From contig NZ_CP085988.1 in the NCBI RefSeq assembly GCF_020736365.1, positions 2,858,001 through 2,922,000 of the forward strand: DNA of 64,000 nt, given 5' to 3'. The translations under genes and the position numbers were made by a program. Positions 1-64,000 of the stretch are shown here, one piece after another (the first letter of the stretch is position 1; every line of letters starts with the position of its first letter). This DNA comes from Clostridium sp. M62/1. GTDB lineage: Bacteria > Bacillota > Clostridia > Lachnospirales > Lachnospiraceae. The notes below the pieces were generated by a model. It searched no databases. It was not told the origin of the DNA and worked only from the letters and a program-made list of their open reading frames with translations.

Positions 1-351
1 AAAATGTACTTCCTCAAGCAGCCGCCTGGACTCTCTCCTGCGAAGCTCTGTGCCGCCGGCTGCCACCGGATCGAGAATCACCGGCTTTCCCAGAGCATTG
101 GCCCGCTGCCCTGCCAGAATCATCGCATCAATGTTCTCAATCGCGCCCATATTGCAGACAAGGGCTGCCGCTCCCTCCACTGCCTCTGCCGCTTCCCGTA
201 TATCGTGGGCCATGGACGGCGAGCCTCCCGCTGCCAGTATCACGTTGGCACAGTCATTGACCGTGACAAAATTTGTGATGCACTGCACCAGCGGACCCTG
301 CTCCCTTGTCCTGCAAAACACTTCTAAAATTCTCTCTTGTAACTGATCCAT
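1..351 (-). CDS. thiM: Hydroxyethylthiazole kinase, 3' part cut by window start
   Basis: Thiamine salvage enzyme that phosphorylates 4-methyl-5-(2-hydroxyethyl)thiazole. The 117 visible codons hold the family's N-terminal signatures: ITNFVTVNDCAN at residues 25-36, GGSPSMA at 42-48 and KPVILDPVAAGG near residue 90. The C-terminal half lies outside the window. It is the second gene after thiW on the same strand, downstream of a TPP riboswitch, so its expression should fall when thiamine pyrophosphate is plentiful. The ATG at 351 is the only start that keeps the conserved N-terminus. Family assignment is by motif recognition and is firm. Confidence 0.93.
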   Translation of the reverse strand, partial: MDQLQERILEVFCRTREQGPLVQCITNFVTVNDCANVILAAGGSPSMAHDIREAAEAVEGAAALVCNMGAIENIDAMILAGQRANALGKPVILDPVAAGGTELRRRESRRLLEEVHF

Positions 352-498
352 TCCCGGTCCCTTTCCGACTCCTTTTCTGCCTGTTCGGCTCCGTTCTGAC
401 TCGTTTCCGGCGTCATTTCTGCCCTGTCCCAGCTTCATTCCGACTCAGCTTCATTCCTACTCAGCTTCTGATTTCAGTACAGCATGTAAGCTGACTGT

Positions 499-1059
499 CT
501 ATCCGATCGCATCCATCATCCGCCCGAATACTCCGGCGCGCTTTAAAAGCAGAAGCACTGCAATTCCCATGGCAGCTCCGACAGCAGCTGCCGGCGTGTA
601 GAATGGAATATAATAGAAGGGAGACTGGGCATCCAGTCCGTAAAACAGCTTCATAAGAGGGTAGGATACCATGGCTCCGCAGAATCCGGTTCCCACCACC
701 TCCCCTGCAAACACGAGATAAATATTTTTTGTCTTTCTGTACAGAAGTCCTCCCAGAATCGGCCCAAATACAGCCCCTGCCACTGCCTGGATAGTCCGCC
801 CGCACATCATTCTCATCAGCCCGCACAGAAGCGCACTGACAAACCCGTACCACGGACCCAGAAATACAGCCGCCAGCACATCCACAAAATGCTGAAACGG
901 AGCCATTGCCGGAAAATAGACAAAGGTATTCAGCACAAAGGCCAGACACGCAAACATGGCTGTCAAGACCATTTTTCTGGTTCTAAGGGACATTCCTGTT
1001 CTCTGCTGAACAGCTGCCCTGTTTTTTTCCTTCACTGTTTGGTTCACTGTCTTGTTCAT
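499..1059 (-). CDS. thiW: ThiW-type ECF transporter S component for thiazole
   Basis: Small, very hydrophobic protein of 186 residues with about five or six membrane segments; it resembles ThiW, the predicted substrate-binding S component of an energy-coupling-factor transporter for the thiazole precursor. The ATG at 1059 is preceded by AAGGAGAG; the longer in-frame start at 1248 would lie inside the riboswitch terminator and is rejected. The gene lies between the TPP riboswitch and thiM, so uptake and phosphorylation of thiazole are co-regulated. The shared EcfA/EcfT energising module is not in this window. Substrate is inferred from context and family. Confidence 0.85.
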   Translation of the reverse strand: MNKTVNQTVKEKNRAAVQQRTGMSLRTRKMVLTAMFACLAFVLNTFVYFPAMAPFQHFVDVLAAVFLGPWYGFVSALLCGLMRMMCGRTIQAVAGAVFGPILGGLLYRKTKNIYLVFAGEVVGTGFCGAMVSYPLMKLFYGLDAQSPFYYIPFYTPAAAVGAAMGIAVLLLLKRAGVFGRMMDAIG

Positions 1060-1204
1060 TTTTCTACTTCTCTCCTTTGAAATACAGAGAAAACAGCCTG
1101 TCACAGCGCCGCTTTCTCCAGAATCAGGACAGAAAGGATTCACTCCTTTCCGCCCGGCGGTTCGGTTGCTTACAGAGCAAAGTCCCGGCGCTGCAAAAGG
1201 ACAT

Positions 1205-1233
1205 ACAAAAAGAGACGCCTGATGCAGCGTCTC
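1205..1233 (-). terminator. Terminator of the TPP riboswitch expression platform
   Basis: Perfect 7-bp stem GAGACGC/GCGTCTC (1212-1218 with 1227-1233), followed on the minus strand by TTTTTG. It lies directly after the TPP aptamer and before thiW, so it is the likely switch that ends transcription when ligand is bound. Confidence 0.85.
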
Positions 1234-1244
1234 CCGAAAAAATC

Positions 1245-1339
1245 TCACCCTTTGACTTCCTACGACGGCATTATCCGCATCAGGTTAAAGGGTCGAAGTT
1301 CGATTACTTCCTCTCAGCCTGCCCACAAGCTCCCCTGTT
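1245..1339 (-). promoter_or_regulatory. TPP riboswitch (thi box)
   Basis: Read on the minus strand the segment shows the conserved thi-box parts in order: ACAGGGGAGCT, GGCTGAGAG, GACCCTTTAACCTGAT, GGATAATGCCGTCGTAGGA, and a closing strand. These are the hallmark helix-junction sequences of the thiamine pyrophosphate aptamer. A rho-independent terminator follows within about 15 nt, so control is most likely by transcription termination. It governs thiW and thiM. Confidence 0.95.
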
Positions 1340-1352
1340 TTTTATCGTGCCT

Positions 1353-1381
1353 ATTATACCGCCGGATTCTTAAAAATGCAA
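1353..1381 (-). promoter_or_regulatory. Promoter for the TPP riboswitch-thiWM transcript
   Basis: Minus-strand TTGCAT (1376-1381), 17-bp spacer, TATAAT (1353-1358), ending about 15 bp before the aptamer begins. Spacing and sequence fit a housekeeping sigma-A promoter. Confidence 0.75.
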
Positions 1382-1511
1382 GCCCTCTGTCTGATCTTTC
1401 ATTTATCTGTCCCATTTCTTTTCGTTTACATCAAAACTGAACCAGCCAGTGCGGCCTTTTCATTTCATTATTCATTTATAAGTAAACACTCCCTCTTAAG
1501 CTGCTTCCAGA

Positions 1512-1598
1512 CTAGAATTTACCGGCCTTAGCAGCTTCTTCAATGGAGACAGCCGCCAGGTATGTCTTCCGCTTAGATGAAGCACTCGGTGCATATCT
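1512..1598 (-). pseudogene. Remnant of the 3' end of a second GGGtGRT gene
   Basis: The minus-strand frame ends in LAAVSIEEAAKAGKF-stop. The intact GGGtGRT gene at 8503-9513 ends in VAVAVAIEEAAKAGKF-stop, so the last ten residues are identical, and the nucleotide sequences also match over roughly the last 40 bp (for example GCCTTAGC and TCAATGG in plus orientation). About 28 residues are open before an in-frame stop; no further homology to the intact gene is evident upstream. It lies just downstream of the P1B ATPase gene. I read it as debris of a duplicated or replaced GGGtGRT gene. Confidence 0.6.
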
Positions 1599-1660
1599 TC
1601 ATTCAAAGAAAAAAGACAAAAGACGATTTCTCTGAAAAACCGTTCTTCTGTCTTCCTTCA

Positions 1661-3742
1661 TTATTTTTCCGGCAATAGAGTTCCCATACTCTTCAGGCTA
1701 ATGGCTAAAGTAGACGTATTATGCAGCAGCGCGGAAGTCGTAGGCTGGATAACTCCCGCCACGCCAAGCGCAATCAGGGCCGCATTGATGGTAACTATTC
1801 CTCTGTAATTTTCCTGAATTCGATCCATCATAGCATTCGACAGGCGTTTCAGCACTACGATCTCCCGCAGATCTTCTGCGGCAATCGTTATATCCGCAAT
1901 CTCACGGGCAATTTCTGCCCCATCGCTGACAGCGATTCCCGTATCTGCAGCTGAAAGCGCCGGCGAATCGTTGATTCCGTCGCCGATCATCACGACCTTT
2001 CTTCCTGCTGCTTTTTCTTTTTCGACAAATCCCGCCTTATCCTCCGGAAGCACCTCGGAATAATATTCATCCACTCCCACGCGCTTTGCGATCGAGGCTG
2101 CGGTTCGCTCGCTGTCGCCAGTCATCATAACAACTTTGGAGATGCCTTCTGCTTTCAGGAGCCTTACCATCTCCTCTGCTTCTTCTCTGAGCGGATCCTC
2201 AATACAGATTACTGCAACCAGCTCTCCGTTAATGGCAAGAAACAAATGGGAGTATTCTTCAGGCAGCATGTCAAACCGCTCTTGATATTCCGGACGGATT
2301 CGGCATTTTTCGTCTTCAAAGACAAAATGCCTGCTTCCAATTACGGTTTTCTTTCCGCCTATAGAAGAAGAAATCCCATGAGCCACAATATATTCTACCT
2401 TGGAGTGCATTTCCTCATGGCACAGGTTTCTTTTCTTTGCAGCATCCACGACGGCTTTTGCCATAGAATGAGGGAAATGCTCCTCTAAGCAGGCTGCGAT
2501 CCTGAGCGCCTCCGCTTCTGGATAATCTCCAAACACAACGACTTCTTTTACCGTCGGCTGCGCCTTTGTCAGCGTGCCCGTTTTATCAAATACAATCGTG
2601 TCTGCCCCGGCTACCGCCTCCAGGTATTTCCCGCCCTTTACAGTAATACCGTTTTGTCCCGCTTCCCGTATGGCAGAAAGCACGGCGATCGGCATGGCCA
2701 GTTTCAGCGCGCAGGAAAAATCCACCATAAGAACCGACAGCGCCTTCGTCGCATTGCGGGTAATAAGTCCCACAAGCCCTGTTCCTAACAGCGTATACGG
2801 CACCAGACGATCTGCCAGGTGCTCCGCCTTGCTTTCCAGATCTGATTTCAGTTTCTCCGAATCTTCGATCATTGTCACGATCTTCTCAAACCTGGTGGCG
2901 CCGGACACAGCCCTGACCAGAATTTCCAGCTCCCCTTCCTCCAAAACAGTTCCGGCATAGACGGACTGTCCCTCCGTTCTTCGTATCGGAAGAGCTTCCC
3001 CAGTCAGAGACGCCTGGTTTACCATCCCCTCTCCAGCAGCCACCTCTCCGTCAAAAGGAATTACATTTCCCATGCGCACAACGACTCTGTCCCCCGGCAG
3101 AATATCGCAGGCAGGAACAAGGATCTCCCCTTCATCTCTTTTCAGCCAGACTTTCTTTATATTTAAAGACATACTGCGCGCCAGATCTCCTACTGATTTT
3201 TTGTGGGTCCATTCCTCCAGCAGTTCCCCGACGCCCAGCAAAAACATAACGGAGCCGGCAGTATTAAAATCTCCCCTCAGTACAGATACGCCAATCGCCG
3301 TTGCATCCAAAACCGGAACCTCTATTTTCCGCCTTTCCAGGCACCGGATTCCCTTTCCAATATACCGAATCGCTTTAAGGGCAATCCATACTTTCCTTAC
3401 TGGATTCGGAATTATCAGCCTTCCCCCGTAGTGAAACAGTACTTTTGCAATCAGCTTTTCTCTGTATGCGGAATTTAAAGTGCGTCCGGAACTTGACAAT
3501 ACCGTATCCGGCGCTTCTGCCTTCTCTAAACAAAACTTTTTTAATTCACAGAGCAGCTCTTTACGGTTCCCCGTATAATAGATCACAGCATCTGCGGTGC
3601 GTTCATATACTTTGACCTTTGTGATATTTTTCTGTTTTTCAAGAGCCCAGCAAAGAGCATCCGCCTCCTCACATGTCATACGGTTTCGCATGACATGAAT
3701 ACGGAGGCGGCCCTGTATCTCATGCTTAATAAGAAATTTCAT
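1661..3742 (-). CDS. P1B-type metal-transporting ATPase with non-canonical FSC motif
   Basis: Heavy-metal P-type ATPase of 693 residues. Residues 1-75 resemble a degenerate HMA domain without the CxxC pair. The catalytic core is complete: SLTGEALP at 245-252, phosphorylated Asp386 in DKTGTLT, TGDS at 541-544 and GDGINDS at 587-593. The membrane metal motif, usually CPC, SPC or CPH, reads FSC (342-344, in DFSCALKLAMP), so the transmembrane proline is absent; the usual HP pair appears as HS near 425. The gene follows two small accessory genes on one strand, next to feoAB, a short Fur-like gene and a DtxR regulator. Export of Fe(II) or Mn(II) is an inference from neighbours; the metal cannot be read from sequence. 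Confidence 0.9.
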   Translation of the reverse strand: MKFLIKHEIQGRLRIHVMRNRMTCEEADALCWALEKQKNITKVKVYERTADAVIYYTGNRKELLCELKKFCLEKAEAPDTVLSSSGRTLNSAYREKLIAKVLFHYGGRLIIPNPVRKVWIALKAIRYIGKGIRCLERRKIEVPVLDATAIGVSVLRGDFNTAGSVMFLLGVGELLEEWTHKKSVGDLARSMSLNIKKVWLKRDEGEILVPACDILPGDRVVVRMGNVIPFDGEVAAGEGMVNQASLTGEALPIRRTEGQSVYAGTVLEEGELEILVRAVSGATRFEKIVTMIEDSEKLKSDLESKAEHLADRLVPYTLLGTGLVGLITRNATKALSVLMVDFSCALKLAMPIAVLSAIREAGQNGITVKGGKYLEAVAGADTIVFDKTGTLTKAQPTVKEVVVFGDYPEAEALRIAACLEEHFPHSMAKAVVDAAKKRNLCHEEMHSKVEYIVAHGISSSIGGKKTVIGSRHFVFEDEKCRIRPEYQERFDMLPEEYSHLFLAINGELVAVICIEDPLREEAEEMVRLLKAEGISKVVMMTGDSERTAASIAKRVGVDEYYSEVLPEDKAGFVEKEKAAGRKVVMIGDGINDSPALSAADTGIAVSDGAEIAREIADITIAAEDLREIVVLKRLSNAMMDRIQENYRGIVTINAALIALGVAGVIQPTTSALLHNTSTLAISLKSMGTLLPEK

Positions 3743-3749
3743 CTTTTAT

Positions 3750-4052
3750 CTATTCGTTTTCTTTCTGTTCAGACGCACCCTCTTCCTGAACCCCGTCCTC
3801 CATTACCTGCATCGCTTCCTCTTCCGCGCGTTTCTCATTGATTTGCTGCGCCTCCGCAAGAATATCCTCCGCATTCTCCTGTACCGCCGCTGCGGTTTTC
3901 ATAACGCAGTCTTTCGCCCGCAGCGCGGCTGCCGTACAATTTGTATATACCTTTTTCGCATCCTTACTGGAAAGAATCTTTACACCCACAGTCCCGAATA
4001 CGGCTCCCCCTACGAAACAGCCGATCTTTTTTAAAGCAGAATCACTAAACAT
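3750..4052 (-). CDS. DUF6110-like accessory protein of the metal ATPase
   Basis: A 100-residue protein with one glycine-rich hydrophobic segment at residues 8-26 (IGCFVGGAVFGTVGVKIL) followed by a long Ala/Glu/Lys-rich helical tail with a strongly acidic end. It resembles the DUF6110 family, which I recall as commonly encoded beside P1B ATPases; function is unknown. It ends 7 bp before the ATPase start, so the two are co-translated. Start supported by AGGAGG eight bases upstream; that ribosome binding site overlaps the stop region of the preceding 28-residue gene. A membrane-anchored partner or adaptor of the ATPase is plausible but unproven. Confidence 0.75.
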   Translation of the reverse strand: MFSDSALKKIGCFVGGAVFGTVGVKILSSKDAKKVYTNCTAAALRAKDCVMKTAAAVQENAEDILAEAQQINEKRAEEEAMQVMEDGVQEEGASEQKENE

Positions 4053-4068
4053 CTTATGTACCTCCTGA

Positions 4069-4155
4069 TTACTTGTGTTTATAGCCTGTATAGAATGCCA
4101 TCAAAAAGCAAAAGACTGCCGCCCATGCCCAAAATCTGTGCTGCTTCACAATCAT
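4069..4155 (-). CDS. 28-residue single-span membrane protein
   Basis: Tiny open frame: MIVKQHRFWAWAAVF, then CFLMAFYTGYKHK. One hydrophobic segment is flanked by basic residues at both ends. ATG is preceded by GAAGGAAGGG at good distance, and the frame is the first gene after a clear promoter (4196-4225), directly upstream of the DUF6110-like gene and the P1B ATPase. Context and ribosome binding site make it a real gene rather than chance. Similar very small proteins appear at the head of such ATPase operons in related bacteria as far as I recall; role unknown, possibly a small subunit of the pump. Confidence 0.65.
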   Translation of the reverse strand: MIVKQHRFWAWAAVFCFLMAFYTGYKHK

Positions 4156-4195
4156 ATCCCTTCCTTCTATAAAGCTTATATTATTTTCATGTTTC

Positions 4196-4256
4196 AGCAT
4201 AACAAATTAATTTTGAGATAGTCAACGCTAATTACCCTTATTGATAAATCTTATCA
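4196..4256 (-). promoter_or_regulatory. Promoter and upstream palindrome of the metal ATPase operon
   Basis: Minus-strand TTGACT (4220-4225), 18-bp spacer, TATGCT (4196-4201). Upstream of the -35, at 4242-4256, lies the perfect palindrome TGATAAATCTTATCA (6-bp arms, 3-bp centre), which resembles a Fur/PerR-type box (consensus TGATAATnATTATCA) with two differences. Its position just upstream of -35 would suit activation or upstream repression. The short Fur-like protein encoded directly before it is a candidate binder. Confidence 0.6.
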
Positions 4257-4263
4257 CTTTTCT

Positions 4264-4503
4264 CTATTTATAGACAATTTTCCTGCTCAGCACCCCGATA
4301 TTTTCCAGTTCCTTTACCAAGCGGTAAACCGTTGCTATCCCAATATTCCTGTCAAGCTTTTCTACCTGGACATAAATTTCCTTGCAGCTGGAACATCTGC
4401 TTTCCAGGATAACATCCAGAATCATCTTTCGCTGCTCGGTAATGCGGCAGCCATTATCTCGCAGCTTTCTAATAATCGTTTCTTTTTCGCTGAGCATCCC
4501 CAT
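4264..4503 (-). CDS. Short Fur-family protein, DNA-binding domain only
   Basis: 79 residues matching the N-terminal winged helix of Fur/PerR/Zur proteins: NGCRITEQRKMILDVI at 16-31, then CSSCKEIY and a recognition region GIATVYRLVKELENIGVL. Fur proteins are usually 130-150 residues; the whole C-terminal dimerisation and metal-binding domain is missing and no continuation is seen in other frames downstream, so this is a naturally short protein or an old truncation. CxxC at 37-40 could hold a metal or disulfide. It lies between the FeoB-associated gene and the metal ATPase operon. Likely a regulator of one or both; mode of metal sensing unclear. Confidence 0.75.
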   Translation of the reverse strand: MGMLSEKETIIRKLRDNGCRITEQRKMILDVILESRCSSCKEIYVQVEKLDRNIGIATVYRLVKELENIGVLSRKIVYK

Positions 4504-4548
4504 GTTCTCCTAAGCGGCGCATTTTTGATTTATCAGATTTATAAAAAA

Positions 4549-4926
4549 TCAACTCTGAATAGACTCGACGGAAAATCCTGCTCTTTCCACAGCAGCAGTC
4601 AAAATATCTTCCCCCACCTCCCGGTCCAGGGATATTTCCGCACACCCTTTAGAAAGATCTACCCTGGCAGAAACTCCGTCAATCTGGTTCAGGCTATCGG
4701 TTACGCTTTGTACGCAATGGCCGCAGTGCATCCCCGAAATTATAATATTTTTTCTGGCGATCACCGGTCCCGCCAGCTTTTTTCTTTTCTTCTTCCGTCC
4801 ACCAGAACAGCTTCCACCTGCAGGGCAGCCGACGCATTTTACTCCATTTCTTTTTGCTCTGATCAGATACGCAGACGCTCCTCCGATCAAAACGGCCAAA
4901 ATAAGAACCGCTACTAAATTTTCCAT
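4549..4926 (-). CDS. FeoB-associated membrane protein fused to an HMA metal-binding domain
   Basis: 125 residues in two parts. Residues 1-55 carry a membrane helix (LVAVLILAVLIGGASAY), then a cysteine-rich basic stretch (CVGCPAGGSC, C31, C34, C40), typical of the small FeoB-associated cysteine-rich proteins. Residues 58-125 form an HMA/CopZ-like fold with the metal motif GMHCGHC (C68, C71). It follows feoB on the same strand after about 85 bp. The fusion suggests that it delivers or receives a thiol-bound metal at the membrane near FeoB or the P1B ATPase; direction is unknown. Confidence 0.8.
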   Translation of the reverse strand: MENLVAVLILAVLIGGASAYLIRAKRNGVKCVGCPAGGSCSGGRKKKRKKLAGPVIARKNIIISGMHCGHCVQSVTDSLNQIDGVSARVDLSKGCAEISLDREVGEDILTAAVERAGFSVESIQS

Positions 4927-5011
4927 ATGGCAGACTACATCCTTTCTTCAAATGGAAACGGCAGACAAAGGAACTCTCCTCTGTCCGCCGTCTGTTTCTC
5001 ACTCACGTTTC

Positions 5012-7018
5012 TTATGATCTTACAGAATGTAAGCTATATTCCATAGCAAACTCTTTATCCGATTTGCGGATTCTCCAGATAATAATTAACGCAAATACAA
5101 TAACTGCAATAAGGCCCGGAACAAATGCGGTGCCAAGAGAGCCGGTTGTGATCAGGGTGCCAACCTGGTATACGGTAAACGCCACCGTATAGCCGGTCGC
5201 TAACTGAAGGCAAATTCCTCCAAACAGCCACTTTCCGCTCTTCATCTCTGAATTCATCGCTCCCAACGCCGCAAAGCAGGGAGGTGTATAAAGGTTAAAC
5301 ATCAAATAGGCAAGAGCCGCCGCTTTTGTAAGTCCCATAACCGTCGCAACTTCGCTGCCGCTTCCAACCAGCGCCAGTTCATCCGTATCAATCAGGTTTG
5401 TAACGCCATACACAACCGCCAGAGTTCCCACTACGTTTTCTTTTGCAATGAACCCTGTCACTGCCGCCGCTGCAAGCTGCCACACTCCAAATCCGAGCGG
5501 GATAAACAGAATTGCAAACGGATGGGCAATCGACGCAAGGATGGACGTACTCTCTGCCCCCTCTTCCACAAGCTGGAACTGCCAGTTAAAACTCTGCATA
5601 ATCTGCACCACCGTATTGCATACCAGGATAATGGTTCCTGCTTTTACAATGTACGCTTTTCCTCGTTCCAGCATAGAGCCGAACGCTCTTTTTAAACTCG
5701 GGAATTTGTATTCCGGAAGCTCAATGATAAAGAATGATTTTCTATATTTTTGTCCTGTAATTTTTTTGACAAGCAGGGCCCCAAGAAGCACTAACAGGAT
5801 ACCTACCAGATACATAGTCGCTGAAACCCACCAGGCATCTGCAAAGAACGCGCCGGCAAATAACGCAATTACCGGAATTTTTGCTCCGCACGGCATAAAC
5901 GGCGTCAGCATCGCCGTTGTGCGGCGCTCTCTTTCATTGCGGATGGTACGGCAGGCCATAACTCCCGGAATTGCACACCCTGTGCCAATTACCATGGGAA
6001 TGATAGATTTACCGGAAAGCCCGACTCTCTTAAAAATCGGATCCAGTACTACCGTCGCCCTGGCCATATAGCCGCAGTCTTCCAGCAAAGCAATCAGGAA
6101 ATACATAACCATAACAAGAGGAAGGAATCCGACAACCGCGCCTACGCCGCCAATGATACCGTCTACCAGAAGCGCATACAGAAGCGGGTTTGCATTCTCC
6201 AGCATTCCGCCTACCCAGCCCTGGAAGGTCTCGATCCATGCCACCAGCCAGTCTGCAATCCAGGTGCCGAGAGTCGTCTGGGATATGTAAAATACAAGGA
6301 AAATAACCGCTGCGAAGATCGGAATACCGATAAGCTTATGTGTGATAACAGCGTCAATTTTGTCCTGTACGTTTTTGTCCTTTGTAAAAACTTTTCGCTT
6401 CTCTACCTGTTTTACAATATTGTTTACAAATTCAAAACGCTTTCTGTCAGCGGCTTCTACTGCCGTCTTGTCCTTCAGGTCAATATCCGCCTGCATATAA
6501 GGTGCCTTCTGCCCTTTTCCTTTCAGCTCAGCCGCAGCATGGACAGCTTCTTTGAGTCCCTCATGGCCGGAAGAAGTAGACACCGTTTTTATAACCGGAC
6601 ACCCCAGTTTTTCCGACAGAAGTTTTTCATCAATCTGCGTCTGTTTCTTATTGACAATATCGCTTTTGTTCAGCGCAACAACTACCGGCACTCCAAGTTC
6701 CAGAAGCTGTGTGGTAAAAAACAGGCTTCTGCTCAGATTCGTAGCATCTACGATGTTGATGATCGCATCCGGATTTTCGTTCTTGACATATCCGCTGGTA
6801 ATACTTTCTTCCGAAGTAAACGGCGACATGGAATAAGCCCCCGGCAGATCTACCGCAATCACCTCTTCTGTTCCGTCATAATAGCTCTTTTTGATCGGAC
6901 TTTCTTTTCTTTCGACCGTAACTCCCGCCCAGTTTCCGACGCGTTCATTTCTGCCGGTCAGCGCGTTGTACATGGTCGTTTTCCCGCTGTTGGGATTCCC
7001 TGCAAAAGCGATCCTCAT
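5012..7018 (-). CDS. feoB: Ferrous iron transporter FeoB
   Basis: Membrane Fe(II) transporter of 668 residues. N-terminal G-protein domain: GNPNSGKTT at 7-15 (G1), GVTVERKE (G2), DLPGAYSMSP (G3) and NKSD (G4). The C-terminal region has two Gate segments (around VIGTGCAIPGVMACRT and GFIAKENVVGTL) and about eight membrane helices. The start at 7018 has AAAGGAGGAAAG upstream; the in-frame ATG at 7042 lacks one. feoA lies upstream but the two are separated by a terminator-like hairpin and operator-like palindromes, so feoB may have its own metal-responsive promoter. Confidence 0.96.
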   Translation of the reverse strand: MRIAFAGNPNSGKTTMYNALTGRNERVGNWAGVTVERKESPIKKSYYDGTEEVIAVDLPGAYSMSPFTSEESITSGYVKNENPDAIINIVDATNLSRSLFFTTQLLELGVPVVVALNKSDIVNKKQTQIDEKLLSEKLGCPVIKTVSTSSGHEGLKEAVHAAAELKGKGQKAPYMQADIDLKDKTAVEAADRKRFEFVNNIVKQVEKRKVFTKDKNVQDKIDAVITHKLIGIPIFAAVIFLVFYISQTTLGTWIADWLVAWIETFQGWVGGMLENANPLLYALLVDGIIGGVGAVVGFLPLVMVMYFLIALLEDCGYMARATVVLDPIFKRVGLSGKSIIPMVIGTGCAIPGVMACRTIRNERERRTTAMLTPFMPCGAKIPVIALFAGAFFADAWWVSATMYLVGILLVLLGALLVKKITGQKYRKSFFIIELPEYKFPSLKRAFGSMLERGKAYIVKAGTIILVCNTVVQIMQSFNWQFQLVEEGAESTSILASIAHPFAILFIPLGFGVWQLAAAAVTGFIAKENVVGTLAVVYGVTNLIDTDELALVGSGSEVATVMGLTKAAALAYLMFNLYTPPCFAALGAMNSEMKSGKWLFGGICLQLATGYTVAFTVYQVGTLITTGSLGTAFVPGLIAVIVFALIIIWRIRKSDKEFAMEYSLHSVRS

Positions 7019-7056
7019 AACTTTCCTCCTTTTTTGATGCACTTTGTTATATATAT

Positions 7057-7080
7057 CTAACTATAATTAGTGCATACTAA
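7057..7080 (-). promoter_or_regulatory. Paired TTAG...CTAA operator-like sites before feoB
   Basis: Two abutting palindromes: CTAACTATAATTAG (7057-7070) and TTAGTGCATACTAA (7067-7080). Both share TTAG/CTAA half-sites with the box on the feoA promoter and resemble half-sites of DtxR/IdeR operators. They lie 39-62 bp upstream of the feoB start codon. The divergent DtxR-family gene at 7518 is the natural candidate binder. Site function is inferred. Confidence 0.55.
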
Positions 7081-7090
7081 CTTTTATTCA

Positions 7091-7117
7091 AAAAAAATAG
7101 TGCTGACACTATTTTTT
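7091..7117 (-). terminator. Terminator between feoA and feoB
   Basis: Minus-strand stem AAAATAGTG-TCAG-CACTATTTT followed by a continuing T tract. The 5' arm begins at the feoA stop codon. This would end most feoA transcripts and leave feoB to a separate promoter or read-through. Confidence 0.65.
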
Positions 7118-7328
7118 ATATTGAAATAGCTTTCGCTAGATCAGTATCTATATTATAACGTCCATCTTTAATGGAAACTACGCAGCCGCCCTTTAGGTGG
7201 GAAACTACTGTAATCGGCTCACCGCTGTAACAGCCCAGGGAAAACAGGAAAGCAGTCAGTTCTTCATCATCCGTCTGAATTTCTTTTACAATATATTCTT
7301 CCCCTTCCTTTGCTTCCAGCAAATTCAT
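7116..7328 (-). CDS. feoA: FeoA, SH3-like iron transport accessory protein
   Basis: 70-residue cytosolic protein with the FeoA beta-barrel pattern: EGEEYIVKEI, LFSLGCYSGEPITVV, DGRYNIDTDLAKAI. FeoA proteins assist FeoB. First gene after the iron-type promoter at 7381-7409, which carries a DtxR-like palindrome on its -10. GGGGGGAAGAGGT precedes the ATG. Length is typical of the family. Confidence 0.92.
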   Translation of the reverse strand: MNLLEAKEGEEYIVKEIQTDDEELTAFLFSLGCYSGEPITVVSHLKGGCVVSIKDGRYNIDTDLAKAISI

Positions 7329-7378
7329 ACCTCTTCCCCCCTTTATAACTATACGTTTTCTTTTTCATCAACACAGAG

Positions 7379-7409
7379 TTAGTATAGTCTAATTCAAGTA
7401 AGTTGTCAA
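7379..7409 (-). promoter_or_regulatory. feoA promoter with DtxR-type operator on the -10
   Basis: Minus-strand TTGACA (7404-7409), 17-bp spacer, TATACT (7381-7386): close to the ideal sigma-A promoter. The palindrome TTAGACTATACTAA (minus strand, 7379-7392) covers the -10 box completely, so a bound dimer would block polymerase. The same TTAG/CTAA half-sites recur before feoB. The regulator gene 7518-7877 is transcribed divergently from this region. Confidence 0.7.
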
Positions 7410-7517
7410 TAATTTTTTAATATTTTTTTATAATTATCTGGTCTAATACAGGGGTTCATGCTACAATATTCGTATATTTTCCTGTCAACCATATCTGGCT
7501 TTAGAAGAGGTGAGGCT

Positions 7518-7877
7518 ATGTATATAAATCCTTCCCGTGAAAACTATCTGGAAACCATTCTGTTGTTAAGTAAAAAACGCCCTGTTGTGCGGTCTGTGGA
7601 TATTGCTGCAGAATTGAATTTTAAAAAATCCAGCGTCAGCGTGGCTATGAAAAAGCTGCGTGAAAGCGGACATATCACGGTATCTCCCGAAGGTTATGTC
7701 TATTTAACAGAATCCGGAAAGGAAATCGCCGCTCAGATTTATGAACGCCATATTCTCCTCTCTTCCTGGCTTGAGCGTCTGGGAGTGAGTCCGGAAATTG
7801 CAGCTGAGGACGCCTGCAAAATGGAGCACATTATCAGTCTGGAAAGTTTTGAAGCTCTCAAAAAACACCTCACATAA
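7518..7877 (+). CDS. DtxR/MntR-family metal-dependent repressor
   Basis: 119 residues: winged helix SRENYLETILLLSKKRPVVRS (RSVDIAAELNFKKSSVSVAMKKL covers the recognition helix), then the metal-binding dimerisation domain with E and H ligands (ERHILLSSWLERLGV, DACKMEHIISLESFEAL). No C-terminal SH3 domain, as in MntR. Start at 7518 chosen because AGAAGAGGTGAGG lies just upstream and the protein then begins MYINPSRENYLE; the earlier ATG at 7458 falls in the promoter. Divergent from feoA. Likely represses feoA and feoB with Fe(II) or Mn(II) as corepressor. Confidence 0.9.
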   Translation: MYINPSRENYLETILLLSKKRPVVRSVDIAAELNFKKSSVSVAMKKLRESGHITVSPEGYVYLTESGKEIAAQIYERHILLSSWLERLGVSPEIAAEDACKMEHIISLESFEALKKHLT

Positions 7878-8123
7878 TGTTTTTTATTGATACAGGAAGG
7901 ATGTTCGCCGGATACGCATTGTCTTACGGACTTTTGGGAGAGATTGTACAGTGAAACCTCAAGACGGAGCAGGGCGAAAGACCGAAAAAATGCTCAGAGG
8001 AGTGCCGCAAAATCATCAATAATGATATGCTCCCTTCTAGATAGACAAGTTAAAATAATAAACCGCCTAGGAGGCAGCATATTTTCACTCTGAAACTCGT
8101 CGCAACTGTCCTCCGGACAAAAG

Positions 8124-8319
8124 CTTCGTGCTGTTCGGAAATACTTGGCCGGACAAGGAAGTACTTATTCCATAGAGTCTGAATACGTTGTTTCTGTAAA
8201 TGATAAACTTAGCGCGGTACAAAGATTACCTGGAAGTCACAGCCTCTCCATATGGCCATGATCGGTATTTTACCTGGTTACGGCCGCAGGAATTAGCGAT
8301 ACTAAAGAAAGTCAAATAA
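8124..8319 (+). pseudogene. Possible frameshifted coding remnant in a 625-bp gene-poor stretch
   Basis: The stretch 7878-8502 has no intact gene. Within it, one frame from 8124 reads VRKYLAGQGSTYSIESEY and on to about 8215, and a second frame then reads ARYKDYLEVTASPYGHDRY...ELAILKKVK to a stop at 8319. Amino acid composition of both parts looks protein-like and they would join by a shift near 8215. I cannot name the family. The segment 7887-8093 has a weak open frame with no recognisable content. Confidence 0.3.
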
Positions 8320-8368
8320 AAAAAGGCTATGCCGGAAATCAACATTCTGATTTTGGTATAGCCTTTTC
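8317..8368 (-). terminator. Terminator after the GGGtGRT gene
   Basis: Stem AAAAGGCTAT(A)CC / GG(C)ATAGCCTTTT around a 22-nt loop; on the minus strand it is followed by a run of seven T. It is about 135 bp beyond the GGGtGRT stop codon. The plus-strand side also has TTTT, so it may work in both directions. Confidence 0.7.
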
Positions 8369-8502
8369 TTATGCTCAAATTTGTGTATTACCGCCGTTTC
8401 CCCTTGTGTATTACCTGTGTACTACTTGTGTATTATCAGGCAGGATTCGCAAGGATTTGACAGGCTCTTCACTCTGAACAACCCTTGATTTTACGGGATT
8501 TC

Positions 8503-9513
8503 TTAGAACTTCCCAGCCTTAGCGGCTTCCTCAATGGCTACCGCTACAGCAACTGTCATACCAACCATCGGGTTGTTTCCTGCGCCGATCAGTCCCATCA
8601 TCTCTACATGGGCCGGTACGGAGGAGGATCCAGCGAACTGTGCGTCAGAGTGCATACGTCCTAAAGTATCTGTCATACCGTAGGAAGCCGGGCCTGCTGC
8701 CATGTTGTCCGGGTGCAGAGTACGTCCTGTGCCGCCGCCGGAAGCTACGGAGAAGTATTTCTTTCCTGCCTCTACTCTCTCCTTCTTGTATGTTCCTGCT
8801 ACCGGATGCTGGAAGCGTGTCGGGTTGGTGGAGTTTCCTGTGATGGAAACGTCTACGTTCTCCTTCCACATGATGGCAACGCCCTCGCGCACATCGTTGG
8901 CGCCGTAGCAGTTTACCTTTGCACGAGGTCCGTCGGAGTATGCCTTTCTGAATACTTCCTTTAACTCGCCTGTGTAGTAGTCGTACTGTGTCTCAACGTA
9001 TGTGAAGCCGTTGATTCTGGCGATGATCTGTGCAGCGTCCTTTCCTAAACCGTTTAAGATAACGCGAAGCGGTTTCTGGCGAACCTTGTTTGCCTTCTCT
9101 GCGATACCGATAGCGCCCTCAGCAGCTGCAAAGGACTCGTGTCCTGCCAGGAAGCAGAAGCAGTCTGTATCTTCCTCGAGAAGCATCTTTCCAAGGTTTC
9201 CGTGTCCTAAGCCAACCTTTCTCTGGTCTGCAACGGAGCCCGGGATGCAGAATGCCTGAAGTCCCTCGCCGATAGCTGCAGCAGCGTCAGATGCCTTGCG
9301 GCAGCCCTTCTTGATAGCGATAGCCGCGCCTGTGATATAAGCCCAGCATGCGTTTTCAAAGCAGATTGGCTGGATGCCCTTTACCTGGTTGTAAACATCC
9401 AGGCCGGCGTCCTTTGTAATTTTCTCAGCTTCCTCGATAGAAGCAATTCCATAGCTGTTTAATACGGAATTGATCTTATCAATTCTTCTCTCATATGATT
9501 CAAATAATGCCAT
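8503..9513 (-). CDS. GGGtGRT protein (family of unknown function)
   Basis: 336 residues, carrying the signature that names the family, GGGTGRTLHPDNMAAGPASY near residue 260, followed by GMTDTLGRMHSDAQFAGSS and a C-terminal GLIGAGNNPMVGMTVAVAVA. Start ATG has AAGGAGG at the right distance. It follows the NifU-like gene on the same strand; the 245-bp gap contains only a small hairpin (TCCGAC-GCTGT-GTCGGA). The pairing of GGGtGRT proteins with NifU-like scaffolds is recurrent in Clostridia as I recall; biochemical role is not known. A glycine-rich loop suggests nucleotide or phosphate binding, which is speculation. Confidence 0.9.
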   Translation of the reverse strand: MALFESYERRIDKINSVLNSYGIASIEEAEKITKDAGLDVYNQVKGIQPICFENACWAYITGAAIAIKKGCRKASDAAAAIGEGLQAFCIPGSVADQRKVGLGHGNLGKMLLEEDTDCFCFLAGHESFAAAEGAIGIAEKANKVRQKPLRVILNGLGKDAAQIIARINGFTYVETQYDYYTGELKEVFRKAYSDGPRAKVNCYGANDVREGVAIMWKENVDVSITGNSTNPTRFQHPVAGTYKKERVEAGKKYFSVASGGGTGRTLHPDNMAAGPASYGMTDTLGRMHSDAQFAGSSSVPAHVEMMGLIGAGNNPMVGMTVAVAVAIEEAAKAGKF

Positions 9514-9758
9514 GAGTGGTTTCCTCCTTGATATGTAATTAACAATCTCTGAATTTTAAGCACGAAAGCCTGACAGTCCGACGCTGTGTCGGAAATCTGT
9601 CCTGCCCGGGAATTTCACTGCTGTCTTTTCTCTGCCGATGCATTCCCCTGTTCCCCGCGCCCATACGTCCCGACAGCCGCATATTCCGGCCGCCATCGGT
9701 CTTTTCGTCCATATGTCCCGGCGCCTGTATTCCCTGCACAGACAGAGCAGGCAGACAA

Positions 9759-10451
9759 TTATTCCTCTCTCGGATCGATGATCTTGACAGCGTCAGCCAC
9801 GCGGCCGTACTGTCCCTTAGCCTTCTCGTAAGCAGTTGTCGGATCGTCGCCCTTCTTGATGAAATCTGTCATCTTTCCAAGGTTTACATACTGATATCCG
9901 ATAATCTGATCCTCAGCATCCAAAGCAATGCCTGTTACATATCCTTCTGCCATCTCAAGGTAACGCGGACCCTTTTTCAATGTACCATACATGGTGCCGA
10001 CCTGAGAACGGAGCCCCTTTCCTAAATCCTCAAGTCCTGCTCCAATCGGAAGTCCCTCCTCAGAGAAGGCGCTCTGTGTTCTTCCGTAAACGATCTGTAA
10101 GAATAGCTCTCTCATGGCTGTGTTGATCGCGTCGCAGACAAGGTCTGTATTCAGAGCCTCAAGAATGGTTCTTCCCGGAAGAATCTCTGCCGCCATAGCT
10201 GCGGAGTGTGTCATACCGGAGCATCCCAGTGTCTCTACAAGAGCCTCCTGGATCACGCCATCCTTTACATTCAGAGTCAGCTTGCAGGCACCCTGCTGCG
10301 GAGCACACCAGCCTACACCGTGTGTTAAACCGGAAATATCCTTGATTTCCTTAGCCTGAACCCACTTTGCCTCCTCTGGAATCGGAGCTGCTCCATGACA
10401 GACACCCTGTGCAACTGGGCACATTTTTTCTACTTCATGTGAATAAATCAT
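9759..10451 (-). CDS. NifU-like iron-sulfur cluster scaffold protein
   Basis: 230 residues with the NifU/IscU-type N-terminal fold: cysteines in CPVAQGVCHGAAP near residue 10, GVGWCAPQQGACKL and LVETLGCSGMTHSAAM, giving the conserved scaffold cysteines, plus a family-specific extension to YGRVADAVKIIDPREE. The start at 10451 has AAAGGAGT upstream; the ORF's earlier in-frame start at 10472 does not. Head gene of a two-gene unit with GGGtGRT, driven by the promoter at 10517-10545. No cysteine desulfurase is near, so it probably uses one encoded elsewhere. Confidence 0.85.
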   Translation of the reverse strand: MIYSHEVEKMCPVAQGVCHGAAPIPEEAKWVQAKEIKDISGLTHGVGWCAPQQGACKLTLNVKDGVIQEALVETLGCSGMTHSAAMAAEILPGRTILEALNTDLVCDAINTAMRELFLQIVYGRTQSAFSEEGLPIGAGLEDLGKGLRSQVGTMYGTLKKGPRYLEMAEGYVTGIALDAEDQIIGYQYVNLGKMTDFIKKGDDPTTAYEKAKGQYGRVADAVKIIDPREE

Positions 10452-10516
10452 TGTAAGACTCCTTTCAAACAAGTGTTTTAGTACATTGTTAATTTTATCA
10501 CACCGTACATACCGCT

Positions 10517-10545
10517 ATTATCGCATGGAAAAGCGAAATAGTCAA
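10517..10545 (-). promoter_or_regulatory. Promoter of the NifU-like/GGGtGRT unit
   Basis: Minus-strand TTGACT (10540-10545), 17-bp spacer, GATAAT (10517-10522). About 65 bp upstream of the NifU-like start codon. Confidence 0.75.
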
Positions 10546-10649
10546 TCTCTCCCATGTAAAAAATTACCGCGCCCGCAGCCCCTGTCCCCCGGACAGTGCA
10601 GCCGGCTATTTTCGTCCGTTCCGCGCAGAACTCCTGGCGCAGAACTCCA

Positions 10650-10698
10650 GAAAAAATAATGCAGAGCCCTGGCGGTATCTCTGCCGCTAAGGCTCTGC
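10650..10698 (-). terminator. Terminator after the ketopantoate reductase-like gene
   Basis: Stem GGCAGAGCC... as GCAGAGCC (10661-10668) with GGCTCTGC (10691-10698), and on the minus strand a T-rich tail (ATTATTTTTTC) after the stem. Lies about 40 bp past the stop codon of the gene at 10735. Confidence 0.75.
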
Positions 10699-10734
10699 TG
10701 CATCACCTCTGCCGTTTTCCGGCGCGTAACTTTT

Positions 10735-11703
10735 CTACCTGTAAATTCCCTGGTATTTTTCACTGATTTTTCTGTATCCGGGCACATCCACTCCATACTT
10801 TTCTCCCAGACGCACCACCTCATAAATCAGGCCGTCGATTTCTGACTGGTCCCCCTTTTCCAGGTCTCTCTGCATGGAGGTGGAGGCGGTAGGCTTTAAG
10901 GCATCCAGAATTGCCAGATTTCTCCTGACAATATCCTCGCCGAAGTCAATTCCCATGGCTTTGGCCACAGCATCCACCTCCCGGACAAGCTGAATAAAGA
11001 AGCCTCGCATTCCGTCATCCTTCTGGATCGCCCCGGCCTCTGCGTGACAGTAAAGGCCGCAGCCTGCCTGAGGAGACACATAGGAAAACTTGAGCAGCGC
11101 ATCTCTCTCTATATTTTCAGACAGAATCCCCTCGATTCCGGCCTTTCTCAGATCTGCCTCCACAGCGCCAAGACGCTCCCTCTGGCTTTCCTCTGCCTTC
11201 TGTCCCCTTCGCAGGCCGAATACAACGCGGAACACGTCTCCATGGCGCTTCAGATGTCCGGGGGAGGATATGTTGGCAGAGATGTAGATGCAGCCGTCTG
11301 TCACCAGAATTTCAGGCAGCTTCTCCTGGATCCTCCCGCCTGTCCCGTAGATATTGAGAACGGGAATTACAATGGTTTTTTCTCCCGCAGCCTGCCTGAT
11401 AAAGCTGACGGCCTCCTTAAGCGAGTAGCCCTTGACGCAGACGAAAATTACATCCGGGGCCTGGCCGTCAAATACCTTCGCGCCGCCGTCTCCTCTGTCT
11501 GTGCCCAGATATTCTTCCATTGAGCAGGCTTTTACCCAAACGGTGTATTCTCCGCGCTCCGGCGTTTCCAGCCCGAGTCCCTGAGCCCGTATCCTCTGCA
11601 AATGCTCTCCTCTTGCAATTACCGCCACATCCAGTCCCGCCTCCGCCATATTGGCGGCCATGAATCCTCCGGTTCCGCCGGCGCCTATAATCAGGTATCT
11701 CAT
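10735..11703 (-). CDS. Ketopantoate reductase-family (ApbA/PanE-like) oxidoreductase
   Basis: 322 residues. N-terminal Rossmann motif YLIIGAGGTGGFMAANMAEAG (residues 3-22 region) and ARGEH; C-terminal catalytic-type helix with SFSY-like lysine region KFSYVSPQAGC and the conserved E-x-D segment LEKGDQSEIDGLIYEVVRLG. Members reduce 2-dehydropantoate with NADPH in coenzyme A synthesis, but paralogues of this family often act on other oxo-acids and no panB/panC is near, so substrate is open. The start at 11703 has GGAGAGGAGAG upstream. It follows the MATE gene on the same strand and may be co-transcribed. Confidence 0.82.
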   Translation of the reverse strand: MRYLIIGAGGTGGFMAANMAEAGLDVAVIARGEHLQRIRAQGLGLETPERGEYTVWVKACSMEEYLGTDRGDGGAKVFDGQAPDVIFVCVKGYSLKEAVSFIRQAAGEKTIVIPVLNIYGTGGRIQEKLPEILVTDGCIYISANISSPGHLKRHGDVFRVVFGLRRGQKAEESQRERLGAVEADLRKAGIEGILSENIERDALLKFSYVSPQAGCGLYCHAEAGAIQKDDGMRGFFIQLVREVDAVAKAMGIDFGEDIVRRNLAILDALKPTASTSMQRDLEKGDQSEIDGLIYEVVRLGEKYGVDVPGYRKISEKYQGIYR

Positions 11704-11737
11704 CTGCTCTCCTCTCCCTTCCATTTTTATAAGTAGT

Positions 11738-13123
11738 TTACGCCTTCTCTCCTTCCCCTTCCTGTCCTGCTCTCTTCACTATTCGTTTCAGCACGATGCA
11801 GCACACCAGGAAGAAGGTGATTCCCTTCAGGATGCTGGACACCGTCAGCGCCCACCAGATTCCATCCAGTCCCAGAAACGTTGAGCCAAACAGCATGGCA
11901 AGGGGAATCCTGGCGCTGGTCAGGGTGATACTTATGATGGAGCTGTAAAGCGTCTTTCCCATTCCGGCCAGAGCTCCCACAGTCATCAGCTCCACGCACA
12001 TGAAAATCTGTCCCACTCCCATAATTTTCAGATAGTCCGCCCCGTAGGGAAGCACATCTGCCTCATGGATAAACAGGCCGAAGATCGGCGTGCTGAACAG
12101 GATCATCAGGGCAGTAATGATGCTTCCCCACACTGCCATCATCCCGGCTGCAATAAAATATCCCTTTCTCATACGGCCAAACTGCCTTGCTCCGTAGTTC
12201 TGCCCCACAAAGGCGTTGATAGCCATTCCAAATCCCTCTGCCGCCATCCAGGAAAGAGACTCAATCTGGCCTCCTACTCTCTGCACCGCCACAGCCGTAT
12301 CTCCCCATCCTGTCACAAATCTGGTGAGGATCATGGAGATTCCGCAGTAGATAGTTTCCTGCACAGCGGCGGGAAAGCCAATCTTTACCATAATGATAAA
12401 ATAGGGAAGAGGCGTTTTCTTCCAAAACTGTATCCGGTTGAAGAGGATCGTGTCCTTTCTTACGTGCCACAGCATCACAGCCGTCACCACTGCCTGGGAA
12501 GCCACCGTGGCTGCCGCCGCTCCCGCCACTCCCATTTCAGGGAAAAATCCGATTCCAAAAATCAGCATGGGATCCAGCACAATATTGCTGAGCATTCCGA
12601 TACAGTTGGCTGCAAACGGAACGCGGCTGCTTCCGATGGCCGTGAACAGGTTCGTCAGCGTCTGGTTCAGGAAGGTAAAGATAATCAGCCCACCTGCGAT
12701 CCTGAGATAGATAACTGCATCCCCGATAATCTTCGGATCCTCCAGGCCGAAGAAGCCGATCAGCGGATAGGCAAACACATTCATCACAATCCCGTAGATT
12801 ACCGCCAGGATCACTGCCAGCTGAAGCGCTCCCCTGCCGTACTGGGCCGCCCGCTCCTTCCTGCCTTCTCCCAGCGAGTGGGCGACCTTCACCTGGCCTC
12901 CCATCTTGGCCAGCATAACCACTCCTGTGGAAAGCCAGGTATACATTCCGGCCGCTCCCACCGAGGCCACCGCCGTAGCTCCCACACGGCCAATCCATGC
13001 CATATCCGTCAGATTATAGGCCATCTGAACTGCCGCTGTTCCCATGATGGGAATAGCCAGCTCTGTCAGAGCGGATATTATTTTTCCATTCAGTAAATCA
13101 ACCTGCTTTTTCATTTCTGTCAT
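11738..13123 (-). CDS. MATE-family multidrug/toxin efflux transporter
   Basis: 461-residue integral membrane protein with about 12 helices and the two-fold MatE repeat: LTELAIPIMGTAAVQMAYNL at the start of repeat one and IKIGFPAAVQETIYCG-type sequence at the start of repeat two. Such proteins export cationic drugs or metabolites using a Na+ or H+ gradient. GAGGCAGAGGGAG precedes the start. The leader at 13231-13262 can fold into a GCCAGGC/GCCTGGC hairpin. Followed 34 bp later by the ketopantoate reductase-like gene. Substrate unknown. Confidence 0.9.
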   Translation of the reverse strand: MTEMKKQVDLLNGKIISALTELAIPIMGTAAVQMAYNLTDMAWIGRVGATAVASVGAAGMYTWLSTGVVMLAKMGGQVKVAHSLGEGRKERAAQYGRGALQLAVILAVIYGIVMNVFAYPLIGFFGLEDPKIIGDAVIYLRIAGGLIIFTFLNQTLTNLFTAIGSSRVPFAANCIGMLSNIVLDPMLIFGIGFFPEMGVAGAAAATVASQAVVTAVMLWHVRKDTILFNRIQFWKKTPLPYFIIMVKIGFPAAVQETIYCGISMILTRFVTGWGDTAVAVQRVGGQIESLSWMAAEGFGMAINAFVGQNYGARQFGRMRKGYFIAAGMMAVWGSIITALMILFSTPIFGLFIHEADVLPYGADYLKIMGVGQIFMCVELMTVGALAGMGKTLYSSIISITLTSARIPLAMLFGSTFLGLDGIWWALTVSSILKGITFFLVCCIVLKRIVKRAGQEGEGEKA

Positions 13124-13283
13124 TCTCCCTCTGCCTCATGCAAACCGGCCGTTTTTCTTAAATTCCTTGGCTCTGCCCGTGTAAACGAGATGAAACACAC
13201 CTGGCAGGCTTCACCCGCTGCCCCGTCAGCGCCAGGCAAATATACAGACTTATTCGCCTGGCCTGCCCTCCGGGAAATCACAA

Positions 13284-13319
13284 CAGGGACATGATACTCT
13301 TTCAAATATCATGCCCCTG
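13284..13319 (-). terminator. Terminator-like hairpin after nfnB
   Basis: Imperfect 13-bp stem CAGGGACATGATA / TATCATGCCCCTG with a short loop, about 100 bp beyond the nfnB stop. The following T tract is weak (TTGTGATTT), so termination strength is uncertain. The rest of 13124-13416 holds only the MATE leader and its hairpin. Confidence 0.45.
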
Positions 13320-13416
13320 CTCTTATCCCTCTTTTATGAGTTTTTATCCTCACATTCAGTCTTTAAAGACCTGTGCCGCTGAACTGACAGCCTGCTCCCT
13401 CATTTTTCCGGTCTGG

Positions 13417-14823
13417 CTATTCAGCCTTCTTCCCGGAGAGGAACTCGTCAATTCCCTTTGCACCGGCACGTCCGGCCTCCATGGCGAGAATTACGGTCGC
13501 CGCACCTGTCACGGCGTCACCTCCGGCGTAAACGCCCTCTTTTGTGGTCTTGCCGTTTGTCTCATCGGCAATGATGCATTTCCACTTATTGATCTCCAGT
13601 CCCTTTGTGGTGTTGGAGATAAGGGGGTTCGGGGATGTTCCCAGAGCCATGATAACTGTGTCCACATCGATGGTGTAGTCGGAACCTGGAACCTCTACCG
13701 GACGTCTTCTTCCGGACTCATCCGGCTCACCCAGCTCCATCTTGCGGCATACGATGCCTTTTACCCAGCCGTTCTCATCTGCAAGAATCTCTACCGGATT
13801 GGTCAGAAGGTGGAACTCGATTCCCTCCTCCTTTGCATGGTGAACCTCCTCCACACGGGCCGGGAGCTCCTTCTCACTTCTTCTGTATACAATGTAAACC
13901 TCTGCGCCCAGGCGAAGAGCTGTTCTCGCTGCATCCATGGCCACGTTTCCGCCGCCTACTACAGCTACCTTATGTCCTGCTGCAATCGGTGTGTCATAAT
14001 CATCGCGGAATGCCTTCATCAGATTGCTTCTTGTCAGGTACTCGTTAGCGGAGAATACGCCGTTGGAGTTCTCTCCCGGGATTCCCATAAACTTTGGAAG
14101 TCCTGCTCCGGAACCGATAAAGACAGCGTCGAAGCCTTCCTTCTCCATCAGCTCATCAATGGTAACAGATTTTCCGATTACCACGTTTGTCTCAATCTCA
14201 ACGCCCAGCTTCTTTACGTTCTCGATCTCCGGCTGAACAACGCCCTCCTTCGGAAGACGGAACTCAGGAATTCCGTATGTGAGAACGCCGCCCGGCTCAT
14301 GGAGGGCCTCAAAGATCTTCACCTCATAGCCCATCTTAGCCAGATCGCCGGCGCAGGTAAGTCCTGCAGGGCCGGAACCAATCACAGCTACTCTCTTTCC
14401 GTTCTTTGTCTCAGGAGCCTTCGGAACAAAGCCATGCTCTCTCGCCCAGTCTGCGACGAAACGCTCCAGCTTTCCGATGGATACAGGCTCTCCCTTGATT
14501 CCGCGGATACATTTACCCTCGCACTGGCTCTCCTGCGGGCATACACGGCCGCATACAGCCGGAAGAGCGGAGGACTTTGCAATGATCTCTGCCGCCTTCT
14601 CAATATTTCCAGCCTTGACCTCCTGAACAAAAGCCGGGATGTCGATGGATACAGGACAGCCCTTTACGCACTGTGCGTTTTTGCAGTTTAAGCAGCGCAC
14701 TGCCTCTGCCATGGCCTCATCCATATCGTAGCCTAAGCATACCTCTTTAAAGTTTTTTGCACGCTCCTGTGGATCCTGCTCTCTCACAGGAACTCTTTTC
14801 ATCAGATCTCTATTTGCTTCCAT
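13417..14823 (-). CDS. nfnB: NfnB/GltD-type subunit of ferredoxin:NADP+ transhydrogenase
   Basis: 468 residues. N-terminal ferredoxin-like cysteine clusters CLNCKNAQCVKGCP (about 43-56) and CGRVCPQESQCEGKC (about 92-106) for two [4Fe-4S] clusters, then the FAD site GSGPAGLTCAGDL and an NADPH site GGGNVAMDAARTALRLG. The sequence alone could be called glutamate synthase small chain, but its start overlaps the stop of a PyrK-like NfnA partner and no large glutamate synthase gene is present, so it fits the electron-bifurcating NADH-dependent reduced ferredoxin:NADP+ oxidoreductase. Role: interconverting NADH, NADPH and ferredoxin in fermentation. Confidence 0.88.
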   Translation of the reverse strand: MEANRDLMKRVPVREQDPQERAKNFKEVCLGYDMDEAMAEAVRCLNCKNAQCVKGCPVSIDIPAFVQEVKAGNIEKAAEIIAKSSALPAVCGRVCPQESQCEGKCIRGIKGEPVSIGKLERFVADWAREHGFVPKAPETKNGKRVAVIGSGPAGLTCAGDLAKMGYEVKIFEALHEPGGVLTYGIPEFRLPKEGVVQPEIENVKKLGVEIETNVVIGKSVTIDELMEKEGFDAVFIGSGAGLPKFMGIPGENSNGVFSANEYLTRSNLMKAFRDDYDTPIAAGHKVAVVGGGNVAMDAARTALRLGAEVYIVYRRSEKELPARVEEVHHAKEEGIEFHLLTNPVEILADENGWVKGIVCRKMELGEPDESGRRRPVEVPGSDYTIDVDTVIMALGTSPNPLISNTTKGLEINKWKCIIADETNGKTTKEGVYAGGDAVTGAATVILAMEAGRAGAKGIDEFLSGKKAE

Positions 14824-15713
14824 TACTCATTACCTCCGCAGTGTCCGCATCCGCCGTGATGGGTGTCTCCCTCTCTCAGTTTTAATAAGGCCCGGCCTTC
14901 CTCTGTCTTGTACATCTGCTGGCGCTTCATAGCCTCGTCGAAGTTCACCTCATGTCCGTCAAACTCCGGTCCGTCTACGCAGGCAAACTTCACCTTCCCG
15001 CCCACAGTCACACGGCAGGCGCCGCACATTCCGGTACCGTCCACCATAATCGGGTTTAAGCTGACAATCGTCGGGATTCCCAGCTCTTTTGTGAGCAGAC
15101 AGACGAATTTCATCATGATCATCGGTCCGATGGCTACGCAGACATCGTATTTTTTGCCCTGGTTCTGAACCAGATCCTTTACAACCTCTGTTACCATGCC
15201 CTTTCTCTCATAGGAGCCGTCATCTGTGGTGATGTAGAGATTTCCGGCAACAGCCTTCATCTCCTGCTCCAGAATGATGAGATCCTTTGTCTTGGATCCG
15301 ACAATGACATCCACGTCGATTCCATGCTCATGCATCCATTTTACCTGCGGGTAAACAGGAGCTGCTCCTACGCCGCCTGCCACAAACAGGTACTTTTTAT
15401 TTTTTAATTCCTCGATGTCCTCTTTCACAAATTCGGAAGCATTTCCAAGAGGTCCCACAAAATCGCGGAACGCGTCTCCGGCCTTTAATCCGGCCATCTT
15501 TTCTGTGGAAGCGCCGACTGTCTGGAATACGATTGTGATAGTCCCCTTCTCTCTGTCAAAATCACAGATGGTAAGCGGGATTCTCTCTCCTTCCTCGTCC
15601 ATCTTTACAATTACAAACTCACCTGGTTCGCAGGCGCGGGCCACCCTGGGAGCTTCCACTTCCATCAGGTAAATCTTGTCGGCCAGCTTCTCTGCTCTTA
15701 AAATCTGGTACAT
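14823..15713 (-). CDS. nfnA: NfnA-type flavin/[2Fe-2S] subunit of ferredoxin:NADP+ transhydrogenase
   Basis: 296 residues with an FAD-binding barrel (GEFVIVKMDEEGERIPLTICD), an NAD-binding fold (KYLFVAGGVGAAPVYPQVKW) and a C-terminal [2Fe-2S] cysteine set GMCGACRVTV...KFACVDGPEF, as in PyrK and NfnA. Its stop shares a base with the nfnB start (TAATG), so the subunits are translationally coupled. The start at 15713 has GGAGGAGAGGG; the earlier in-frame ATG at 15764 lies almost at the promoter -10 box (15767-15772) and cannot be used. A His/Gly/Cys-rich tail (HHGGCGHCGG) ends the protein. Confidence 0.88.
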   Translation of the reverse strand: MYQILRAEKLADKIYLMEVEAPRVARACEPGEFVIVKMDEEGERIPLTICDFDREKGTITIVFQTVGASTEKMAGLKAGDAFRDFVGPLGNASEFVKEDIEELKNKKYLFVAGGVGAAPVYPQVKWMHEHGIDVDVIVGSKTKDLIILEQEMKAVAGNLYITTDDGSYERKGMVTEVVKDLVQNQGKKYDVCVAIGPMIMMKFVCLLTKELGIPTIVSLNPIMVDGTGMCGACRVTVGGKVKFACVDGPEFDGHEVNFDEAMKRQQMYKTEEGRALLKLREGDTHHGGCGHCGGNE

Positions 15714-15766
15714 GTCTTTTTCCCTCTCCTCCTGTTCTTTACAGCGATAAAATTCACTTTCCATCT

Positions 15767-15795
15767 ATTTTATCATTCCTTTATGGTTCTGACAA
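15767..15795 (-). promoter_or_regulatory. Promoter of nfnAB
   Basis: Minus-strand TTGTCA (15790-15795), 17-bp spacer, TAAAAT (15767-15772). The remaining intergenic stretch to about 16140 is T-rich with no further feature that I can support. Confidence 0.7.
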
Positions 15796-16149
15796 GCAAA
15801 ACAAGAGGAAAATTCATGGTTAAAAGCGTATGAATTCAGATTCTTTTGTCTGATATTTCTATTGTTTGGAATTTTTAGCTCTCTTTTTCGATACATTTTT
15901 GTAATTTATTACACATTTTCCCGTCAGAACCCCTGTTTTTTCTGGCGGTTTGACGGATGAAAATCTGCTTTTCAAGGCAGCAGGAAGTAAAATTTTACTG
16001 GTAAATCTTCCCCGTTTTTTACTCTGCAAGTTTTACAGCCGGCCGCAGGAATGCAGTCTGCTTCCAGCCCATTAAAAATCTTTTCAGATGATGCGGACTT
16101 TTAATCGGGAACATACGGCGGATGACAGGAAAATATAAGGATGACAGGC

Positions 16150-16178
16150 TTGAAAAACAGGTGAGCCGGCTCTATAAT
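16150..16178 (+). promoter_or_regulatory. Promoter of the LprI-domain lipoprotein
   Basis: TTGAAA (16150-16155), exactly 17-bp spacer, TATAAT (16173-16178), about 45 bp before the TTG start of the lipoprotein gene. Confidence 0.8.
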
Positions 16179-16225
16179 TTCATCAGAATAGATACACAGC
16201 AGAACAGTTTTAGGAGGAGCTTACA

Positions 16226-17347
16226 TTGAAAAAGAGAAGAAAAATGAAAATCTGTGTTTTTGCAGCGGGGATGGCCCTCATTCTGGTAGGGTGCAGAAGT
16301 CAGACGGACGGCCTGGAGCCTTCTCTGCCCTCGGGTACAGAGGCAGCTTCTGAGATTTCTGATTCAGATCACCTTCCAGAACGTCTCCCGGAAACCACGT
16401 CGGAGTCTGAACTGCCTGAAACGGCTGATGCAGATAAGTCGGAAGCCTCTGATGTGAACTTCTCCGACAGAGAAAATTCTGAAGAGAGAGCTCTGTCCTT
16501 CGCCGATCTGAGAGGACTGGAGTTCACCTTTTCAAGCGGCGCGGGAGCCTGGAGCACTTCCCTTGTCATCCGCCCTGACGGCAGCTTTTCCGGAGAATAC
16601 CTGGACAGCGATATGGGAGACTTTGGCGATACATACCCCAACGGGACAGTCTACCAGTCTGAATTCAGCGGGCAGCTTACAGAGCCTGAAAGAATTGATG
16701 CGTATACCTATTCCACGGAAATCGCAGCCATCGATTATGAGAAGGAGCCCGGGACAGAAGAAATCCTGGATGGCGTCCGCCGCCTGTACACCAGCGCAGG
16801 CGGCCTGGAAGAGCCTGGCCGAATCCTGATCCGCCTGCCCGGCACGCCCCTGGAGGAGCTTTCCCAGGAATTCAGAGGATGGATTGGATACTTCGACCCT
16901 TCCGGGACTTCCGAGACCGCCCTCCCCTTCTTTGCGCTGGAGAATGAAAATCATCAGTACGGCTTCAGAAGCTATGATTTGATTGAGCGCATGGATACTC
17001 TGATTTCCGATACTGCAAAACAGGGAGCCCAGCTGGAAGAGAAACTCCGGACAGACGCCTCCCTCGACCAGGCAGAGCTGAATGAAACCTCCATGAATCT
17101 CTACAGTCTGTGGGATTTTGCCCTGAATCAGCTCTGGGACGCCCTCGGCAAAGTAAAAACCGAGTCTGAAATGGAACAGCTCACTGTCAGACAGAGGGAA
17201 TGGATTAAAGAAAAGGAAGAAGCTGTCCGGGCAGCAGGCGCAGAGTATGAGGGCGGAACCATGAAACCCCTTGCAGCCAACACAGAGGCCGCTGAGCTTA
17301 CACAGAAAAGAGTTTACGAGCTGATGGAGGAGCTTAAATCCCGCTAG
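16226..17347 (+). CDS. Lipoprotein with C-terminal LprI-like (DUF1311) region
   Basis: 373 residues. Signal peptide with lipobox LILVGC (lipidated Cys23), then an acidic Ser/Glu-rich linker to about residue 90, a central domain with no family that I recognise, and a C-terminal stretch (ETSMNLYSLWDFALNQLWDAL...LTVRQREWIKEKEEAV) with the pattern of lysozyme-inhibitor LprI domains. Start is TTG at 16226, placed 6 nt after TAGGAGGAGC; the ATG at 16244 is a weaker choice. Extracytoplasmic, anchored in the membrane. Its last four bases overlap the convergent LysE-type gene. Function unproven. Confidence 0.8.
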   Translation: MKKRRKMKICVFAAGMALILVGCRSQTDGLEPSLPSGTEAASEISDSDHLPERLPETTSESELPETADADKSEASDVNFSDRENSEERALSFADLRGLEFTFSSGAGAWSTSLVIRPDGSFSGEYLDSDMGDFGDTYPNGTVYQSEFSGQLTEPERIDAYTYSTEIAAIDYEKEPGTEEILDGVRRLYTSAGGLEEPGRILIRLPGTPLEELSQEFRGWIGYFDPSGTSETALPFFALENENHQYGFRSYDLIERMDTLISDTAKQGAQLEEKLRTDASLDQAELNETSMNLYSLWDFALNQLWDALGKVKTESEMEQLTVRQREWIKEKEEAVRAAGAEYEGGTMKPLAANTEAAELTQKRVYELMEELKSR

Positions 17348-17967
17348 AGCCCTATCCCTGCTGCCCCCAGAAAGCTCCAGAGCAGCTTTACGCCGTAGAC
17401 TGTCATAACCAGGCCGCAGACCAGGTTGATTATGCGCAGTACCCTGTCACTGATCCGGCTTCCGAGCGCAGATACGGTCAGGGACAGAACCGTAAACCAC
17501 AGGGCTGAGGCGCAGACTGCCCCGGTTATAAAGGAGGCTGCCCCGGAGGGCGCAAGCGCCGCCCTGAATGCTCCCAGCATGAGGGTGCCGTCGATCAGAG
17601 CCTGAGGGTTAAGCCATGTGACGACGAAGGCGGTGGAAATCACCTTCCACCCAGGCAGAGGCGGTATGTTTTCTGCCTGGGCACCGCTCACCTTTTCCCT
17701 CAGAAGTCCCGCCCCCAGCCAGATAACGATCAGGCTGCCTGCCAGCAGGACAGCCATCCTCAGCCCTTCAAACCGCTGCATAACAGCCCCTGCTCCAAAA
17801 AAGCAGGACAGTATCAGAGCCACATCAAAGCAGATCACAGCGGCTGCTGTAAATAGAGCGCGGCGGCGTGTACTGCCAATGGCTGTATTGATCACAAACA
17901 GATTCTGCATTCCGATAGGCGCCGAATAGGCAAGCCCCATAATCAGTCCCTGGATAAATTCATTCAC
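17344..17967 (-). CDS. LysE/ArgO-family amino acid exporter
   Basis: 207-residue membrane protein with six predicted helices and the family's N-terminal signature GLAYSAPIGMQNLFVINTA, plus the mid-protein WLNPQALIDGTLMLG motif of ArgO/LysE proteins. These export basic amino acids such as arginine or lysine. I chose the GTG at 17967 (GGAGCGGGAACC upstream) because the resulting length and N-terminus match the family; the ORF is open to 18021. Monocistronic; convergent with the lipoprotein gene. Confidence 0.85.
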   Translation of the reverse strand: MNEFIQGLIMGLAYSAPIGMQNLFVINTAIGSTRRRALFTAAAVICFDVALILSCFFGAGAVMQRFEGLRMAVLLAGSLIVIWLGAGLLREKVSGAQAENIPPLPGWKVISTAFVVTWLNPQALIDGTLMLGAFRAALAPSGAASFITGAVCASALWFTVLSLTVSALGSRISDRVLRIINLVCGLVMTVYGVKLLWSFLGAAGIGL

Positions 17968-18130
17968 GGTTCCCGCTCCTCTCCGCAGATGCAGCTGTCT
18001 CTGACTGCTGTTTTTCTCCAATCTTCTCTCCTGCTTTCTGATTCCTCTTTTTTCTTCTCTTTTTCTGTTTTCTCTTTCTGATCGATATTTTACTCCACTC
18101 CCGCGCCGCCGGCAAGTATAGCGGGAAAAT

Positions 18131-19756
18131 TTACGCGGTTCTCACTCCGCCTGCCACAGTCATCACAACCTTTACCTCCCGGATCCGCTCTGGCTCAATC
18201 TTGGTCAGATCATGGGACAGGACTGCAAAATCAGCATACTTTCCTTCCTCTATCGTCCCTTTTTCCTTTTCCTCGAACTGAGAGTAAGCGCTGTCTGCCG
18301 TATAACCTCTGATTGCCTCCTCCGCGCTCATTTTTTCCTCTGGGTACCATCCGCCTTCCGGGAATCCATTGTAATCCTGTCTCGTCACCGCCACATAGAT
18401 GCCGTCAATCGGGTTAATGGACTCGATCGGGCAGTCGGAGGACAGGGAAGTGTGAATCCCCATCTGTTTCATGCTGTGGAACCGGTAGGAATATTTCAGC
18501 CTTTCCTTTCCCACCCGCTCCTCAGCGCAGTGCATATCTGACTGCACAAACACTGGCTGTACGTAGCCGATAATTCCGCCCTTTTTCATCCTCTCAAAAA
18601 TATCGGGCGCTGCAAACTGGACATGGACGATTCCATGGCGGGCATCCTCCCTGGGCGCCTCTTTCTGCGCATTCTCACACGCCGTCAGAATCATCCGCAT
18701 AGCAGCGTCCCCGATACCGTGGCAGGCTGTCTGCATCCCGTTTCTGTGAGCCAAAAGGATCCTCTCGTTCAGTTCCTCCTGGGTGAACACGGCAATTCCC
18801 CTGCTCTCCGGGTCGTCTGCGTAGGGCTCTGACAGAAATGCGGAGCGGGGACCGATGGAGCCGTCAGTCAAAAGCTTCAGAGGCCCGATTTTGAACCACT
18901 CATCCCCTGTTCCGGTGCGGTACCCCTCATCTAAGAATTCCTGGAACCGGGAGAGATCCGGCAGAAGGCACTGCTCATATACGCGCACCTTCATTCTGCC
19001 CTCTGCCTCAAGCTCTTTGTAGGCCTTTACCACCTTTCTCCAGTCCTTGTCCGAGAAGGTTTCAAAGTCGTCGCTCTGAACAGAGGTGATTCCCACTGCC
19101 GCGGCCTCATCCATGGCGCGCACAAGCAGCTCCTTAATCTCCTCCACGCTCTTTGCAGGCTGTTTTTCATAGGCCAGGTAGCGGGCTGTCTCCCGAAGGA
19201 TTCCAAGAGGCTCTCCCTCCTCATCCCGGACAATCTCCCCTCCTTCCGGATCCGCCGTGTCTTTTCCGATTCCCAGCACCTCCAGGGCCTTCGTATTGAC
19301 TGCCACCGTGTGCTCGCAGACGCGGGTAAATAAAATCGGATGCTCAGTGGAAATGCGGTCCAGATCATGACGGTTCAAAAAGCGGGGCTCCGGGAAAAAA
19401 TAGTGGTTCCATCCGCAACCGATGACCCACTGGCCGGCCGGAATCTTCTTCTCCTGGATATAGCGGATTCCCGCCTCCACAATCTCATCCACGCTGTTCA
19501 GCCCCTCCAGATGCAGTTTTGTGAGGGAGTAGGCATAGTTGAGAAGATGGATATGGCTGTCGTTGAATCCCGGCACCACCATTTTTCCTTCCAGATCGAT
19601 GACCTCTGTCTCCTTCTCTCTCCCCTGAAACTCCGCCAGCACCTCCTCATCGGTGCCTGTCTTTACAAACCTTCCGTTTTCCACTGCAAAGGCCTGGCAG
19701 CGTTCAAATCCTTCCTTCGCTGTAAATACATTTCCATTCTTATAAATCTGAATCAT
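18131..19756 (-). CDS. Amidohydrolase family protein (YtcJ-like)
   Basis: 541 residues of the amidohydrolase superfamily, amidohydrolase-3 type. Metal ligands are visible: the first HxH in PGFNDSHIHLLNYA (about residue 67-80), later HGIGDAAMRM and HVQFA histidines, and the C-terminal Asp of LSSDCPIESINP. Related enzymes cleave N-acyl or cyclic amide bonds; substrate unknown. Preceded by GGGGAGGCGAGCG. It lies about 98 bp downstream of the SDR gene on the same strand, probably one transcript. Cytosolic. Confidence 0.88.
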   Translation of the reverse strand: MIQIYKNGNVFTAKEGFERCQAFAVENGRFVKTGTDEEVLAEFQGREKETEVIDLEGKMVVPGFNDSHIHLLNYAYSLTKLHLEGLNSVDEIVEAGIRYIQEKKIPAGQWVIGCGWNHYFFPEPRFLNRHDLDRISTEHPILFTRVCEHTVAVNTKALEVLGIGKDTADPEGGEIVRDEEGEPLGILRETARYLAYEKQPAKSVEEIKELLVRAMDEAAAVGITSVQSDDFETFSDKDWRKVVKAYKELEAEGRMKVRVYEQCLLPDLSRFQEFLDEGYRTGTGDEWFKIGPLKLLTDGSIGPRSAFLSEPYADDPESRGIAVFTQEELNERILLAHRNGMQTACHGIGDAAMRMILTACENAQKEAPREDARHGIVHVQFAAPDIFERMKKGGIIGYVQPVFVQSDMHCAEERVGKERLKYSYRFHSMKQMGIHTSLSSDCPIESINPIDGIYVAVTRQDYNGFPEGGWYPEEKMSAEEAIRGYTADSAYSQFEEKEKGTIEEGKYADFAVLSHDLTKIEPERIREVKVVMTVAGGVRTA

Positions 19757-19854
19757 TTCGCTCGCCTCCCCATTCTTAATCAGCCGGCTTTCCGTCTTCT
19801 TTTCACCTTTTCGCCAAAACCCTCTCTGCCTTCCGAGTCACCCTGAAGCGCAGC

Positions 19855-20598
19855 CTATGCTGTCTCTCCTCCGTCAATCGGAATATGCTGCCCTGTAATG
19901 TATTTTGCCTCGTCTGAAGCGAGGAAGGCAAACAGAGCTGCCACCTCCTCCGGCGCAGCGTGGCGCTTCATGGGGATCCCCTCATTTACCTTCTCAAGCA
20001 TTTCCTCTGTGTACTCTGCCTTCTGCATCGGCGTGAGCACATAGCCCGGGCAGATGGAATTAACCCGCAGCCACGGCGCGCATTCCAGAGCCAGCGTTCT
20101 TCCTAAAAGGATCACGGCAGCCTTTGACGCGTTGTAGTCTGCGTAGAAGGGATGCCCTTCCATTCCATTGGTGGAGGCCGTGAAAAGAATCACGCCGGAC
20201 TGCTGAGGCTCCATCCTGAGAACCGCTTCCTTGGCGCACAGATACATACCGTCCAGGTTGACCCCCATAACTTTTTTCCACTGGGCAAAATCTGTGTCGC
20301 GGAACAGTTTCCTGATGCTGATTCCTGCATTGGAGATCAGCACATCCACGCCGCCGATCAGGCAGTCCGCCGCCCGGAATCCATCCTTTACACTCTCCTC
20401 GCTGCTTACGTCTACCTTCACAGCTCCGGCCAGCCCTGGAAGCTCCCCCTTCGCCCTCTCAAGGGCTTCGTCGCTTACATCAAAGATTACCACTTTGGCG
20501 CCTTCCTCAATAAACCGCCGTGCCGTGGCCTGGCCGATGCCGCTGGCTCCTCCTGTGATGATTACCCTCTTTCCCTCTAATTCCTGATAGCGCTTCAT
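19855..20598 (-). CDS. Short-chain dehydrogenase/reductase
   Basis: 247 residues of classical SDR type: cofactor motif TGGASGIGQATARRF (about 15-29), NAG at SNAGISI, catalytic Tyr/Lys in YADYNASKAAV, and a C-terminal GQHIPIDGGETA. Asp after the second strand (VVIFDVSDE) points to NAD(H). Substrate unknown. AAAGGAG precedes the start. Head gene of a pair with the amidohydrolase, perhaps acting on one catabolic substrate. Upstream 20599-20906 shows no further gene. Confidence 0.88.
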   Translation of the reverse strand: MKRYQELEGKRVIITGGASGIGQATARRFIEEGAKVVIFDVSDEALERAKGELPGLAGAVKVDVSSEESVKDGFRAADCLIGGVDVLISNAGISIRKLFRDTDFAQWKKVMGVNLDGMYLCAKEAVLRMEPQQSGVILFTASTNGMEGHPFYADYNASKAAVILLGRTLALECAPWLRVNSICPGYVLTPMQKAEYTEEMLEKVNEGIPMKRHAAPEEVAALFAFLASDEAKYITGQHIPIDGGETA

Positions 20599-20906
20599 TC
20601 ACATTCTCCTTTCCTGTTCTGGGGACTGTATTCTGCCCTCATAAGCTTTTTTCTGCCTTTGCAAAATATAAAAAGCAGATTTCATGCCAGTATTTGAAAA
20701 TGGAGAAGAATTTTTAAATTTCCCGGGAAACAGCCAAAATCCCCTGTAATTATCTGTATCCAGCGGCTTTTCCCTCCTCTCTTCGCCTCTGCTTTCACGG
20801 AGCAGGCCGGGCCGGGCCGGAGAGCGGACACGCAAATTTTTTCCCGGCTGTAAAAATTCTGTTCCTGCCAGAAGGATGGAAAAAGACCGGAAAAAGGCGC
20901 AGAAGG

Positions 20907-20971
20907 ATAAGAAAGAATCCTGCTTTGCAGGATTCTCCGCCTGCGGCGGGTCGCGAAAGCGACATTTTCCT
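20907..20971 (+). repeat. Left half of a structured repeat split by the IS110 element
   Basis: Three hairpins in a row: GAATCCTGC-TTT-GCAGGATTC, CCGCC-TGC-GGCGG and TCGC-GAAA-GCGA. The segment matches the left half of the uninterrupted copy at 46667-46732 (differences are few). It ends in CATTTTCCT, the CT core at 20970-20971 being the recombination point. Confidence 0.85.
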
Positions 20972-20996
20972 CGTATTATATAGTAGTAGTGTTTAT

Positions 20997-21175
20997 AGAC
21001 CCTCTCCAAGGTCTGTATGCTATACTGTTTGGAGATACTGTGGATTGGTTTCATTTTCCTACCACTTGATGGTTACGGAAAGGCTCCAACCACAGTCTCT
21101 TTGTATCGTTGTTAATCAGTTAGATACCGCATGACGGTTGATTTAGAACGAGGTTACAAGCGCAGAGAGCTCTGT
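20997..21175 (+). ncRNA. Predicted IS110 bridge RNA with target and donor loops
   Basis: Three modules in the order known for IS621 bridge RNA. 5' stem-loop: TCTCCAA (21003-21009) with TTGGAGA (21029-21035). Target loop: outer stem TGTGG+TTGG (21039-21048, one bulged A) with CCAA+CCACA (21086-21094), inner hairpin ACCA-CTTGA-TGGT (21061-21073); left internal strand holds CATTTTCCT (21052-21060), identical to the left target flank, right strand holds CGGAAAGG (21076-21083), reverse complement of the right flank. Donor loop: outer stem TTGTA/TACAA (21101-21105, 21155-21159), inner hairpin ACCG-CATGA-CGGT (21126-21138), with AGTTAG and ACGAG matching the element ends. Exact RNA ends are estimates. 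Confidence 0.8.
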
Positions 21176-21217
21176 GGTCCTAAACAGTATCTAAATCTAT
21201 TACTAAGGAGTGTTCTT

Positions 21218-22393
21218 ATGATCTACGTTGGAATTGATGTCGCTAAGGATAAGCATGACTGCTTTATCACCAATTCAGATGGCAAAGTCCTTTTTCCGGT
21301 TTTTACCATTCAGAATAACCGGGATGGATTTGATGTTCTTTTTTCCAGGATTCAATCCTCTTCTTCAGATGTGTCCAATATAAAAGTAGGACTGGAGGCC
21401 ACTGGACACTACTCTTACAACCTGCTCGGTTATCTTATTGACAAAGGTCTCCACACCTTCGTTATCAATCCGCTCCACACAAATCTTTACAGAAAAAGTC
21501 TCAGCCTTAGAAAGACGAAAACAGATAAGGTTGATGCCCGAACCATTGCTTTGATGCTCATGTCTGACGTGAACCTGAAGTCCTACTCAGATACATCATA
21601 CCATAACGAGGAGTTAAAGTCACTCACCCGTTATCGTTTTCGTAAGGTTCAGGAACGCGCTCAGCTTAGACAGTCTGTTTCCAGGCTTGTTACCATTCTC
21701 TTTCCAGAATTGGAAAAACTTGTTCCTTCGCTTCATATCGCTTCTATCTACGCCCTTCTTTCCGAGTTTCCTTCTGCCGGAACGATTGCCTCCTGCCATT
21801 TGACACACCTGACGAAGCGGTTGGAAAACGCTTCAAAAGGCCGTTACAGCCGGGAGAAAGCGATTGAAATACGGAATGCTGCCAGAGCCTCCATCGGTTC
21901 CAACATGCCTGCCAAATCTCTGGAATTAAAGCACACACTCCGGCTAATTGGTGAACTGGATTCCGAAATCTCAGAAATTGAATCCGAAATCAAACGGATC
22001 ATGGATGAAATCCATTCTCCCATCCTGACCATTCCAGGAATAGGCTACCGCATGGGCGCCATGATCCTGGCAGAGATTGGAGATTTCTCCCGCTTTGATT
22101 CGCCGGATAAGATCCTGGCATATGCCGGAGCTTCTCCATCTACCTATCAATCCGGGCAGATGGAATCCTCTTATTCCCACATGGAGAAACGGGGATCGCG
22201 CTATTTACGTTTTGCTCTGATCAATGCCACCAAATACGTCTGCCAATGGGATGAAACTTTCGGTGCATACCTTCAGAAGAAGATTTCTGAAGGGAAACAC
22301 TACAACGTCGCCATCACCCACGCCGCAAAGAAACTTGTACGGTTAATTTACGCAATGGAAAAATCCGGCAAACCTTACATAAAAACGGCATAA
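21218..22393 (+). CDS. IS110-family recombinase
   Basis: 391 residues. N-terminal RuvC-like DEDD domain: Asp7 in GIDVAKDKHD, Glu60 in GLEATGHY, Asp103 and Asp106 in KTDKVDAR. C-terminal transposase-20 domain with IPGIGYRMGAMILAEIGD and the serine-containing YAGASPSTYQSG, followed by SHMEKRGSRYLRFALI. Start at 21218 chosen for CTAAGGAGTG just upstream; the longer in-frame start at 21131 would lie inside the bridge RNA donor loop. The frame is intact with all catalytic residues, so the element may be active. Confidence 0.95.
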   Translation: MIYVGIDVAKDKHDCFITNSDGKVLFPVFTIQNNRDGFDVLFSRIQSSSSDVSNIKVGLEATGHYSYNLLGYLIDKGLHTFVINPLHTNLYRKSLSLRKTKTDKVDARTIALMLMSDVNLKSYSDTSYHNEELKSLTRYRFRKVQERAQLRQSVSRLVTILFPELEKLVPSLHIASIYALLSEFPSAGTIASCHLTHLTKRLENASKGRYSREKAIEIRNAARASIGSNMPAKSLELKHTLRLIGELDSEISEIESEIKRIMDEIHSPILTIPGIGYRMGAMILAEIGDFSRFDSPDKILAYAGASPSTYQSGQMESSYSHMEKRGSRYLRFALINATKYVCQWDETFGAYLQKKISEGKHYNVAITHAAKKLVRLIYAMEKSGKPYIKTA

Positions 22394-22541
22394 CTTTTTC
22401 TGCCCTATAACACTCTTTTAGAGCACCGATATCCGATGCTCTGTTTGTCGTGCGATTTTCAAGGTACAACGATCTATGAAATGCGTTCCCGCAATTCATT
22501 CAAAAGTCTTCATTTTAGACTTGACTTTTAATAGTTAGTCT

Positions 22542-22606
22542 TTCCGCCGCAGTGCGATCTCCGCGGAGCGTTTTTATTTAACAGGGAACGAAGTTTCCTG
22601 TTAAAT
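22542..22606 (+). repeat. Right half of the structured repeat split by the IS110 element
   Basis: Begins TTCCGCCGCAGTGCG and ends in the palindrome TTTAACAGG(G)AAC-GAA-GTTTCCTGTTAAA; matches 46733-46800 of the intact copy. From 22607 to 22729 only the divergent intergenic sequence remains, with no gene visible. Confidence 0.85.
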
Positions 22607-22729
22607 AAAAAAAGGTCCCCTGACAGGGCCAGAATGGCCTGCAGGGAAACCGATATTCATTCCCGTTATTCCGCTTTTATATTTTATACCGCCGCTGCGC
22701 TTTTCCCCTGCGGCCGGGCTTTCCCGTTT

Positions 22730-24076
22730 TCAGCTGTGTTCCAGCTGGTAGCACTTCATCTTGTACCGGAGATTCTGCCTCGATATTTTCAGTTTCTCCG
22801 CTGCCTCAGCCATCGTTTTGGAGCGTTTCAGCGTTTCAGAGATAATCTGCTTTTCGTACTCATCCATCATCTCCTTGAGGGAGCCGGCAGTTGGGACGGA
22901 AATTGTGTTGGGAGTCTTAAACATATCATTTTCCGTGCTTACCTGAACCAGTTCTGGAATGTCTTTCATGGTGATGATCCCGTTCTGAGCCGTGTTGAAA
23001 GCGCTTTCAATCGTATTTTTCAGCTCCCGGATATTCCCCCTCCACTCATAGTTCAGAAAGGCATTTTTCGTCAGCTCACTGATCCCGTGAATGTGCATCC
23101 CCATCTCCTGATTATATTTTTCGATAAAGTGTTCCGCCAGAACCATAATATCCCCTCTCCGCTCCCTGAGAGGCGGTATCCTGAGCTTCACTACGCCAAT
23201 CCGGTAGTACAGGTCCTCCCTGAGCCGCCCCGCTCGCATGACCTCCGCCGGATCCTCATTCATGGCGCAGATGATCCGGACATTAAACGGAATCTCACGG
23301 TATCCTCCAAGCCTGCGCGCCTTTTTTTCCTCCAGAACCTTTAAAAGCTTTGCCTGCATGGACAGTTCCATGGAATTGATCTCGTCGAGAAACAGAGTGC
23401 CCCCGTCCGCCAGCTCAAACAGACCCTTTCTGGTTTCGGCGCCGGTGTAGCTGCCCTTTTCCGTCCCGAAAAAGATCCCCTCCAGAAGATTGGCCGGAAT
23501 GGCGGCGCAGTTCTGGGAGATAAAGGGCTTATCCGCCCGGTCGCTGCACGTGTGGAGAGACTGGGCTACCAGCTCTTTTCCTGTCCCTGTCTCACCCATA
23601 ATAAGAACTGTGGAATTATTCCTCGCAACATGGCGGATCCGCTCTTTCAGCTCCTCCATCTGGGAATCTTCTGTGATAATATCCTCCAGGCAGTAGTATT
23701 TTCCCCTCCTGCCCGGCAGAGCCTTCGCCTTCTCCGAGTAGTGGACCGAGGCGCACAGCGCCCCGATGATCACACCGTTCACCTCGATAGGAAGCGTTGT
23801 GCTCAGGCAGTGAACCAGCTCATTCTTCCAGGTGAGGATTTTCTGCTCCACCTCAAAACTGGGATGCCCGGTCCGCAGCACCTGCATAATCGTGCTTTCC
23901 CTGCTGTCCATCTGCGGATATACGTCCAGAATATGCTTTCCCACCACTTCCTTGGGATAGAAAAAGGCGTCATTTTTCCATTTCGCATACTCTATGTATC
24001 CCTTGCGGTCACAGATCAGAACCGCGTCCGTGTTCTCATGCATTCCGAGTGCCTGCTGTACATACTGGCTGAACAT
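22730..24076 (-). CDS. Sigma-54-dependent transcriptional activator (PAS-AAA-Fis)
   Basis: 448 residues. Residues about 8-115 form a PAS-type sensor; AAA+ domain about 135-370 with Walker A GETGTGKE (161-168), sigma-54 contact loop GSYTGA (208-213, usual GAFTGA) and Walker B GGTLFLDEI (225-233), arginine-finger region LREDLYYRI; C-terminal Fis-type helix-turn-helix AEAAEKLKISRQNLRYKM. Start at 24076 has AAAGGGGTG; the ORF is open to 24187 but that lies in the leader. It follows nhaC on the same strand, and nhaC has a clear sigma-54 promoter, so nhaC is its probable target. Confidence 0.9.
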   Translation of the reverse strand: MFSQYVQQALGMHENTDAVLICDRKGYIEYAKWKNDAFFYPKEVVGKHILDVYPQMDSRESTIMQVLRTGHPSFEVEQKILTWKNELVHCLSTTLPIEVNGVIIGALCASVHYSEKAKALPGRRGKYYCLEDIITEDSQMEELKERIRHVARNNSTVLIMGETGTGKELVAQSLHTCSDRADKPFISQNCAAIPANLLEGIFFGTEKGSYTGAETRKGLFELADGGTLFLDEINSMELSMQAKLLKVLEEKKARRLGGYREIPFNVRIICAMNEDPAEVMRAGRLREDLYYRIGVVKLRIPPLRERRGDIMVLAEHFIEKYNQEMGMHIHGISELTKNAFLNYEWRGNIRELKNTIESAFNTAQNGIITMKDIPELVQVSTENDMFKTPNTISVPTAGSLKEMMDEYEKQIISETLKRSKTMAEAAEKLKISRQNLRYKMKCYQLEHS

Positions 24077-24209
24077 ATAACCACACCCCTTTATTCTTCT
24101 TCTCTTCCTGCCGCCCTGAACAGCACAGACCGGACAGAGGAAAGCTCTGTTTTCAGTTTTCCCTCTGTCCGTGTCCTGCGCGGGCAAATTATCGCTTCAA
24201 ATTATCACA

Positions 24210-24239
24210 ATTATACCACCGTTTTCCTATTCATGTCCA
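24210..24239 (-). promoter_or_regulatory. Promoter of the sigma-54 activator gene
   Basis: Minus-strand TGGACA (24234-24239), 18-bp spacer, TATAAT (24210-24215). The leader then contains a long hairpin, CGGACAGAGG(G)AAA with TTTCCTCTGTCCG (24131-24171), without a T tract. Confidence 0.6.
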
Positions 24240-24283
24240 CAAATGGTTAATCTTCCATACCAGATTCTGACAGCCTTTCTGCT

Positions 24284-25765
24284 CTATTCTGATTTCTCTA
24301 TGGGTCTGTACGTTTTTCTGCTCGGTATCTCCCCTGTCTTCCACTGGAATTTTCCCGTAAATCCGTAGATAATTGCGATAATCGGGACAATCCAGTTGAA
24401 TACGGAAAATGGGAGATATGCTATACAGGAGACTCCCAGCGTTGTAGATGCGAAGGAACCGCAGAGATTCCAAGGAATCAGAAGAGAGGTTACTGTTCCT
24501 GAATCCTCCAGTGTCCTTGAAAGCGTCTGGGGAAGCATATCTTTCTTCTTATATTCTGATACAAACATTCTTCCCGGCAGAACGATGGACATGTACTGGC
24601 TGGCAGTAATCAGGTTGACCAGTATAGCTGTAACAACTGTAGTGCAGACCAGGCTTCCCACGGTTCTGGTAAGAACCTTCAGCTTCTCTAAAACAACCTC
24701 CAGCACGCCCAGCTTCTCCAAAAGCGAACCGTATACCATTACGATGATCGTAAGGCTTGAAGTATAGTTCATGCTGAACAGGCCGCCTCTCGACAGAAGC
24801 GAGTCAATATCTGCAAAGCCTGTCTCCGACACATAGCCGTTTTCCATAATATTGGCAATGGAAGGAAGTGTTTCGCCCTGCATGAAAATCGCAATGGCAG
24901 CCGCCACAATACCGGAAATCAGCAGAGTGGGAAGGGCAGGTTTTTTCATCACTGCAAGGGCAATAACCAGAACCGGCGGAATCAGGGTGATAATATTCAG
25001 ATGGAACTGGCTTTCCAGAGCTGCCAGAATCGCGCTCACCGTTTCTGTGTCTGCGCTTCCGCCGTGCTTCATTCCCAGAACAAAAAATGCAACCAGGGCA
25101 ATCACGATTCCAGGACCTGCTGTGTAGACCATGGCCTTGATGTGGTCAAACAGATCTCCCTCTGCCACAGCCGGAGCCACGTTGGTCGTGTCGGAAAGCG
25201 GAGACATTTTATCTCCGAAAGCCGCTCCGCTCACAATTGCGCCGGCGGTCATAGCCGGATTGATCTCGAGTCCCATTCCGACGCCTATCAGCGCCACGCC
25301 TACCGTTCCAATGGTTGACCAGGAACTTCCCGTGGCCAGGGAGGTAATCACACAGGCCAGACAGGCTGTCACCAGAAAGATGGATGGATTAATCAGTTTA
25401 AGCCCCCAGTAAATAATCATCGGCACCGTCCCGCTGGCGATCCACGCGCCCATCAGACATCCGATGCTGTACAGAATCAGAATCGTCGGAACTGCCAGCT
25501 TACTGCCCTCAAGGATCGCCTCCTCCACTTTTGAGTAGGGACATTTCTCAATCGTCAGCACCAGCACAGCCACCCCAAAGGCTGTCAGCATCGTGACGTG
25601 GAGCTTTTGATCCAGGTAAAAAATTGCGGCTGCCATGGAAATAATCAGATATCCCACAATAATCAGCGAAGCCGCAAGGGAAGGCCGAAACGGCTGTTCC
25701 CCGGTCTTCAGAATCTCCGTATTAGAATTTTCTCTTCTTTTTTCCGCTTTTCCCTCATTGGCCAT
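24284..25765 (-). CDS. NhaC-family Na+/H+ antiporter
   Basis: 493-residue membrane protein with about 11-12 helices. Family motifs: ATGSSWSTIGTVGVALIG, SGAAFGDKMSPLSDTTNVAP and a late LVNLITASQYMSIVLPGRMF. NhaC proteins exchange cytosolic Na+ for H+, and some relatives exchange organic acids (malate/lactate). Hydrophilic N-terminus of about 25 residues. TAGGAGGAGATATGT precedes the start. Upstream is a sigma-54 promoter, and the activator gene is the next gene downstream on the same strand, suggesting inducible expression. The true substrate could be a carboxylate. Confidence 0.87.
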   Translation of the reverse strand: MANEGKAEKRRENSNTEILKTGEQPFRPSLAASLIIVGYLIISMAAAIFYLDQKLHVTMLTAFGVAVLVLTIEKCPYSKVEEAILEGSKLAVPTILILYSIGCLMGAWIASGTVPMIIYWGLKLINPSIFLVTACLACVITSLATGSSWSTIGTVGVALIGVGMGLEINPAMTAGAIVSGAAFGDKMSPLSDTTNVAPAVAEGDLFDHIKAMVYTAGPGIVIALVAFFVLGMKHGGSADTETVSAILAALESQFHLNIITLIPPVLVIALAVMKKPALPTLLISGIVAAAIAIFMQGETLPSIANIMENGYVSETGFADIDSLLSRGGLFSMNYTSSLTIIVMVYGSLLEKLGVLEVVLEKLKVLTRTVGSLVCTTVVTAILVNLITASQYMSIVLPGRMFVSEYKKKDMLPQTLSRTLEDSGTVTSLLIPWNLCGSFASTTLGVSCIAYLPFSVFNWIVPIIAIIYGFTGKFQWKTGEIPSRKTYRPIEKSE

Positions 25766-25812
25766 ACATATCTCCTCCTAAAACAGTTTTCTGCGCCGGC
25801 ACCTACTTATCA

Positions 25813-25828
25813 AGCAACCTTCATGCCA
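25813..25828 (-). promoter_or_regulatory. Sigma-54 (-24/-12) promoter of nhaC
   Basis: Minus-strand TGGCATGAAGGTTGCT: GG and GC are separated by the obligatory 10 bp, and 14 of 16 bases fit the TGGCAC-N5-TTGCA/T consensus apart from the sixth base. The predicted start site is near 25802, 37 bp before the nhaC start codon. The neighbouring activator carries a sigma-54 contact loop. Confidence 0.8.
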
Positions 25829-25919
25829 GATCGTTTTCTGCCTGAATTCCCCTGTTTCAGGGCTCTTTTCTGCCTCTCCCAGTGCCTCTTTTCAAAAAGC
25901 GGGGCAAATTTTTTACAAG

Positions 25920-25933
25920 ATGCGCCGGTGCAT
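25920..25933. promoter_or_regulatory. Possible upstream activator site for the sigma-54 promoter
   Basis: Palindrome ATGC-GCCGGT-GCAT about 100 bp upstream of the -24 element, the usual distance for sigma-54 activator binding. Only one copy seen, so support is modest. Confidence 0.35.
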
Positions 25934-26005
25934 GGAACCGTTTTTTTACCAGAAATATATTCAGCCAGCCATGTGGATATTCGACCCCTGTTCCCTCCTC
26001 TTCCT

Positions 26006-26497
26006 CTATTTATCTGTTCTCACATACCTGCGGAATTCATAGCACAGGTCAAAGTAGGTCTGCTCATCGCTTACATCCGTTACGCGCCAGCCCTCTTTGT
26101 CCAGGTTCACCATATAGGTATCCGCGTGATACTCATAATCAATAAAGGTAATATGAGCCACCCCGCAGTAGGGCAGAAACTGCTCATAGATACTCTGTCC
26201 CCCGATAATAAAGATATCCTCGTCCCTGTACACGGACAGCTTTTCAAGAGCCTCCTCCACGCTGTGAACTGCAGTGGCTCCTTTTACGGAGAGAGACGGA
26301 TCTCTTGTGAGCACAATATTTGTCCTGCTGTCTAACGGCCTGCCTCCCGGGAGCGCCGCAAGAGTCTTTCTCCCCATAACCACTACCTTTCCGATGGTTT
26401 CCTGCCGAAACAGTTTCTGATCGGCCGGAATGGTCACTAACATCTGCCCCTTTCTTCCAATGGCCCAGTTTTTATCGACTGCTGCTATTAACTGCAT
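26006..26497 (-). CDS. folA: Dihydrofolate reductase
   Basis: 163 residues with the DHFR pattern: LIAAVDKNWAIGRKGQM at the N-terminus, KVVVMGRKTLAALPGGRPL for NADPH binding, and DIFIIGGQSIYEQFL. The active-site acidic residue falls in the IPADQKLF segment (Asp26). Regenerates tetrahydrofolate for one-carbon metabolism. No classical thyA is adjacent, but a possible ThyX-like gene lies 1.4 kb away. AAAGGAG-like site upstream of ATG. Confidence 0.92.
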   Translation of the reverse strand: MQLIAAVDKNWAIGRKGQMLVTIPADQKLFRQETIGKVVVMGRKTLAALPGGRPLDSRTNIVLTRDPSLSVKGATAVHSVEEALEKLSVYRDEDIFIIGGQSIYEQFLPYCGVAHITFIDYEYHADTYMVNLDKEGWRVTDVSDEQTYFDLCYEFRRYVRTDK

Positions 26498-26619
26498 CTT
26501 TTTCTCCTTTCCGCTTTTCCTGTTTTCTGGATTTTCCTGCCTTCACAGGGTATGCCGAAGCCTCACCGAACGGCGGCATTCTGTACGTCTCACTTCTCTC
26601 CCGTCTGTGCCTCTTAATT

Positions 26620-27486
26620 TTATTTCAGGAGCTCCGGGTACTGCCGCCTCAGCGTTCTCATCATGCTGGCCGCGTTGATAAAAAACGCTTCGTCAGGCTG
26701 TTCTTTTTTATCTACCTTGCCGTGGAATACCCTCTCCATCTCCTGCAGGGCTTCCTCATCCGTATCTGTCTCGTTCATAATCCGGATCATCGTATCACGG
26801 CTCTCCCTGGCAGTCTCTAACAAAAAGTCCCAGATACCCGGCATATCTTCCTCATCCACCAGACCGTAATGGTTCAGGATAATCTCCCTGACCGGTATCT
26901 TCTCAGAGCGGCGGATGGACTCTTCCACTCCCCTGTAGTCCACGAGAAAGCTGGGCATGTATTCCTTTTTCCGGTTCATGACTCCCACTGTTTCGCTGCA
27001 GAGCATCACCTCTTTGTTCACCACATAGGACAGGGAACATTTCGTATGTCCGATCGTTTCAAAGGCATACACCTGATCCCCTCTGATATCTGCCGTTTCC
27101 CCGTCCTTTAAGGCAATGTCCACCTTAAGATCCCTGTCGTCATACTCACTGTCCCAGGAAAGCCCCGAGGCCTCTGCTGCCTCTCTGCTGAGCCTGCGGA
27201 TGGTTTCCAGAGCGCCCGGCTTTACAAGAATTTCCTTTGCCCGCTCTGACGCATACACCTTCACCCCCGGCCACTCTCTGCGGACAGCGGGAAGCCCTGC
27301 CACATGATCGTAATGGGAGTGGGACAGGAGCACTGCGTCCAGCTCCTGCCCGTCAAGCTCCTCCCTGATTTTCTTTATCATGGCGTCAGCGGCGTAGGCC
27401 ATCCCCGCCTCAAAAAGAATATTGGCTTTCCCCCTCAGGAGGAAAACCGCTCCTTCTCCAACGCCTGTCACATCTATAATTTTCAT
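26620..27486 (-). CDS. MBL-fold metallo-hydrolase
   Basis: 288 residues with the metallo-beta-lactamase signature HSHYDHVAGLPA (about residues 58-69), a further His in GHTKCSLSY, and a C-terminal ILNHYGLVD segment; two zinc or iron ions are expected. Related proteins act as hydrolases of thioesters or phosphodiesters; substrate is unknown. Start at 27486 (AAAGGTGG eight bases upstream) preferred over the GTG at 27498. Same strand as folA, separated by about 120 bp. Confidence 0.85.
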   Translation of the reverse strand: MKIIDVTGVGEGAVFLLRGKANILFEAGMAYAADAMIKKIREELDGQELDAVLLSHSHYDHVAGLPAVRREWPGVKVYASERAKEILVKPGALETIRRLSREAAEASGLSWDSEYDDRDLKVDIALKDGETADIRGDQVYAFETIGHTKCSLSYVVNKEVMLCSETVGVMNRKKEYMPSFLVDYRGVEESIRRSEKIPVREIILNHYGLVDEEDMPGIWDFLLETARESRDTMIRIMNETDTDEEALQEMERVFHGKVDKKEQPDEAFFINAASMMRTLRRQYPELLK

Positions 27487-27927
27487 TTCCTTATCCACCT
27501 TTCCCGGATTTTTCCTCCTGCCCTGCGCCTTTCTCTGAAACTGCAGTCAGGACTGCTTTCACTGAAGGCCGAATGCAGAGCCCTCCATCAGGGCCAGGCA
27601 GGCAGCCTCCTGCGTTTTCGTAGTATAGCACAGAAGGACGCGGGCAGGCAAGGCGTTCTGATGTTTACTCCGCCTTCCTTTTCAGGTATAATCAGAAGGA
27701 ACTGCACAAAATCTGCCTGCCCTTCTGACAGCCCAGAGCGTTTGGACGAGCCGGGCATAGTAAGGCCCTGTCTGCTGCCTGCAGCATGGGCTTTTGCATC
27801 CTGCAGTCCCAGTACTGAGGTGCCGGCGCGGGCGTTTAATTGTCATTGCATTCTGCCCGCCGGACAGGTATAATACTTTCACAGCCATTTAACATACAGC
27901 AAGAAGAAAAGAAATGAGGAAATCCCT

Positions 27928-28551
27928 ATGATTCAATTAGAAAGAACCAGTGTGATGAACCTGGAAAACGCGATCCGCGGCGCCAGAAACCCCATGAACA
28001 GCTGGAACCGTTCCGACAGCTACTACGACGAAAATGGAGCCTATATTTTAGGACCCAATGACCTGGACCTGGCAAAACGGCTCAGAAAAGCCGGAAGCGA
28101 TCACCGCAAGTTTGTGCGCCAGATTTTCGTTTCCGTGGATATCACTGCACCTCTCTACTGGTGGAAGGAATATGACACCTACAAAATTGCCACTGTAGCC
28201 AATTCCTGCAGCACCATGCATAAAATCCACAGCAGGCAGTTTACTATGGATGACTTCAGCTGTGATCACATGACAGACGGGGCAAAGGCATTTATGCAGA
28301 CCGTCGTGGACAAGCTGGAGGAAACACGGCTAAGATACCTGGAGACGAAGAGCAAGGAGGACTGGTACGATCTGATCCAGCTTCTGCCTTCAAGCTATAA
28401 CCAGATGAGAACCTGCTCCTTTAACTATGAGACACTGATCAATATTTACTATGCGAGAAAGGATCACAAGCTGGCTGAGTGGCACACCTTCTGCGACTGG
28501 ATCAAAACCCTTCCCTACGGGGAGGAGCTGATTGTAGCTGAGGGAAAGTAG
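27928..28551 (+). CDS. Conserved protein, possibly ThyX-related
   Basis: 207 residues, hydrophilic and soluble. Conserved-looking stretches: NAIRGARNPMNSWNRSD near residue 14, DHRKFVRQIFVSVDITAPLYWW near 60-80 and KIATVANSCSTMHKI near 88-102. The last two are arranged like the substrate-binding region of flavin-dependent thymidylate synthase (RHR...S), and I recall close relatives in clostridial phages and genomes, often unnamed. The strict RHRxxSxNExSxRY motif is absent, so the call is tentative. GAAATGAGGAAAT precedes ATG. It is monocistronic and is followed by a strong terminator; folA is nearby. Confidence 0.5.
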   Translation: MIQLERTSVMNLENAIRGARNPMNSWNRSDSYYDENGAYILGPNDLDLAKRLRKAGSDHRKFVRQIFVSVDITAPLYWWKEYDTYKIATVANSCSTMHKIHSRQFTMDDFSCDHMTDGAKAFMQTVVDKLEETRLRYLETKSKEDWYDLIQLLPSSYNQMRTCSFNYETLINIYYARKDHKLAEWHTFCDWIKTLPYGEELIVAEGK

Positions 28552-28616
28552 GCTTAGACGGTTAGACCGTCCCCATTCCTATAAGCAGATGGTTCTATAC
28601 AGATTCTGTTATGAAG

Positions 28617-28686
28617 AGAGCGCGCCGTACAGCATACGGGCAGGTTTGAAGCGAACCTGCCCGTATGCCGCACAGGCGCTCTTTTT
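28617..28686 (+). terminator. Strong terminator after the ThyX-like gene
   Basis: Nested stem: outer AGAGCGC/GCGCTCT and inner GCATACGGGCAGGTT/AACCTGCCCGTATGC, ending in TTTTT. From here to 28778 no other feature is visible. Confidence 0.9.
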
Positions 28687-28778
28687 GCTTTTTGCCTTCC
28701 AGCTTCTCTCCAGTCTCCCTGCATAATGCCCGTCCGTGTTCCAGCTCTCTGCCAGAAATAAGAAACTAAAACCGGCAG

Positions 28779-28807
28779 TTTCCATCTAGTGGAAATTATG
28801 GTACAAT
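28779..28807 (+). promoter_or_regulatory. Promoter of the two-component operon with -35 palindrome
   Basis: -10 TACAAT (28802-28807). Palindrome TTTCCA-TCTAG-TGGAAA (28779-28795) occupies the -35 hexamer position (28779-28784) and most of the spacer. The weak -35 and the palindrome fit control by the encoded response regulator or another dimeric factor. Confidence 0.55.
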
Positions 28808-28922
28808 GACCGCAAAGCGGACATTTTGTCCGCGCCGAGAACAGGATGCTAAACCCCCGGAGATTTTGCTTCCAAGGTTTTCACCCACTTTAAAATAGTG
28901 TCACGCGGAAGGAGAGCAAAAG

Positions 28923-29636
28923 ATGGATCAGACAGGACGAAAGAAAATTCTGATAGCAGATGACGAGCAGGATCTCAGAGAAATCCTGAAAATGATTTTA
29001 AGCGCCGAAGGGTACGAAGTAGTTGAAGCAGAAAACGGGCTGCAGGCTGCCGAATTGGCGGACGAGTCCATTGATATGTATATTTTAGATGTCAATATGC
29101 CGGAGGAAACAGGCTTTGAGGCTGCCAAAAAAATCCGGGCCCGCTTTCAGGCGCCGCTTCTGTTTCTCACAGCCTACTCAGGAGAAGCAGACAAGGTAAA
29201 CGGCTTTTTAATCGGAGCAGATGACTACATCGTAAAGCCCTTTTCCAATATGGAGATGATCATGCGGGTTCGCGCTGTGTTCCGCAGAGCGGAGCAGGGA
29301 ACTCCTCCCGCCGCAGCCAGGGAGGAGACAGCTGAAAAAAAGGGGATGATCCCCATCGGCGATTTGCTTCTGGATACAGAAAGTCAGTCCCTTATAAAGA
29401 ACCAGGCTGTAATCAGCCTGACCTATACGGAATACCGAATCCTGGAGCTTATGGCAAAGCACAGAAAAAAAATCTACTCCCTGGACAATATTTACCAGAG
29501 TGTATGGGGGGAAGACGCTGTTGGGGACGGTGCAATTATGGTACACATAAAGAATATCCGAAAAAAAATGGGCGACAATTCACGAAATCCGAAATATATA
29601 AAAACAGCCTGGGGAAGGGGATATTACATTGACTGA
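28923..29636 (+). CDS. OmpR/PhoB-family response regulator
   Basis: 237 residues. Receiver domain with acidic pair D13-D14, phospho-acceptor Asp56 (YILDVNMP), Thr83 region (LFLTAYS) and Lys105 (YIVKPF). A linker rich in Ala/Glu leads to a C-terminal winged helix (LTYTEYRILELMAKH, VWGEDAVGDGAIMVHIKNIRKKMG). AAGGAGAG precedes the ATG. Its last 8 bp overlap the kinase gene. Regulated genes may include the small membrane protein gene that follows. Confidence 0.93.
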   Translation: MDQTGRKKILIADDEQDLREILKMILSAEGYEVVEAENGLQAAELADESIDMYILDVNMPEETGFEAAKKIRARFQAPLLFLTAYSGEADKVNGFLIGADDYIVKPFSNMEMIMRVRAVFRRAEQGTPPAAAREETAEKKGMIPIGDLLLDTESQSLIKNQAVISLTYTEYRILELMAKHRKKIYSLDNIYQSVWGEDAVGDGAIMVHIKNIRKKMGDNSRNPKYIKTAWGRGYYID

Positions 29637-30672
29637 ACACCGTGTACGCAGGAGGCAGCTCGCCTGGGAGCTGATCCTTTATTTCTGTATCAGCATGATC
29701 TGCTCTGCTGTTTTTTATCTGTTTCTATACGGAGGAGCCGCTTCCATCGCACAAAATTACCTGCACTACAGAGGGTGGGTTCCGGCCAGAGAATGGCTTT
29801 CGGCCGGGAGGCTGTGGCTGAAGAGTTTGTGTGCCATGGGAGCTGTCCTGTTTTTTCTCTGGATTTTCTTTATTCTGCTCTCTAAAAAAGTGTCCTACCT
29901 TCTGACCATCATAAAAGGAATCGAAAAAATGGATGCCAGAGAGATGGACTTTTCCATTCCTGAGGAGGGAAATGATGAGCTGGCAGAGCTCGCCGCATGC
30001 ATCAACAGGCTTGCATGTTCTCAGAGGGAGCTTCGCTTCCGGGAGCAGTCCCTTCGTGACGAAAGGGAGCGCTTCATCCGCTCCATGTCCCATGATATCC
30101 GCAACCCACTGGCTGCAATCCTCGCCCGCTCCGAGTATATGAGAGAGCGTGAAACATGGAGTGAGGAGGAAATCAGGGCTTACATTGACAGTGTCTGCAG
30201 CCGGGCCGGCCAGATCAGAGAATTGACCGATCGCCTGCTAAACACAAATGTCAGAAAACTGACACATATTGAAAACGGGAGATTCCTGATGGAACAGATG
30301 GCCAGCGAATGGGAAGCGTCTCTGGAGGAACACTTTCTATGCCAGCTCTCTCTCGATGCCTGCAGAAATTTTGAGTGGACCGTGGATCCAGGAGAACTTC
30401 AGAGAATTTTCGACAATCTGATGACAAATATTGAACGGTACGGAAACGAAAACTGTCCTGTGAGTCTGGAAATCAAAACCGGAGCCGATTCCCTCTGTAT
30501 CACACAGGAAAACGTTATTTCTAAAAATGCCGTTCCGGAAACGGAAAGCCGCGGACTGGGAATTGCTGCAATCCGCCAGATTGCGGAGCTTTACCAGGGC
30601 AGTATCACCATTAATCGGACGCCGGAACTCTTTCATATTGAAATTGTTTTAAAAGGACTTGTTATTCTTTAG
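29629..30672 (+). CDS. Membrane sensor histidine kinase
   Basis: 347 residues, start TTG at 29629 after GGGGAAGGGG. Two membrane helices (about 12-36 and 66-84) enclose a short extracytoplasmic loop of about 30 residues, too small for a separate ligand domain. HAMP-like region, then H-box SMSHDIRNPLAAI with His155, N-box DNLMTNIERYGN and G-box SRGLGIAAI. The short sensor loop suggests sensing of membrane stress or a membrane-embedded partner, perhaps the small protein encoded next. Cognate of the overlapping response regulator. Confidence 0.92.
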   Translation: MTEHRVRRRQLAWELILYFCISMICSAVFYLFLYGGAASIAQNYLHYRGWVPAREWLSAGRLWLKSLCAMGAVLFFLWIFFILLSKKVSYLLTIIKGIEKMDAREMDFSIPEEGNDELAELAACINRLACSQRELRFREQSLRDERERFIRSMSHDIRNPLAAILARSEYMRERETWSEEEIRAYIDSVCSRAGQIRELTDRLLNTNVRKLTHIENGRFLMEQMASEWEASLEEHFLCQLSLDACRNFEWTVDPGELQRIFDNLMTNIERYGNENCPVSLEIKTGADSLCITQENVISKNAVPETESRGLGIAAIRQIAELYQGSITINRTPELFHIEIVLKGLVIL

Positions 30673-30794
30673 AATTCTTCAGAAACTGCTGTGACTTTTT
30701 TTCAGATTTTCCTGCTACACTGGGAGCATGAAAATGAAACAGAGAATCTCATTCGTTTTTAAACAATCAAAAAAAGATGAAAGAGGTGCAAAAT

Positions 30795-31127
30795 ATGGCA
30801 TTAGGAATGTTAATGGTACTGTTTGTTGTGATGAGTGTTTTGGGTGCAATTGGTATCCTGATTATGTTTTTGGCAAAAAAATCACGGTTTCAGAGCGGAG
30901 CAGTCTATGTGATGGCTGCCTTCGGACTGCTGACAGCATATCTGGGGGCTAACAGCCTGCCGTCAAACTATCTGTCCGCTCAGCTGTTTAGATGGGCAAT
31001 CGGAGCTGTTGGAATTGCAGGAGCGCTTCTGTACTGGAAAAGCTCAGAAGAAAGCTGGAAGCTGGCAGGCAGACTGCTGGTAGCCGGATCTGTGGTTCTC
31101 GGTATTGCAAAGCTGTTTCTTCTTTAA
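30795..31127 (+). CDS. Small four-helix membrane protein
   Basis: 110 residues, nearly all hydrophobic, with about four predicted membrane helices (LMVLFVVMSVLGAIGILIMF; AVYVMAAFGLLTAYLG; and two more). No family that I recognise. Start at 30795 follows AGAGGTG by 7 nt; the earlier ATG at 30777 has no site. It lies 120 bp after the histidine kinase gene on the same strand and ends at a strong terminator, so it may belong to the same signalling system as target or sensor partner. Confidence 0.7.
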   Translation: MALGMLMVLFVVMSVLGAIGILIMFLAKKSRFQSGAVYVMAAFGLLTAYLGANSLPSNYLSAQLFRWAIGAVGIAGALLYWKSSEESWKLAGRLLVAGSVVLGIAKLFLL

Positions 31128-31131
31128 AGTG

Positions 31132-31190
31132 ATGCAGGAGGCGGTATACCCCAGCCATGGGAGTATGCCGCCTCCTGCATTTTCTGTTTT
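31132..31190. terminator. Bidirectional-type terminator between convergent genes
   Basis: Long stem ATGCAGGAGGCGGTATAC / GTATGCCGCCTCCTGCAT closed by CCC/GGG, with TTTTCTGTTTTCT on the plus side. Separates the membrane protein gene from the convergent symporter gene. Confidence 0.88.
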
Positions 31191-31192
31191 CT

Positions 31193-32596
31193 CTAATTCC
31201 AGAAATCTGTCTTTGTCTCCAGATTAATGCTCGCTGCCTTAAATACCGGATTCTTTCCCGCTCTCTTCTGTTTCAGGTAATCATTCATGCAGCGCACAGC
31301 CGGACCGCAGAGGATCAGGATGACAGGAAGATTGATAATTGCCATCAGTCCCATGAGCACATCTGCCGTATTCCAGGCCACGCTGAATTCCATTGTAGAA
31401 CCAAAGCATACAATCAGAGCTGCCGCGATTCGGAACACAAGCATCAGTTTCTTTCCCGGCTTCTTGTCACAGATATAGCCAAGCCCCATCTCTGCATAGT
31501 AGAAATTTCCGATTAATGTGGTAAACGCGAACAGGCAGAGTGCAACTGTGATAAAAACAGTTCCAAAACCTCCCAGTGTATTGGCCACCGCCGCCTGCAC
31601 ATAAGGCATTCCCTGGAGCTCTGTGCTTGGTTCAATTCCGGAGCACAGAAGCATGAAAGCCGTTGCGGAGCAGATCACGATAGTATCAATATAGACGGAG
31701 AGCATCTGCACCAGTCCCTGCTTTACAGGATGGGAGACTCCTGCGGATGCAGCTGCATTGGGAGCGGAACCGACGCCCGCCTCATTGGAAAAAAGGCCTC
31801 TCTTGATTCCCTGCATAATAGCGGAACCAGTAAAGCCTCCGAATATCGCCTGGAAATCAAAGGCCTGTGAAAAAATATCCGCAAACATCTTGGGAACCAG
31901 ATTTAAGTGGGTCACAATAATGGCAAGAGATACAAGGATATAGAAGATTCCCATAACAGGAACGAGAACTCCTGTAACCTTTGAAATCTGTTTGCTTCCT
32001 CCGAATATGCAGAGAGCAAAGATCACGGCCAGCACAACTCCCACAATCAGAGGTGTTGTGGATTCGTCATAAAAACTGTATGCCCGGAAGGAATCCGCAA
32101 TGTTAAATGCAGCTACCAGGTTAAATCCTCCCATGTAAGTTACAATCAAGGTACATGCAAAGAGGACTCCCAGCCACCGTTTCTTTAACACTGCCTGTAT
32201 GTAATAGGCCGGACCTCCATAAGAGCTTCCGTCATCGGCCCTCCTCTTGTAAATCTGAGCCAGTGTACTCTCAATAAACGCAGATGCGCTGCCTAAAAGG
32301 GCCACCAGCCACATCCAGAACATGGCCCCTGCTCCTCCGATGCAGATGGCTGTTGAAATTCCCGCAATATTTCCCGTTCCCACTCTGGACGCAGTAGATA
32401 CCATCAGCGCCTGGAAGGAAGAGATGGATTCCTTGTCGTCGCTGGGCTCCTTTACCACCCGGATTGCCTCCCGCAGACAGCGAAACTGCACAAACCTTGT
32501 CTTTATTGTAAAAAAGACGCCCGCTCCGAGAAGCAGTATAATCAGAATATAGGTGTACAGCCAGTTACTCAGCGTATTGATAATTTCCGCAAACAA
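31193..32596 (-). CDS. AGCS-family sodium:amino acid (alanine/glycine/glutamine) symporter
   Basis: 467 residues with about 11 membrane helices. Family signatures: ALMVSTASRVGTGNIAGIST near the N-terminus, GGPAYYIQAVL, and NEAGVGSAPNAAASAG. Takes up alanine, glycine or, in some members, glutamine with Na+. The best ribosome binding site (GGAAGGTGA) points to a TTG start at 32596; a GTG at 32620 is open but lacks a site. The next gene upstream on the same strand is glutaminase, which suggests glutamine uptake and hydrolysis. Confidence 0.88.
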   Translation of the reverse strand: MFAEIINTLSNWLYTYILIILLLGAGVFFTIKTRFVQFRCLREAIRVVKEPSDDKESISSFQALMVSTASRVGTGNIAGISTAICIGGAGAMFWMWLVALLGSASAFIESTLAQIYKRRADDGSSYGGPAYYIQAVLKKRWLGVLFACTLIVTYMGGFNLVAAFNIADSFRAYSFYDESTTPLIVGVVLAVIFALCIFGGSKQISKVTGVLVPVMGIFYILVSLAIIVTHLNLVPKMFADIFSQAFDFQAIFGGFTGSAIMQGIKRGLFSNEAGVGSAPNAAASAGVSHPVKQGLVQMLSVYIDTIVICSATAFMLLCSGIEPSTELQGMPYVQAAVANTLGGFGTVFITVALCLFAFTTLIGNFYYAEMGLGYICDKKPGKKLMLVFRIAAALIVCFGSTMEFSVAWNTADVLMGLMAIINLPVILILCGPAVRCMNDYLKQKRAGKNPVFKAASINLETKTDFWN

Positions 32597-32773
32597 ATCG
32601 AAATCACCTTCCCTTTCCACAAATTTTTCATCTCTTATTCTTCTTACTGAACTTTTTAAATGCTCATTTTATCTGCCAAACCTGCCTTCGTCGTTTTCCC
32701 CCTTCCGATCACCTGTCTCTTCTGTGATCGCGGCCTAAATTTAGCATTTTTTAATACTTTTTATACATTTTTT

Positions 32774-32803
32774 ATTATAATATATCACCCCTTGTCTTTA
32801 CAA
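32774..32803 (-). promoter_or_regulatory. Promoter of the AGCS symporter gene
   Basis: Minus-strand TTGTAA (32798-32803), 18-bp spacer, TATAAT (32774-32779) in a very AT-rich stretch between glsA and the symporter gene. Indicates that the symporter has its own promoter. Confidence 0.55.
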
Positions 32804-32841
32804 CAAATTTTTGCAAAATTTTAACCTTTATTCAATCTTTT

Positions 32842-33837
32842 CTAATCTTCCCACGCGAACATGTGAAGATTCAGTTTCTCAGAAACGTATCTCAGCATGG
32901 CCTGGCCTCCTGCGCTGTTTCCCTTCTGATCCAGGGACGGACCGTAAATGCCGATTCCCATTTTTCGGTCCACAACAGAGAGGATTCCTCCTCCTACGCC
33001 GCTCTTGGACGGGATTCCGACCTCCACGGCAAATTCACCGGAACCGTCGTACATACCGCAGGTGAGCATAATCGTTTTCACCGTGCGCACCACCTCCCTG
33101 TCCAGAAGCCGCTCTCCCGTTTTCGGATGAAATCCCCCGTTTGCCAGCACCAGGCCAAGGCCTGCCAGGCTCTTTGCCGTAACGCTTAAGGAGCACATCT
33201 TGATATACAGCTCCAGACTTCTCTCCACATCGCATTCAATAATTCCCTTGCTCTGGAGCAGATAGGCGATAGCCCTGTTTCTGGCACTGTGCCCCATCTC
33301 CGAGGAGTAGACTCTCTCATCCAGCCTGATCTTCGGATCCAGGCAGAGCTTTCCCGCATAGTCCAACAGCTCTTTAAAGCTGAACACAGGCATCAGGTAG
33401 CTGGCCACTGCAATCGCCCCGGAATTGATCATTGGATTATAGGGATAATTGCTGGTCATATCCAGCTTGAGCAGGGAATTGAAGGCATCCCCTGACGGCT
33501 CCATCCTGATTTTTTCAAACACCTTTTCAAAGCCGCAGTGCTGAAGCGCCACACACAGGGAAATTACCTTGGAAATACTCTGAATGCTGAACCTCTTTTC
33601 TGCATCCCCGGCCTCATAGACTTTTCCGTCTCTCGTATAAATACAGATCCCCAGATCTGTTTTATCAGCCCGTGACAGCTCCGGTATATAGGAGGCGGTT
33701 TCCCCCTTCGGCACCTCTCTCATCCCGGCAAGAAGAGCCTCGTTTAAAATCCGGGGCATCTCCCCGTCCGATACGCCGCCATTTCTTCCACCGCCTTCTT
33801 TCTGAGGCGACTCTAATCTGACTTTTTCCTCTGTCAT
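32842..33837 (-). CDS. glsA: Glutaminase A
   Basis: 331 residues; hydrolyses glutamine to glutamate and ammonia. Serine-dependent beta-lactamase-like fold with catalytic SISK (Ser87, Lys90), NPMINSGAIAV, and late GIPSKSGVGGGILSVV. The N-terminal 27 residues are a hydrophilic extension beyond the usual 305-310 residue length. Start has GGGGGAA. Ammonia release by glutaminase also gives acid resistance in other bacteria. Lies between the symporter gene and a divergent LysR gene, whose binding site is probably upstream of the glsA promoter. Confidence 0.93.
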   Translation of the reverse strand: MTEEKVRLESPQKEGGGRNGGVSDGEMPRILNEALLAGMREVPKGETASYIPELSRADKTDLGICIYTRDGKVYEAGDAEKRFSIQSISKVISLCVALQHCGFEKVFEKIRMEPSGDAFNSLLKLDMTSNYPYNPMINSGAIAVASYLMPVFSFKELLDYAGKLCLDPKIRLDERVYSSEMGHSARNRAIAYLLQSKGIIECDVERSLELYIKMCSLSVTAKSLAGLGLVLANGGFHPKTGERLLDREVVRTVKTIMLTCGMYDGSGEFAVEVGIPSKSGVGGGILSVVDRKMGIGIYGPSLDQKGNSAGGQAMLRYVSEKLNLHMFAWED

Positions 33838-33962
33838 TTCTCATTCCCCCGTCCTGCCTGGATATCCTCTCCCATAGCTGCTTTTCAGCCCCCGACTGTC
33901 GTCTCGATGGGACTGCTCGTCAAAGGCATGCTCATGCAGGCATGGCATGCGCTTTCCTCGCT

Positions 33963-34016
33963 ATTATACCATCTTTTCTGAACAGGGCCTAATTCTCTAT
34001 ATCTATAGGGATATAG
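33963..34016 (-). promoter_or_regulatory. glsA promoter with LysR-type activator palindrome
   Basis: Minus-strand -10 TATAAT (33963-33968) with a poor -35 (TAGGCC at 33986-33991). Just upstream of that -35 is the palindrome CTATATC-TATAGG-GATATAG (33997-34016). A consensus -10, missing -35 and adjacent upstream palindrome is the usual layout of a LysR-activated promoter, and a LysR gene is transcribed divergently from 34111. Confidence 0.55.
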
Positions 34017-34110
34017 CATATTGCTACAACAAAAACCCACATCAGGCACTTTTTTATGGTATAATGACTATAAAACAGCTATTACAGAATCCCATTTTGA
34101 GAGGTCAGCT

Positions 34111-35091
34111 ATGAATTTTGATTTAAATCTGAAGCATCTTTCCTACTTTATAGCGGTTGCCCGCCTTGGCTCCATCAACAAGGCGGCACAGACCCTTTAC
34201 ATATCACAGCCCTACCTGGGGAAAATCATAAAAGAACTGGAGAATACGGCGGGAACGGTTCTGTTTGAGCGCACACGCAGCGGAGTAATCCTGACGCCTG
34301 ACGGGCGCGACTTTTTGGAGCACGCGGACACCATTTTAAGAGAGGCAAAAAAGCTTCAGCGCTTTTCAGGCTCCTCTGATGCTCCCTCCCATTTCCTCAG
34401 CGTGTCCATGACTCGCTTTTCCCACATCATGGAGAGCTTTATCGAGATCGTTCTCCGGCACAAGGATGAGCCCTCCTTTCTTCACCGCCTCCGGGAAGGG
34501 ACTGCCCAGGAGGTAGTCGAGGATGTCTATTCCGGCCAGTTCAGCGTGGGCGTCATCCACCTCGATCCGAAAAACCGAGGGCAGGTGAGCTCCCACATAT
34601 CCTCTCTGGGGCTCTCTTACTCCTTTCTGGCCCACGTACGGCCCCACATCATCCTCTCGGCAAACCATCCCCTCATACGGGAGGGACGTCCTGTCACGCT
34701 CCGCAATCTGGCCCCCTACGGCTTTGCCAGGTACCAGGATGCAGCCGAGGATTACGCCTACCGGATTTTTTCGCAGAATGCTCAGTATAACCTGAACTCA
34801 GGGCCTAAAATCGTATATCTGGACGGCCGTGCTTCCCTGATGCACCTGCTCTCCAACAGCGATTTCTACAGCATCGGCATTCACGATTTCTCAGCTCAGA
34901 GCTCCACCTATCAGGTCATCTCCATTCCCATTGAGGAGTGTACCGACTGCCTGGAGTTTGGCTGTATTCTCCCGAGAGGCGGCGCTGTTTCCGGCATTGC
35001 CGCGGAATTTCTGGAAGAATTGAAAAGCAGGCTTTCCGAGGGCATCACAGCTCTCTGGCAGACAGAAGGCAGAGCGGAACATAACCGTTGA
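34111..35091 (+). CDS. LysR-family regulator, probably of glsA
   Basis: 326 residues: N-terminal winged helix (LKHLSYFIAVARLGSINKAA, LYISQPYLGKIIKELE) and a C-terminal periplasmic-binding-like effector domain. The ATG at 34111 follows GAGAGGTC; the ORF is open back to 34021. A TATAAT at 34060-34065 serves as -10. Divergent from glsA. An amino acid such as glutamine or glutamate is a reasonable effector guess. The stop codon overlaps the -35 of the cobalamin-riboswitch promoter. Confidence 0.9.
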   Translation: MNFDLNLKHLSYFIAVARLGSINKAAQTLYISQPYLGKIIKELENTAGTVLFERTRSGVILTPDGRDFLEHADTILREAKKLQRFSGSSDAPSHFLSVSMTRFSHIMESFIEIVLRHKDEPSFLHRLREGTAQEVVEDVYSGQFSVGVIHLDPKNRGQVSSHISSLGLSYSFLAHVRPHIILSANHPLIREGRPVTLRNLAPYGFARYQDAAEDYAYRIFSQNAQYNLNSGPKIVYLDGRASLMHLLSNSDFYSIGIHDFSAQSSTYQVISIPIEECTDCLEFGCILPRGGAVSGIAAEFLEELKSRLSEGITALWQTEGRAEHNR

Positions 35092-35116
35092 CTTTTGGAT
35101 TGTTCTTTCCTATAAT
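35088..35116 (+). promoter_or_regulatory. Promoter of the cobalamin riboswitch-cbiMNQO transcript
   Basis: TTGACT (35088-35093), 17-bp spacer, TATAAT (35111-35116). The -35 box overlaps the stop codon of the LysR gene. Confidence 0.88.
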
Positions 35117-35132
35117 ATATCTGAATTGAATA

Positions 35133-35300
35133 TGGCGAGGTGCCTGCGTTTTCATTCCGCAGGAGAATAGAGAAGTGAGGTGAAAATCCTCCACGGTCAC
35201 GCCGCTGTAAAAGAAGAGTTGTCCCCAAAACGTGTCACTGGGCTCTGCCTGGGAAGGCCGGGGGCAATGAGGACGCTTGAGTCAGAAGACCTGCCCGCCA
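35133..35300 (+). promoter_or_regulatory. Cobalamin riboswitch
   Basis: Conserved elements in order: AGGTGCC, GAAGTGAGGTGAAAATCCTCC, CACGGTCACGCCGCTGTAA (B12-box core GCCACTG-like as GTCACTGG), GGGAAGGC, GACGCTTGAGTCAGAAGACCTGCC. This is the adenosylcobalamin-class aptamer layout. A terminator follows at 35367-35406, so repression by transcription termination when B12 is plentiful is expected. Downstream genes encode cobalt uptake, the usual regulon. Confidence 0.95.
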
Positions 35301-35366
35301 TAGGAAATCGGCAAAGCTTACTGCGAAGGACAGAGGCTCTGTCAGACGGCCTTTACCCAGCCGTCG

Positions 35367-35406
35367 GCGCTCTTCACAAGACTTTCTGTGATGAAGCGCT
35401 TTTTTG
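35367..35406 (+). terminator. Terminator of the cobalamin riboswitch
   Basis: Stem GCGCTCTTCACAAGA / TCTGTGATGAAGCGC with one or two mismatches, then TTTTTT. Placed between the aptamer and cbiM. Confidence 0.82.
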
Positions 35407-35493
35407 CGTGCCCTGAAAAAGCAAAGCCTGAGACAGGAACACCGCAAGCCATTAGTGCAGATGGGTGCGCACAGCGAATGAAAGGAGTTTACG

Positions 35494-36243
35494 ATGACAA
35501 AAACGAGAAAAACACAAATCCTTCTGGCAGCTCTGCCTGCCGCAGCCCTCGGCGTCTCTTTTCCGGCCTCTGCCATGCACATCATGGAGGGTGCTCTCCC
35601 TGCCGGATTCTGCGTGGCCTGGGGACTGATCTGTCTGCCCTTTCTTCTGGCAGGCTTCTTTTCCATCCAAAAGACGATCCGTGAAAACCGGCGCGCCATC
35701 ACTCTTCTGGCCATGTCAGGGGCCTTTATCTTTGTGATCTCCTCCCTGAAAATTCCCTCTGTCAGCGGAAGCTGCTCCCATATGACGGGGACGGGACTGG
35801 GGGCTGTCCTGTTTGGGCCCTCTGCTATGTCTGTTCTGGGGATTCTGGTACTGATTTTCCAGGCGATCCTTCTGGCTCACGGCGGCCTGACCACCCTGGG
35901 AGCCAATACCTTCTCCATGGCTATCGCAGGTCCCTTCGTCTCCTGGCTGCTCTACCGGATCCTTAGCGGTTTCCGGATAAACAGAAAAGTTTCCCTTTTT
36001 GCAGCCGCTTTTCTGGGGGATCTCTTCACTTACTGCGTGACTGCCTTCCAGCTTGCCCTGGCCCATAACTCGGCCACCTCCTTCTCCATCGCCTTCAGGG
36101 AAAATCTGGTTATCTTTGCAGGAACCCAGATCCCTCTTGCCGTGGTAGAAGGGCTTTTGACTGTCGCCATCGTCATCGGACTGGAATCATATGCGCAGCC
36201 GGAGCTTGCCGCTGTGGGATTTTTAAAGGAGGGAACTGAATAA
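35494..36243 (+). CDS. cbiM: Cobalt ECF transporter substrate-binding component CbiM
   Basis: 249 residues. Begins with a cleavable signal-like segment (residues 1-27, ending FPASA) so the mature N-terminus is MHIMEGALP, whose Met-His residues bind the cobalt ion in CbiM/NikM proteins. About six membrane helices; SGSCSHMTGTGLGAVLFGP is the conserved central motif. GGAG precedes the start. First of four genes under the cobalamin riboswitch; its stop shares one base with cbiN start. Confidence 0.95.
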   Translation: MTKTRKTQILLAALPAAALGVSFPASAMHIMEGALPAGFCVAWGLICLPFLLAGFFSIQKTIRENRRAITLLAMSGAFIFVISSLKIPSVSGSCSHMTGTGLGAVLFGPSAMSVLGILVLIFQAILLAHGGLTTLGANTFSMAIAGPFVSWLLYRILSGFRINRKVSLFAAAFLGDLFTYCVTAFQLALAHNSATSFSIAFRENLVIFAGTQIPLAVVEGLLTVAIVIGLESYAQPELAAVGFLKEGTE

Positions 36244-36668
36244 TGGAAAGAGAAGACCGTTTCGCACCGAAAAGAAGGGAAGGGAAAGCCGGAACCGGCC
36301 ATAAGACAGCCGAGAAAAGCAGCCGCACTCTCGCAGCAGCCCTCCTGATCGGGGCCGTGCTGATCGCATTTGCCCCTCTGTTTCTTTTAAAGGGCGCAGA
36401 ATTCGGCGGTTCAGACGACCGCGGCAACCAGCTGATTGAGACGACGGATCCAGGCTACGAGCCGTGGGCCTCCCCTGTTCTGGAAACACTGCTGGGAGGA
36501 GAACTTCCAGGGGAGGTAGAAAGCATGCTGTTCTGCCTTCAGACGGGAATCGGCGTGGGCGTGATTGCCTTCTTTATGGGCCGTTTTGTGGAGAGGAAGA
36601 AGTGGACGAGACAGTGCGGATTATCCGAAATCCCGGATGACTGCCAGACAGTACGAGAGGAAAGATAA
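36243..36668 (+). CDS. cbiN: Cobalt transporter accessory subunit CbiN
   Basis: 141 residues with two membrane helices and the family core LLKGAEFGGSDDRG, DPGYEPWASPV and GEVESMLFCLQTGIGVGVI. Longer than typical CbiN (about 95-105) because of a 25-residue basic N-terminal extension and a hydrophilic C-terminal tail. CbiN assists metal loading of CbiM. Translationally coupled: ATG overlaps the cbiM stop and cbiQ begins directly after its own stop. Confidence 0.92.
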   Translation: MEREDRFAPKRREGKAGTGHKTAEKSSRTLAAALLIGAVLIAFAPLFLLKGAEFGGSDDRGNQLIETTDPGYEPWASPVLETLLGGELPGEVESMLFCLQTGIGVGVIAFFMGRFVERKKWTRQCGLSEIPDDCQTVREER

Positions 36669-37436
36669 ATGCTTTTAATTGACAGCTTCAGCTACCAGTC
36701 ACGGCTTCGCTATATCAACACCGGTGAAAAGTTTTTCTTATCCATCCTCACCCTCTGCCTCTGTGTGGCAGGGCGCTGTATCCGGCTGGATCTCTATATC
36801 ATCCTGGTCATGGCAGCTCTTACTGTCCTGGCCGGGGGACTTTCCCCCGTCTCCTACTTTCGCCTTTTTCTGATCCCCCTCAGCTTTCTTGCAATGAATG
36901 CCCTGGTTTTAGGGCTTTCTCTGCGGGAGACTCCCCTGGAGCTTTTCTCCCTTCCGGTGGGAGGGTTGTATCTGACAGCCGGGAGGGAGACTCTCTCTGC
37001 CGCCGCCTGCATGGCTGCCACTGCCCTGGCAGGTGTATCCTGCCTCTATTTTCTGGCTCTCTCCACGCCCCTTTCAGAGCTTCTCCTGTTTCTCAAAGGG
37101 CTGCATCTTCCGGCGCTTATCATCGAGCTGATGATGCTGATTTACCGGTTCATCTTTCTGCTCCTGGACTGCGCCGGAAAAATATCCGTGGCCCAGCGTT
37201 CCAGGCTGGGGAACCGCGACTTTCACACCTCCCTGTCTTCCTTTGCCTCCCTGGTCTCCTGTCTGTTCATCCAGTCTGTCCGCCGTTCCGGCATCCTGTA
37301 TGACGCCATGGAGGCCAGATGCTATGACGGGAATTTTTCTGTTCTGAGGGAGTGTCTGCCGCCAAAGCCTTCCCATCTGGTTCTGATAGCTGCCTTTGAA
37401 GCCTCGGCCTGCCTGGTTCTGTGGCTGGCTTCCTGA
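36669..37436 (+). CDS. cbiQ: Cobalt ECF transporter membrane component CbiQ
   Basis: 255 residues, T component that couples the ATPase to CbiM. Several membrane helices and coupling-helix sequences, including MEARCYDG near the C-terminus, where the family has a conserved Ala-Arg-Gly-type motif. Begins right after the cbiN stop codon. Followed by a 61-bp gap before cbiO. Confidence 0.92.
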   Translation: MLLIDSFSYQSRLRYINTGEKFFLSILTLCLCVAGRCIRLDLYIILVMAALTVLAGGLSPVSYFRLFLIPLSFLAMNALVLGLSLRETPLELFSLPVGGLYLTAGRETLSAAACMAATALAGVSCLYFLALSTPLSELLLFLKGLHLPALIIELMMLIYRFIFLLLDCAGKISVAQRSRLGNRDFHTSLSSFASLVSCLFIQSVRRSGILYDAMEARCYDGNFSVLRECLPPKPSHLVLIAAFEASACLVLWLAS

Positions 37437-37497
37437 CTTATCACTCGTCATTCATCATTCACACTCACTGTTCACCACCCATTAAAGGAGGACCGAC

Positions 37498-38424
37498 ATG
37501 AAGCAAACAGAACTGACCGGCACCTGCAGAGTCTGCTGCCGGGACATGACACAAAAGGAGACAGAAGCACCCGCCAGACCCGTCTGTCCGGAAAGTGAGG
37601 TGATCCTTCAGGCAGATCACCTGTTTTTCTCCTACGACCAGGGGCGCAGCTGTGCACTTCGGGATCTCTCTCTGAAAATCAGGCGCGGCAGCAAAACAGC
37701 TTTTCTGGGAGCCAACGGCTCCGGGAAGTCGACTTTTTTTCTCTGCTGCAACGGCATTCACCGTCCCACATCCGGCACTCTGTCCTTTGCCGGAAAGCTG
37801 GTGGGATACTCCAGAAAAGAACTCTTATCCCTCCGCCAGAAGGTGGGAATCGTATTTCAGGATCCGGACAGCCAGCTCTTTTCCTCCAGCGTTTACCAGG
37901 AGATCTCCTTCGGAGTCATGAATCTGGGATTTCCCGAGGAAAAAGCGCGTCAGGCCGTGGAGCGGATTCTCGATGAAATGGAACTGACCTCTCTGAAAAG
38001 CCGTCCCGTCCACACCCTGTCAGGGGGACAGAAAAAGCAGGTTTCCATTGCCGATATTCTCGTGATGGAGCCGGAGCTTGTCATTCTGGATGAGCCGGCC
38101 TCCGCCCTGGATCCCAGGCATACGAAGCTGGTCCGGGAGGCTGTTAAGCGGATGACCGATAAGGGGATCACCGTCATGATGGCCACCCATGACGTGGATT
38201 TCGCCCTGGACTGGGCCGATGAGGCTGTCGTGTTAAAGGATGGCTGCGTCCTGGGGCAGGGGACGCCGGAAGAGATTTTTACCGACAGTGAACTTCTTTC
38301 CCAGGCAAATCTCTCTGTTCCCGCCGCCCTGCGCCTGTTTGACTCCCTGTGCCGCAAAGGGATCCTGGATCCCTCTCTTCCCATCCCCAGAAATCTGGAT
38401 GAGCTGGAAAGCTATCTGGCCTGA
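37498..38424 (+). CDS. cbiO: Cobalt ECF transporter ATPase CbiO
   Basis: 308 residues. ABC ATPase with Walker A GANGSGKST (about 78-86), Q-loop VFQDPDSQLF, signature LSGGQKKQVSIA, Walker B LVILDEPASALD and H-loop ATHDVD. An extra N-terminal stretch of about 35 residues contains four cysteines (CRVCCRD..., C30 region) not usual in CbiO; AAAGGAGG before the first ATG supports its translation. Stop overlaps the convergent addA 3' end by 13 bp. Confidence 0.94.
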   Translation: MKQTELTGTCRVCCRDMTQKETEAPARPVCPESEVILQADHLFFSYDQGRSCALRDLSLKIRRGSKTAFLGANGSGKSTFFLCCNGIHRPTSGTLSFAGKLVGYSRKELLSLRQKVGIVFQDPDSQLFSSSVYQEISFGVMNLGFPEEKARQAVERILDEMELTSLKSRPVHTLSGGQKKQVSIADILVMEPELVILDEPASALDPRHTKLVREAVKRMTDKGITVMMATHDVDFALDWADEAVVLKDGCVLGQGTPEEIFTDSELLSQANLSVPAALRLFDSLCRKGILDPSLPIPRNLDELESYLA

Positions 38425-41400
38425 GAGGAGCCCTCTGGCTGCAGCCTCACCTCTCCCAGGCGGAAGGAGTAAATCACCGTTTCCTTCACCCTCTTTTTCT
38501 CCATCTGCATCAGTGCCCGCCTGTAGTAGTCAAGCTGAATCCCATACCTCTCCCTCAGCGTCTCTTCCTTTTCCACATAATCCGTCTTGTAGTCCACCAG
38601 CACCAGCTCTCCGTCCTCCTCGAAGAAGGCATCGATAATTCCCTGAACCAGCACCAGCTCATCGGAGTTAAAATCTCCCATCTCTCTGGCCGGAATGCCG
38701 ATAACAAACTGGCTCTCCTTTTTCAGCCTTCCCTCTCTCTGGGCGGCGGCCATCCGCTTTCCCAGATCTGAACTGAAAAATGGCCAGATGACAGACTCTC
38801 TCACAAGCTCCCTGGAATCGGCAGTCATCTTCCCCTCCTCCACAAGCCTGTCAAGCTGCTCCTTTATATCAGACTTTTTTCTGATCTCATGGAAAGACAG
38901 AAGTTCCATGGCCCTGTGGTAGGCGGTTCCCCGCCTGGCCCCCTGTACCTCCTTCTCCTCACCGGACAGGAAGGATGGAATCGTCGGGAGGAATGCGCTC
39001 TCCTCAAAGAGCTCCTCATCTCCCTCTTTTTTAATGTCGGACACGGACATTTTCGTGTTCAGCCGCAGCTCATCCTCCCAGGGGTACTGGAAGGAGAAGG
39101 ACTCCTCCAGCCTCTTTCTGTACTCCTCATCTCCCAGCATCCCGAATATCTGAGAGGCAGGAGACTCCTCCCCTTCTTCCTCCCTGTCCGGCCACAGGAG
39201 CATATCCTTTGTCACCTTCCGCCTTACCTGCTCCCCGATCTCTTCACTTAAAAGCTCCTTCGCCATCACCTCGCGCATCCAAATCCGGCAGACGCCTCCC
39301 TCCATGGCCATCAGCACCCAGTCCAGATAAGAGCCGGCCAGGGACAGGAGGGTAAAGGCAAGTCCCCTCTCCCCTGTGTCCAGAAGCTCTTTCCATTTTT
39401 CCAGCTTTGCCTCCAGATTTCTGTCAGAGGCTGTCAGGATGAGTTTCTCCTTGGCCCTCGTCATGGCCACATAGAGAACCCGCAGCTCCTCCCCCATGTT
39501 TTCCAGATCCATCCTGCGCTTCAGCACATTTTTCTTGAGGGTGGGAGCCTTAAGCCTTGTCTCGGCATTCAGATAGTCCGTCCCGATTCCAAACCGGGAG
39601 TCGATCAGAATCTTTCCTCTGGTATCCTGCCTGTTAAACTGCTTACCCATTGCAGCCACAAAGACAATGGGAAACTCCAGTCCCTTGCTCTTGTGAATGC
39701 TCATAATCCGCACCGTATTGCCGCCCTCTGCCGCAGTGGAGGCCTCGCCGAAGTCTGTATTGTACTTTTTCAGCTTTTCAATATATTTGATAAAATGGAA
39801 CACCCCTCTGTAGCTTGTGGCCTCATAGGCAGCCGCCTTCTCCACAAGCATGTCCAGATTGGCTCTGCGGGTCTCCCCTGCCGGCATGGCGGACACATAG
39901 TCATAATAGCCGGTCACGTCAAAGATCCGGTAAATCAGCTCGTGGATGGGCAGATAAACGGCCTCCCTCCTCAGCTGTTCCGTCACCCGGAAGAAGCTGG
40001 CCAGCTTTTCCAGAATTTCCGGTTCCCGCTCTCCTTCTGCAGAGGACTGCATCGTTTCTCCTGCCTGATCGCTCTCCCCCAGATACAGGCAGATAGCCCC
40101 GTACATTCCCCGGTCCTGTCCCCGGTTTGCAGAATGCTTAAATCTGGCCGCGATCTCTGCCAGCTCCCGGTCCGTCAGCCCGAAAAACGGAGCCTTTAAA
40201 ACGGCGGTAAGGGGAATATCCTGCATGGGGTTATCCAGCACTGCCAGAAAATTCAGCATCGTCTCCACCTCAATGGTGGTAAAATAGCCTGTCTTTGACT
40301 CGGCAAAGGCCGGAATGCCCTGGTGTGCCAGAGTCTCCACAAAGCTCTCCGCCCACCCTGAGACGCTGCGCAGAAGGATGACAATATCTCTGTACTCCGC
40401 CTTCCTGTAGCGCCCAAGCTCTTTGTCCCAGACCGGGCATCCCCTCTCCGGATCGGTCAACTCTCTGATCCGCTTTCCGATCATCCTGGCCTCCAGCTCC
40501 TGCCTTGTGTAGTCGGAGATGTCATCGTCCAGCTCCTCCAGCACGCTGTCCTTTGTGTTAATGAGGAGGATCTCCGTGGAAAACGGATCTCTCTGCTCCT
40601 CTAAAGGCCCATCCTCTCCGGCTTCCCCTGCAGTCTGTCCTGCAGCAGACCCAGAAAGCTCCGCCTCTTTTCGGCCCCTTTCCTGTGGCAGGGGCTCAAA
40701 GGAGGCCCCCGGGTGAAGGGCTGTCTCCTCTGTGTAGGAGATGGAGCCCAGATTCTCCGTCATAATCCGGTAAAACACGTCGTTGGTGCTCTCCAGCACC
40801 TGCCTGCGGCTTCTGAAATTCTGGTGAAGCTCAATCTTCTGATAGAGACTGTCTTCCTTCGTGTAGGAATGGTACTTTTCCAGAAACAGCTCCGGTCTGG
40901 CCAGGCGGAATTTGTAAATACTCTGCTTTACATCGCCTACCATAAACACATTGGGTGTTCCAAACCGTTCCCTGGACACTGCCCTGATAAGGGCCTCCTG
41001 CACCAGATTGCTGTCCTGATACTCATCCACCAGGATCTCGTCAAACTGCCCTGCCAGAAGATCGGCCGCCTCGCCGGGCCTGTGTTCTCCCCCCTCCTTT
41101 TCCTCCTGGTACAGCACCTGAAGGGCCAGATGCTCCAGATCGTTAAAATCCACCAGGTTTCTCTCCCTCTTCTTTGCCTCAAACCGTCCGGCAAAATCCT
41201 CCGCCAGCGTAAGGAGCATGAGAACTGCCTCGCTGCTTCCTGCCAGATCTGCAAGGATTTCCTCCTCGGAGGCAAACAGAAACTGCCCCTTCATCTTCTC
41301 CACAGCCTTCTTGATCCGCTTCCTGCACTCAGACACCTTCTCCTTTTTATCCGGGTTCACCGGTGAATGTTTCCCCCGGACAGCGGCCAGCTTGGGAAAT

Positions 41401-42233
41401 TCAAAGCCTGACGCCGCCTGCACGAAGCTGTCGTACCCCGACACCTCCCGGAGCTTTTCGGCATTTGACAGATCGGAGAGAATCATGGGAAGATAGGCCC
41501 CGGGCCCATCCTCCTCTGAGCAGAGCCTGGCAGCCTCCTGAAGCTGCCCCGCCCACTCAGACGCCTGCCTCCTCACATCTTCCAGCAGAAACTGCATCCA
41601 CCCGGTTCTGTCGAGGGCCTCCACAGAGGTGTCCGACAGCTCTCTCCTGCACTCGTCTATCCACTCCTTCGGCCAGGGATTGCTCTGGGAAAAGCTGTAA
41701 ACCTGGTAGATGTAATCGTCTATCCCTCCGTCTGCCTTTCCGGACGCATAGGTTTCCACGAAATTTTCAAAGGCCGGATCATGTCTCCCATACCAGTCCT
41801 CCAAAAGCTCCTCCATCACATCCCCCCGCAGCAGAAGCATCTCGCCCTCATCCCCCACGCGGAACGCAGGGTCAATGTCCAGGCAGTCAAAATGTTCCCG
41901 CAAAATATGGAGGCAGAAGCTGTCAATGGTAGTGATCTGGGCATACTGCACCATAATCGCCTGCTGCTGCAGATGTTCATTGCCCGGATCCTCTTTCAGC
42001 TTCTTCTCGATGGCGTCGTGGATCCTCTCGCGCATCTCCGAGGCCGCCGCCTTGGTAAACGTCATCACCAGCAGCCTCTCAATATCCCCCGGCCTCTCCC
42101 CGTCCGTGATCATCCGGATGATTCGCTCCACCAGAACTGCGGTCTTTCCGCTCCCGGCAGCGGCTGAGACAAGGAGATTCCTGTCCCTGCTCTCAATTAC
42201 CTGCCTCTGCTCCTTTGTCCAGTTTACTCCCAT
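38412..42233 (-). CDS. addA: AddAB helicase-nuclease, subunit A
   Basis: 1273 residues. UvrD-type helicase: Walker A SAAAGSGKT at 23-31, DEYQDSN for Walker B region, later SIHKSKGLEFPIVFVA and YVAMTRAKEKLIL. C-terminal RecB-type nuclease domain with GTAYHRAMELL, VQGIIDAFFEEDGELVLVDYKTD and YGIQLDYYRRAL, giving the active-site Asp/Lys. With AddB it resects double-strand breaks to a Chi site for RecA repair, the Gram-positive counterpart of RecBCD. Overlaps addB by 10 bp, so it is co-translated. Confidence 0.97.
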   Translation of the reverse strand: MGVNWTKEQRQVIESRDRNLLVSAAAGSGKTAVLVERIIRMITDGERPGDIERLLVMTFTKAAASEMRERIHDAIEKKLKEDPGNEHLQQQAIMVQYAQITTIDSFCLHILREHFDCLDIDPAFRVGDEGEMLLLRGDVMEELLEDWYGRHDPAFENFVETYASGKADGGIDDYIYQVYSFSQSNPWPKEWIDECRRELSDTSVEALDRTGWMQFLLEDVRRQASEWAGQLQEAARLCSEEDGPGAYLPMILSDLSNAEKLREVSGYDSFVQAASGFEFPKLAAVRGKHSPVNPDKKEKVSECRKRIKKAVEKMKGQFLFASEEEILADLAGSSEAVLMLLTLAEDFAGRFEAKKRERNLVDFNDLEHLALQVLYQEEKEGGEHRPGEAADLLAGQFDEILVDEYQDSNLVQEALIRAVSRERFGTPNVFMVGDVKQSIYKFRLARPELFLEKYHSYTKEDSLYQKIELHQNFRSRRQVLESTNDVFYRIMTENLGSISYTEETALHPGASFEPLPQERGRKEAELSGSAAGQTAGEAGEDGPLEEQRDPFSTEILLINTKDSVLEELDDDISDYTRQELEARMIGKRIRELTDPERGCPVWDKELGRYRKAEYRDIVILLRSVSGWAESFVETLAHQGIPAFAESKTGYFTTIEVETMLNFLAVLDNPMQDIPLTAVLKAPFFGLTDRELAEIAARFKHSANRGQDRGMYGAICLYLGESDQAGETMQSSAEGEREPEILEKLASFFRVTEQLRREAVYLPIHELIYRIFDVTGYYDYVSAMPAGETRRANLDMLVEKAAAYEATSYRGVFHFIKYIEKLKKYNTDFGEASTAAEGGNTVRIMSIHKSKGLEFPIVFVAAMGKQFNRQDTRGKILIDSRFGIGTDYLNAETRLKAPTLKKNVLKRRMDLENMGEELRVLYVAMTRAKEKLILTASDRNLEAKLEKWKELLDTGERGLAFTLLSLAGSYLDWVLMAMEGGVCRIWMREVMAKELLSEEIGEQVRRKVTKDMLLWPDREEEGEESPASQIFGMLGDEEYRKRLEESFSFQYPWEDELRLNTKMSVSDIKKEGDEELFEESAFLPTIPSFLSGEEKEVQGARRGTAYHRAMELLSFHEIRKKSDIKEQLDRLVEEGKMTADSRELVRESVIWPFFSSDLGKRMAAAQREGRLKKESQFVIGIPAREMGDFNSDELVLVQGIIDAFFEEDGELVLVDYKTDYVEKEETLRERYGIQLDYYRRALMQMEKKRVKETVIYSFRLGEVRLQPEGSSQAR

Positions 42234-45200
42234 GACTCTGCACTGCCTCCGTTTCCGTCTTCCTGACCGCCTCTGCTTATGCGGTTCCCTGTTCTGCCTT
42301 CTCCGATTCTGCTTTCCTCTTCCTCCGCCTCAATCTCCTCCCAGACTGCCTCCGGTTTCATTGCCTTAAAACGGCGGAAAGAATAGCCCTCTGTCTTCAG
42401 ATCAAAGCCGCAGATTCCGTGATAAGGACAGTAATCGCAGGCGGTGCGGTCTCCCCGCTTGTAGGGATCCACCGTGATCCTTCCGTCCAGGATCTCCCGT
42501 CCCATGGACTGGATTTTCCGGTTGACGAACCCGGTCAGGGCCGCAAAACGCCTTTCGCTGGCTACCGAGGATCTGGCCTCCTGAATGATCCCCGCCTTGA
42601 AGGCCACCGGGATCACATCAGACTGGGTCTCTATCTCTCTGTCCAGATGGGAGATGGCGTCTAAATCACTGTTTACAAGCCCGTTCATCCTGAGGGCTCT
42701 CAGGATTTCCTCCTGGGTCTCCTCCTCATCCATGTCCTCTGACTTTTCCACCATTGGATCTGCGATATTGTAATAGAAAATTCCCGCAGGCACGACCTGC
42801 TTGTCCGGGTGCTTCCTCTGTTCCTTCTCCATGGCCGCATCCAGATATACCACCAGCTGCATCTGAAGCCCGTAGAACAGCTCCGTCAGCTCGAATTTCG
42901 TCTGACCTGTCTTGTAGTCAATAATCTTTACATAGATTTTGTCCTCATCCTCACACAGATCCATCCGGTCAATGCGCCCCTGAAGGTGAACGGCCTCTGT
43001 CCTGGAAACAGGGATCTTCATAGCCTTCAGATTATCTGCCGGCGTAAAGGTAAGCTCAAAGCCGGCCGGCTCGAAATCTCCCTTCTTGAGCTGTTCCGTG
43101 AGGGCCCACACGGTCCTGTCTGTGATCCGCTCCACACGGCGCCCCAGATATTCATTTCTGGAGGAAGCTGACACCACCGTATTCCCATACTCCGCTGTCA
43201 CCGCCGAGACGCAGCGTCCCACAAGCTCCTTCCTGTCCTCCGGAGAGAGGGTGCGAAAGCTCCTTCCCTCCTCCTTCATGGTCTTAAAAAACAGGTCAAT
43301 GGAGCTGTGAAACATGTTTCCGATATCCGCTGCAGCCAGCTCATACTCTCTCCTCTCCCGAAGCTCCAGCCCGAAGTTCAGAAAATGGGCGTAGGCGCAG
43401 GCTGCATACCGCTCCATTCTCGTCACGCTTCCGCGAAGGATGGGGCTGTACAGCCTGCCTGCTGCAGTCCGCCCGATTCCCCTGTCCTCATAGGAGCAGA
43501 AGGAAGCCTCCACCAGACGCCTGGTCATCTCCCTGTACCCGCTGTCCGTATAGAATCGGCGGTAAAGCTCCAGGAATTTCGGCTGGGAGGAGGACGCACT
43601 CCTCTCGCGAAGCCCTCCGATTAACGCCCGCCTTCCAGCCGGAAGGGACCAGGCTGCCTCCTCAAACTCGTCTGACCGCGTCTCCGTAAGCTCTGGAAAC
43701 AGCGACTTCACCTGCCCGATCAGGCTGGAAGGGCGAAGCCCCTTACCCGCTGCCGAGGTCTGGCTCCAGGTCAGAAACAGAGTGTCCGACGGCTTTGTCA
43801 TGACAAGATAGAGGTACAGCCGCTCTAAAAAGCCCTCCTCCCTGGCCGTCGGCGCCAGCTCCACACCCTTTTCCTTTAAGAGCCTCCTCTCCGCCTCTGT
43901 CAGGATTCCCCCTCTCCTGACAGCAGACGGCACGATTCCATCGTTGACTCCCACAAAAAACAAGGCCTTTATGTGGGAGAGCCTGGTTCTTGTCAGATCT
44001 CCCGCCACCACGCGGTCTACCACAGCCGGGATCAGTCCCACCTTGATCTCCTCAAAGCCTGCATCCAGGATCTGTGCATACTCCCTCCGGCTGACCACCT
44101 CGTCGCCCAGGAGGGCAGCGACCCGGTCAAACAGCTCCATCACAAGCCCGTAAATCTGGCTGTACTCCTTCTCAAGCTCTGCTTCCCCCATCTCAGAAAA
44201 CCGTTTTTCCCACTCTCCCAGCTTCTCCTCTGCGTGAATCTCCTCCAGAAAATGCACAAGGGCCGCCGTCATTTCCCGAACCGAGGACGAGCGGTCGGAA
44301 AATACCTCCCTTAAAGGCCGAAACGGCGCCACAATCTGTTCCCGGAACTCATTGAGCTCGTCCAGATTTAACAGCTCTCCATCCCGGTACACCCGTTCCC
44401 ACCGGCTGTTCCAGCGCTTATACCCCCTGATTCCCAGAGCCTTCACATAATTTTCCAGTCTTGAGAGCTTTTCCACATCCTCCACGGCCATTCCCGTTTT
44501 CAGATACCGGAACACGCTCTCATAGGAAAAGTCCTCGGTCAGCGTTTCCATGGAGGCCCTGAGAAGCTCTACCATGGGATTTCCGAGAATATTTTTCTTG
44601 CTGTCCAGAAAGCAGGGAATTTTGTTTTCCTGAAACTGCCTTGTAAGCTCCCCGGAGTAATCGGACAGGGCTCCCGTCACCACCGCAATATCCCGGTAGC
44701 GGTACCCCTCTTTCTTCACCAGCCTCTCAATCTGGGCACAGACAAACTGGATTTCCCGGATGGGATTCTCCGCCTGATGAAGAATCAGCCCACTCTTTCT
44801 GTGGGGAGCCCCGCAGCCGGTCTGATTCTGTTTTTCTTCTTTCCGTTTTCCTTCTTCCTGTTTTCCTTCTTTCTGTTCCCCTCTGCGCCCGTACCGGAAC
44901 AGCTCCCTCTCAATCTTTGAAAGCTCAGGGCTCTCTCTGAATCTCGGGCAGTCTCCCTTAAGAAGAATATCCTCTGTGCGCCCTGCTCCGGAGGAGGCGG
45001 CCAGATCCGTAAGCCTGCACACCGTATGGCTGCTTAGGTGAAACAGGTGCTGGATGGGCTTTTCTCTGTAGGGATTCTCCTCCGGATTCATGGTAATGGT
45101 CACCGTCACCTGTCGGCAGTAGGTTAAAAGCAGCTCCAGAAGCCTGTACTGCACCGGCGTAAACCCCGTGTATCCGTCCAGGGTCACCACACTGTCCTTA

Positions 45201-45778
45201 ATCAGCTCTGAGCGCGGAATTACCCGGCACAGAATATCAAGGATCTCCTCCTTTGCAATGAACCGGTCCTTCGTATATTCCCGGAATCCCTCATACAGCT
45301 CGCTCATGTCTGAGAGCTTCTGGCGCAGCATGGCGCTCTGGGTGCCCTCTGCCATCTCCTTCAGAGCCTCTCCAGTGATCCCATACTGGAAAAACTCCGA
45401 CATCATGGATTTCAGCTCCCCGATAAAGCCGGATTTGTCCAGATGGCTTCCAAACAGGCGCAGCTCCTTTTTCCGACCTGCGGCCACCTTCCTTAGCACC
45501 ATGGACTTTCCCATATCGTCCAGAACCGCCGGCGTCTCCACAGCCAGCTCCTCGAAAATCCGGTAGGCCAGACGCTCAAAGCTGACAATATCGATGTTTC
45601 TCACGCCGTGGCAGGGATGCATGGCCACAATATCCTTCTGTGTCTGCATGGTAAACTGCTCCGGCACAATGGCAAAGTATTTTCCTTCCGGCTCCTCAAG
45701 TGACTGCCGGATCAGGTTTTCGTAGAGAACATGGGTTTTCCCCGAGCCGGAACCGCCGATAATAAACTGTAATGACAT
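42224..45778 (-). CDS. addB: AddAB helicase-nuclease, subunit B
   Basis: 1184 residues. N-terminal Walker A GGSGSGKT (8-15); C-terminal nuclease (GRIDRMDLCEDEDKIYVKIIDYKTG) and the four-cysteine iron-sulfur clamp formed by the Cys in RYAACAYAHFL and the late ACDYCPYHGICGF. The middle contains a low-complexity Lys/Glu/Gly insert around residue 300 (EQKEGKQEEGKRKEEKQ). AAAAGGAGG precedes ATG. First gene of the addBA operon. Upstream 45779-45910 has no further feature that I can name. Confidence 0.97.
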   Translation of the reverse strand: MSLQFIIGGSGSGKTHVLYENLIRQSLEEPEGKYFAIVPEQFTMQTQKDIVAMHPCHGVRNIDIVSFERLAYRIFEELAVETPAVLDDMGKSMVLRKVAAGRKKELRLFGSHLDKSGFIGELKSMMSEFFQYGITGEALKEMAEGTQSAMLRQKLSDMSELYEGFREYTKDRFIAKEEILDILCRVIPRSELIKDSVVTLDGYTGFTPVQYRLLELLLTYCRQVTVTITMNPEENPYREKPIQHLFHLSSHTVCRLTDLAASSGAGRTEDILLKGDCPRFRESPELSKIERELFRYGRRGEQKEGKQEEGKRKEEKQNQTGCGAPHRKSGLILHQAENPIREIQFVCAQIERLVKKEGYRYRDIAVVTGALSDYSGELTRQFQENKIPCFLDSKKNILGNPMVELLRASMETLTEDFSYESVFRYLKTGMAVEDVEKLSRLENYVKALGIRGYKRWNSRWERVYRDGELLNLDELNEFREQIVAPFRPLREVFSDRSSSVREMTAALVHFLEEIHAEEKLGEWEKRFSEMGEAELEKEYSQIYGLVMELFDRVAALLGDEVVSRREYAQILDAGFEEIKVGLIPAVVDRVVAGDLTRTRLSHIKALFFVGVNDGIVPSAVRRGGILTEAERRLLKEKGVELAPTAREEGFLERLYLYLVMTKPSDTLFLTWSQTSAAGKGLRPSSLIGQVKSLFPELTETRSDEFEEAAWSLPAGRRALIGGLRERSASSSQPKFLELYRRFYTDSGYREMTRRLVEASFCSYEDRGIGRTAAGRLYSPILRGSVTRMERYAACAYAHFLNFGLELRERREYELAAADIGNMFHSSIDLFFKTMKEEGRSFRTLSPEDRKELVGRCVSAVTAEYGNTVVSASSRNEYLGRRVERITDRTVWALTEQLKKGDFEPAGFELTFTPADNLKAMKIPVSRTEAVHLQGRIDRMDLCEDEDKIYVKIIDYKTGQTKFELTELFYGLQMQLVVYLDAAMEKEQRKHPDKQVVPAGIFYYNIADPMVEKSEDMDEEETQEEILRALRMNGLVNSDLDAISHLDREIETQSDVIPVAFKAGIIQEARSSVASERRFAALTGFVNRKIQSMGREILDGRITVDPYKRGDRTACDYCPYHGICGFDLKTEGYSFRRFKAMKPEAVWEEIEAEEEESRIGEGRTGNRISRGGQEDGNGGSAESWE

Positions 45779-45910
45779 GGAAAGCCTCCTTTTCCTCTTT
45801 GTTCCCTATTGTACTACAAACATCCGTTCTCCTCAACCGGGAAGTTTGCCGGCCTCCCCGCAGGTGAAAAGGAGAAACTGCCTAAGACCTGTCCTCAGAA
45901 CGATTTTCTC

Positions 45911-45939
45911 TTGTCATCTAGTATTCAATACTATATAAT
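45911..45939 (+). promoter_or_regulatory. DUF1836 gene promoter with operator palindrome filling the spacer
   Basis: TTGTCA (45911-45916), 17-bp spacer, TATAAT (45934-45939). The perfect 7-1-7 palindrome TAGTATT-C-AATACTA (45919-45933) lies entirely within the spacer. The gene it drives encodes a DUF1836 protein, a family with predicted DNA-binding fold, so autoregulation is likely. Confidence 0.65.
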
Positions 45940-45960
45940 ATAACTATGAGGTGACAAGGT

Positions 45961-46608
45961 ATGAAAACAAATGAAGAACGCTTAAACGCATTGATGGACT
46001 ACGTGGACAGCTTATCCCGCATCAATCCGTCTGATATTCCCAATATTAACCTGTATATGGATCAGGTGACAACCTTCATGGATACTCACCTGGCTTCTTC
46101 CCGGTGGATCGGCGAGGACAAGGTGCTTACAAAGACCATGATCAACAATTACGCAAAAAACAATCTGCTCCCGCCTCCGGTGAAGAAAAAATACTCCCGA
46201 AACCACATTCTGCTTCTGGCCTTCATCTACTATTTTAAGAATGTTCTCTCCTTCAGGGATATCGAGCAGATCCTCTCTCCTATCACAGAATGCCATTTTT
46301 CAGACGGCTCTGTGCCGGAGCTGTCTGAGATCTACAGCGAGGTCTTTTCCCTTGAAAAGGAACAGCGGGAACGTCTGAAGGAGGATGTGCAGGTTAAATT
46401 TGAGGCTGCCATGAAAACCTTTTCCGATGAGCGCTTCCCTTTATGCGGGAGCGATGAGGACAGCGACCGGCAGTTTCTTCAGCTCTTCTCCTTTATCTGT
46501 GAGCTGGCCTTTGACGTATATCTGAAAAAGCAGATGATCGAACTGATTGCCGAACAGCTTCGGCAGGAGAATCCGCCGGAGGGAAAGAAAAAGAAGGACA
46601 GGAAATAA
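45961..46608 (+). CDS. DUF1836-family predicted transcriptional regulator
   Basis: 215 residues. DUF1836 proteins have a MerR-like helix-turn-helix near the N-terminal half; here the segment LTKTMINNYAKNNLLPPPVKK (residues about 60-80) followed by YSRNHILLLAFIYYFKNVLSF matches that pattern. The remainder is helical and charged, ending KKKDRK. ATGAGGTGACAAGGT precedes the start. Regulated target besides itself is not evident. The structured repeat and a terminator lie directly downstream. Confidence 0.82.
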   Translation: MKTNEERLNALMDYVDSLSRINPSDIPNINLYMDQVTTFMDTHLASSRWIGEDKVLTKTMINNYAKNNLLPPPVKKKYSRNHILLLAFIYYFKNVLSFRDIEQILSPITECHFSDGSVPELSEIYSEVFSLEKEQRERLKEDVQVKFEAAMKTFSDERFPLCGSDEDSDRQFLQLFSFICELAFDVYLKKQMIELIAEQLRQENPPEGKKKKDRK

Positions 46609-46666
46609 TGGCAGAGGGGCATAAAAAATATTGCAAAAATACCGACCTGTGTCAAGTGAACGGGAA

Positions 46667-46804
46667 ATAAGAAAGAATCCTGCTTCGCAGGATTCTCCGC
46701 CTGCGGCGGGGCGCGAAAGCGGCATTCTTCCTTTCCGCCGCAGTGCGTTCCCGCGGCGCGTTTTTTACATAACGGGGAACGAAGTTTCCTGTTATGTAAG
46801 AAAA
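46667..46804 (+). repeat. Intact structured repeat (REP-like), empty IS110 site
   Basis: Chain of hairpins: GAATCCTGC-TTC-GCAGGATTC (46675-46695), CCGCC-TGC-GGCGG (46697-46709), a small GCGAAAGC turn, CCGCCGC/GCGGCG parts, and the near-palindrome CATAACGGGGAAC-GAA-GTTTCCTGTTATG. The copy at 20907-20971 plus 22542-22606 is the same element split by IS110 at the CT corresponding to 46731-46732. I know of no name for this repeat. Short structured extragenic repeats are known IS110 targets in other bacteria. Confidence 0.85.
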
Positions 46805-46849
46805 CTCTATGTGAATGAACGAACCATTTGCATAGAGTTTTTCTTTTGC
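46801..46849 (+). terminator. Terminator beyond the DUF1836 gene and repeat
   Basis: Perfect stem AAAACTCTATG (46801-46811) / CATAGAGTTTT (46831-46841) with T-rich tail TTCTTTT. The following 46850-46974 contains a short protein-like open stretch on the minus strand (see findings) but no intact gene. Confidence 0.75.
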
Positions 46850-46974
46850 TATTTCAAAATTCCTCTTTAGCTCTTTCAGAACCGATGGTTTTTCGATTAT
46901 AGGAGACTCTCGATGTTCCCCATTAGAATAGATTGGCTTTGAATAGCGGTGCGGTTTCCTACAGCAGACAAGAA

Positions 46975-47868
46975 TTATATTTCCGGTTCAAGCAGCTCCC
47001 GCAGGTACTTTAAAAAGATATTTGCAGCCTTGGAAAACACCTGATATTTTTTCCAGACGATAAAACCGCGAGCCTCTAATTGTGGGAAAAAAGGGCGAAA
47101 ACAAAGGTTGCTGCCTTGTGTGTTGATAAGCTTGTCATAGCACAGGGCGTATCCAAGTCCTTCATCTACTAACAGAGAAGCGTTAAAAAGCAGGTTGTAA
47201 GTGGCCACAATATGCAGTTCCGACTCTTCCCGCTGAAGCCATTGGTTCAGGTATACGTCGTCTCCTTTCTGATGGGAAACAATAAGAGGTTTATCCCACA
47301 AATCTTCCGGGCAGATAGTTTCTTTTTCTGCCAGGGGAGAATCCTTACGCATTAAAACACCCCAGGTATCTTTGATTGGAACCGGGATGGCCTCATATTT
47401 CTGCGGATCGATCTCCGTAAAAAGCAGCCCAAAATCAATAATCCCCTTATCCAGATATTCTAATACATGTTCTGCATTACCGCTGGAGATGTTATATCGA
47501 ATATCTGGATATTTTTGCTGCAATTTTTTTGCGACCTTAGCAAAAAGACGAACTATCTCCGTTTCACCGGTTCCAATAAATACATTGCCTGCGATGGTTT
47601 CATTAGAGCCGGTTATTTCTTCTTCCGTCCGCCGCATAAGCAAGAGCATTTCTTCTGCACGCTTACGCAGAATCATGCCTTCCTCTGTCAAAATAACCTT
47701 GCGTGAACCTTTGACTCCACGGATTAAAAGCTGTTTTCCTAACTCATCCTCCAAATTTTTGAGTTGTGTGGACAAGGCCGGCTGAGAGATGTGCAAGGAC
47801 TCAGCGGCTGCGGTAATATTTTGTTCCCTGGCCACTGCTAAAAAGTATTCCAGCAAACGCAGTTTCAT
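46975..47868 (-). CDS. LysR-family regulator of the 48-56 kb locus
   Basis: 297 residues: winged helix MKLRLLEYFLAVAREQNITAA, SLHISQPALSTQLKNLEDELG, then effector-binding domain. Divergent from the Ntn-hydrolase lipoprotein gene; the 142-bp gap holds the promoter P1 with a 36-bp block also found at P2 (53666-53701). AGGAGGATATCTAA precedes the ATG. Resembles CysL/CbbR-type LysR proteins in layout only; effector unknown. Confidence 0.92.
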   Translation of the reverse strand: MKLRLLEYFLAVAREQNITAAAESLHISQPALSTQLKNLEDELGKQLLIRGVKGSRKVILTEEGMILRKRAEEMLLLMRRTEEEITGSNETIAGNVFIGTGETEIVRLFAKVAKKLQQKYPDIRYNISSGNAEHVLEYLDKGIIDFGLLFTEIDPQKYEAIPVPIKDTWGVLMRKDSPLAEKETICPEDLWDKPLIVSHQKGDDVYLNQWLQREESELHIVATYNLLFNASLLVDEGLGYALCYDKLINTQGSNLCFRPFFPQLEARGFIVWKKYQVFSKAANIFLKYLRELLEPEI

Positions 47869-47915
47869 TTAGATATCCTCCTGCATTCAGTATACCGAAA
47901 AATTCCATAAAAATC

Positions 47916-47973
47916 AATTATGAATAATGATAATGAATAAGTATTTGATATGCTATTTTGAAGCGGATATACT
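47916..47973 (+). promoter_or_regulatory. Promoter P1 with the shared 36-bp LysR block
   Basis: TTGATA (47945-47950), 17-bp spacer, TATACT (47968-47973). The 36 bp 47916-47951 match 53666-53701 at about 30 positions, ending in the fully shared ATAAGTATTTGATAT that includes the -35. The block lies where LysR proteins bind, next to and upstream of -35. Confidence 0.75.
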
Positions 47974-48010
47974 GAGCTTATAGAAACGAAAGTGTAAGGA
48001 GGATTTCAAA

Positions 48011-49150
48011 ATGACGCATAAACGCTTGCAAAAAAGCGGAATACTCTGCCTTTCCTTTTTATTTGGTATCACAATGTTAATGACTGGATGCAGAGAAAGG
48101 ACGGATGACCATATGCCGAACGCAGAGAATAACAGAACTGCTCAAACTTCACCGGATGCAGAAAACGTCCATCTGATCTCTCCCGCTTCGGAGATTGCGG
48201 AATTGGAGGATGGTTTCTCTGCCATCCGGTATGACGGAGATTACGGCTTTGACGAATTCCTCGCCGGCGGCGGCGCTTCATCTGATGGAGAAGTCGTTGA
48301 GTATCTTGCAAATAATCTTCTCTCCGATTTGAATTTGGGGGACCTGCTGGGTGGTATTTTTGGATGCAGCACCATTGCGGTACAAAGTCCTGATGGAGAT
48401 GCCCTGTTTGGACGCAATTTTGATTGGAAGAACTGCGAAGCCATGGTTGTGGAATCCCATCCAGAAAACGGCCATGCTTCTCTTTCTACTGTTAATATGG
48501 ATTTCATCTCCCAGAACGTGGGCGGCGGCATGGTAGGGATGGCTCTGAATTTGGACGAGTTCAAAACACTCGCTGCCCTGTATGCTCCGCTGGACGGGAT
48601 GAACGAAGCCGGCTTGGCTGTATCCGTGAATATGATTCAGGACAGCGCTGTCATTGAGCAGAATACGGATAAGCCGGACATTACCACTACAACAGCAATC
48701 CGCCTACTGCTAGATAAGGCTGGGAGCGTGGATGAGGCGCTGGAGCTGCTCAGGCAATACGATCTCCATGGTTCTATGGGCATGATGATCCATTTCGCCA
48801 TAGCAGATTCTGCCGGCCGCAGTGTGGCAGTGGAATATGTGGACAATGAAATGGTTATCACGGAAACGCCGGTACTGACAAACTTCTATCTGGCAGAAGG
48901 AGAGAAACAGGGGATTGGAACGGAACAATCCCACGAACGGTATGATATTCTGAGAAATAAGCTGGAGGAAACCCCTCAGATGGAAATGGAAGATGTCAGA
49001 GATGCCCTGGACCGTGTGAGCAAGGATAATTTTGGTGAGTTTGAATCCACCGAGTGGAGTATCGTTATGAACCTGTCTGAAGGAGAGGCCCGGTATTATC
49101 ACCGGGAAAATTATAACCGGAACTACACTTTCCGATTAGAATCTCGATAG
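48011..49150 (+). CDS. Secreted lipoprotein Ntn hydrolase (choloylglycine hydrolase/linear amide family)
   Basis: 379 residues. Signal peptide with lipobox LMTGC (Cys27), acidic linker, then a linear-amide C-N hydrolase domain. Cys119 in IFGCSTIAV is the expected N-terminal nucleophile after processing of the preceding segment, followed by GDALFGRNFDW (conserved Arg/Asp region), MNEAGLAVSVNM and TTTAIRLLLDKA. Enzymes of this fold cleave conjugated bile acids, penicillin V or N-acyl amides; which one cannot be told. First gene of the LysR-controlled operon, anchored outside the membrane, so it acts on an external substrate. AAGGAGG precedes ATG. Confidence 0.85.
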   Translation: MTHKRLQKSGILCLSFLFGITMLMTGCRERTDDHMPNAENNRTAQTSPDAENVHLISPASEIAELEDGFSAIRYDGDYGFDEFLAGGGASSDGEVVEYLANNLLSDLNLGDLLGGIFGCSTIAVQSPDGDALFGRNFDWKNCEAMVVESHPENGHASLSTVNMDFISQNVGGGMVGMALNLDEFKTLAALYAPLDGMNEAGLAVSVNMIQDSAVIEQNTDKPDITTTTAIRLLLDKAGSVDEALELLRQYDLHGSMGMMIHFAIADSAGRSVAVEYVDNEMVITETPVLTNFYLAEGEKQGIGTEQSHERYDILRNKLEETPQMEMEDVRDALDRVSKDNFGEFESTEWSIVMNLSEGEARYYHRENYNRNYTFRLESR

Positions 49151-49165
49151 AAAGGAGCGGCCAAA

Positions 49166-50532
49166 ATGAACTGTCTGAAAACATTAAAAGATTTATTTGT
49201 ATTTATGAAAAACACCCGTTTGCCGGAATCACAAATGAAGGAGCTGCAAAATCGAAAGCTTCGGATGCTGCTCCATTTCGCTTGGGAACACTCTGCTTTT
49301 TACCGGCGTACTTTGAAAAAGCTGGCATCACAGAAGAACAGCTGGACAATTTGCCCCTTTCCTCCTTCCCCACTATTGATAAATCAGTTTTGATGGAGCA
49401 CTTTGACGAGCTTATCACAGTACAGGATTTGCACCAAGAGGATCTTAGAAAATTTGACGCGGAAACCCAGGCGGACCGCAAGCCTTATCTTGGAAAATAT
49501 CATGTCGTACATTCTTCCGGCAGTACAGGGAAACCCGGGTACTTCATCTATGATGAACCGGCTTGGCACACCATGCTCCTGGGGATTATACGGGGTGCCT
49601 TATGGAACATGACTGTGCCGCAGATTCTGAACTTGCTGGCCGGGAGGCCGCGTATTATTTACATAGCTGCCACAGATGGCCGTTACGGCGGAGCTATGGC
49701 TGTGGGAGATGGCATTGACGGCGTGGGAGCCAAGCAGATGTATCTGGACATCAAAACTCCCCTGGATAATTGGATTGATAATGTTCGGAGGTTCCGCCCC
49801 AACATCATCATCGGCTATCCGTCCGCCATTAAGATTTTGGCAGAATTAGCTGCAAAAGGCAAGGTGCAGGTACAAATCAAGCGGGTGATCTCCTGCGGGG
49901 AACCCTTAAGCTGTGGACTCAGGAATTTTCTTGAAAAAACCTTTCACTGTCCTGTCATCAATATCTATGGGGCCAGTGAGTCCCTGGCTCTCGGTGTAGA
50001 AACTGGGATGGAAGACGGCATGCTGCTGTTTGATGACCTAAATATCATTGAAGTGGAAAAAGGAGCCATGTACCTGACAAGCCTCTATAACTTTGCCCAG
50101 CCGCTGATCCGCTACCGCATTTCAGACTATCTGGTGCTCAAAGAGCCCATGGCGGGAAGCCCTTTTACCCGCGCAGAAATTTTGCTGGGACGCAGTGAGG
50201 ATCTTTTGTGGTTTGAGGACGGGACCGGGCATCGTGATTTTCTGCATCCGCTGGCGATAGAGGGCTTCTGTATCGAAGGATTACTGGATTATCAGTTCCG
50301 GCAAAATGCTTCTGATTCCTTTGAAATGTTGGCTGAAGCTGCTTCAGAAGAGAAAAAGCCCGCCATTGAGGCAGAAATGCTCCTGCAGATGGAGGGAATT
50401 ATGCGAGAGAAAAATTTAAGCTATGTAAAGTTTGCCGTGCGTTTTGTGGATGAGATTCTTCCCAGTCCGTTTACAGGAAAAAAGCCGCTGATTGTCCCAT
50501 ATGAGAAAACAGAAATGGAGGAAGCGGTATGA
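49166..50532 (+). pseudogene. PaaK/CapK-like adenylate-forming ligase, frameshifted near 49300
   Basis: Frame one from ATG 49166 (AAAGGAG upstream) gives the family N-terminus RKLRMLLHFAWEHSAFYRR; frame two from about 49307 continues YFEKAGITEEQLDNLPLSSF, then the AMP-binding motif HSSGSTGKPG, YGASES and RYRISDYLV. One missing base near 49305-49310 would join them as FYRR-YFEKAGI. Phenylacetate-CoA-ligase-type proteins activate carboxylic acids with ATP. Everything after the shift is intact over 400 residues, so the lesion is recent, a sequencing error, or bypassed. Located between the hydrolase and the ABC transporter, stop overlapping the ATPase start. Confidence 0.8.
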
Positions 50533-51284
50533 GAGAAGCCTTGCTGACAGCCGAAGAAATCACAAAAATCTATCCCGGCGCGCAGGAGCCGGTGCTGAAC
50601 CAGATCAGCGTGAGGATCTGCCAGGGGGATTTTACCATTATCATGGGGCCCTCCGGCGCTGGAAAGTCTACCCTGCTCTATGCACTCAGCGGCATGGACG
50701 CTCTCAGCAGTGGAAAAGTGCTGTATAAGGAGCAGGAGTTGGGAACCCTCTCCGAAAAGAAGATGGCGGCCCTGCGGGCTAAAGAATTCGGCTTTGTTTT
50801 CCAGCAGCCCCATCTGGTAAGTAACCTGACTTTGTTCGAGAATGTGGCCATAGCCGGTTATTTGGAGAAAGGAAAGTCAGAGAAAACAGTCAAAAAACGG
50901 GCAAAATCCCTGCTTGCTCAGATGCATGCAGAAAAAGCGGGGGATCGCCTGCCTTCTCAGGCTTCGGGCGGCGAGGCACAGCGGGCGGCCATTGCCAGAG
51001 CTATGATCAATCAGCCTGGACTGCTTTTTGCTGACGAACCCACCGGGGCGCTCAACCGGAAAAACAGCGAAGAGGTGATGGATCTGCTCACTTCCTTAAA
51101 TCAGAAGGGGCAGAGCATCCTCATGGTAACCCATGATGTGAAAGCGGCCATCCGGGGAACCCGTATCCTTTACCTGGAAGACGGAAAGATCCTGGACGAA
51201 ATGCCGCTGCCGCCCTTTGATATGAACATGCAGAAAGAGCGGGAAGAAAAAGTCAGCGCATGGCTTACCTCTCTGTCCTGGTAA
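50529..51284 (+). CDS. MacB/LolD-type ABC transporter ATPase
   Basis: 251 residues. Walker A GPSGAGKST (40-48), Q-loop VFQQPHLV, signature ASGGEAQRAA, Walker B LLFADEPTGALN and H-loop VTHD. The FADEPTGALN sequence is typical of MacB/LolD/BceA ATPases that work with FtsX-type permeases. Start overlaps the ligase stop by 4 bp; the permease starts 11 bp after its stop. The pair probably exports or extracts a lipid-like or peptide molecule. Confidence 0.93.
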   Translation: MREALLTAEEITKIYPGAQEPVLNQISVRICQGDFTIIMGPSGAGKSTLLYALSGMDALSSGKVLYKEQELGTLSEKKMAALRAKEFGFVFQQPHLVSNLTLFENVAIAGYLEKGKSEKTVKKRAKSLLAQMHAEKAGDRLPSQASGGEAQRAAIARAMINQPGLLFADEPTGALNRKNSEEVMDLLTSLNQKGQSILMVTHDVKAAIRGTRILYLEDGKILDEMPLPPFDMNMQKEREEKVSAWLTSLSW

Positions 51285-51295
51285 GGGGGCATGGT

Positions 51296-53647
51296 ATGGA
51301 AATCAAGACATTGCTAAAATCCAATATCAACTCCCATCGGGGATCCATACTTGGCGTGTTTATTCTGATTCTGCTGGTTTCACTGTCTCTAGGAACCGTA
51401 CTGACAGTATGGAATAATTCCAGCCGCTATGTGGACAGTGAGATGAACCGGTTGGGCTATGGGGATATCACTGCCTGGGTATCAGGGCTTTCGCAGACAG
51501 CTCCTTTAGCGGAGGAAATTTCTACCTTGGACGAAGTGCAATCAGTTGGGGTACAATCCCTTATCTTCTCCGAATATGAAATCGGTGACCAGGAGTCAGA
51601 CAGCGAAGGCCAGCTGATTACCTATGACCCAGCGCACTATCCCTACAAATTCTTTGCTGATGATTTGTCCGGCTACAGGGAGGCCCCTGCAGAAATTGTG
51701 TCAGGAGAAGTCTATGCTTCTGCCTCTGCGGCATCCATGTTTGGGGTGCAGGTTGGGGACTCCATCACCTTTCCCATTGCCCGCAGCGGAGGAGATATGA
51801 GCTTTACTGTGGCGGGATTTTACGAAGACCCCTTTATGGGCAGCTCCATGATCGGAATGAAAGGGTTTCTGATAAACGGGCAGGATCATGAGGAAATCAT
51901 CGGGATGATTGAGGAATCCGGCGCGGACAGCCTGGCTCGTGAAGGGTTTATGCTGCACATTTCTCAAGTTTATGGCAGCGCCTTGACCGCCGCACAGTTC
52001 AATGCTTTATTGAATGAGAATACCAGCCTGACAAGCTATGTGGAGTTTACCCACAGCCGTGAATCTATCTCTGGCTTTATGCTGACTTTGCAGAATGTGT
52101 TCACCAGCCTCTTGCTGGCCTTTGTGGCAATTCTGCTTCTGGCGTCCATGGCGGTGCTCTCCCACAGCATCGGCAGCACCATCGAGCAGGATTATAAGAA
52201 TATGGGAATCCTCAAAACCATGGGGTTTACCAGCGGAAAACTGAGAAAAATTCAGCTTTTGCAGTACTCTATCACCACACTGTACGGTATGGGAGTGGGG
52301 CTGCTTCTTTCTATCCCAGCAGCCGGCCTGATTTGCACAATGACAGTGACTGCCACCGGATTGCTGATTCCATCTGCACTGCCCGCCTCCATTTGCCTGA
52401 CTGCCTTAGCGGCAATTCTTCTCCTGCTGATGGGCTTCGTTTGGTTCCGCACTGGGACGATCCGCCGGATTTCTCCCGTGAACGCCATCCGCGGGACCTG
52501 GAAGAAATCCCAGGAAAGCAAAAGGGCGGCTTTCCCCATCCAAAAGAAAGGGCTTCCGTTCTGGCTTGCCCTGCGGCAGCTTCTCAGCGGCAGGCGCCGG
52601 TACATGGGAGCCTGTCTGGCGGCAGTATTGCTGGTGTTCTTTGCTTCACTCATTGGCCGGGTAAACGCCTGGCTGGGACCAAACGGTGAGGGGTTAATGG
52701 ACGCCTTTAACCCCTCCGATCTGCACATTGCCGCCCAGCCTATGAGGGAAACAGCAACCCGCCAGGTAGAACAGACAATTGAGAGTTACACATCCATTAT
52801 CGATTCCTATGATTTGGCCATGCCCAGCGTTTCCGTAAATGGTGTGGACATGACTGCCAACGTGATTTCAGAGCCAGAACGGTTTCATCTGCTCTCCGGG
52901 CAAACCTGCCGGGAGGCAGATGAAGTAGTGCTGACGGAATTTGTGGCGGCAGATTTAGGCGTCTCTGTTGGAGATAGCATTATCGTGGCAGGGGCGCTCG
53001 GCAGCGGAGAATATGTGGTCAGCGGTATTTATCAGTGCGCCAACGATATGGGAATGAACATCGGTATGAACCGGGAGGGTTATGATCGGATTGGCGAAGA
53101 ATCTCCTTCCATATGGTGTACCCACTATTTTGGGGCCGACCTGTCTCTCAAGCCGGAGATTATGCAGGCTCTTCAGGATACTTACGGAGGAGATGTGTAC
53201 CTCCATGAAAATTCCTGGCCAGGGCTTGCCGGTATTCTTTCCGCCATGCAGGCGCTGATGATTTTCCTGTATGCTATGGTGATTCTCTTTGTGCTGGTGG
53301 TCACACTGCTGACAGCGGGAAATCTGCTGCAGGCCGAGCAAAGGGATCTGAGCATTTACCGTGCCATGGGCTTTTCATCCGGGCAGCTGAGGTGTTCCTT
53401 TGCCCTGCGTTTTGGGATGATCGCCCTGTTGGGCAGCACTTTGGGGACAATTCTCAGCGCTTTCCTCACCGACCCGCTGGTGGCGATGCTTATGCGGATG
53501 GAGGGCATCAGCAATTTTTCCTCCCAGCCGGATATCTTTACCGCAGTGCTTCCGGGGATTGTGGTGATAGTTCTGTTTCTTCTGTTTGCTTATTCAGCAG
53601 CAGGAAAAATTGGGAAAACGTCTCTCGCTTTATTGGCGGAAGAATAA
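51296..53647 (+). CDS. FtsX-family ABC transporter permease
   Basis: 783 residues. One N-terminal membrane helix (GVFILILLVSLSLGTVLTVW), a large extracytoplasmic domain of about 230 residues, three helices (SLLLAFVAILLLASMAVLS onward), a second external domain and three C-terminal helices: the duplicated FtsX layout. Start at 51296 follows AAGGGGG by 6 nt. Works with the upstream ATPase. No membrane fusion protein is encoded, as usual in Gram-positives. Followed by promoter P2. Confidence 0.9.
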   Translation: MEIKTLLKSNINSHRGSILGVFILILLVSLSLGTVLTVWNNSSRYVDSEMNRLGYGDITAWVSGLSQTAPLAEEISTLDEVQSVGVQSLIFSEYEIGDQESDSEGQLITYDPAHYPYKFFADDLSGYREAPAEIVSGEVYASASAASMFGVQVGDSITFPIARSGGDMSFTVAGFYEDPFMGSSMIGMKGFLINGQDHEEIIGMIEESGADSLAREGFMLHISQVYGSALTAAQFNALLNENTSLTSYVEFTHSRESISGFMLTLQNVFTSLLLAFVAILLLASMAVLSHSIGSTIEQDYKNMGILKTMGFTSGKLRKIQLLQYSITTLYGMGVGLLLSIPAAGLICTMTVTATGLLIPSALPASICLTALAAILLLLMGFVWFRTGTIRRISPVNAIRGTWKKSQESKRAAFPIQKKGLPFWLALRQLLSGRRRYMGACLAAVLLVFFASLIGRVNAWLGPNGEGLMDAFNPSDLHIAAQPMRETATRQVEQTIESYTSIIDSYDLAMPSVSVNGVDMTANVISEPERFHLLSGQTCREADEVVLTEFVAADLGVSVGDSIIVAGALGSGEYVVSGIYQCANDMGMNIGMNREGYDRIGEESPSIWCTHYFGADLSLKPEIMQALQDTYGGDVYLHENSWPGLAGILSAMQALMIFLYAMVILFVLVVTLLTAGNLLQAEQRDLSIYRAMGFSSGQLRCSFALRFGMIALLGSTLGTILSAFLTDPLVAMLMRMEGISNFSSQPDIFTAVLPGIVVIVLFLLFAYSAAGKIGKTSLALLAEE

Positions 53648-53665
53648 AGCAATTCCATTTGATTT

Positions 53666-53723
53666 AATTATGGAAAACGATAAAGTATAAGTATTTGATA
53701 TTTAATCTTGCGGCTACTAAACT
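53666..53723 (+). promoter_or_regulatory. Promoter P2 with the shared 36-bp LysR block
   Basis: TTGATA (53695-53700), 17-bp spacer, TAAACT (53718-53723). The 36 bp 53666-53701 repeat the P1 block of 47916-47951 with about six substitutions and no gaps, same distance to the -35 and -10. Drives the first cyclophilin-like lipoprotein and following genes. Confidence 0.75.
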
Positions 53724-53768
53724 ATAGATGGAAAGAAAAAATACAGCAAAAGAAGGAGCTGAAATACT

Positions 53769-54350
53769 ATGAAAAATCCGTTTGCAGCCTTGATAGGCGT
53801 GTTTCTGACACTCAGTATTGCAATGGCAGGATGCAGCAGTTCATCCGGCTCAGCCGAATCCAGTTCTTCTGAGGAAAACAATCGTGTTTCTTCCTCTCAG
53901 ACGGCCAGCCGTTCCAGTGAAGAGGAGGACAATATTCCGGTTTCAAATACCACGGAGTTAACAGTTCGATTTGGCGATGATGGCGAACCATTCGTCATGC
54001 ACCTGGAGAAAAATTCTACTGCAGAGGCCATCGCTGGCTATGTTGGCACTTCAGATTGGCGGCTGCCGGTTTACAGCTATGATGAATCCGATGTGATGGA
54101 ATATTACGATATCCCCAGCCGGTATGAGATTCCTGACAACAGCGAAACCGCAACAAAAGCCCATGCAGGCGATGTATTCTACTCGGACCCTAATCGCATT
54201 GTGCTCTACTATCATGATGCAGAGATCAACGAGCAGTACACCAGGATTGGTACATTTGATGCCACAGAGGAATTTGTGGACGCCGTAGAAAATAATCCTG
54301 TTTTGGAAGGCTGGGGCAACCAGATTGTGGTTATCAGTGATGGAGAATAA
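53769..54350 (+). CDS. Lipoprotein with cyclophilin-like fold domain (first copy)
   Basis: 193 residues. Signal peptide with lipobox AMAGC (Cys22), Ser/Glu-rich linker to about residue 55, then a cyclophilin-like beta-barrel domain: LTVRFGDDGEPFVMHLEKNS, YYDIPSRYEIPD, HAGDVFYSDPNRIVLYYHD. Prolyl isomerase activity is not expected for this subfamily, and its role is unknown. AAGGAG precedes ATG. A second lipoprotein with the same architecture lies at 55780. Confidence 0.82.
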   Translation: MKNPFAALIGVFLTLSIAMAGCSSSSGSAESSSSEENNRVSSSQTASRSSEEEDNIPVSNTTELTVRFGDDGEPFVMHLEKNSTAEAIAGYVGTSDWRLPVYSYDESDVMEYYDIPSRYEIPDNSETATKAHAGDVFYSDPNRIVLYYHDAEINEQYTRIGTFDATEEFVDAVENNPVLEGWGNQIVVISDGE

Positions 54351-54352
54351 AA

Positions 54353-54610
54353 ATGTGCAAAAATAATACAGCAAAGCGGGAGACAAACGGAAATCTTTAT
54401 GCTTATACCGTTTTACAGAATCTGAAGGATGCCGGATGTACAGATGAAATGGTAGAGAAGTTTATGGCTCTCCAGGACAGCGAGGATGAGGAACAGCAAA
54501 TCCGGCTCCTTTCCGGTCACAGGAAACATTTATTGGAAAAGCTGCATAAGGATGAAAAGCGAATCGACTGTCTTGACTATCTCATCTATCAAATGCAGAA
54601 CAAGAAATAA
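54353..54610 (+). CDS. Small hydrophilic helical protein
   Basis: 85 residues, charged and helical, with no membrane segment: NGNLYAYTVLQNLKDAGCTD, DSEDEEQQIRLLSGHRKHLLEKL, then DCLDYLIYQMQNKK. The heptad-like second half could pair as a coiled coil. I recall similar small proteins near regulators in Firmicutes but cannot name a family. GGAGAATAAAA precedes the ATG; the gene begins 2 bp after the lipoprotein stop, so the two are coupled. Confidence 0.7.
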   Translation: MCKNNTAKRETNGNLYAYTVLQNLKDAGCTDEMVEKFMALQDSEDEEQQIRLLSGHRKHLLEKLHKDEKRIDCLDYLIYQMQNKK

Positions 54611-54639
54611 AAATTTAATTGTAAACAGGAGGTTTCCAT

Positions 54640-55506
54640 ATGAGAACGATTCAGAATCAGACCTTTGATGCAGAGCGTGCCCTTTATGGCAGCAGCGACA
54701 TTTTGGTAAAGGACTGCTCTTTTGACGGCCCAGCTGATGGAGAGAGCGCTTTTAAAGAATGTAAAGATGTGCAGGTGGAACACAGCTTTTTTAACCTGCG
54801 ATACCCTTTCTGGCATGACCACGGCCTTTCCATCCGTGATTCGGAGATGACTGAGCTTTGCCGGGCTGCCCTGTGGTATTCTGACCACATTGCCATCGAA
54901 AATACCAGACTTCACGGCATCAAGGCCCTGCGGGAATGCGCCGATGTAAAGATCGCAGGCTGCGACATCGTTTCTCCAGAGTTCGGCTGGTCTGTCCGGG
55001 GTATCGAGATGGAAGATTGTGATGCCGAGAGCGAATATTTCATGATGCGTTCTGCCAACCTGCACTTTACGAATGTACGCATGAAAGGGAAATATTCTTT
55101 CCAGTACATTGAAAATTCTGTTTTTGAAAACTGCATCTTCGATACCAAGGATGCTTTCTGGCATGCGAGAAATATCACCGTCCGCAACAGTGTTGTGAAA
55201 GGCGAATACTTGGCTTGGTACTGCGAGAATGTTACTTTTGAAAACTGTAAAATCATCGGTACACAGCCCCTGTGCTACTGCAGGGGATTGAAGCTTGTGG
55301 GCTGTGAGATGATCGACTGCGATCTGGCCTTTGAGCGCAGCGAGGTAGAAGCTACGGTTACAACGCCGGTTATCAGCATCAAAAATCCTTTGTCCGGATA
55401 TATTGCTGTTCCGGCTGTAGGTGAAATTATCCGGGATATTGAAGAAGCCAAGGGAACCGTGCAGGTGCAGAAACAAGAGGCTAAAAGCGTCTGCGCTTGT
55501 GCATGA
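54640..55506 (+). CDS. DUF3737-family right-handed beta-helix protein
   Basis: 288 residues without signal peptide. Repeating short strands such as VLVKDCSFDGP, VEHSFFNLRYPFWHD, VFENCIFDTKDAFWHA and VTFENCKIIGTQPLCY give parallel beta-helix turns, matching DUF3737. Function unknown. AGGAGG precedes ATG. Third gene after P2. The C-terminal tail (EAKGTVQVQKQEAKSVCACA) ends in a Cys pair outside the helix. Confidence 0.85.
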   Translation: MRTIQNQTFDAERALYGSSDILVKDCSFDGPADGESAFKECKDVQVEHSFFNLRYPFWHDHGLSIRDSEMTELCRAALWYSDHIAIENTRLHGIKALRECADVKIAGCDIVSPEFGWSVRGIEMEDCDAESEYFMMRSANLHFTNVRMKGKYSFQYIENSVFENCIFDTKDAFWHARNITVRNSVVKGEYLAWYCENVTFENCKIIGTQPLCYCRGLKLVGCEMIDCDLAFERSEVEATVTTPVISIKNPLSGYIAVPAVGEIIRDIEEAKGTVQVQKQEAKSVCACA

Positions 55507-55565
55507 GAGCGTAAAAGGGAGGCCTCGCAGTCTCCCTTGGGTTCTCGAAAGCGGACGGATAGAGC

Positions 55566-55748
55566 GACGGTATCTGCCTGGCAGCCGGGGTGTTTCTGGG
55601 AACCTGCTTTTGGTGGGGAACCCTTGCTGTCCTAACTCTTTTTATCAAAAGAAGGGCAGCCAAATTTCAGCTTCATACTGTGAACCGCATTTTTGGCGGA
55701 ATCCTTTGTGCCTTTGGAATCATCGTTTTTGTCAGGCTGTTTCTATAA
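55566..55748 (+). pseudogene. C-terminal fragment of a LysE-family exporter
   Basis: A 60-codon open stretch with no start reads GVFLGTCFWWGTLAVLTLF, then KRRAAKFQLHTVNRIFGGILCAFGIIVFVRLFL and stop: the last two membrane helices and RxxNRxxG-like turn of LysE translocators. An in-frame TAG lies just upstream (55560 region), and no N-terminal part is found. It lies between the DUF3737 and second lipoprotein genes, so a gene was lost from the locus by deletion. Confidence 0.65.
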
Positions 55749-55779
55749 ATCATTCTATTAAGAAAGTGGTGATAAAACT

Positions 55780-56403
55780 ATGAAAAAAGCAATACCCCTG
55801 ACACTGGCTGTTCTTATGTCTTTGTCGGTGCTGCTTACAGGCTGCGGCAGCAGTGAGCAGGCAGAGAGCACTTCAGAAAGCAGTTCTGCTGCCCAAATGG
55901 AAGATACCTCTTCTTCTGAAGCGGAATCATCTTCAGAGCCGGAAGCACCAGAATCGAATATCGTGCCGGAAGAACCAGAGGAATCAGATTCCAGCACAGT
56001 GCCGGAATCAGGGGACGTGGAAAATGGGCAGGTTGAGGAGGAAAACAGCGAAATGCAGATGAATGTACAGGTCGGCGGCAGCACTTTTACTGCCACTTTG
56101 GAAGAAAATGCAGCGGCGGATGCGCTGGTGGATATGATGGAACAAGGCCCCGTCACCATTCAGATGAGCGACTATTCCGGTTTTGAAAAAGTCGGGCCTC
56201 TGGGAACGAGCCTTCCTGCCAGCAGCCAGCAAACCACCACCCAGGCCGGGGATATTGTGCTGTATCAGGGCAATCAAATCGTTATGTTCTACGGCTCTAA
56301 TTCCTGGAGCTATACCCGGTTGGGCCATATCAATGATCTTACTGGCTGGAAAGAGGCTTTGGGAAACGGCTATGTGACCGTCACCTTATCTTTGGAGGAT
56401 TAA
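55780..56403 (+). CDS. Lipoprotein with cyclophilin-like fold domain (second copy)
   Basis: 207 residues. Lipobox VLLTGC (Cys22), a long Ser/Glu/Pro-rich linker to about residue 85, then a cyclophilin-like domain MNVQVGGSTFTATLEENAAA, AGDIVLYQGNQIVMFYGSNSW, YTRLGHINDL. Same architecture as the protein at 53769, with shared QYTRIGTF/YTRLGHI and AGDV/AGDI motifs, so the two are probably paralogues. GTGGTGATAAAACT precedes ATG. Last gene of the locus; terminator at 56509. Confidence 0.82.
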   Translation: MKKAIPLTLAVLMSLSVLLTGCGSSEQAESTSESSSAAQMEDTSSSEAESSSEPEAPESNIVPEEPEESDSSTVPESGDVENGQVEEENSEMQMNVQVGGSTFTATLEENAAADALVDMMEQGPVTIQMSDYSGFEKVGPLGTSLPASSQQTTTQAGDIVLYQGNQIVMFYGSNSWSYTRLGHINDLTGWKEALGNGYVTVTLSLED

Positions 56404-56508
56404 GCGATGAAAATAAAAGCAACACCGGCTGCTTCTAAATTTACTATATCAGGGAGCAGGTGCTTTACCGGATCCCTTTGAGGATTGGAGGGGGGTCCTT
56501 AAATGAAT

Positions 56509-56560
56509 CGGAACCGGTGCGATCTGACACGCCGGTTCCGACTAAAATTCTTTTTAATTC
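56509..56560 (+). terminator. Terminator at the end of the accessory locus
   Basis: Stem CGGAACCGG (56509-56517) / CCGGTTCCG (56532-56540) followed by ACTAAAATTCTTTTTAATT. Between 56404 and 56508 lies a 24-codon frame (MKIKATPAASK...) without recognisable content. Confidence 0.72.
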
Positions 56561-56686
56561 CTATAGGACGCTGCCTGAATCCCGTCCTTCTTTTTCTGAT
56601 GTCTTTTTACTATACCTTCTGTCTTATTCCCTGACGCTTCCCGGTTTACCCGTATGAGCCGCCTCCCGTTCTGCGCCCTTTGGCCC

Positions 56687-56998
56687 CTACTCTGTTTTCT
56701 TCGGCGCCGCATCGCCTGTCAGACGCTCAAATACCATGTCGTACCCATCGTTTCCATAATTTAAGGAACGGTTTACCCGGCTTATCGTAGCTGTGGATGC
56801 CCCCGTCTTTTCCGCAATCTCCAGGTATGTTCTCTTTTCCCTGAGCATCTTGGCCACCTCATATCTCTGGGAGAACGAGAGAATCTCATTTACTGTACAC
56901 ACATCCTCGAAAAAGCTGTAGCACTCCTCCGTATTTTTCAGTGTCAGAATGGCCTGAAAGAGATGATCAACAGCCTCTGTCTTTATCTTCTTATTCAT
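56687..56998 (-). CDS. yerC: YerC/TrpR-family DNA-binding protein
   Basis: 103 residues, all helical, with the TrpR-like helix-turn-helix SFSQRYEVAKMLREKRTYLEIAEKTGASTATISRVNRSL (residues about 40-78; split reading). YerC/YecD proteins are small TrpR-superfamily proteins common in Firmicutes, with unclear target. AAGGAGTTG precedes ATG. Its promoter has a palindrome on the -10 box, consistent with self-control. Confidence 0.9.
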   Translation of the reverse strand: MNKKIKTEAVDHLFQAILTLKNTEECYSFFEDVCTVNEILSFSQRYEVAKMLREKRTYLEIAEKTGASTATISRVNRSLNYGNDGYDMVFERLTGDAAPKKTE

Positions 56999-57041
56999 GT
57001 ATACAACTCCTTCTCAAATCTATAGTCCGTTATGGTTAATT

Positions 57042-57074
57042 TTAGCATACTAAAGTTGTAAAGTCCATAGTCAA
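57042..57074 (-). promoter_or_regulatory. yerC promoter with palindrome on the -10
   Basis: Minus-strand TTGACT (57069-57074), 18-bp spacer, TATGCT (57045-57050). TTTAGTATGCTAAA (57042-57055) is a near-perfect palindrome centred on the -10 box. Confidence 0.6.
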
Positions 57075-57218
57075 AAGATAAAGAATCTATAAATTTAAGC
57101 CCATCCTTAAGCCACCGCAGAGTCTGACGCCTCCGTGGCTTTCCTTTACATCTCTCTTCACCTTTTTTCCTGTCCCTCTATACTATATTACTATCAAATC
57201 ACAACCGGGAGGATCTAC

Positions 57219-58214
57219 ATGAAACGATCTGCTTTTGCAGCGGCGGCAGCCCTTCTTCTGGCCTCTGCCACGCTTTTTGGCTGTTCCGAAAAGACGGACG
57301 GCCTTACGCCTGTCACCTTAAATGAAGTTGCCCATTCTATCTTCTATGCCCCCCAGTACGCAGCCATTGAGCTGGGGTATTTTGAGGAGGAGGGAATTAA
57401 CCTGACCCTTGTGAACGGAGGCGGGGCCGACAAGGTCATGACTTCGCTGATTTCCGGGGACGCCGACATCGGCTTTATGGGCTCCGAGTCCAGCATTTAC
57501 GTCTACCAGCAGGGTTCTGAGGACTACGCCGTAAACTTTGCCCAGCTTACACAGAGGGCGGGAAACTTTCTGGTGGCCCGCACGCCGGACGACAGCTTTA
57601 CATGGGATAAGCTGAAAGGAAAGACCGTACTCGGAGGCAGGGCAGGCGGCATGCCGGAAATGATCTTCGAGTTCATCCTGAGGAAAAACGGGATTGATCC
57701 AAAAACGGATCTGACCATCGACCAGAGCATCGACTTCGGCCTGACAGCCGCCGCATTTACGGGAAATGATGCGGACTACACCGTGGAGTTTGAACCTCAC
57801 GCCACCTCCCTGGAGCTGGAGGGCGAGGGCTATGTGGTAGCTTCCCTGGGAGTGGACTCCGGCTATGTTCCCTACACGGCTTACAGCGCAAAGAGAAGCT
57901 ATATTTCAGAAAACCCTGAAATCATTCAGTCCTTCACCAATGCCATCCAGAAAGGTCTGGAGTATGTCAATTCCCATTCCTCCAAGGAGATCGCAAAGGT
58001 CATAAAGCCCCAGTTTCCGGAAACCGATGAGGCTGTCATCGCTGCGATTGTAGAGCGCTACAAATCCCAGGATACCTGGAAGGGCGACACCATATTCGAG
58101 GAAGAAAGCTTCGATCTGCTGCAGAATATTCTCGAAGAATCCGGAGAGCTCAAGGCCCGTGTTCCCTACTATGACCTGGTAACCACGCAGTTTTCTGAGG
58201 AAGCGCTGAAATAG
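57219..58214 (+). CDS. ABC transporter substrate-binding lipoprotein (NMT1/SsuA-like)
   Basis: 331 residues. Lipobox TLFGC (Cys22), then a type 2 periplasmic-binding fold of the NMT1/THI5/SsuA group: FYAPQYAAIELGYFEEEGIN, SLISGDADIGFMGSE, GKTVLGGRAGGMPEM. Related proteins bind sulfonates, nitrate, thiamine pyrimidine precursors or formylaminopyrimidine. No permease or ATPase gene is adjacent, so it is an orphan that must borrow a transporter. Start at 57219 has GGGAGGATCT; the ORF is open to 57135. Confidence 0.85.
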   Translation: MKRSAFAAAAALLLASATLFGCSEKTDGLTPVTLNEVAHSIFYAPQYAAIELGYFEEEGINLTLVNGGGADKVMTSLISGDADIGFMGSESSIYVYQQGSEDYAVNFAQLTQRAGNFLVARTPDDSFTWDKLKGKTVLGGRAGGMPEMIFEFILRKNGIDPKTDLTIDQSIDFGLTAAAFTGNDADYTVEFEPHATSLELEGEGYVVASLGVDSGYVPYTAYSAKRSYISENPEIIQSFTNAIQKGLEYVNSHSSKEIAKVIKPQFPETDEAVIAAIVERYKSQDTWKGDTIFEEESFDLLQNILEESGELKARVPYYDLVTTQFSEEALK

Positions 58215-58338
58215 CAGCAGCTTTCCCTGGCCATACCTTCGCTCCTGTGCTAAACTATTCCTAAGCCCGGCATCACAGCACCATGGAGATGTCCGGCATT
58301 CTTACATCTTTGACATTTTCGACAGAGAGGAGAACGGC

Positions 58339-58974
58339 ATGGGATTAAAACCGATCTGCTATGATTCCTGGGAGCGCAGGGAATACCTTGAATTTTTCAG
58401 AAAAACATCGATCTATATGACGGTGCGCATCGATATTACGGCTCTCTATGAGGCTGTAAAGCACCGGGGGCTGCGTCTGTACCCGGCTTTAGTCTACTGT
58501 GCAGCCAAAACAGTCAACAGCCATCCGGAATTCCGGTACGGAAGAGACAGTCAGGGGAACATCGGCATCTGGGACAGAATCGACCCGTACTATACAGTTC
58601 CCCGCAAAGGCGCCCCCGGACATTTCTCCATGAAACTCACAGAATTCTGCCCTGATTTTTCCCAGTTCTACCATGCCTTTGAGAAGGACTATGCCCTGGC
58701 GGAAAACTGCGGCAGGCTCCTGTGCGACAGCACAATCCCCGAAAATATCTGCGGCATCTCGATTGTTCCGGATCTATCTTTTGAGGGGTTCAGCTTCAGC
58801 GGTGACACGAAGGAGGATTTTATCCCCTTTGCCATGTTTGGCCAGCTGACCTCTGACGGCGGACGCATTACCCTTCCGGTGGGAGGAGAATTCTCCCATG
58901 CGGTCAATGACGGGTTCCACGTAAGCCTCTTTTTCAGAGAACTGGAGCAGAATGCCAGAGAGCTTTTCAGATGA
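58339..58974 (+). CDS. Chloramphenicol acetyltransferase-family (CatA-type) protein
   Basis: 211 residues. Acetyl-CoA-dependent O-acetyltransferase fold of the CAT family: LYPALVYCAAKTVNSHPEFR, IDPYYTV and the catalytic segment EFSHAVNDGFHVSLFF with His187 and Asp191 in the HxxxDG motif. The first His of the classical HHAVCDGFH is Ser here, but the catalytic His is kept. Such CatA-like proteins are common in Clostridia and do not always confer chloramphenicol resistance. GAGAGGAGAACGGC precedes ATG. Monocistronic, followed by its own terminator. Confidence 0.9.
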   Translation: MGLKPICYDSWERREYLEFFRKTSIYMTVRIDITALYEAVKHRGLRLYPALVYCAAKTVNSHPEFRYGRDSQGNIGIWDRIDPYYTVPRKGAPGHFSMKLTEFCPDFSQFYHAFEKDYALAENCGRLLCDSTIPENICGISIVPDLSFEGFSFSGDTKEDFIPFAMFGQLTSDGGRITLPVGGEFSHAVNDGFHVSLFFRELEQNARELFR

Positions 58975-58976
58975 CA

Positions 58977-59008
58977 GGAGAGAGAGTCTCTCCTCCGCCT
59001 CTTTTTTA
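58977..59008 (+). terminator. Terminator after the CAT-family gene
   Basis: Stem GGAGAGA-GAG-TCTCTCC immediately after the stop codon, followed by TCCGCCTCTTTTTT. Confidence 0.65.
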
Positions 59009-59025
59009 ACTGCCCCTCTGCACAA

Positions 59026-59075
59026 AAAGGGAGAAGACTGACTGTCCCTTCCATCGGAACAATCAGTCTTCTCCC
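59026..59075 (-). terminator. Terminator of the DUF1445 gene
   Basis: Perfect 13-bp stem GGGAGAAGACTGA (59029-59041) / TCAGTCTTCTCCC (59063-59075); on the minus strand the tail is TTTTTG. Confidence 0.85.
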
Positions 59076-59102
59076 TCTCTCTTTCCCTATTTCTCCCTAT
59101 TT

Positions 59103-59909
59103 CTATTTCTTTTTCTTCTCCAGGAAGTCATTCAGCTCGCTGTTCAAAATATCCGTGATAAACATATGTCCCGGCGCGTGGGTAATCACGATCGGCGGCT
59201 TGGCGTGCTCCACTGCCGCCTGCGGCGTAACACCACAGGCCCAGAATACGGGGATCTCCCCTTCCCGGATCTCCACCGGATCGCCGTAGTCCGGTTTTGT
59301 GATGTCTTTAATTCCAATATCGGCCGGATCGCCCATGTGGACCGGACAGCCGTGTACATTGGGATACCGCTCGGTAATCTCCCATGCCTTCTTTGCGTCC
59401 TCCGGCGTCATGGGTCTCATGCTCACAACTGTCGGCCCCTCAAAGACGCCTGCCGGCTCACAGGGAATGTTGGACTTGTACATGGGCACATTGCAGTCCA
59501 TGGAAATGTGGCGCACGTCTATGCCCTCCCGCAGCAGTGCCTCCTCAAAGGAGAAGCTGCAGCCGATCAGAAATCCCACAAAATCATCCTCCCAGTAGGA
59601 GGAAGCATCCGTCACCTCATCCACCTTGACGCCGTTTTTATAGATAAAATACCGTGGAATATCTGTCACCAGATTAGCCCCCTCACCCATATCGTGGACT
59701 TCAGGGCTTCCCTCCACAATCTCCAGAATCGGGCAGGGCTTTGGATTCTTTCTCGCAAATTCCTTAAAATCATCTGCGTACTTCTTCGGGAGAATTACAA
59801 GATTTGCCTGGGCATATCCCCCGCACATACCGGCTGTGGGACGTGTAATTTCTCCTCTCCTGATAAGCTCCCTCACCTCTTTCGGTGACATCTTGCTGTA
59901 ATCTGTCAT
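59103..59909 (-). CDS. DUF1445-family putative hydro-lyase
   Basis: 268 residues, cytosolic. Family stretches: GMCGGYAQANLVILPKKYA, DIPRYFIYKNG, FLIGCSFSFEEALL, MRPMTPEDAKKAWEIT, GEIPVFWACGVTPQAAVEHA and PGHMFITDI. DUF1445 proteins are annotated as putative hydro-lyases, related to D-glutamate cyclase; exact reaction here unknown. GGAGGGGTTTCA precedes ATG. Transcribed from the promoter at 60002-60030 and closed by a strong terminator, so it is a single-gene unit. Confidence 0.88.
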   Translation of the reverse strand: MTDYSKMSPKEVRELIRRGEITRPTAGMCGGYAQANLVILPKKYADDFKEFARKNPKPCPILEIVEGSPEVHDMGEGANLVTDIPRYFIYKNGVKVDEVTDASSYWEDDFVGFLIGCSFSFEEALLREGIDVRHISMDCNVPMYKSNIPCEPAGVFEGPTVVSMRPMTPEDAKKAWEITERYPNVHGCPVHMGDPADIGIKDITKPDYGDPVEIREGEIPVFWACGVTPQAAVEHAKPPIVITHAPGHMFITDILNSELNDFLEKKKK

Positions 59910-60001
59910 TGAAACCCCTCCTGTTTTCCCGCGGCGCAGACCGCCGCGAATCTTCAGTTTTTGTGAAATTTTACATAAAATTAAAATAGTTGCTTTACTT
60001 T

Positions 60002-60030
60002 ATTATACAAAACGCCGCCGTTCCCGTCAA
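60002..60030 (-). promoter_or_regulatory. Promoter of the DUF1445 gene
   Basis: Minus-strand TTGACG (60025-60030), 17-bp spacer, TATAAT (60002-60007). The -35 begins 4 bp after the terminator of the upstream dacA-like gene. Confidence 0.82.
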
Positions 60031-60033
60031 CCG

Positions 60034-60084
60034 AAACCGGGACCTTCCCTCTGCCGGGCTGACAGCAGAGGGCGGTCCCGGTTT
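60034..60084 (-). terminator. Terminator of the dacA-like gene
   Basis: Long stem: AAACCGGGACC (60034-60044) / GGTCCCGGTTT (60073-60083), with inner CCCTCTGC/GCAGAGGG. Placed 14 bp after the stop codon. Confidence 0.8.
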
Positions 60085-60097
60085 TCCCTCAGACACT

Positions 60098-61312
60098 CTA
60101 CAGAAGCGCCGCCTCCCAAACCTCTCTTATGACATCGAAAAAGGTCTCCTTGGGAACCTCTTTCGCTGCCACCACATCTACCTGGCCAATCTCCTTCCCG
60201 TTCAGGCGGTAGACCAGCTTTCCTACAATCTCTCCCTCCTGTACCGGGGCTTTAAGCTCTGTCTCAAATATCCACTCCTTCTCAATTCCCGAGAAATCCT
60301 CCCCTGAGGTTCCCAGATAGGAAAACGGCTTGTCGATCCTTACAGGAACCGTGTCCTGCACGCCTCTCAGTATCTGTACCTCCGGTATCTCCCCCACATC
60401 CTCGTCTGTATAAAGACGGCAGTTTGCATAGCCGTAATTTAAGAGAGTCACTGCGTCGTTGAATCTCGCCTTGTAGTCCGGCGCAGCCAGGATAACGGCA
60501 ATCAGCTCCACCCCGTCCTTTCGCGCCGTGGCCGACAGACAGTATTTTGCCGTGGAGGTGGAGCCTGTTTTCAGCCCCGTCACCTCAAAGTTTGTGGCCA
60601 TCTTCAGCAGCTTATTCGTATTGGAAAGGCCGAACTTCTTAGTTCCCTGCTTCGTCACATGGGTAATGTTTTCCATCCAGATAGTCGAATAATTAAAAAT
60701 TTCAGGGTATTTCGTGATCAGCTCTCTTGTCATCAGGGCAATATCCCTGGCGGACATGGCATGGGAGGCCGAATCGGTCAGCCCGCAGCAGTCCTCAAAA
60801 TTAGCTTGCTCCATCCCCAGCCCCTTCGCCCTTTCATTCATCATCTGTACAAAAGATGCCTCATCCCCCGCTATGTACTCTGCCATTGCCACCGAGGCGT
60901 CATTTCCCGACGCGATGACAATGCACTTGATCAGCGTTTCCACCGTCTGTACCTCCCCCTCCTCGAGAAATACCTGAGAGCCTCCCATGGATTTGGCGTG
61001 GGCGCTTGTCACCACCTCGTCCGTGAGGGCAATCTTCCCTGACTTGAGGGCGTCAAAGGTTAAAAGCAGTGTCATAATCTTTGTGACACTGGCAGGATTT
61101 CTCGCCTCGTCCGCATTTTTTTCATACAGCACTGTTCCTGTGGAGGCCTCCATCAGGATCCCGCAGGGCGCCTGAATCTGCGGCCCTTCCAGGGCAGCGG
61201 ACGCAGGCGCCGACACCTCCGCTCCTATCTCCGGCTTCTGTGCAAAGGCACTTTGGCATAAAACAGCTGCAAGCAGGAGCGCTGCACATATGACAGACAG
61301 GATTCTCTTCAT
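60098..61312 (-). CDS. dacA: D-alanyl-D-alanine carboxypeptidase (PBP5/DacA family)
   Basis: 404 residues. Signal peptide to about residue 24 (CQSAFA), then the serine peptidase domain with SVTK (Ser75, Lys78), SGN (135-137) and KTG (248-250). C-terminal PBP5-associated beta domain with QVDVVAAKEV, and a short amphipathic membrane-anchoring tail (FDVIREVWEAALL). Trims the terminal D-alanine from peptidoglycan stem peptides outside the membrane. Length and motifs are typical. The polysaccharide deacetylase gene is divergent, suggesting an envelope cluster. Confidence 0.95.
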   Translation of the reverse strand: MKRILSVICAALLLAAVLCQSAFAQKPEIGAEVSAPASAALEGPQIQAPCGILMEASTGTVLYEKNADEARNPASVTKIMTLLLTFDALKSGKIALTDEVVTSAHAKSMGGSQVFLEEGEVQTVETLIKCIVIASGNDASVAMAEYIAGDEASFVQMMNERAKGLGMEQANFEDCCGLTDSASHAMSARDIALMTRELITKYPEIFNYSTIWMENITHVTKQGTKKFGLSNTNKLLKMATNFEVTGLKTGSTSTAKYCLSATARKDGVELIAVILAAPDYKARFNDAVTLLNYGYANCRLYTDEDVGEIPEVQILRGVQDTVPVRIDKPFSYLGTSGEDFSGIEKEWIFETELKAPVQEGEIVGKLVYRLNGKEIGQVDVVAAKEVPKETFFDVIREVWEAALL

Positions 61313-61466
61313 ACAATCTGTCCCCCGACTCTAAACATATCCTCTTTCATCAGCATATGGACGCATCCTTTGTCCCTATTCCAGTTTTAAATGAATACTT
61401 CTTTGATTTCCTCCCCATCGCTCTGCCATTTCTGACAAAAATTTCTGAAATTTGTAATAAACATTA

Positions 61467-61496
61467 ATGACACATTCCCGCAGGCTATGCTATAAT
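61467..61496 (+). promoter_or_regulatory. Promoter of the polysaccharide deacetylase gene
   Basis: ATGACA (61467-61472), 18-bp spacer, TATAAT (61491-61496). It leaves a leader of about 320 nt before the start codon, which contains mutually exclusive hairpins. Confidence 0.6.
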
Positions 61497-61656
61497 AGTT
61501 GAACAGAAAGAGGCTGCGCGCTTCTGCCCTTTGAGGAATCCGGATGACACGGCACCCGCAGGACAGGCAGCTGAGTTTGCAGTCACAGCCTCCTTCCATA
61601 TATGAAACTTTATCAGCGCAGACGTTATTTACCAGTTACCGGCAAAGACGCGCCGC

Positions 61657-61712
61657 CTGCCTGATGCCTGAAAAAGGCAGCCAGACAGGCAGCGCACGTT
61701 CTGCCTTTTTTG
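61657..61712 (+). promoter_or_regulatory. Attenuator-like overlapping hairpins in the deacetylase leader
   Basis: Structure A: CTGCCTG (61657-61663) with CAGGCAG (61686-61692), plus inner TGCCT/AGGCA. Structure B, a terminator: AGGCAG (61687-61692) with CTGCCT (61701-61706), then TTTTT. Both need 61687-61692, so they exclude each other. No known riboswitch recognised in the leader. Confidence 0.5.
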
Positions 61713-61821
61713 CTGTTCAGGGCCTGTCTGACTTCAGGGCGGCAGAGATGAAAAGCCGTTTCACCGCCAGGCACATCCTGAAGCATAAAACCACAGAACA
61801 CAGAAACAAAGGAGATTGTCT

Positions 61822-63264
61822 ATGAAAAACCAATATCTAAACCGCAGAGGGTGGAGCAGGCGCCGCCGCAGCCGCCGTCCCCGCAGACTCCCTCTGATTC
61901 TGCTTGGAATTGCAGTCCTTGGACTCATTCTGGCAGGAATCTTTATCGTTGTGAGCAGAGGCAACTTTGAAACATCCGGCCTGTTCCCCACGCCGTCAGA
62001 AACAGGAAGCGGCACGCAGGGACAGACAGAGCCGTCTGAAGCGCCGCTCTCTCCAGAGGAGGAACTTGCCTCCCAGCTTGAGCAGGCAGAGCTTCTGGCT
62101 GCCGGCTATGACTATGACGGAGCCATCGCTCTCCTCTCCGAAAATGAGGCCATAAAGGATAACGAGCAGGTAACCGCAGCCATCGCTGAGTATGAGGCCG
62201 CCAAATCCACTCTGGTAAGGGTCGATCCATACAAGGTAACCCATGTATTCTTCCACTCCCTGATTATGGACACCTCCAAGGCCTTTGACGGAGACAGGAA
62301 ACAGAACGGCTACAATCAGATGATGACCACCAAGGAGGAATTTGAGAAGATCCTTCAGTCCATGTACGACCGCGGTTTTGTCCTTGTAAGTCTCCACGAC
62401 ATCGCCTATGAGACCACAGACGAAAACGGAAATCCTGTCTTTACAGAGGGCAATATTATGCTGCCTCCGGGAAAACAGGCCTTTGTCATGTCCCAGGATG
62501 ACGTCTGCTATTACGAGTACATGGAGGGCGACGGCTTTGCATCCCGCATGGTTGTCGGGGAGGACGGAAAGCCCGTCTGCGAGATGAAGATGGATGACGG
62601 AAGCGTTTCCACAGGCGCCTACGATCTCGTTCCCCTGTTAGACGAATTTATTGAGGAACACCCGGATTTCTCCTACAAGGGAGCCAAGGCTGTCATCGCC
62701 TTCACCGGCTACAATGGAATCCTCGGCTACCGCACGGCAGCTTCCTACAATACGGATGAGTATAAGGCTGCCCATCCTGATTTCGATTATGAGGCAGAGC
62801 GTGAAAATGCCGCCAGAGTAGCCCAGGCCTTAAAGGATGACGGCTACGAGCTGGCCAGCCACAGCTGGGGCCACAGAGATATGGGCTCCATCTCCATGGA
62901 GGACTTCATCGCGGACACAGACAAATGGGATACAGAGGTTGCTCCTCTCGTCGGAGGCACCGACATTATCCTGTTCCCCTTCGGAAGTGATATAGGAGGC
63001 TGGCGTCCCTATGCCGAGGACAATGAACGGCTTCTCTATCTCAAGTCCAAGGGCTTCCGCTACTTCTGCAACGTGGACTCCGCCCAGTACTTTGTCCAGA
63101 TCGGAACAGACCACTTCCGCCAGGGCAGACGCAATCTGGACGGCTACCGGATGTACTATGATCTTCCGGAAACAAATCCGGTCAAGACCCATTTAAGCGA
63201 TCTCTTCGACGTGACCCAGGTGTTCGACCAAAGCAGGCCCACTCCTGTGCCGCCGATGTCGTAA
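61822..63264 (+). CDS. Membrane-anchored polysaccharide deacetylase family protein
   Basis: 480 residues. Strongly basic N-terminus (RRRRSRRPRR), one membrane helix (PLILLGIAVLGLILAGIF), an acidic linker, then a NodB-type domain with a Ser/Gln-Asp-Asp motif (SQDDV, D226-D227, where TFDDG is usual) and the metal histidines H347 and H351 in ASHSWGHRDM. Preceded by AAAGGAG; the TTG at 61816 is rejected. Likely acts on cell-wall or capsule glycans outside the membrane. The altered first motif leaves activity uncertain. Confidence 0.82.
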   Translation: MKNQYLNRRGWSRRRRSRRPRRLPLILLGIAVLGLILAGIFIVVSRGNFETSGLFPTPSETGSGTQGQTEPSEAPLSPEEELASQLEQAELLAAGYDYDGAIALLSENEAIKDNEQVTAAIAEYEAAKSTLVRVDPYKVTHVFFHSLIMDTSKAFDGDRKQNGYNQMMTTKEEFEKILQSMYDRGFVLVSLHDIAYETTDENGNPVFTEGNIMLPPGKQAFVMSQDDVCYYEYMEGDGFASRMVVGEDGKPVCEMKMDDGSVSTGAYDLVPLLDEFIEEHPDFSYKGAKAVIAFTGYNGILGYRTAASYNTDEYKAAHPDFDYEAERENAARVAQALKDDGYELASHSWGHRDMGSISMEDFIADTDKWDTEVAPLVGGTDIILFPFGSDIGGWRPYAEDNERLLYLKSKGFRYFCNVDSAQYFVQIGTDHFRQGRRNLDGYRMYYDLPETNPVKTHLSDLFDVTQVFDQSRPTPVPPMS

Positions 63265-63306
63265 ACATAAAAGCCGGCTGCCTTTAGGCCGCCGCAGGCT
63301 CATATG

Positions 63307-63363
63307 CAGGGCGCCTGCAGGGACAGATTCACTATCTTCCCCTGCAGGTGCCCTGTTTTTTTA
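63307..63363 (+). terminator. Terminator after the polysaccharide deacetylase gene
   Basis: Stem CAGGGCGCCTGCAGGG / CCCTGCAGGTGCCCTG with one mismatch, followed by TTTTTTT. Confidence 0.92.
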
Positions 63364-63493
63364 CGCTGCAGAAAGACCTTCCGTCAGGTCCGGCCGACAG
63401 CAGAAAACTGCTATTCACAGAAAGCATATCTTATAGTCAGATATATTGTTCTTCATCTCTGCCTATGCTATACTTTTATCGGAGGTAAGGCAG

Positions 63494-64000
63494 ATGGAAC
63501 TTCGCGTATTAAATTATTTTTTGACAATCGCAAGAGAAGAAAATTTTACGAGAGCAGCCCGGCAGCTTCATGTCACACAGCCTACATTGTCACGGCAGAT
63601 TGCCGATTTGGAACAGGAGCTGGGCGTAAAACTGTTTGTCCGCAGCAATCATAATATTATTTTGACTGAGGACGGAATGATATTAAAGCGCCGCGCACAG
63701 GAGATTCTGTCCCTGGCAGATAAAACAAAGCGGGATTTTCTGCAGAAAGACGAGGCTCTCTCCGGCACCATTTCAATCGGCAGCGGAGAGTTTCGCTCCA
63801 CGGAATATTTAGCAAAAATCATTGCCGGGTTCCGCAGAAAATATCCCAATGTAACGTATGAGATATACAGCGGAAATGCAAATAACATCCGGGACTATAT
63901 TGAAAGAGGACACTTAGACATCGGGTTAATGTCAGAGCCTATTGACATGCGCAAATATAACTTTGTCAATATGCCGATTAAAGAGCAATGGGGTTTGTTT
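63494..64000 (+). CDS. LysR-family regulator, 3' part cut by window end
   Basis: 169 codons visible: winged helix MELRVLNYFLTIAREENFTRAA with QLHVTQPTLSRQIADLEQELG, and the first half of the effector domain (SIGSGEFRSTEYLAKIIAG). GGAGGTAAGG precedes ATG. Promoter TTGTTC (63446-63451), 17-bp spacer, TATACT (63469-63474). Target genes lie beyond the window. Confidence 0.92.
   Translation, partial: MELRVLNYFLTIAREENFTRAARQLHVTQPTLSRQIADLEQELGVKLFVRSNHNIILTEDGMILKRRAQEILSLADKTKRDFLQKDEALSGTISIGSGEFRSTEYLAKIIAGFRRKYPNVTYEIYSGNANNIRDYIERGHLDIGLMSEPIDMRKYNFVNMPIKEQWGLF

Follow-up and report, generated by a model that had tools for sequence, protein, structure and literature searches.

An insertion sequence located in the analysed window (the whole 64,000-nt stretch of DNA; Table 1) can, judged from its sequence, almost certainly be regarded as an intact-looking, recently active member of the IS110 group that uses a bridge RNA. 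This assignment is based on the ends of the element, its guides and their co-variation with target and donor, a promoter motif at the joined ends and conserved recombinase residues. The features of IS110 bridge-RNA systems that were tested here were all recovered at the sequence level. Since the guides, the donor guides, the junction promoter, the catalytic residues and a covariance-model match fit, the element is placed within a known system: it exemplifies the recently discovered bridge-RNA system clearly and represents neither a new kind of system nor a new principle.

Table 1. Features of the element and its host flanks, numbered by position in the window
Feature	Position	Strand	Remarks
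IS110-group element without cores	20972..22539	+	1568 bp; 8 identical copies, differing flanks
Left target CATTTTC + CT core (host flank)	20963..20971	+	direct reading; identical 9 bp in 5/8 copies, 1-2 differences in 3/8
CT core + right target TTCCG (host flank)	22540..22546	+	right CT 22540-22541, TTCCG 22542-22546
-10 box TATTAT of the predicted promoter created by end joining in the circle	20974..20979	+	
-35 box TTGACT in the right end	22521..22526	+	
5' stem-loop of the bridge RNA	20994..21017	+	in minimum-energy and centroid folds
Long-range helix, 5' side, GATACTGT	21034..21041	+	pairs with 21184-21191
Target-binding loop (stem, guides, apical hairpin)	21038..21095	+	
Left target guide (LTG) CATTTTCCT, 9 nt including core	21052..21060	+	exceeds shuffles in concordance only from -1 to -7
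Right target guide (RTG) CGGAAAG, 7 nt including core	21076..21082	+	exceeds shuffles in concordance only from +1 to +5
Donor-binding loop	21097..21169	+	basal stem 21097-21103 with 21163-21169
Left donor guide (LDG) AGTTAG	21118..21123	+	equals right-end donor bases -7 to -2
Right donor guide (RDG) ACGAG	21148..21152	+	pairs with CTCGT at the left end; 70/71 concordant
Long-range helix, 3' side, ACAGTATC	21184..21191	+	13 nt before the ribosome-binding site
Likely ribosome-binding site AAGGAG	21205..21210	+	direct reading
Recombinase gene, 391 aa	21218..22393	+	PF01548 E 2.5e-40, PF02371 E 5.8e-22; IS621 in PDB E 1.5e-22

The element, its copies and its landing sites

The element consists of the bridge-RNA left end, the recombinase gene and a short right end, and a CT core can be read from the sequence at each of its ends. 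The host genome contains eight copies, which are identical across 1569 bp (20972-22540) and located at different sites. CT is present at both ends in all eight of them as well as in all 64 distinct insertions considered below. The exact 20-base target was found uninterrupted (0 mismatches) at two places in the genome. These carry a single CT and represent scarless empty sites, in line with recombination at a short core as in the IS110 group.

Guides and flanks were compared at 12 positions beside the CT, of which 9, 12, 11, 11, 11, 12, 11 and 9 match in copies L001 to L008, respectively. At least 9 of 12 matches occurred at 43 of 18,444 background CT sites, which were drawn from the window, the flanks of the copies and loci L012-L028, so that unoccupied copies of the target repeat are over-represented in this background. 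The initial annotation had equated the left guide with the 9 bp ending at the left junction and had expected the flanks of other insertions to match CATTTTC/CT/TTCCG; both hold, the eight copies matching at 9-12 of 12 positions, above background.

The sequence matched by the guide belongs to an intergenic repeat of ~125 bp that is dispersed in the genome and that houses, judged from their flanks, five of the eight copies (L002, L003, L004, L006 and L007); the right side of L002 soon diverges from it. This repeat, the main landing site of the element, contains several inverted repeats and is found in the window at ~20912-20971 and 22540-22612. At least 48 matches to L012:1436-1560 were detected on contig 1 of the genome (40 of 78 candidates scored). 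Among the matches listed, almost every one below 2.12 Mb has minus orientation and almost every one above 2.33 Mb has plus orientation, the exceptions being those at 1463767 and 2729787 and four 41-45-bp matches to the palindromic tail; the pattern looks as if the repeat were oriented with respect to replication.

A search of seven further genomes of the genus did not detect the element; a single 66% match, to its right portion, turned up in one of them, and the RNA covariance model described below matched none of the seven. Therefore, the burst of eight copies looks recent. No near match to the element was found among the PLSDB plasmids.

Decayed remnants of related elements were observed on contig 1 at 2779580-2779792 (L009, L129), 2781540-2781706 (L011) and 2007419-2007635 (L010). 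Read by eye, the left guide of L009 (ATCCCTC) differs from that of the element and agrees with the left flank of L009 (ATCTCTC) in 6 of 7 positions. In a genome-wide search with the covariance model (150 of 739 candidates scored), the matches were the eight copies plus the decayed left end of L009/L129 (97 bits). This locus was considered as a free-standing bridge RNA and rejected: the 3' part of its donor loop is degraded, as judged by eye, and a recombinase remnant of merely 62 residues follows ~2 kb on, so that no working solo RNA was found among the candidates scored.

The best 80 of at least 523 confirmed stretches from a genome scan were taken as relatives; their recombinases are 73-92% identical, and their titles mostly name Lachnospiraceae or other clostridia and in two cases Bacteroides or Bacteroidaceae, which makes a clostridial host likely for the window element. 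Their left and right ends were aligned, followed by the parsing of guides and flanks.

Recombinase

IS621 and ISCro4 (PDB 9t56; E 9.1e-21) are the sole sequence relatives of the recombinase in the PDB at E <= 0.001, and it is in the recombinase sequence that the likeness to ISCro4 lies. With its 391 aa, the protein exceeds the 328-residue IS621 chain. The catalytic residues D7, E60, D103, D106 and S312 align with identical residues of this chain, which are taken as D11, E60, D102, D105 and S241 under an inferred 2-residue offset between the PDB chain and the numbering of the paper. The D, E, D, D and serine signature of the IS110 group is thus present. A recombinase with 70% identity is encoded in the phage record PP479939.1 (Faecalibacterium phage Roos, 22435-23607), where it is annotated as a hypothetical protein.

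Target-binding loop and fold of the bridge RNA

The left non-coding end (246 nt, 20972-21217) is longer than the right one (146 nt, 22394-22539) and holds the guide RNA, as is characteristic of the IS110 group. Within the target-binding loop, CTGTGG-A-TTGG (21038-21048) pairs with CCAACCACAG (21086-21095), and the hairpin ACCA-CTTGA-TGGT (21061-21073) forms the apex. The LTG is identical to the left flank at 20963-20971, and CGGAAAG(G) (21076-21083) is the reverse complement of CCTTTCCG, the flanks joined at CT, so that both guides of the loop match the insertion site. Stem, apical hairpin and both guides were found in the sequence where the initial annotation had placed them, including the complementarity of the right guide to the right side of the reconstructed target with its CT.

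The stability proposed for this loop is borne out by its fold (-23.2 kcal/mol, z -3.65, none of 200 shuffles as good), but in the best fold the guides are paired to one another (UUUUCC to GGAAAG). Because the LTG and RTG are partly complementary in the window element, the predicted minimum-energy fold closes the loop; holding the guides open yields -17.3 instead of -22.8 kcal/mol, a cost of ~5.5 kcal/mol. According to this prediction, the LTG-RTG pairing might conceal the guides.

Counts of structure, for the loop helices and for the long-range helix taken alone, were made on 34 of the 81 left ends. In these, the helices of target and donor loops are paired in 98.1% of cells and include eight doubly changed pairs, compared with at most 48.7% of cells for slid versions. 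A covariance model of the bridge RNA, built from 22 relatives with the window excluded, recognizes 21033-21187 (E = 1.7e-42) as its sole match in the window up to E 10.

An additional long-range helix

A further helix connects the foot of the target loop with the region ahead of the ribosome-binding site. In 80 elements (L030 excluded), 631 of 640 cells of this helix are paired, and the pair 21037-21188 occurs as AU in 45, GU in 10 and GC in 25 of them and is never broken. Tested alone on the 34 sequences, the helix was not reached by any of 500 shuffles in any of five measures. The RNAalifold consensus of the same sequences favours it over the lower target-loop stem. In the minimum-energy fold of the window sequence alone, 21184-21190 pairs with another upstream copy of the motif and the target-loop stem is kept. 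From the sequences, the helix may close a three-way junction or act as one side of a switch. For IS621 RNA, the target loop is given as 34-98 and the donor loop as 110-177, and the available text of that report describes no such long-range helix (PMC11208158).

The leader could fold in two ways, either into a bridge-RNA form that contains the target-loop stem or into an alternative form that combines the long-range helix with a second helix (21090-21095/21172-21177), and thereby control bridge RNA maturation or recombinase translation. The conservation of the first helix and its behaviour against shuffles favour this reading, which nevertheless appears unlikely: nearly all compensatory change falls in the outer four pairs, which are compatible with the target-loop stem, whereas the inner four, which overlap this stem, barely vary and are uninformative. 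In addition, the second helix lacks any doubly changed pair, its pair 21094-21173 is disrupted in 23 of 79 elements, and the counts are inflated by relatedness. Such a two-fold leader would supplement the bridge-RNA explanation rather than replace it. A slightly more doubtful proposal is that the long-range helix, by competing with the base of the target loop and ending just ahead of the recombinase ribosome-binding site, would let one transcript toggle between guide-RNA and messenger forms and so balance the supply of guide and recombinase.

Donor-binding loop and predicted junction promoter

The donor loop and the junction promoter, which had been left undecoded by the initial annotation, are both present. 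Counts for the donor refer to 71 of the 81 elements. The LDG comprises 6 nt only, without the core, and either AGTTAG or AGTTAA is common to the LDG and the right end; the variant AGTTAA in the guide is accompanied by AGTTAA in the right end in five of six elements. At the core-adjacent base, LDG and donor differ in 62 of 71 cases. The RDG tracks the left end over four states (CGT, TGT, ACT and GCT) in 70 of 71 elements, and the lone exception would form a G-T pair. An AU dinucleotide, opposite the donor bases AT, is located at a fixed distance upstream of the RDG in 70 of 71. The donor loop thus carries left and right guides that match the ends of the element.

The base following the RDG is Watson-Crick complementary to target base -1 in 68 of 71 elements. 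This pairing is consistent with the handshake of IS621 (PMC11208158), and shared ancestry may be partly responsible for it. In the target loop, the handshake position was counted in 70 of these 71 elements; opposite the donor it forms G-T in 54 and a Watson-Crick pair in 12 and is unpaired in 4. Together with the LDG difference next to the core, this counts against the bridge-RNA assignment. In three relatives (L088, L090 and L093), the left end begins with ACT or GCT and not with CGT, the donor guide is changed to fit, and the right guide spells CGTAT.

Joining of right end, CT and left end gives TTGACT-17 bp-TATTAT in the window element. In 66 of 71 elements, a spacing of 17 bp separates TTGAC from TATTAT or a near variant of it; the spacing is 20 bp in four, and the motif is absent in one. 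The motif of a predicted promoter across the circle junction is thus present.

Concordance of guides and flanks among relatives

Guides could be parsed in 77 of the 81 elements (window and relatives), of which 65 had enough flank, representing 64 distinct insertions; L030, L050, L098 and L101, whose guides were not parsed, and 12 elements short of flank were left out. Prior to counting, the guide strings of L048 were rewritten by hand and guides ending in CTA were cut by one base. The 64 insertions with both flanks contain 42 different left guides and 31 different right guides.

Agreement between the LTG and the flank of its own insertion amounts to 5.39 of 7 positions (3.48 after shuffling, SD 0.14) and that of the RTG to 4.17 of 5 (2.35 after shuffling, SD 0.11), and none of 5000 shuffles reached either value (n = 64). 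The relatives are not independent, which is controlled by slid frames and not by the shuffles: in frames displaced by 1-4 bases, agreement was at most 3.30 for the LTG and 2.42 for the RTG (n = 64). All 7 left positions match in 17 of the 64 insertions and all 5 right positions in 30. Poor fits on one side, found in a minority and counting against the assignment, comprise 14 insertions with fewer than 5 of 7 on the left and two with fewer than 3 of 5 on the right; L071 has 0 of 5 right matches. Position by position, concordance exceeds the shuffles at -1 to -7 (at -7, 3 of 2000 shuffles reach it) and at +1 to +5, and beyond these boundaries shuffles were as good in 147 (-8), 535 (-9) and 799 (+6) of 2000 cases. 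Consequently, with the core counted in, the left side of the code spans 9 nt and the right side 7 nt.

It could be argued that the match of guide and flank is a coincidence or a short direct repeat from an earlier event, with the leader being merely a structured 5' UTR of the recombinase gene, ahead of which it does sit. The target (TTTTCCTTTCC) is indeed of low complexity, so that matches in a single copy can be due to chance. This reading is nonetheless very improbable, given that 9, 11 and 9 of 12 positions agree in the three copies outside the repeat (L001, L005 and L008), that the differing guides of the relatives match their own flanks, and that the donor guides also co-vary with the element ends. 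A chance match of a T-rich loop is ruled out by the matches of the copies and by a concordance in 64 insertions that has clear boundaries.

Comparison with known systems and proposed mechanism

In the available text of the IS621 reports (PMC11208160, PMC11208158), the following properties are shared with the window element: a left-end bridge RNA ordered as 5' stem-loop, target loop and donor loop, a 9-nt left target guide, a CT core, a sigma-70-type junction promoter, a recombinase with DEDD and serine, and insertion into a dispersed repeat, as for IS110 elements and REP (PMC11208160). The IS621-like arrangement of LTG and RTG that had been proposed from the sequence is supported by the eight genome copies and the guide-target covariation; only the length of the RTG departs from it, with 7 nt compared to 4 nt in IS621, where target pairing is described as 9 nt left and 4 nt right (PMC11208158). 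Across orthologues, the available text gives a range of 4-7 nt for this guide (PMC11208160). The right donor guide reads AU, a 4-nt gap, A and then ACGAG, compared with 2+4 nt in IS621, and the split of AU and RDG in this branch recalls the split pairing described there (PMC11208158). The additional conserved helix near the ribosome-binding site and the different target also distinguish the window element from IS621.

The seekRNA of ISEc21, likewise of IS110 type, is described in the available text as derived from the non-coding region upstream of the gene, matching both target strands and having an order opposite to that of IS1111, all of which is shared with the window element; a 58-nt RNA sufficed for ISEc21 (PMC11187229). 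An element of the IS1111 type, which has the same type of recombinase, is highly improbable, as its arrangement with the guide RNA in the right end was not found, and the RNA model match, which precedes the gene within the left end and has the bottom-strand-pairing guide first, corresponds to the IS110 arrangement as far as the source texts go (PMC11208160, PMC11187229).

By analogy with the available descriptions of IS621 (PMC11208160, PMC11208158), the element would excise as a circle, in which the joined ends (right end, CT, left end) would form a sigma-70-type promoter that would transcribe the left end into bridge RNA. The recombinase would bind this RNA, whose target loop would pair with CATTTTC-CT on the bottom strand and CT-TTCCG on the top strand and whose donor loop would pair with AGTTAG and CTCGT at the circle junction. 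Recombination at CT would then insert the circle, the predicted target sequence being CATTTTCCTTTCCG.

Bridge recombinases are candidates for programmable DNA insertion. The branch described here supplies an element that is compact and multi-copy and whose target code of 9+7 nt has a longer right side than that of IS621, and a decoded donor code with four natural variants, together with dozens of naturally reprogrammed relatives. It therefore allows direct study of guide length, of handshake positions and of the tolerance of mismatches. According to the available text, published work already covers natural variation or reprogramming of such guides, including for the seekRNA system (PMC11208160, PMC11187229). 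A literature search retrieved no naming of the element or its branch, which is weak evidence since its coverage was partial and supplements were outside it. The result is thus a confirmation and an extension, and its interest lies in the well-decoded branch and the unexplained helix.

Variation of the left end

Among the 80 relatives (the best of at least 523 confirmed stretches), 18 exhibit a left end of 287-297 nt (L041, L044, L046-L049, L060, L062, L067-L070, L079, L081, L082, L087, L091 and L092). Those of the long left ends that were read by eye carry two different 5' hairpins in tandem, and the other relatives carry one or the other; the 5' module of the left end thus seems to be exchangeable. 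In L050, a relative otherwise intact-looking, the right half of the target-binding loop is apparently deleted.

In two relatives from different hosts, L097 (~2176-2263) and L107 (~2165-2254), the first 87-89 bp of the left end are doubled in tandem. The two units meet precisely at the left target guide's CT, and the opposite end has a right target that matches the guide. The duplication could have arisen by self-insertion into the guide locus or by slippage, the left target and the left guide being similar. Since slippage accounts for it equally well, self-insertion is not claimed. A search of 397 genomes of the family with the duplication pattern, in its short left-end form only and with the element copies across these genomes uncounted, gave matches in nine, none with the element within the letters shown.

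The element has no family match in Rfam at the gathering threshold. The only two Rfam matches in the window are a cobalamin riboswitch at 35120-35312 on the plus strand and a TPP riboswitch at 1240-1346 on the minus strand.
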